Source: an uncultured Clostridia bacterium
GTDB taxonomy: Bacteria > Bacillota > Clostridia > Christensenellales > UBA1242
NCBI GenBank assembly: GCA_947631485.1
Contig: CANRLJ010000012.1
Location: 1 to 12,637, forward strand
Direction: 5' to 3'
Length of the DNA: 12,637 nucleotides
In this document: positions 1 to 12,637 of the stretch, one piece after another
Position numbering within the stretch: the first letter of the stretch is position 1
Layout: each line of letters opens with the position of its first letter
The notes under the pieces: generated by a model
Told to the model about the DNA's origin: nothing
Databases searched by the model: none
The model's input: the letters and a program-made list of their open reading frames with translations, nothing else
Made by a program: the position numbers and the translations under genes

Positions 1-1997
1 GAAACGGATTTGAGGTTTTTGCCACAAAAGGGCATATAAGAGATTTGCCTGCAAAGTCATTTTCCATCGATTTAAACACTTTTGAGCCTCACTATGAAAT
101 AAATCCGGACAAAAAACAACTCATTGAAGAACTCAAACGCAAGGCCGCCAAAGCGGATGAAGTTTTGATTGCAACCGACCCTGATAGAGAGGGCGAGGCA
201 ATTTCTTGGCACGTTGCATATGTTTTGGGGCTTGACCCAAACACAAAGTGCCGTATTCAGTTTAACGAAATTTCAAAAAAAGCAGTTTTGAAGGCACTCA
301 CAGAGCCAAGAGCCATTGATTTAAACCTTGTCAATGCTCAACAAGCAAGGCGTGTCCTTGACAGAATTGTGGGCTATAAACTTTCACCAATTTTGTCAAA
401 GAAGATTGCTCCAAAACTGTCTGCTGGCAGAGTTCAGTCCGTTGCACTGAAACTTGTTGTGGACAGAGAGAAGGAAATCGAAAACTTCAAACCAGAGGAA
501 TATTGGAACTTGAACGCCGTGCATGAAAAGGGCGGAATTTCCTTTAAATCGGCACTGACAAGTTTTAAGGGCAAAAAAATTAAACTTTCAAACAAAGAGG
601 AAGTTGATGGCGTTGTGTCTGCAATTAAGGGTGCAGATTTTGTCATTTCAAACATCAAGAAAGGAAACTCAAAATCTCACGCACCAGCACCTTTTACAAC
701 CAGCACAATGCAGCAAGATGCACTAAACAAACTTGGCATGAGCCTGAAAAAAACAACATCTTCCGCACAGGAACTGTATGAGGGTGTTGACATTGAGGGC
801 GAGGGCAAATTGGCGCTCATCACATATATCCGAACTGACAGCACAAGAGTTTCAACAGATGCTCAAAATGCATGTCTGGAATATATCGCGCAAAAATATG
901 GCAAGCAATATGTTCCATCAAAACCAAACATCTATGCGACCAAAAAGACGGCACAGGATGCCCATGAAGCAATTCGACCAATCTCCATGCAGATGACGCC
1001 AGAGAAAGTTAAAAACTCTTTGAGCAAAGACAACTACAGACTTTATAAACTTATTTATGAACGCTTTATGGCAAGCCAAATGAGTGAGGCACTGTATTCA
1101 AATGTAAATGTCACAATTAAGGCAGGGGAATATGAGTTTAAGGCCGTTGGCAGAACGCAAGATTTTGATGGCTTCACAGTTGTGTATAAAGAATACACGG
1201 ACGAAGAAAAACAAGAGGCTGCAAAACTTCCAAAATTGGAAGAAAACGAAATTTTGCCTGTCAAAGACATAAAGGAAGAACAAAAATTCACCAAGCCACC
1301 TGCTCGCTACACCGAGGCAAGCCTTGTGAAAGCCATGGAGGAAAAGGGCATAGGCAGACCTGCAACTTATGCTGCCACCATAACCATATTGACGGCAAGA
1401 GCATATTGCACAAAAGAGGGCAAGGCACTTGTTCCAACCGAACTTGGAAGAAAAATGTGCGCATATCTTGACAAGTTTTTCAGCGGGGTCATAAATGTGA
1501 AATTCACTGCTCACATGGAAAACCGACTTGACGACATTGCAGAAAACAAGGACGAGTGGCACAGTGTTGTTGACAGTTTTTGGCATGGGTTTAAGGACCT
1601 TCTTAAAAATGCTGATGCAAGCAGCCTGACAATGAAGGCGCAGCCGGTTGAAACAGATGTTGTCTGTGACAAATGTGGGCACAAAATGGTTATTCGAGAG
1701 GGGAAATATGGCAAGTTTTTGGGCTGTTCAAACTTTCCTAAGTGCAGAAACATCATGCCATATGAAGACCACGAGAAAAAGCCTGTTGGGGTTTGCCCAC
1801 AGTGTGGAAAAAATGTTTATGCCTTCAAATCAAAGCGAGGAAAGACATTTTATGCCTGCGAGGACAGAGAAAAGTGCAACTTTATGAGTTGGGATATTCC
1901 TGTTGACGAAAAATGCCCACAGTGCGGAAAATACATGGTCAAACACGGAAAAACCATCAAATGCTCGGCTTGCAACTATGTAAAACCAAAGGAATAG
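1..1997 (+). CDS. topA: DNA topoisomerase I (type IA), 5' end cut off by the window
   Basis: Type IA topoisomerase, which relaxes negatively supercoiled DNA through a transient 5'-phosphotyrosine link to one strand. The open frame runs from base 3 to the TAG at 1995-1997 (664 residues in the window). The first residues (NGFEVFATKGHIRDLP) are typical of the TOPRIM domain, so the true start and the TOPRIM catalytic glutamate lie upstream of the window. The TTG at 45 is internal, not a start. The TOPRIM acidic motif DPDREGEA begins at 177. The active-site tyrosine is in LITYIRTDSTR (codon 825-827). Three C-terminal cysteine-rich zinc ribbons follow (about 1660-1760, 1793-1880 and 1912-1980), each opening CxxCG, which is usual for Firmicutes TopA. 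It lies 103 bases upstream of the hslV start, as part of the topA-hslVU neighbourhood common in Firmicutes. Identification is very secure. Confidence 0.97.
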   Translation, partial: NGFEVFATKGHIRDLPAKSFSIDLNTFEPHYEINPDKKQLIEELKRKAAKADEVLIATDPDREGEAISWHVAYVLGLDPNTKCRIQFNEISKKAVLKALTEPRAIDLNLVNAQQARRVLDRIVGYKLSPILSKKIAPKLSAGRVQSVALKLVVDREKEIENFKPEEYWNLNAVHEKGGISFKSALTSFKGKKIKLSNKEEVDGVVSAIKGADFVISNIKKGNSKSHAPAPFTTSTMQQDALNKLGMSLKKTTSSAQELYEGVDIEGEGKLALITYIRTDSTRVSTDAQNACLEYIAQKYGKQYVPSKPNIYATKKTAQDAHEAIRPISMQMTPEKVKNSLSKDNYRLYKLIYERFMASQMSEALYSNVNVTIKAGEYEFKAVGRTQDFDGFTVVYKEYTDEEKQEAAKLPKLEENEILPVKDIKEEQKFTKPPARYTEASLVKAMEEKGIGRPATYAATITILTARAYCTKEGKALVPTELGRKMCAYLDKFFSGVINVKFTAHMENRLDDIAENKDEWHSVVDSFWHGFKDLLKNADASSLTMKAQPVETDVVCDKCGHKMVIREGKYGKFLGCSNFPKCRNIMPYEDHEKKPVGVCPQCGKNVYAFKSKRGKTFYACEDREKCNFMSWDIPVDEKCPQCGKYMVKHGKTIKCSACNYVKPKE

Positions 1998-2038
1998 AAA
2001 AATAAAGCCAAAATTTTTAGGTTAAATGCAAACAAATA

Positions 2039-2047
2039 TGTTACAAT
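2039..2047 (+). promoter_or_regulatory. Possible extended -10 promoter for hslVU
   Basis: TG at 2039-2040, one base, then TACAAT at 2042-2047 makes an extended -10 element. It sits 54 bases before the hslV ATG, in the only sizeable gap between topA and hslV. No good -35 hexamer is present at 16-19 bases upstream; an extended -10 can partly replace it. This is a motif match only. Confidence 0.4.
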
Positions 2048-2100
2048 CAATATAAGAGGTTTCAATTTGAGAGGAGTTGAGCAAAAAAAAGGAGAAAATT

Positions 2101-2643
2101 ATGGACGAACCACTTTTTAGAGGGACAACAATTTGTGCTGTGAAGAAAGATGGCAAAATTGCCGTTGCTGGCGATGGTCAGGTGACCATGTCAAACAGCA
2201 TAATCTTCAAAAACAATGCAAAAAAGGTCAGAAGAATCTACAACAACAGCGTTGTGATTGGATTTGCAGGGTCTGTTGCTGACGCGTTCAGTTTGAGTGA
2301 GCGCTTTGAGGCAATGTTGAATAAATTTGCCGGAAATCTGATGAAAAGTGCTGTTGAACTTGCTCAGACATGGCGTGACGACAAGGCTTCAAGAAGATTG
2401 GAGGCCATGATGATTGTTGCCGACAAAAATCAGATTCTTATTTTGGATGGTCAGGGCGAGGTCATCGAGCCACAGGACGATGTTTGTGCAATAGGCTCAG
2501 GCGGAAACTATGCTTTGGCCGCAGCAAAGGCACTGATTCAAAACACTGATTTGCAGTCAAAGGACATTGCATACAGAGCATTGAAGATTGCAAGTGAAAT
2601 TTGTGTGTTTACAAACGACAACATCATTGTTGAAGAATTATAA
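2101..2643 (+). CDS. hslV: ATP-dependent protease peptidase subunit HslV (ClpQ/CodW)
   Basis: Proteolytic subunit of the cytoplasmic HslUV protease, a double-ring N-terminal nucleophile enzyme related to proteasome beta subunits. The ATG at 2101 is preferred because AAAAGGAG lies six bases upstream. An in-frame TTG at 2077 would add eight lysine-rich residues and has its purine-rich tract directly abutting it. From 2101 the protein is 180 residues. It begins MDEPLFRG followed by TTICAVKKDGK. By comparison with E. coli HslV (M-TTIVSV), Thr9 should be the catalytic nucleophile exposed after removal of an eight-residue leader. The GDGQVT and KNNAKKVRRIY stretches are family hallmarks. Unlike B. 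subtilis CodW, which uses an N-terminal serine, this one has threonine. The TAA at 2641 is 14 bases from the hslU ATG, so the two are co-transcribed. Confidence 0.95.
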   Translation: MDEPLFRGTTICAVKKDGKIAVAGDGQVTMSNSIIFKNNAKKVRRIYNNSVVIGFAGSVADAFSLSERFEAMLNKFAGNLMKSAVELAQTWRDDKASRRLEAMMIVADKNQILILDGQGEVIEPQDDVCAIGSGGNYALAAAKALIQNTDLQSKDIAYRALKIASEICVFTNDNIIVEEL

Positions 2644-2657
2644 AAGGGGAAAGGGAA

Positions 2658-3953
2658 ATGAGTTTAACATCAAAACAAATTGTTGCAGAACTTGACAAAT
2701 ATATTGTTGGACAAGCAAAGGCAAAAAGAGCCGTTGCTGTGGCACTGAGAAACAGATATCGCAGAAGCCAACTTCCAACTGAAGTGCGCGAAGAAATAAC
2801 GCCAAAAAACATCGTTATGAGTGGTCCAACCGGCGTTGGAAAGACGGAAATTGCCAGAAGATTGGCAAAACTTGTTGGCTCTCCTTTTGTGAAGGTTGAG
2901 GCGACAAAATACACCGAAGTGGGCTATGTTGGAAGAGATGTTGAAAGCATGGTCAGAGACCTTGTTGAAGTCGCTGTCAGGATGGTTAAGGACCAAAAGA
3001 AAAAGGAAGTTGAGGCAAAGGTTTTGCCAATAGTTGAGGAAAAACTTGTTGACGCACTGTTTCAAAACAGAAGGGTCACACAGGTTGAGGTTGACCGCGA
3101 AAAGCTGTTGAAGGAACTGCATGACGGCACGTGCGAAAACGAAATTGTTGAAGTTGTTGTGGTTGACCAGCCAAAACCTATGATGGCGATTGGCGGAAAT
3201 GAAATAACTTTAGGAAGTATGTTTGAAGGACTGACTCCACCAAAACACAAGAAGAAGAAACTTTCTGTAAGAAACGCACGCGAAGCACTTTTGCAGGAGG
3301 AGAGCGACAAAGTTATTGACAATGACAATGTGAACGAAGAGGCAATCAAACTTGCCGAAGAACAAGGAATTATCTTCATCGACGAAATCGACAAAATCAT
3401 TGGAAAGAGCCAAGCAACAAACAGTGCGGATGTTTCCAGAGAGGGCGTTCAGCGTGACATTTTGCCGATCGTGGAAGGCAGCACAGTTCCAACAAAATAT
3501 GGCAATGTGAAGACGGACTTCATCCTTTTTATTGCTGCAGGGGCGTTCCATGTTGCAAAAATGGAAGATATGATTCCAGAACTTCAAGGAAGATTTCCAA
3601 TTATTGTCGAACTTGAAAGTCTGACAAAAGACGACTTCAAGAAGATTTTGACAACGCCAAAAAATGCAATCACTCTTCAATATGCAAATATGCTGAGGGT
3701 GGACAACATAAATCTGATATTCAAAGATGACGCTCTTGACGAAATTGCAGAGATGGCAGCACGAGAAAACGAAACAACTCAGGATTTGGGCGCAAGAAGA
3801 CTTCACACAATCATGGAGACCGTTCTTGAGGATGTTTCCTTCAATGCAACAGGAGACCATCCAATGCTTGATGTTGTGATTGACAAAAAATATGTGCAAA
3901 ATGTCTTTAAAGACAAGCAGGCAAAATACGATTTAAAGAAATATGTGCTATAA
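2658..3953 (+). CDS. hslU: HslUV protease ATPase subunit HslU (ClpY/CodX)
   Basis: AAA+ unfoldase that recognises substrates and feeds them into HslV. The ATG at 2658 follows a purine-rich AAGGGGAAAGGGAA site. The 431-residue protein shows Walker A GPTGVGKT (residues 56-63), the pore-loop motif GYVG (89-92), an intermediate domain of about 110-230, Walker B IIFIDEID (238-245), and AGAFHVAK then ELQGRFP in the sensor/arginine region. The C-terminal small domain contains TTQDLGARRLHT. It ends KKYVL; the HslU C-terminal tail inserts into HslV to activate it, and this short hydrophobic end fits. Length is slightly below the usual 440-460 residues, within the variation of the intermediate domain. 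No damage is visible. It is the last gene before a palindromic intergenic element at 3955-4004. Confidence 0.97.
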   Translation: MSLTSKQIVAELDKYIVGQAKAKRAVAVALRNRYRRSQLPTEVREEITPKNIVMSGPTGVGKTEIARRLAKLVGSPFVKVEATKYTEVGYVGRDVESMVRDLVEVAVRMVKDQKKKEVEAKVLPIVEEKLVDALFQNRRVTQVEVDREKLLKELHDGTCENEIVEVVVVDQPKPMMAIGGNEITLGSMFEGLTPPKHKKKKLSVRNAREALLQEESDKVIDNDNVNEEAIKLAEEQGIIFIDEIDKIIGKSQATNSADVSREGVQRDILPIVEGSTVPTKYGNVKTDFILFIAAGAFHVAKMEDMIPELQGRFPIIVELESLTKDDFKKILTTPKNAITLQYANMLRVDNINLIFKDDALDEIAEMAARENETTQDLGARRLHTIMETVLEDVSFNATGDHPMLDVVIDKKYVQNVFKDKQAKYDLKKYVL

Positions 3954-3954
3954 C

Positions 3955-4004
3955 AATATCTTGTGGTGTTATTCAAATGATTGTTTGAATACTACCACAA
4001 TATT
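3955..4004. repeat. Imperfect 50-bp palindrome between hslU and tcdA (repeat copy E1)
   Basis: Left arm 3955-3977 and right arm 3984-4004 are inverted copies around a six-base loop TGATTG. Paired blocks are AATAT/ATATT, TGTGGT/ACCACA and TATTCAAA/TTTGAATA, separated by a two-base bulge and a two-base mismatch. The stem starts two bases after the hslU stop codon and could act as a weak terminator, but it is AT-rich and is followed only by TTTTG, not a long T run. The arm sequence recurs in modified form near 6823-6883 and 11629-11673, which points to a repeat or operator family. An in-frame TTG at 3981 inside the palindrome is not a credible start for the next gene. Confidence 0.75.
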
Positions 4005-4022
4005 TTGTATTTGGGGGTTTGT

Positions 4023-4715
4023 ATGTGGAGCGATAGAACCAAACTTTTAATAGGTGAAAGTGGTGTCGAGAAGTTGGCAAAAAGTCATGTTGCTGTGATT
4101 GGCTTGGGTGGCGTTGGCGGTTATGTTGTAAATCTTCTTGCCAGAGCAGGCATTGGAAAAATAACCATCATCGACTTTGACAGGGTTGACGAAACCAATA
4201 TAAACCGACAAATTGTGGCAGACACAACCACGGTTGGGCAGTTGAAAACTGAGGTTATGTACAACATGATTCAAAAGATAAATCCAAACTGCATGGTCAG
4301 AGTTTTGGCGGAGAGAGTTAATGCTTCAAATTTGGAAAAAATCTTGGGTGTTGAGTGCGATTATGTTGTTGATGCCATTGACAATGTGCAAGACAAAGTG
4401 GACCTCATTTCCTATTGCAAACAAAACAAAATCAAGATTGTTTCTGCAATGGGTGCAGGAAATCGCTATGCAATGCCAAACTATGAAGTTGTTGACATCT
4501 ATAAGACGCATGATGATGGTCTTGCCAAAGTGCTGAGGAAAAAATTCAGAGAGCAAAACATTGAAAGTTTGGATGTTGTTTCGTCAAGCCAGAGGACATT
4601 GAAGATTGAGGCCGATGATGGCTCAGGGCAAAACAAGGTTGTTGGCAGCATATCATATCATCCGGCAATGTGTGCCTGTGTTTTAGCAAGTTTTGTTGTA
4701 AATAAATTGCTTTGA
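4023..4715 (+). CDS. tcdA: TcdA-like tRNA threonylcarbamoyladenosine dehydratase (ThiF/E1 family)
   Basis: ATP-dependent E1-like enzyme. The closest family I recognise is TcdA (CsdL/YgdL), which cyclises t6A37 of tRNAs reading ANN codons to ct6A. The ATG at 4023 is chosen because GGGGG at 4013-4017 lies upstream and because WSDRTKLLIGESGVEKL matches the family N-terminus (SRTELLIG). The product is 230 residues. It shows the nucleotide-binding GLGGVGG (27-33), the acidic DFD at the end of the second strand (51-53), NINRQ (59-63), and DYVVDAIDNVQDK. The C-terminal GSISYHPAMCACVLASFVV matches the TcdA end. Other ThiF-family roles (MoeB, ThiF) are less likely given the lack of the four zinc cysteines and of sulfur-carrier neighbours. 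The E. coli enzyme works with a cysteine desulfurase system; here nifS lies two genes downstream. Confidence 0.82.
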   Translation: MWSDRTKLLIGESGVEKLAKSHVAVIGLGGVGGYVVNLLARAGIGKITIIDFDRVDETNINRQIVADTTTVGQLKTEVMYNMIQKINPNCMVRVLAERVNASNLEKILGVECDYVVDAIDNVQDKVDLISYCKQNKIKIVSAMGAGNRYAMPNYEVVDIYKTHDDGLAKVLRKKFREQNIESLDVVSSSQRTLKIEADDGSGQNKVVGSISYHPAMCACVLASFVVNKLL

Positions 4716-4731
4716 TAACAAGGAGGAAAAT

Positions 4732-5043
4732 ATGGAAATCATAAAGGAAAAAGATTTTGAAAAAACAATAAAAAAGGGTGTTGTTGTGGTTGACTTTTTT
4801 GCAACTTGGTGCGGCCCATGTCGCATGATGAGTCCAATTTTGGAACAAGCACAAGAGACCCTTGGCGACAAAGCAAAAATAGTTAAGGTTGATGTTGATG
4901 AAAGCGAAAAGTTGGCAAGATCATATGGAATTATGAGTATTCCAACGCTCTTGTTTTTCGTTGACGGGCAGTTAAAAGACAAGCACATTGGGCTTATGAG
5001 CAAGGATGACTTCATTGAAACGGTTGAAAAATACACTTTATAA
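4732..5043 (+). CDS. trxA: Thioredoxin
   Basis: Small cytoplasmic dithiol oxidoreductase of 103 residues, the standard length for thioredoxin. The ATG follows a near-perfect AAGGAGG site (about 4720-4726). The active site is WCGPC (26-30), with the buried aspartate D21 in VVDFFATW and the cis-proline P71 in SIPT. There is no signal peptide or membrane segment. The aromatic before the active site is Phe (DFFA) where many thioredoxins have Trp. It lies 16 bases after tcdA and is probably co-transcribed with it; a new promoter follows downstream. Whether this is the main thioredoxin or a specialised one serving its neighbours cannot be told from the window. Confidence 0.93.
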   Translation: MEIIKEKDFEKTIKKGVVVVDFFATWCGPCRMMSPILEQAQETLGDKAKIVKVDVDESEKLARSYGIMSIPTLLFFVDGQLKDKHIGLMSKDDFIETVEKYTL

Positions 5044-5075
5044 TTCAAAAATAATGGTCAAAACGAAAAATACTA

Positions 5076-5104
5076 TTGACAACCAAATCTTTTGGTGCTA
5101 AAAT
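5076..5104 (+). promoter_or_regulatory. Sigma-70 type promoter of the nifSU operon
   Basis: A consensus -35 TTGACA (5076-5081) and -10 TAAAAT (5099-5104) are separated by exactly 17 bases. Transcription would start near 5111, about 26 bases before the nifS ATG. This is the best promoter in the window. The spacer contains a perfect inverted repeat (separate entry). Confidence 0.8.
5082..5096. promoter_or_regulatory. Putative operator inside the nifSU promoter spacer
   Basis: ACCAAA-TCT-TTTGGT is a perfect six-base inverted repeat. It is centred at 5089, wholly between the -35 and -10 hexamers, the classic place for a repressor to block RNA polymerase. Iron-sulfur assembly operons are often controlled by Rrf2-family regulators such as IscR, but no regulator gene is in the window and I do not match this to a known consensus. 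Confidence 0.5.
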
Positions 5105-5136
5105 AAAACTGAATTTTTATTTTAAAAGGAAGGATT

Positions 5137-6347
5137 ATGGAAAGAAGAATTTACTTAGACAACGCCGCAACAACTTATGTTTCAAACGAAGTTTTAAACG
5201 AAATGGTTCCTTGCTTCAACACTCTCTACGGAAATGCTGGCTCTCTTCACAGTTTGGGACGCGAAGCAACCGCAATTCTTGACCGAGCAAGAGACAGAGT
5301 TAAAGAGGCAATAAATGCAAGCAAAGCAAATGAAATATATTTCACATCAGGAGGAAGCGAAAGCGACAATACAGCAATTAAAGGAATAGCATATGCAAAG
5401 ACAACTGGGCGATTCTTGGCGTTGCTCGTGCAAATGTAAACAAGGGCAAACATATCATAACCACTCAAATAGAACATCATGCAGTGCTTCACGCTTGCCA
5501 GCAACTTGAAAGAGAGGGCTTTGAAGTCACATATCTTCCAGTTGATAAATATGGGCTTGTTGACATGGCAGAACTGTTGCATGCAATCAGAAAAGACACA
5601 ACTTTGATTTCTGTTATGACAGTAAACAACGAAGTTGGAACAATTCAAAACATCAAAGCCATTGCAAAAATTGCACATGACTACAATATATATTTCCACA
5701 CAGACGCAGTGCAAGCAATTGGATGCCTTAAAATAGATGTTCAAGACATGGACATAGACTTGATGTCAATGTCCGCACACAAAATCCATGGTCCAAAGGG
5801 CGTTGGAGCGCTTTACATCAAAAATGGCGTCAGAATCGACCCAATCTTGTTTGGTGGCGACAGCCAAGAGCGTGGAAAACGTGCCGGAACAGAAAATATT
5901 CCAGGAATTGCAGGTTTCGGAAAGGCCATTGAAATAGCAACAAGAAACCACATTATAAACAACAAAAAACTGAAGAACATCAGAGAATACTTTATTCAAA
6001 AACTGAAGGAAAAGGTTGATTATATTCAAATCAACGGACATCCACATCAAAAATCAAATGCCATTGTAAGCGTTTCATTTTACGGAATCGAAGGCGAAAG
6101 CATCATGATGCTGCTTGACTTGGCAGGAATTTGCACATCAACCGCTTCGGCATGCACTTCAAAATCACTTTTGCCATCACATGTGCTTCGAGCAATGGGA
6201 ATTCCAGATGAAGTGGCACAAGGAACAGTAAGATTTTCTTTTGGAACAAATATATCAAAGTCTGATGTCGATTATGTAACAGACGAAATTCAAAAGGTGG
6301 TTGCAAAACTTCGTGCAATTTCACCAATTCAAGCAGGGAGGATGTAA
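5137..6347 (+). pseudogene. nifS: Cysteine desulfurase NifS/IscS, frameshifted by a duplicated 35-bp segment
   Basis: PLP-dependent enzyme that takes sulfur from cysteine as an enzyme persulfide and passes it to iron-sulfur scaffolds and tRNA thiolation. The ATG at 5137 follows AAAAGGAAGG. The first frame encodes [13 protein letters not shown] through [18 protein letters not shown] and stops at a TAA at 5437-5439. The rest of the enzyme continues one frame away, from [18 protein letters not shown] at 5400, to the TAA at 6345. Segments 5365-5399 and 5400-5434 encode alternative versions of the same peptide. Deleting either 35-base copy gives an intact 391-residue protein. In that protein the PLP lysine of SAHKIHGPKG is residue 204 (codon 5781-5783) and the active cysteine of TASACTSKS is residue 328 (codon 6153-6155), close to K206 and C328 of E. 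coli IscS. No other damage is visible and nifU downstream is intact. This suggests a recent event, an assembly error, or something more unusual. As written the gene cannot make a normal enzyme without frameshifting. Confidence 0.88.
5365..5434 (+). repeat. Two adjacent, diverged 35-bp versions of the same nifS segment
   Basis: Copy 1 (5365-5399) encodes [11 protein letters not shown]. Copy 2 (5400-5434) encodes [11 protein letters not shown]. By hand alignment 21 of 35 bases match, and both copies begin GACAA and end GCAAA. Seven of eleven residues are identical, so these are homologous but not freshly copied. Both peptides are plausible for this position in NifS proteins, just after the SGGSES motif. 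Because the unit is 35 and not 36 bases, carrying both shifts the frame. Confidence 0.85.
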
Positions 6348-6350
6348 AAT

Positions 6351-6758
6351 ATGTATAGCAAAACTGTAATAGATAGATTTCAAAATCCAAGAAATGCAGG
6401 TGGTATGCATGGTGCAAATGCCATTGGAGAAGTTGGAAATGCCGCATGTGGCGACATCATGAAAATGTATCTTAAAATCAGTGATGATGGCATAATTGAA
6501 AACGCAAAGTTCAAAACATTTGGCTGCTGCGCAGCAATTGCATCCACAGATATGGCTTGCGATTTGATTAAAGGCAAGACGATTGAAGAAGCATTAAAAA
6601 TCACAAATAAAGATGTTTTGGATTTGCTTGGAGAACTTCCACCACACAAAATTCACTGCTCAATACTTGCAGAAGAAAGCATAAGAGCAGCAATACAAGA
6701 CTATTATGCAAAACGCGAAAAGGAAATCAAAAAATCAACAAAGAAATCTTCAAACTAA
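6351..6758 (+). CDS. nifU: Iron-sulfur cluster scaffold protein, NifU/IscU type
   Basis: Scaffold on which a Fe-S cluster is built with sulfur from NifS before transfer to client proteins. The ATG at 6351 is three bases after the nifS stop, and its ribosome binding site GGGAGG (6337-6342) lies inside the end of nifS, implying coupled translation. The 135-residue protein is an NifU N-terminal-domain-only form, as is usual in Clostridia. The three cluster cysteines are C33 (GNAACGD, with D35), C59 (FGCCAAIAS) and C103 (HKIHCSILAEE). C60 gives an extra adjacent cysteine where many homologues have Gly or Ser. The end is lysine- and serine-rich (about residues 121-135) and probably disordered. A terminator follows at 6764-6794. 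Confidence 0.93.
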   Translation: MYSKTVIDRFQNPRNAGGMHGANAIGEVGNAACGDIMKMYLKISDDGIIENAKFKTFGCCAAIASTDMACDLIKGKTIEEALKITNKDVLDLLGELPPHKIHCSILAEESIRAAIQDYYAKREKEIKKSTKKSSN

Positions 6759-6763
6759 TAAAT

Positions 6764-6794
6764 AAAAAAAATGCAAGCAAAATTGCATTTTTTT
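6764..6794 (+). terminator. Intrinsic terminator of nifSU
   Basis: ATGCAA (6771-6776) and TTGCAT (6783-6788) form a stem with loop GCAAAA, flanked by seven A before and T6788-T6794 after, so the A and T tracts can extend the stem. It starts six bases past the nifU stop codon. The symmetry means it could also work on the minus strand. Confidence 0.8.
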
Positions 6795-6822
6795 GTTGCA
6801 AAATTATAAAAAGATGAAAAAC

Positions 6823-6883
6823 GGAATTTCATTGCATAATACCATATATTGTGGAATTATATTTGCATACTACCCGAAATATA
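6823..6883. repeat. Tandem direct repeats with a palindromic core (repeat copy E2)
   Basis: Two units lie in tandem. Unit 1 (6823-6843) is GGAATT, TCA, then TTGCATAATACC. Unit 2 (6853-6874) is GGAATT, ATAT, then TTGCATACTACC. The cores differ by one base of twelve and are 31 bases apart. The stretch 6844-6883 also has a left arm TATATTGTGG and a right arm ACTACCCGAAATATA, a weak palindrome like that at 3955-4004. The gap holds no credible gene; an open frame at 6793-7077 has no ribosome binding site and no recognisable protein. Confidence 0.6.
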
Positions 6884-6887
6884 GCCT

Positions 6888-6921
6888 ATCTCTTCGTAAA
6901 ACCTGTCTTTTGCGAATAGAT
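6888..6921. other. Long hairpin of unknown role in the convergent intergenic region
   Basis: Left arm 6888-6901 (ATCT C TTCG T AAAA) pairs with right arm 6908-6921 (TTTT G CGAA T AGAT) around a six-base loop CCTGTC. There are twelve Watson-Crick pairs plus one T-G wobble and one mismatch. No T run follows on either strand, so it does not look like a normal terminator. It may be a folded 3' UTR segment, a small RNA, or part of the adjacent repeat element. Confidence 0.5.
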
Positions 6922-6937
6922 TTAGATTGTGAAATAA

Positions 6938-6999
6938 CAAAAAAAATTGTGCCCTCCCGAAAAATTTGGCTGGCAAAAGTCTGCAAAACAAAGGTGGGC
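6938..6999 (-). terminator. Possible terminator of the ruvCAB-queA-tgt operon
   Basis: Read on the minus strand, GCCCACC (6999-6993) can pair with GGGAGGGC (6958-6951), and an eight-base U run (6946-6939) follows four bases later. The loop is long, about 34 bases, but contains a small inner pairing around UUUG/CAAA and GC/GC. The position, about 30 bases past the tgt stop, suits a terminator. The long loop makes it less certain than the nifU terminator. Confidence 0.45.
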
Positions 7000-7028
7000 T
7001 TTTCTTTATTTCCTGCTCCCAAATGCAA

Positions 7029-8156
<1,128 letters not shown>

Positions 8157-8165
8157 CTATTTTGT

Positions 8166-9050
8166 CTAATTGATAAAATTGTTTATTAATTTTTCTATCC
8201 AGGACTTATCATTTTTGGCAAAAGCCTGTTCAAAATAATAATGAAATTGATAAAGTTTAAGCCTTTCTTTTAAAAATGGATTATCAAACATCTCAGGACA
8301 AAATTCTTTCAGCCAAGCCAACAAATTTGCATAATCTCCTAACTTGGTGTTTTTCTCATCATCTTCATTTGCAAACTTCCAAGGCTCGTCGCACATTGAT
8401 TTAAAAATCATCAATTCATAGTCTTTTGGACAATGCAAAACTCGGTCAAAATCAATCAAATACAACTTCCCCTTATCATAAATAAAGTTGTCAAAATGAG
8501 CATCATTGTAAATCAAACAATAGTCGTTGCCCGCCAGATATTTAACACTTTCTTTCAACTTTTTGGCCATTGTGTCGTTGTAAAGGTCAAGTTTTTTGAG
8601 TTTTTTAAGAATAATTTTGATTTGTATTTTCCAATATTTTTTCCAATTTGTAATCACATCAACTCTTGGCAATTTTGCTTTTATCTGATGAAACTGCTTT
8701 AATATGTCAGCAATTTGCCCGACAATCTCTTTGCGAGTTGACTCGTCCAATTTATGCCAAATAGAGTAAAGTCGTTTGCCCTTTATTTGCGATAAAATCA
8801 AATATTCGTAGTCCTCAAACTTTCCGCTTGAGATTTTTTGCGGAACAAAATCAAAAGAAAATGCGTCATAAAGGTCTATTTCCTTTTGCAAGCGCCACAT
8901 TTTGTCTTTATCACTTGAAAGTTTTATTACATAATTTTTATCGATAAAAAACACATCATTTGTAAATCCAGATGATGCCCTTCTTATTGAAGAATAAGAT
9001 ATGTTTTCCTTTTTCAAGATTTGAGAAACTATCTCAGGTAAATTGTCCAT
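8166..9050 (-). CDS. APH/choline-kinase-fold phosphotransferase-like protein, substrate unknown
   Basis: A 294-residue protein with the aminoglycoside phosphotransferase/choline kinase fold. It has a nucleotide-loop-like SGFTNDVFFID (27-37), a candidate ATP-binding lysine in YVIKL (K43), and a helix glutamate near 57. The catalytic loop is LIYNDAHFDNF (179-189) and the metal-binding motif LIDFD (198-202). The catalytic Asp (183), the Asn (188) and the metal Asp (200) are present, but the usual HGD is replaced by YND. The middle (about 130-170) is a lysine-rich helical insert. The gene sits between queA and tgt, normally neighbours, with 29- and 18-base gaps and its own AAGGA site, so it belongs to the operon. 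It is much more AT-rich than its neighbours (11 of 60 G+C at 8581-8640, against 30 of 60 at 9541-9600), which hints at later acquisition. The substrate cannot be inferred; calling it a resistance gene would be unjustified. Confidence 0.75.
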   Translation of the reverse strand: MDNLPEIVSQILKKENISYSSIRRASSGFTNDVFFIDKNYVIKLSSDKDKMWRLQKEIDLYDAFSFDFVPQKISSGKFEDYEYLILSQIKGKRLYSIWHKLDESTRKEIVGQIADILKQFHQIKAKLPRVDVITNWKKYWKIQIKIILKKLKKLDLYNDTMAKKLKESVKYLAGNDYCLIYNDAHFDNFIYDKGKLYLIDFDRVLHCPKDYELMIFKSMCDEPWKFANEDDEKNTKLGDYANLLAWLKEFCPEMFDNPFLKERLKLYQFHYYFEQAFAKNDKSWIEKLINNFIN

Positions 9051-9079
9051 AAAATTCCTTTTTTTTAATTGTTAAAAGT

Positions 9080-10123
9080 TTATTTTTCTATAAACATTGC
9101 GTCGCCGAAAGAGAAAAAGCGATATTTTTCTGCGACTGCGGTTTTGTATAGCGCAAGAGTCTTGTCTATATCTCCTATAAACGCCGAGACAAGCATGATA
9201 AGCGTGCTTTCTGGTAGGTGGAAGTTTGTTATGAGCGCATCAACCATCTTAAACTTATATGGCGGATAGATAAAAATTTCGGTTTCGCGTTTTTGTGGCT
9301 CAAGTTCTCCATTTTCGTTTACGCCGCTTTCCAAAACACGAACCGATGTTGTGCCAACAGCAATAATTCTGCGCCTTTCTTCCTTTGCTTGATTTATCTT
9401 GTCTGCAACCTCTTTTGTTATTTCAAAATACTCGCTGTGCATCTCGTGATTTAAAATATTATCTTCTTTTACAGGCCTAAAAGTGCCAAGCCCGACATGC
9501 AATAGCACCTCCAAAATCTCAACGCCTTTTGATTTGATTTTCTCAAGAAGTTCTGGTGTGAAGTGAAGCCCTGCTGTTGGTGCAGCACTTGAGCCATCAA
9601 CCTTGGCATAGACAGTCTGATATCGCTTTTGATTTTTCAATTTTTCTTTGATGTATGGTGGAAGTGGCATCGTGCCGATTTCCATCAAATGTTCCTCAAA
9701 GGTCTTGTCCTGAGAAAAGTCAAAACGCACCTTGCACGAGCCATAGTCGCCCTTTTCTGTTACAACGCATTTAATGTTTTGATTAAAAACAACCTCTGTG
9801 CCGACCGAAAGTCTTTTTGCGGGTTTGGTAATGACCTCCCACGTTTTAAGGTCAATCCTTTTTTGCAGCAAAACTTCAATCTTTGCACCCGTGTCCTTAT
9901 ATCCAAAAAGTCGCGCCGGCAAAACCTTGGTGTTGTTCACAACAAGCACATCGCCAGGCTTCAAAAAATCGACAATGTCATAAAAATGCTTGTGCTCAAC
10001 CTTGTCAGTCTCACAGTTATAGCACAAAAGACGAGAGTGGTCACGCGGCTCAATCGGAGTTTGCGCAATCAACTCTTGTGGCAAATCATAAAAATAGGTG
10101 CTTTTTAACAATTCTCTTTGCAT
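9080..10123 (-). CDS. queA: S-adenosylmethionine:tRNA ribosyltransferase-isomerase
   Basis: Transfers and rearranges the ribosyl part of SAM onto preQ1 in tRNA, giving epoxyqueuosine, the step after Tgt. The ATG at 10123 (347 residues) is preferred. A GTG at 10129 would add two residues and overlap the upstream stop (GTGA), so coupling to the acetyltransferase is expected either way. The family signatures are DLPQELIAQTPIEPRDHSRLL (13-33, given as the conserved N-terminal block), GDVLVVNNTKVLPARL (57-72), GTMPLPPYI (150-158) and GSSAAPTAGLHFT (177-189). The protein ends SFGDAMFIEK, the usual conserved C-terminal block, so it is complete. Confidence 0.97.
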   Translation of the reverse strand: MQRELLKSTYFYDLPQELIAQTPIEPRDHSRLLCYNCETDKVEHKHFYDIVDFLKPGDVLVVNNTKVLPARLFGYKDTGAKIEVLLQKRIDLKTWEVITKPAKRLSVGTEVVFNQNIKCVVTEKGDYGSCKVRFDFSQDKTFEEHLMEIGTMPLPPYIKEKLKNQKRYQTVYAKVDGSSAAPTAGLHFTPELLEKIKSKGVEILEVLLHVGLGTFRPVKEDNILNHEMHSEYFEITKEVADKINQAKEERRRIIAVGTTSVRVLESGVNENGELEPQKRETEIFIYPPYKFKMVDALITNFHLPESTLIMLVSAFIGDIDKTLALYKTAVAEKYRFFSFGDAMFIEK

Positions 10124-10125
10124 AT

Positions 10126-10599
10126 TCACTTCTTCAATTTTTTCTCATATTTCATACTTGTGCAAACCATCCCTTGTGACTCATAAAATTTTATGGCGGA
10201 CTTGTTAAACGCCCAAACATTTAGGATGATTGCATCAAATTTTTGCTTTTTTGCAACTTTTTCCAAAAAACTTAACAGGCTTTTGCCCACACCCCTTCTT
10301 TGGAAACCCTCTTTGACACAAATGGAATTTAAATCCATGATTTTTCTTTTTCTGATGAAAGGAACGCTTGAAATGGGTTTTTCGCTTGCAAGCAAAACGC
10401 CAACAATTTTGCCATCATCTTCACAGACAAAATTGTGACAACTTTCATCCTGAATTAAAGACAAAAAGTATTCATAAGCAAAAGGGTTGTCCGTCTCAAC
10501 AAAGTTGTCTGGATTGCCCTTGATGTGCAAGTTGTTCACCTCATTTTGAATTTGTTTGACCTGTTCATAATCCTCAACCTGCATTTTTCTGATGTTCAT
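10126..10599 (-). CDS. GNAT-family N-acetyltransferase
   Basis: A 157-residue protein with the GCN5-related acetyltransferase fold. It has an N-terminal IRKMQVEDYEQVKQIQNE strand-helix, DDGKIVGVLLAS in the central strands, and the acetyl-CoA pyrophosphate-binding loop QRRGVGKSLL (100-109). A C-terminal AFNKSAIKFYESQGM block follows, close to the RimI-like NxxAxxxYxxxGF signature. The ATG at 10599 has AGGAG overlapping the ruvB stop (TAGGAG), and its own TGA abuts queA. The acceptor substrate is unknown. It is an unusual insert in the ruvB-queA interval, although GNAT genes are frequent operon passengers. Confidence 0.88.
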   Translation of the reverse strand: MNIRKMQVEDYEQVKQIQNEVNNLHIKGNPDNFVETDNPFAYEYFLSLIQDESCHNFVCEDDGKIVGVLLASEKPISSVPFIRKRKIMDLNSICVKEGFQRRGVGKSLLSFLEKVAKKQKFDAIILNVWAFNKSAIKFYESQGMVCTSMKYEKKLKK

Positions 10600-10610
10600 A
10601 GACGGTTCTC

Positions 10611-11615
10611 CTATTTCTTTTCGGTGTAGTCAAGCCCCAGATGTCTGTAGGCGTTTTCAAGGGCAACTCTCCCCCTTGGAGTGCGTGCGACAAAGCCAAG
10701 TTGCAACAAATATGGCTCATAAACATCTTCAATCGTGCTTGAATCTTCGCTTATTGTGGCAGACAAAGTGTCAAGTCCAACAGGGCCGCCGTCAAACTTG
10801 TGGATTATACTCTCCAAAATCTTGCGGTCGATGAAATCAAGCCCAAGTTCGTCGATTTCCATCTTTGCAAGAGCCTTGTCAGCAATATCCTTTGTTATCT
10901 TTCCACTGCCAAGCACCTCGGCATAGTCTCTGACCCTCTTCAAAAGTCTGTTTGCAATACGTGGAGTTCCACGGCTGCGTTTTGCGATATCCAAACTTGC
11001 TGACTCGTCGATGTCAATATTCAAAATCTTTGCCGAACGCTTGACGATGACTTGCAATTCGTCATCTTTGTATAATTCAAGACGGCTGATGACACCAAAT
11101 CTGTCACGAAGTGGGCTTGTAAGCATGCCCGCCTTTGTCGTTGCACCAATCAAAGTGAAGGGTTGAATTTTGAGACGCATATTTTTTGCGGAAGGGCCTT
11201 TTCCAACTATGAAATCGAGTGCAAAGTCCTCCATTGCAGGATACAAAATTTCCTCAACACTCTTGTTTAAGCGGTGGATTTCGTCAATAAACAGAACATC
11301 GTTCTTGTTTAAATTGGTCAGAATTGCAGCAAGGTCAGCAGCATGCTCTATGGCTGGGCCAGAAGTGATTTTAAATTGTGAGCCAAGTTCGTTTGCAATG
11401 ATATGAGCAAGCGTCGTCTTTCCAAGCCCCGGAGGCCCATACAACAAAACATGGTCGAGGGCATCCTTTCTTGATTTTGCCGCCTTGATGTAAACCTCCA
11501 AACTCTGTTTGACTTTCTCCTGTCCGACATATTCATCAAGTTTTGTTGGCCTAAGCGAGTTTTCAATCTCTGCATCTGTCCAATTTTTTGTGCTTGTAAT
11601 AAATCTATCTTCCAT
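10611..11615 (-). CDS. ruvB: Holliday junction branch migration ATPase RuvB
   Basis: Hexameric AAA+ motor that, with RuvA, drives branch migration of Holliday junctions. The ATG at 11615 (334 residues) is chosen because AAGGAG lies five bases upstream; a GTG two codons earlier overlaps that site. The domains are Walker A GPPGLGKT (60-67), Walker [10 protein letters not shown] (106-114), sensor 1 GATTKAG (157-163), the arginine-finger region SPLRDRFG (167-174), and a C-terminal winged helix ending in RTPRGRVA. All motifs are intact and the length is standard. A palindrome lies just upstream, between ruvA and the ribosome binding site. Confidence 0.97.
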
Positions 11616-11628
11616 CTTCACTCCTTAC

Positions 11629-11673
11629 AATATGTTGTGTGTTATGTCATAAGTCATATTGCATAATACACAA
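11629..11673. repeat. Palindromic element in the ruvA-ruvB gap (repeat copy E3)
   Basis: TTGTGTGTTATG (11635-11646) and CATAATACACAA (11662-11673) match in 11 of 12 positions as an inverted repeat around a 15-base loop. A second pair, AATATG (11629-11634) and CATATT (11655-11660), interleaves with it, so the RNA could form one hairpin or the other. On the ruvB message the element ends immediately before GUAAGGAG, the ruvB ribosome binding site. The arms resemble those at 3955-4004 (ATAACAC, then CACAA and ATATT) and share ATTGCATAATAC exactly with 6831-6842. Confidence 0.65.
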
Positions 11674-11680
11674 GGTGTTG

Positions 11681-12286
11681 TTATCTTGTTCCATATTCCT
11701 TCAAGACCTTCATTATGATTTCTTCTGCGGTTATGCCCTCGGTCATCTTACTTCTTGCCAGCCTGTATGCCTCATTTTTATTCACTCCCAAACTGATGAG
11801 TGTCATGACTGCATCATTTAAGACGCCTTCATCAACTTCGCCTGAAACCCCGCCCAAAAGATTATTTGAAACGATATTTGTGGAGTTGATTTTGTCTTTA
11901 AGTTCCAAACAAATTCTTTCAGCACTCTTTTTGCCCAGCCCTTTGATTTTTGAAAGTGCATTTGAGTCTCCGCTGACAATGGCAACCAAAAGGTCTGAAA
12001 GTTTCATGCCTGACAGCACTGAAATTGCACTCTTTGGCCCTATTCCCGAAACGGTTATAAGCCTCATAAAAAGCGCCTTTTCTTCTGCTGTGGCAAAGCC
12101 ATACAAACAAACGCCTGTGTTTTCGCTGACTTGCAAATATGTCAAAACCTTTGCCGTTTCGCCCTCCATAGGAAGTGCTGCAAGCGAGTTGTTTGACACA
12201 GTCATCTCATAGCCAACGCCGTTTACATCCAGCACAAGCAATCCTTCGCTCTTTTCTTCTATTGTTCCCACCAAAAATGCAATCAT
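11681..12286 (-). CDS. ruvA: Holliday junction DNA helicase subunit RuvA
   Basis: Tetrameric protein that binds the four-way junction and loads RuvB. The ATG at 12286 has AAGGAG five bases upstream. The 201-residue product has an N-terminal OB-like domain (1 to about 63, starting MIAFLVGTIEEK, with DVNGVGYEM). Two helix-hairpin-helix motifs follow (GIGPKSA at 81-87 and GLGKKSAERI at 116-125). After a linker at about 135-152 comes the RuvB-binding domain III (LNDAVMTLISLGVNKNEAYRLA). It starts 11 bases after ruvC and is followed by the 59-base palindrome-bearing gap before ruvB. Confidence 0.96.
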   Translation of the reverse strand: MIAFLVGTIEEKSEGLLVLDVNGVGYEMTVSNNSLAALPMEGETAKVLTYLQVSENTGVCLYGFATAEEKALFMRLITVSGIGPKSAISVLSGMKLSDLLVAIVSGDSNALSKIKGLGKKSAERICLELKDKINSTNIVSNNLLGGVSGEVDEGVLNDAVMTLISLGVNKNEAYRLARSKMTEGITAEEIIMKVLKEYGTR

Positions 12287-12297
12287 ATGTTCTCCTT

Positions 12298-12637
12298 TTA
12301 AATCATGTTGCTGTTAAGCATTGGATTTATTTGGCTATGGCACAGCGCAACCGCCAACGCATCCGCAGCATCATCCGGCTTTGGTATTGAAGCAAGCCCA
12401 AGCACATTTTTGACCATAAATTGCATTTGCTTTTTGTCTGCCCTGCCGTTTCCTGTGAGGGCTTGTTTGATTTGAATTGGTGTGTATTCAAAAGTTCTTC
12501 CGCAATACTTTTGGCTTGTCAGCACAATCACTCCCCTTGCCTCAGCAACGGGAATTGCAGTGGTTTGATTGTGAAAGAAGAAAAGTTCTTCCACAGCAAC
12601 CTCGTCCGGCTTATAGGTTTCAAAAAGCACACGCAAC
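12298..12637 (-). CDS. ruvC: Holliday junction resolvase RuvC, 3' part only
   Basis: Endonuclease that cuts Holliday junctions after RuvAB migration. Only the last 112 or so codons are in the window; the N-terminal part with the first catalytic aspartate lies beyond base 12637. The TTG at 12636 is internal. Visible family features are [12 protein letters not shown] (with the catalytic glutamate), [19 protein letters not shown], the [17 protein letters not shown] block, and the C-terminal acidic pair in [14 protein letters not shown]. The TAA is at 12300-12298, just before the ruvA ribosome binding site. The operon promoter, including any SOS control site, is outside the window. Confidence 0.95.

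Follow-up and report, generated by a model that had tools for sequence, protein, structure and literature searches.

A frameshifted nifS gene in a draft Clostridia genome as a probable local cross-species assembly chimera

Introduction

The nifS gene on contig C12 of a draft metagenome-assembled genome (MAG) from an uncultured Clostridia bacterium is broken by a frame shift, and the break is probably a local cross-species chimera produced during metagenome assembly, in which ~54 nt of another bacterium's nifS have been stitched into the gene. The cause is most likely technical rather than a genetic switch. The whole stretch of DNA analysed, 12,637 nucleotides in length, is referred to here as the window, and the MAG from which it comes comprises 779,975 bases in 118 contigs, with an estimated completeness of 76.59% and contamination of 0.22%.

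If the gene is indeed an assembly chimera, it clearly illustrates how a very short stitch between species can give a gene the appearance of being dead and yet leave no trace in completeness and contamination figures such as those given above. Cases of this kind would inflate the pseudogene counts of MAGs. If instead the break is real, it would show in nature how a short foreign patch can inactivate a widely kept gene.

Results

The reading frames of nifS

The window contains no single uninterrupted nifS frame. The upstream frame runs into a stop codon at 5437-5439, after 100 codons, and the remainder of the gene lies in a different frame, which begins before 5400 and is open to 6347. When compared with the NifS model TIGR03402, which has 379 positions, the upstream piece matches positions 1-81 with 102.5 bits and the downstream piece positions 72-379 with 419.9 bits. 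Each piece lies below the curated cut-off of 530.75 bits because the frame is broken, and it is the two pieces jointly that identify the gene as nifS. The two matches overlap, so that each frame carries its own coding sequence for around ten NifS residues. The locus thus resembles a regular nifS in that the model is matched part after part by the two pieces and a nifU-type gene follows, as in relatives, but differs from one in its broken frame and in the failure of either piece alone to reach the model cut-off. The coordinates of these features are collected in Table 1.

At the site of the shift, two 35-nt segments, 5365-5399 (copy 1) and 5400-5434 (copy 2), lie next to one another. They are identical at 21 of 35 bases, and each, read in its own frame, translates to an 11-residue peptide. 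A preliminary description of this DNA had drawn attention to these back-to-back segments and to the shift that they cause in the nifS frame, and its coordinates, translations and identity count were all confirmed. Its view of the pair as two alternative versions of one 35-bp segment has to be revised, as copy 2 is an ordinary segment of the genus, while copy 1 forms the last part of a longer non-genus stretch. The unusual part of the gene begins accordingly at ~5346, and not at 5365 as had been supposed.

Table 1. Coordinates of nifS, its parts and its immediate neighbours in the window
Feature	Position	Strand	Remarks
Thioredoxin gene, upstream	4732..5043	+	TIGR01068 above cut-off; same neighbour in 10 of 10 relatives' regions
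Truncated reading frame resulting from the shift	5137..5439	+	100 aa
Native 5' part of nifS	5137..5345	+	Best genus identity 0.81-0.91 in 18-codon windows to 5343; G055 match to 5345
54-nt non-genus stretch	5346..5399	+	Last 35 nt are copy 1; genus outlier; peptide in four genome_contigs records
Native 3' part of nifS, shifted frame	5400..6347	+	First 35 nt are copy 2; best genus identity 0.87 over 5400-5453; TIGR03402 positions 72-379
nifU/iscU-type scaffold gene, downstream, intact	6351..6758	+	TIGR03419, 170.2 bits (cut-off 187.9)

Extent of the non-genus stretch

The window and its nearest relative, G055, are identical at 0.91 of positions over 5290-5343, and the match breaks after TTTCAC, ending at 5345. 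Beyond this point the window reads ATCAGGAGGAAGCGAAAGC followed by copy 1, where G055 reads TAGCGGCGGCACTGAGGCC and then GACAACTGG. In other words, 54 nt in the window occupy the place of 19 nt in G055, and therefore the net shift is +35. On its left side the stretch keeps to the register of the conserved FTSGG block, while on its right side it is out of register. The left edge itself sits within a conserved block, and its position is uncertain by some bases.

The test relied upon here to place the stretch outside the genus used 40 distinct sequences drawn from 56 genus loci. Over 5344-5397 the highest identity of the window to any of these is 0.70, whereas all 40 share an identity of 0.76 or more with some other member of the genus at these columns. 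The difference extends to the encoded motif. EADN is present in 31 of 31 distinct genus segments, where the stretch reads ESDN; the residue that follows is tryptophan in 29 of these segments, methionine in one, leucine in one and threonine in none, and the stretch has threonine. Five of the 40 genus rows are odd at the motif (ANNM twice, SNNM, SDDW and ANTM). None of the 40 has SDNT. Copy 2 is of the genus type at this motif, while copy 1 with its lead-in is not, and beyond 5400 the best genus identity is 0.80-0.89 in ten 18-codon windows extending to 5615. The seven windows of lowest identity to G055, out of 861, all overlap the stretch, an effect that comes partly from the register shift; the stretch is not alone in its low identity to G055, as windows in tcdA go down to 0.44. 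The stretch is outside the range of its own lineage, as expected of a local chimera.

Flanking sequence and gene order

For the comparison of both flanks of the stretch, 16 genus genomes were taken from among previous hits. The left flank (2077-5343) has its best match in G055, at 79% identity over positions 9-3137 of 3267 (2619 bits). For the right flank (5400-8150) G055 also gives the top identity (85% and 81% in two long pieces) and the largest bit-score sum, the best single alignment being to G003 (74%, 1780 bits). Comparing the two halves of nifS with relatives had been put forward in the preliminary description as a way of recognizing a chimera, and among these 16 genomes it is G055 that is nearest on both sides. 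The order of genes around nifS matches that of relatives: a nifU-type gene comes after nifS in nine of the ten relatives' regions, and the tenth (G067) stops inside nifS. As both flanks are nearest to G055 and the gene order is that of relatives, the oddity is local. The joining of two genomes end to end is ruled out by the nearest relative that the flanks have in common among the 16 genomes.

nifS across the genus and paralogues within the MAG

A nifS orthologue is found in 58 of the 60 other genomes of the genus sample, with no internal stop among the matches listed, and a NifS-type match (E 1e-60) is found in 377 of the 391 genomes of the class sample. The two genus genomes with no orthologue at E 1e-60 are G013 and G068. 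Since the latter is 99% complete, nifS is not indispensable in the genus and a true loss is possible. G068 also has no hslU match at E 1e-20, and in lacking both genes it is unlike most of the sample.

A second nifS had likewise been suggested as something to look for. The search of the MAG, which is 76.6% complete, yielded only two distant paralogues, at 33% and 27% identity, and neither carries the stretch. These paralogues, on contigs C55 and C65, read TGCATESNNMAIKGS and TAGCTEALNLAILGS at the corresponding position, and the 35-mer occurs only once in the MAG; together these observations rule out a paralogue in the recovered part of the genome as the source of the stretch.

The idea that nifS is a hot spot for assembly breaks was considered and rejected. 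Contigs end within the gene in two of the 58 other genus orthologues (G055 and G067, the latter at the end of contig C3), as compared with four of 58 for hslU. In G055, the end of contig C54 (L071) corresponds to window position 5213 and the start of contig C66 (L070) to 5218, with no overlap between them, which is to be taken as a hint only. In a separate observation, hslU is found at G073:C88:3266-3860 (minus strand) as two pieces in overlapping frames, one of which has an internal TGA; this may be another broken or mis-assembled gene.

The possible origin of the stretch

The 16-residue peptide of the stretch, with fitting codons, is found in four records of genome_contigs, a collection described as holding one genome per species for 84,980 species. 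These records belong to an Erysipelotrichaceae MAG, a Clostridiaceae MAG and two 'uncultured Clostridia' MAGs whose names include 'Lapin'. Over 5350-5399 their agreement with the window is 42 or 43 of 50 bases, an identity biased upward by their having been picked with the stretch; upstream it is only 64-74 of 213 bases in an ungapped comparison. At L057 and L059, nifS is an intact frame of 394 codons, and the next frame resembles nifU by eye. A 64-nt DNA query (5336-5399) has matches in 28 other genomes of the class sample of 391, the best being 84% over 57 nt. None of the seven members of the same genus in that sample gives a match to this query, and all seven carry nifS.

How near the stretch appears to other bacteria depends on how these are chosen. 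In a first comparison, in which 27 genus and 11 outgroup sequences were kept, the stretch was nearer to outsiders by 0.13, a value reached by none of 1686 null windows; this outgroup is biased, having been retrieved by means of the stretch or the peptide that it encodes. With an outgroup chosen by whole-length NifS similarity the difference was -0.056, reached by 63 of 1746 null windows and by three of 28 same-column sequences. This second comparison kept 28 genus sequences and nine of 21 outgroup loci, the other 12 having been lost to a text filter that was too strict. A later comparison retained 21 of 21 loci selected over their whole length and 22 of 23 selected with the stretch (L056 has no usable frame). 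Here the identity of the stretch is 0.83 to the genes found with it, which form a biased set, 0.65 to the 21 NifS genes picked independently and 0.70 to the genus. SDNT is found in none of those 21 NifS genes. The label 'foreign', as applied to the stretch, thus rests on the genus-outlier test and on genes found by way of the stretch itself.

Allowing up to three mismatches, the 35-mer is absent from 111 other genus genomes, and no donor is found in the 390 other genomes of the class sample, seven of which are of the genus. Nor is there an exact donor match in viral_contigs.

Discussion

A local assembly chimera as the probable explanation

According to PMC4782286, chimeric assembly can be caused by identical stretches that co-existing species share in their conserved regions, and PMC11479545 links conserved regions that occur in several contexts to branched assembly graphs and short contigs. 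The case described here resembles chimeric metagenome assembly, as presented in the former paper, in two respects: it lies in a draft MAG with flanks from one genome, and the stretch starts in a conserved motif of a gene common across the class. Reads from the nifS of a co-resident bacterium, sharing this conserved block, are likely to have pulled the assembler off the native path. The assembler would then have followed the other nifS for a short distance, and the native piece that comes next, beginning with GACAACTGG, would have been attached with no true overlap. On such an account the organism's actual nifS would be intact.

The right junction is a weak point of this explanation, as it has no clear overlap to native sequence. 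A graph assembler normally needs an overlap at a junction. At only ~54 nt, the stretch is also shorter than the assembly chimeras that are usually discussed. Two further points from the sequence comparisons tell against a chimera, namely that no exact donor has come to light and that independently picked NifS genes are no nearer to the stretch than the genus is. Recombination with a foreign nifS and chimeric assembly had both been listed among the options in the preliminary description, and these two fit the data; what does not is the framing of the site as two versions of a 35-bp unit.

Alternative explanations

The foremost rival is a real event, in which a short piece of foreign nifS recombined into the gene, homologously on the left and illegitimately on the right, and inactivated it. 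In homology-facilitated illegitimate recombination, as outlined in an excerpt of PMC3240628, small linear DNA is homologous at one end and joined illegitimately at the other, and the stretch, with one homologous edge in register and the other edge out of register, has this pattern. It departs from the process as presented in that excerpt in that no donor is found and its homologous edge, as shared by the closest look-alikes, is short. In the collection of papers searched, the term 'short-patch double illegitimate recombination' (SPDIR) returned no paper. Because a foreign patch would be expected to have the same appearance, and because the genus can lack nifS (as in G068 and G013), this reading keeps a minor though appreciable chance. 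Against it, the stretch is present in no close relative, the surrounding operon is intact, and the searches of the genus genomes, the class sample and viral_contigs found no donor. It is somewhat unlikely that a wild strain of this small-genome lineage has lost its main cysteine desulfurase through a cross-lineage patch of ~54 nt.

A chimera might also predate assembly, as a product of template switching between nifS genes during library preparation or whole-genome amplification. In a draft assembly this could likewise be expected to fuse homologues from different organisms, but it would require two switches within ~54 nt and the dominance of the product over normal reads, and is considered improbable.

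Tandem duplication of a 35-bp nifS segment, followed by divergence, is less probable still. It has in its favour that the adjacent segments are homologous and equal in length. However, the two copies do not both come from one native segment: copy 1 lies beyond the genus range, and the preceding 19 nt, which are also unlike the genus, are not explained by duplication of the unit.

A functional arrangement is scarcely credible in either of the forms raised in the preliminary description, namely a -1 frameshift across the junction or switching between coding segments. Both frames stay open from 5382 to 5437, but the -1 frame meets a stop codon at 5379, a heptamer of the form XXXYYYZ begins nowhere in 5365-5440, and the arrangement is without parallel among 31 distinct genus segments.

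Other features of the window

Two further genes in the window set it apart from G003, G006, G050 and G056, the four relatives' regions that include both tgt and queA. A gene of the PF01636 phosphotransferase family (8166-9050, minus strand) lies between tgt and queA; its protein has no match in these four regions, where the gap between tgt and queA is only 9-293 nt. Similarly, a GNAT-type acetyltransferase gene (PF00583; 10126-10599, minus strand) lies between queA and ruvB, and has no match in the same four regions, where the corresponding gap is 13-221 nt. Between nifU and tgt, many relatives share a conserved segment at ~6830-6925, which has no Rfam match at the gathering threshold and contains no tRNA. 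Some of their genomes have it at other places as well, G050 at several.
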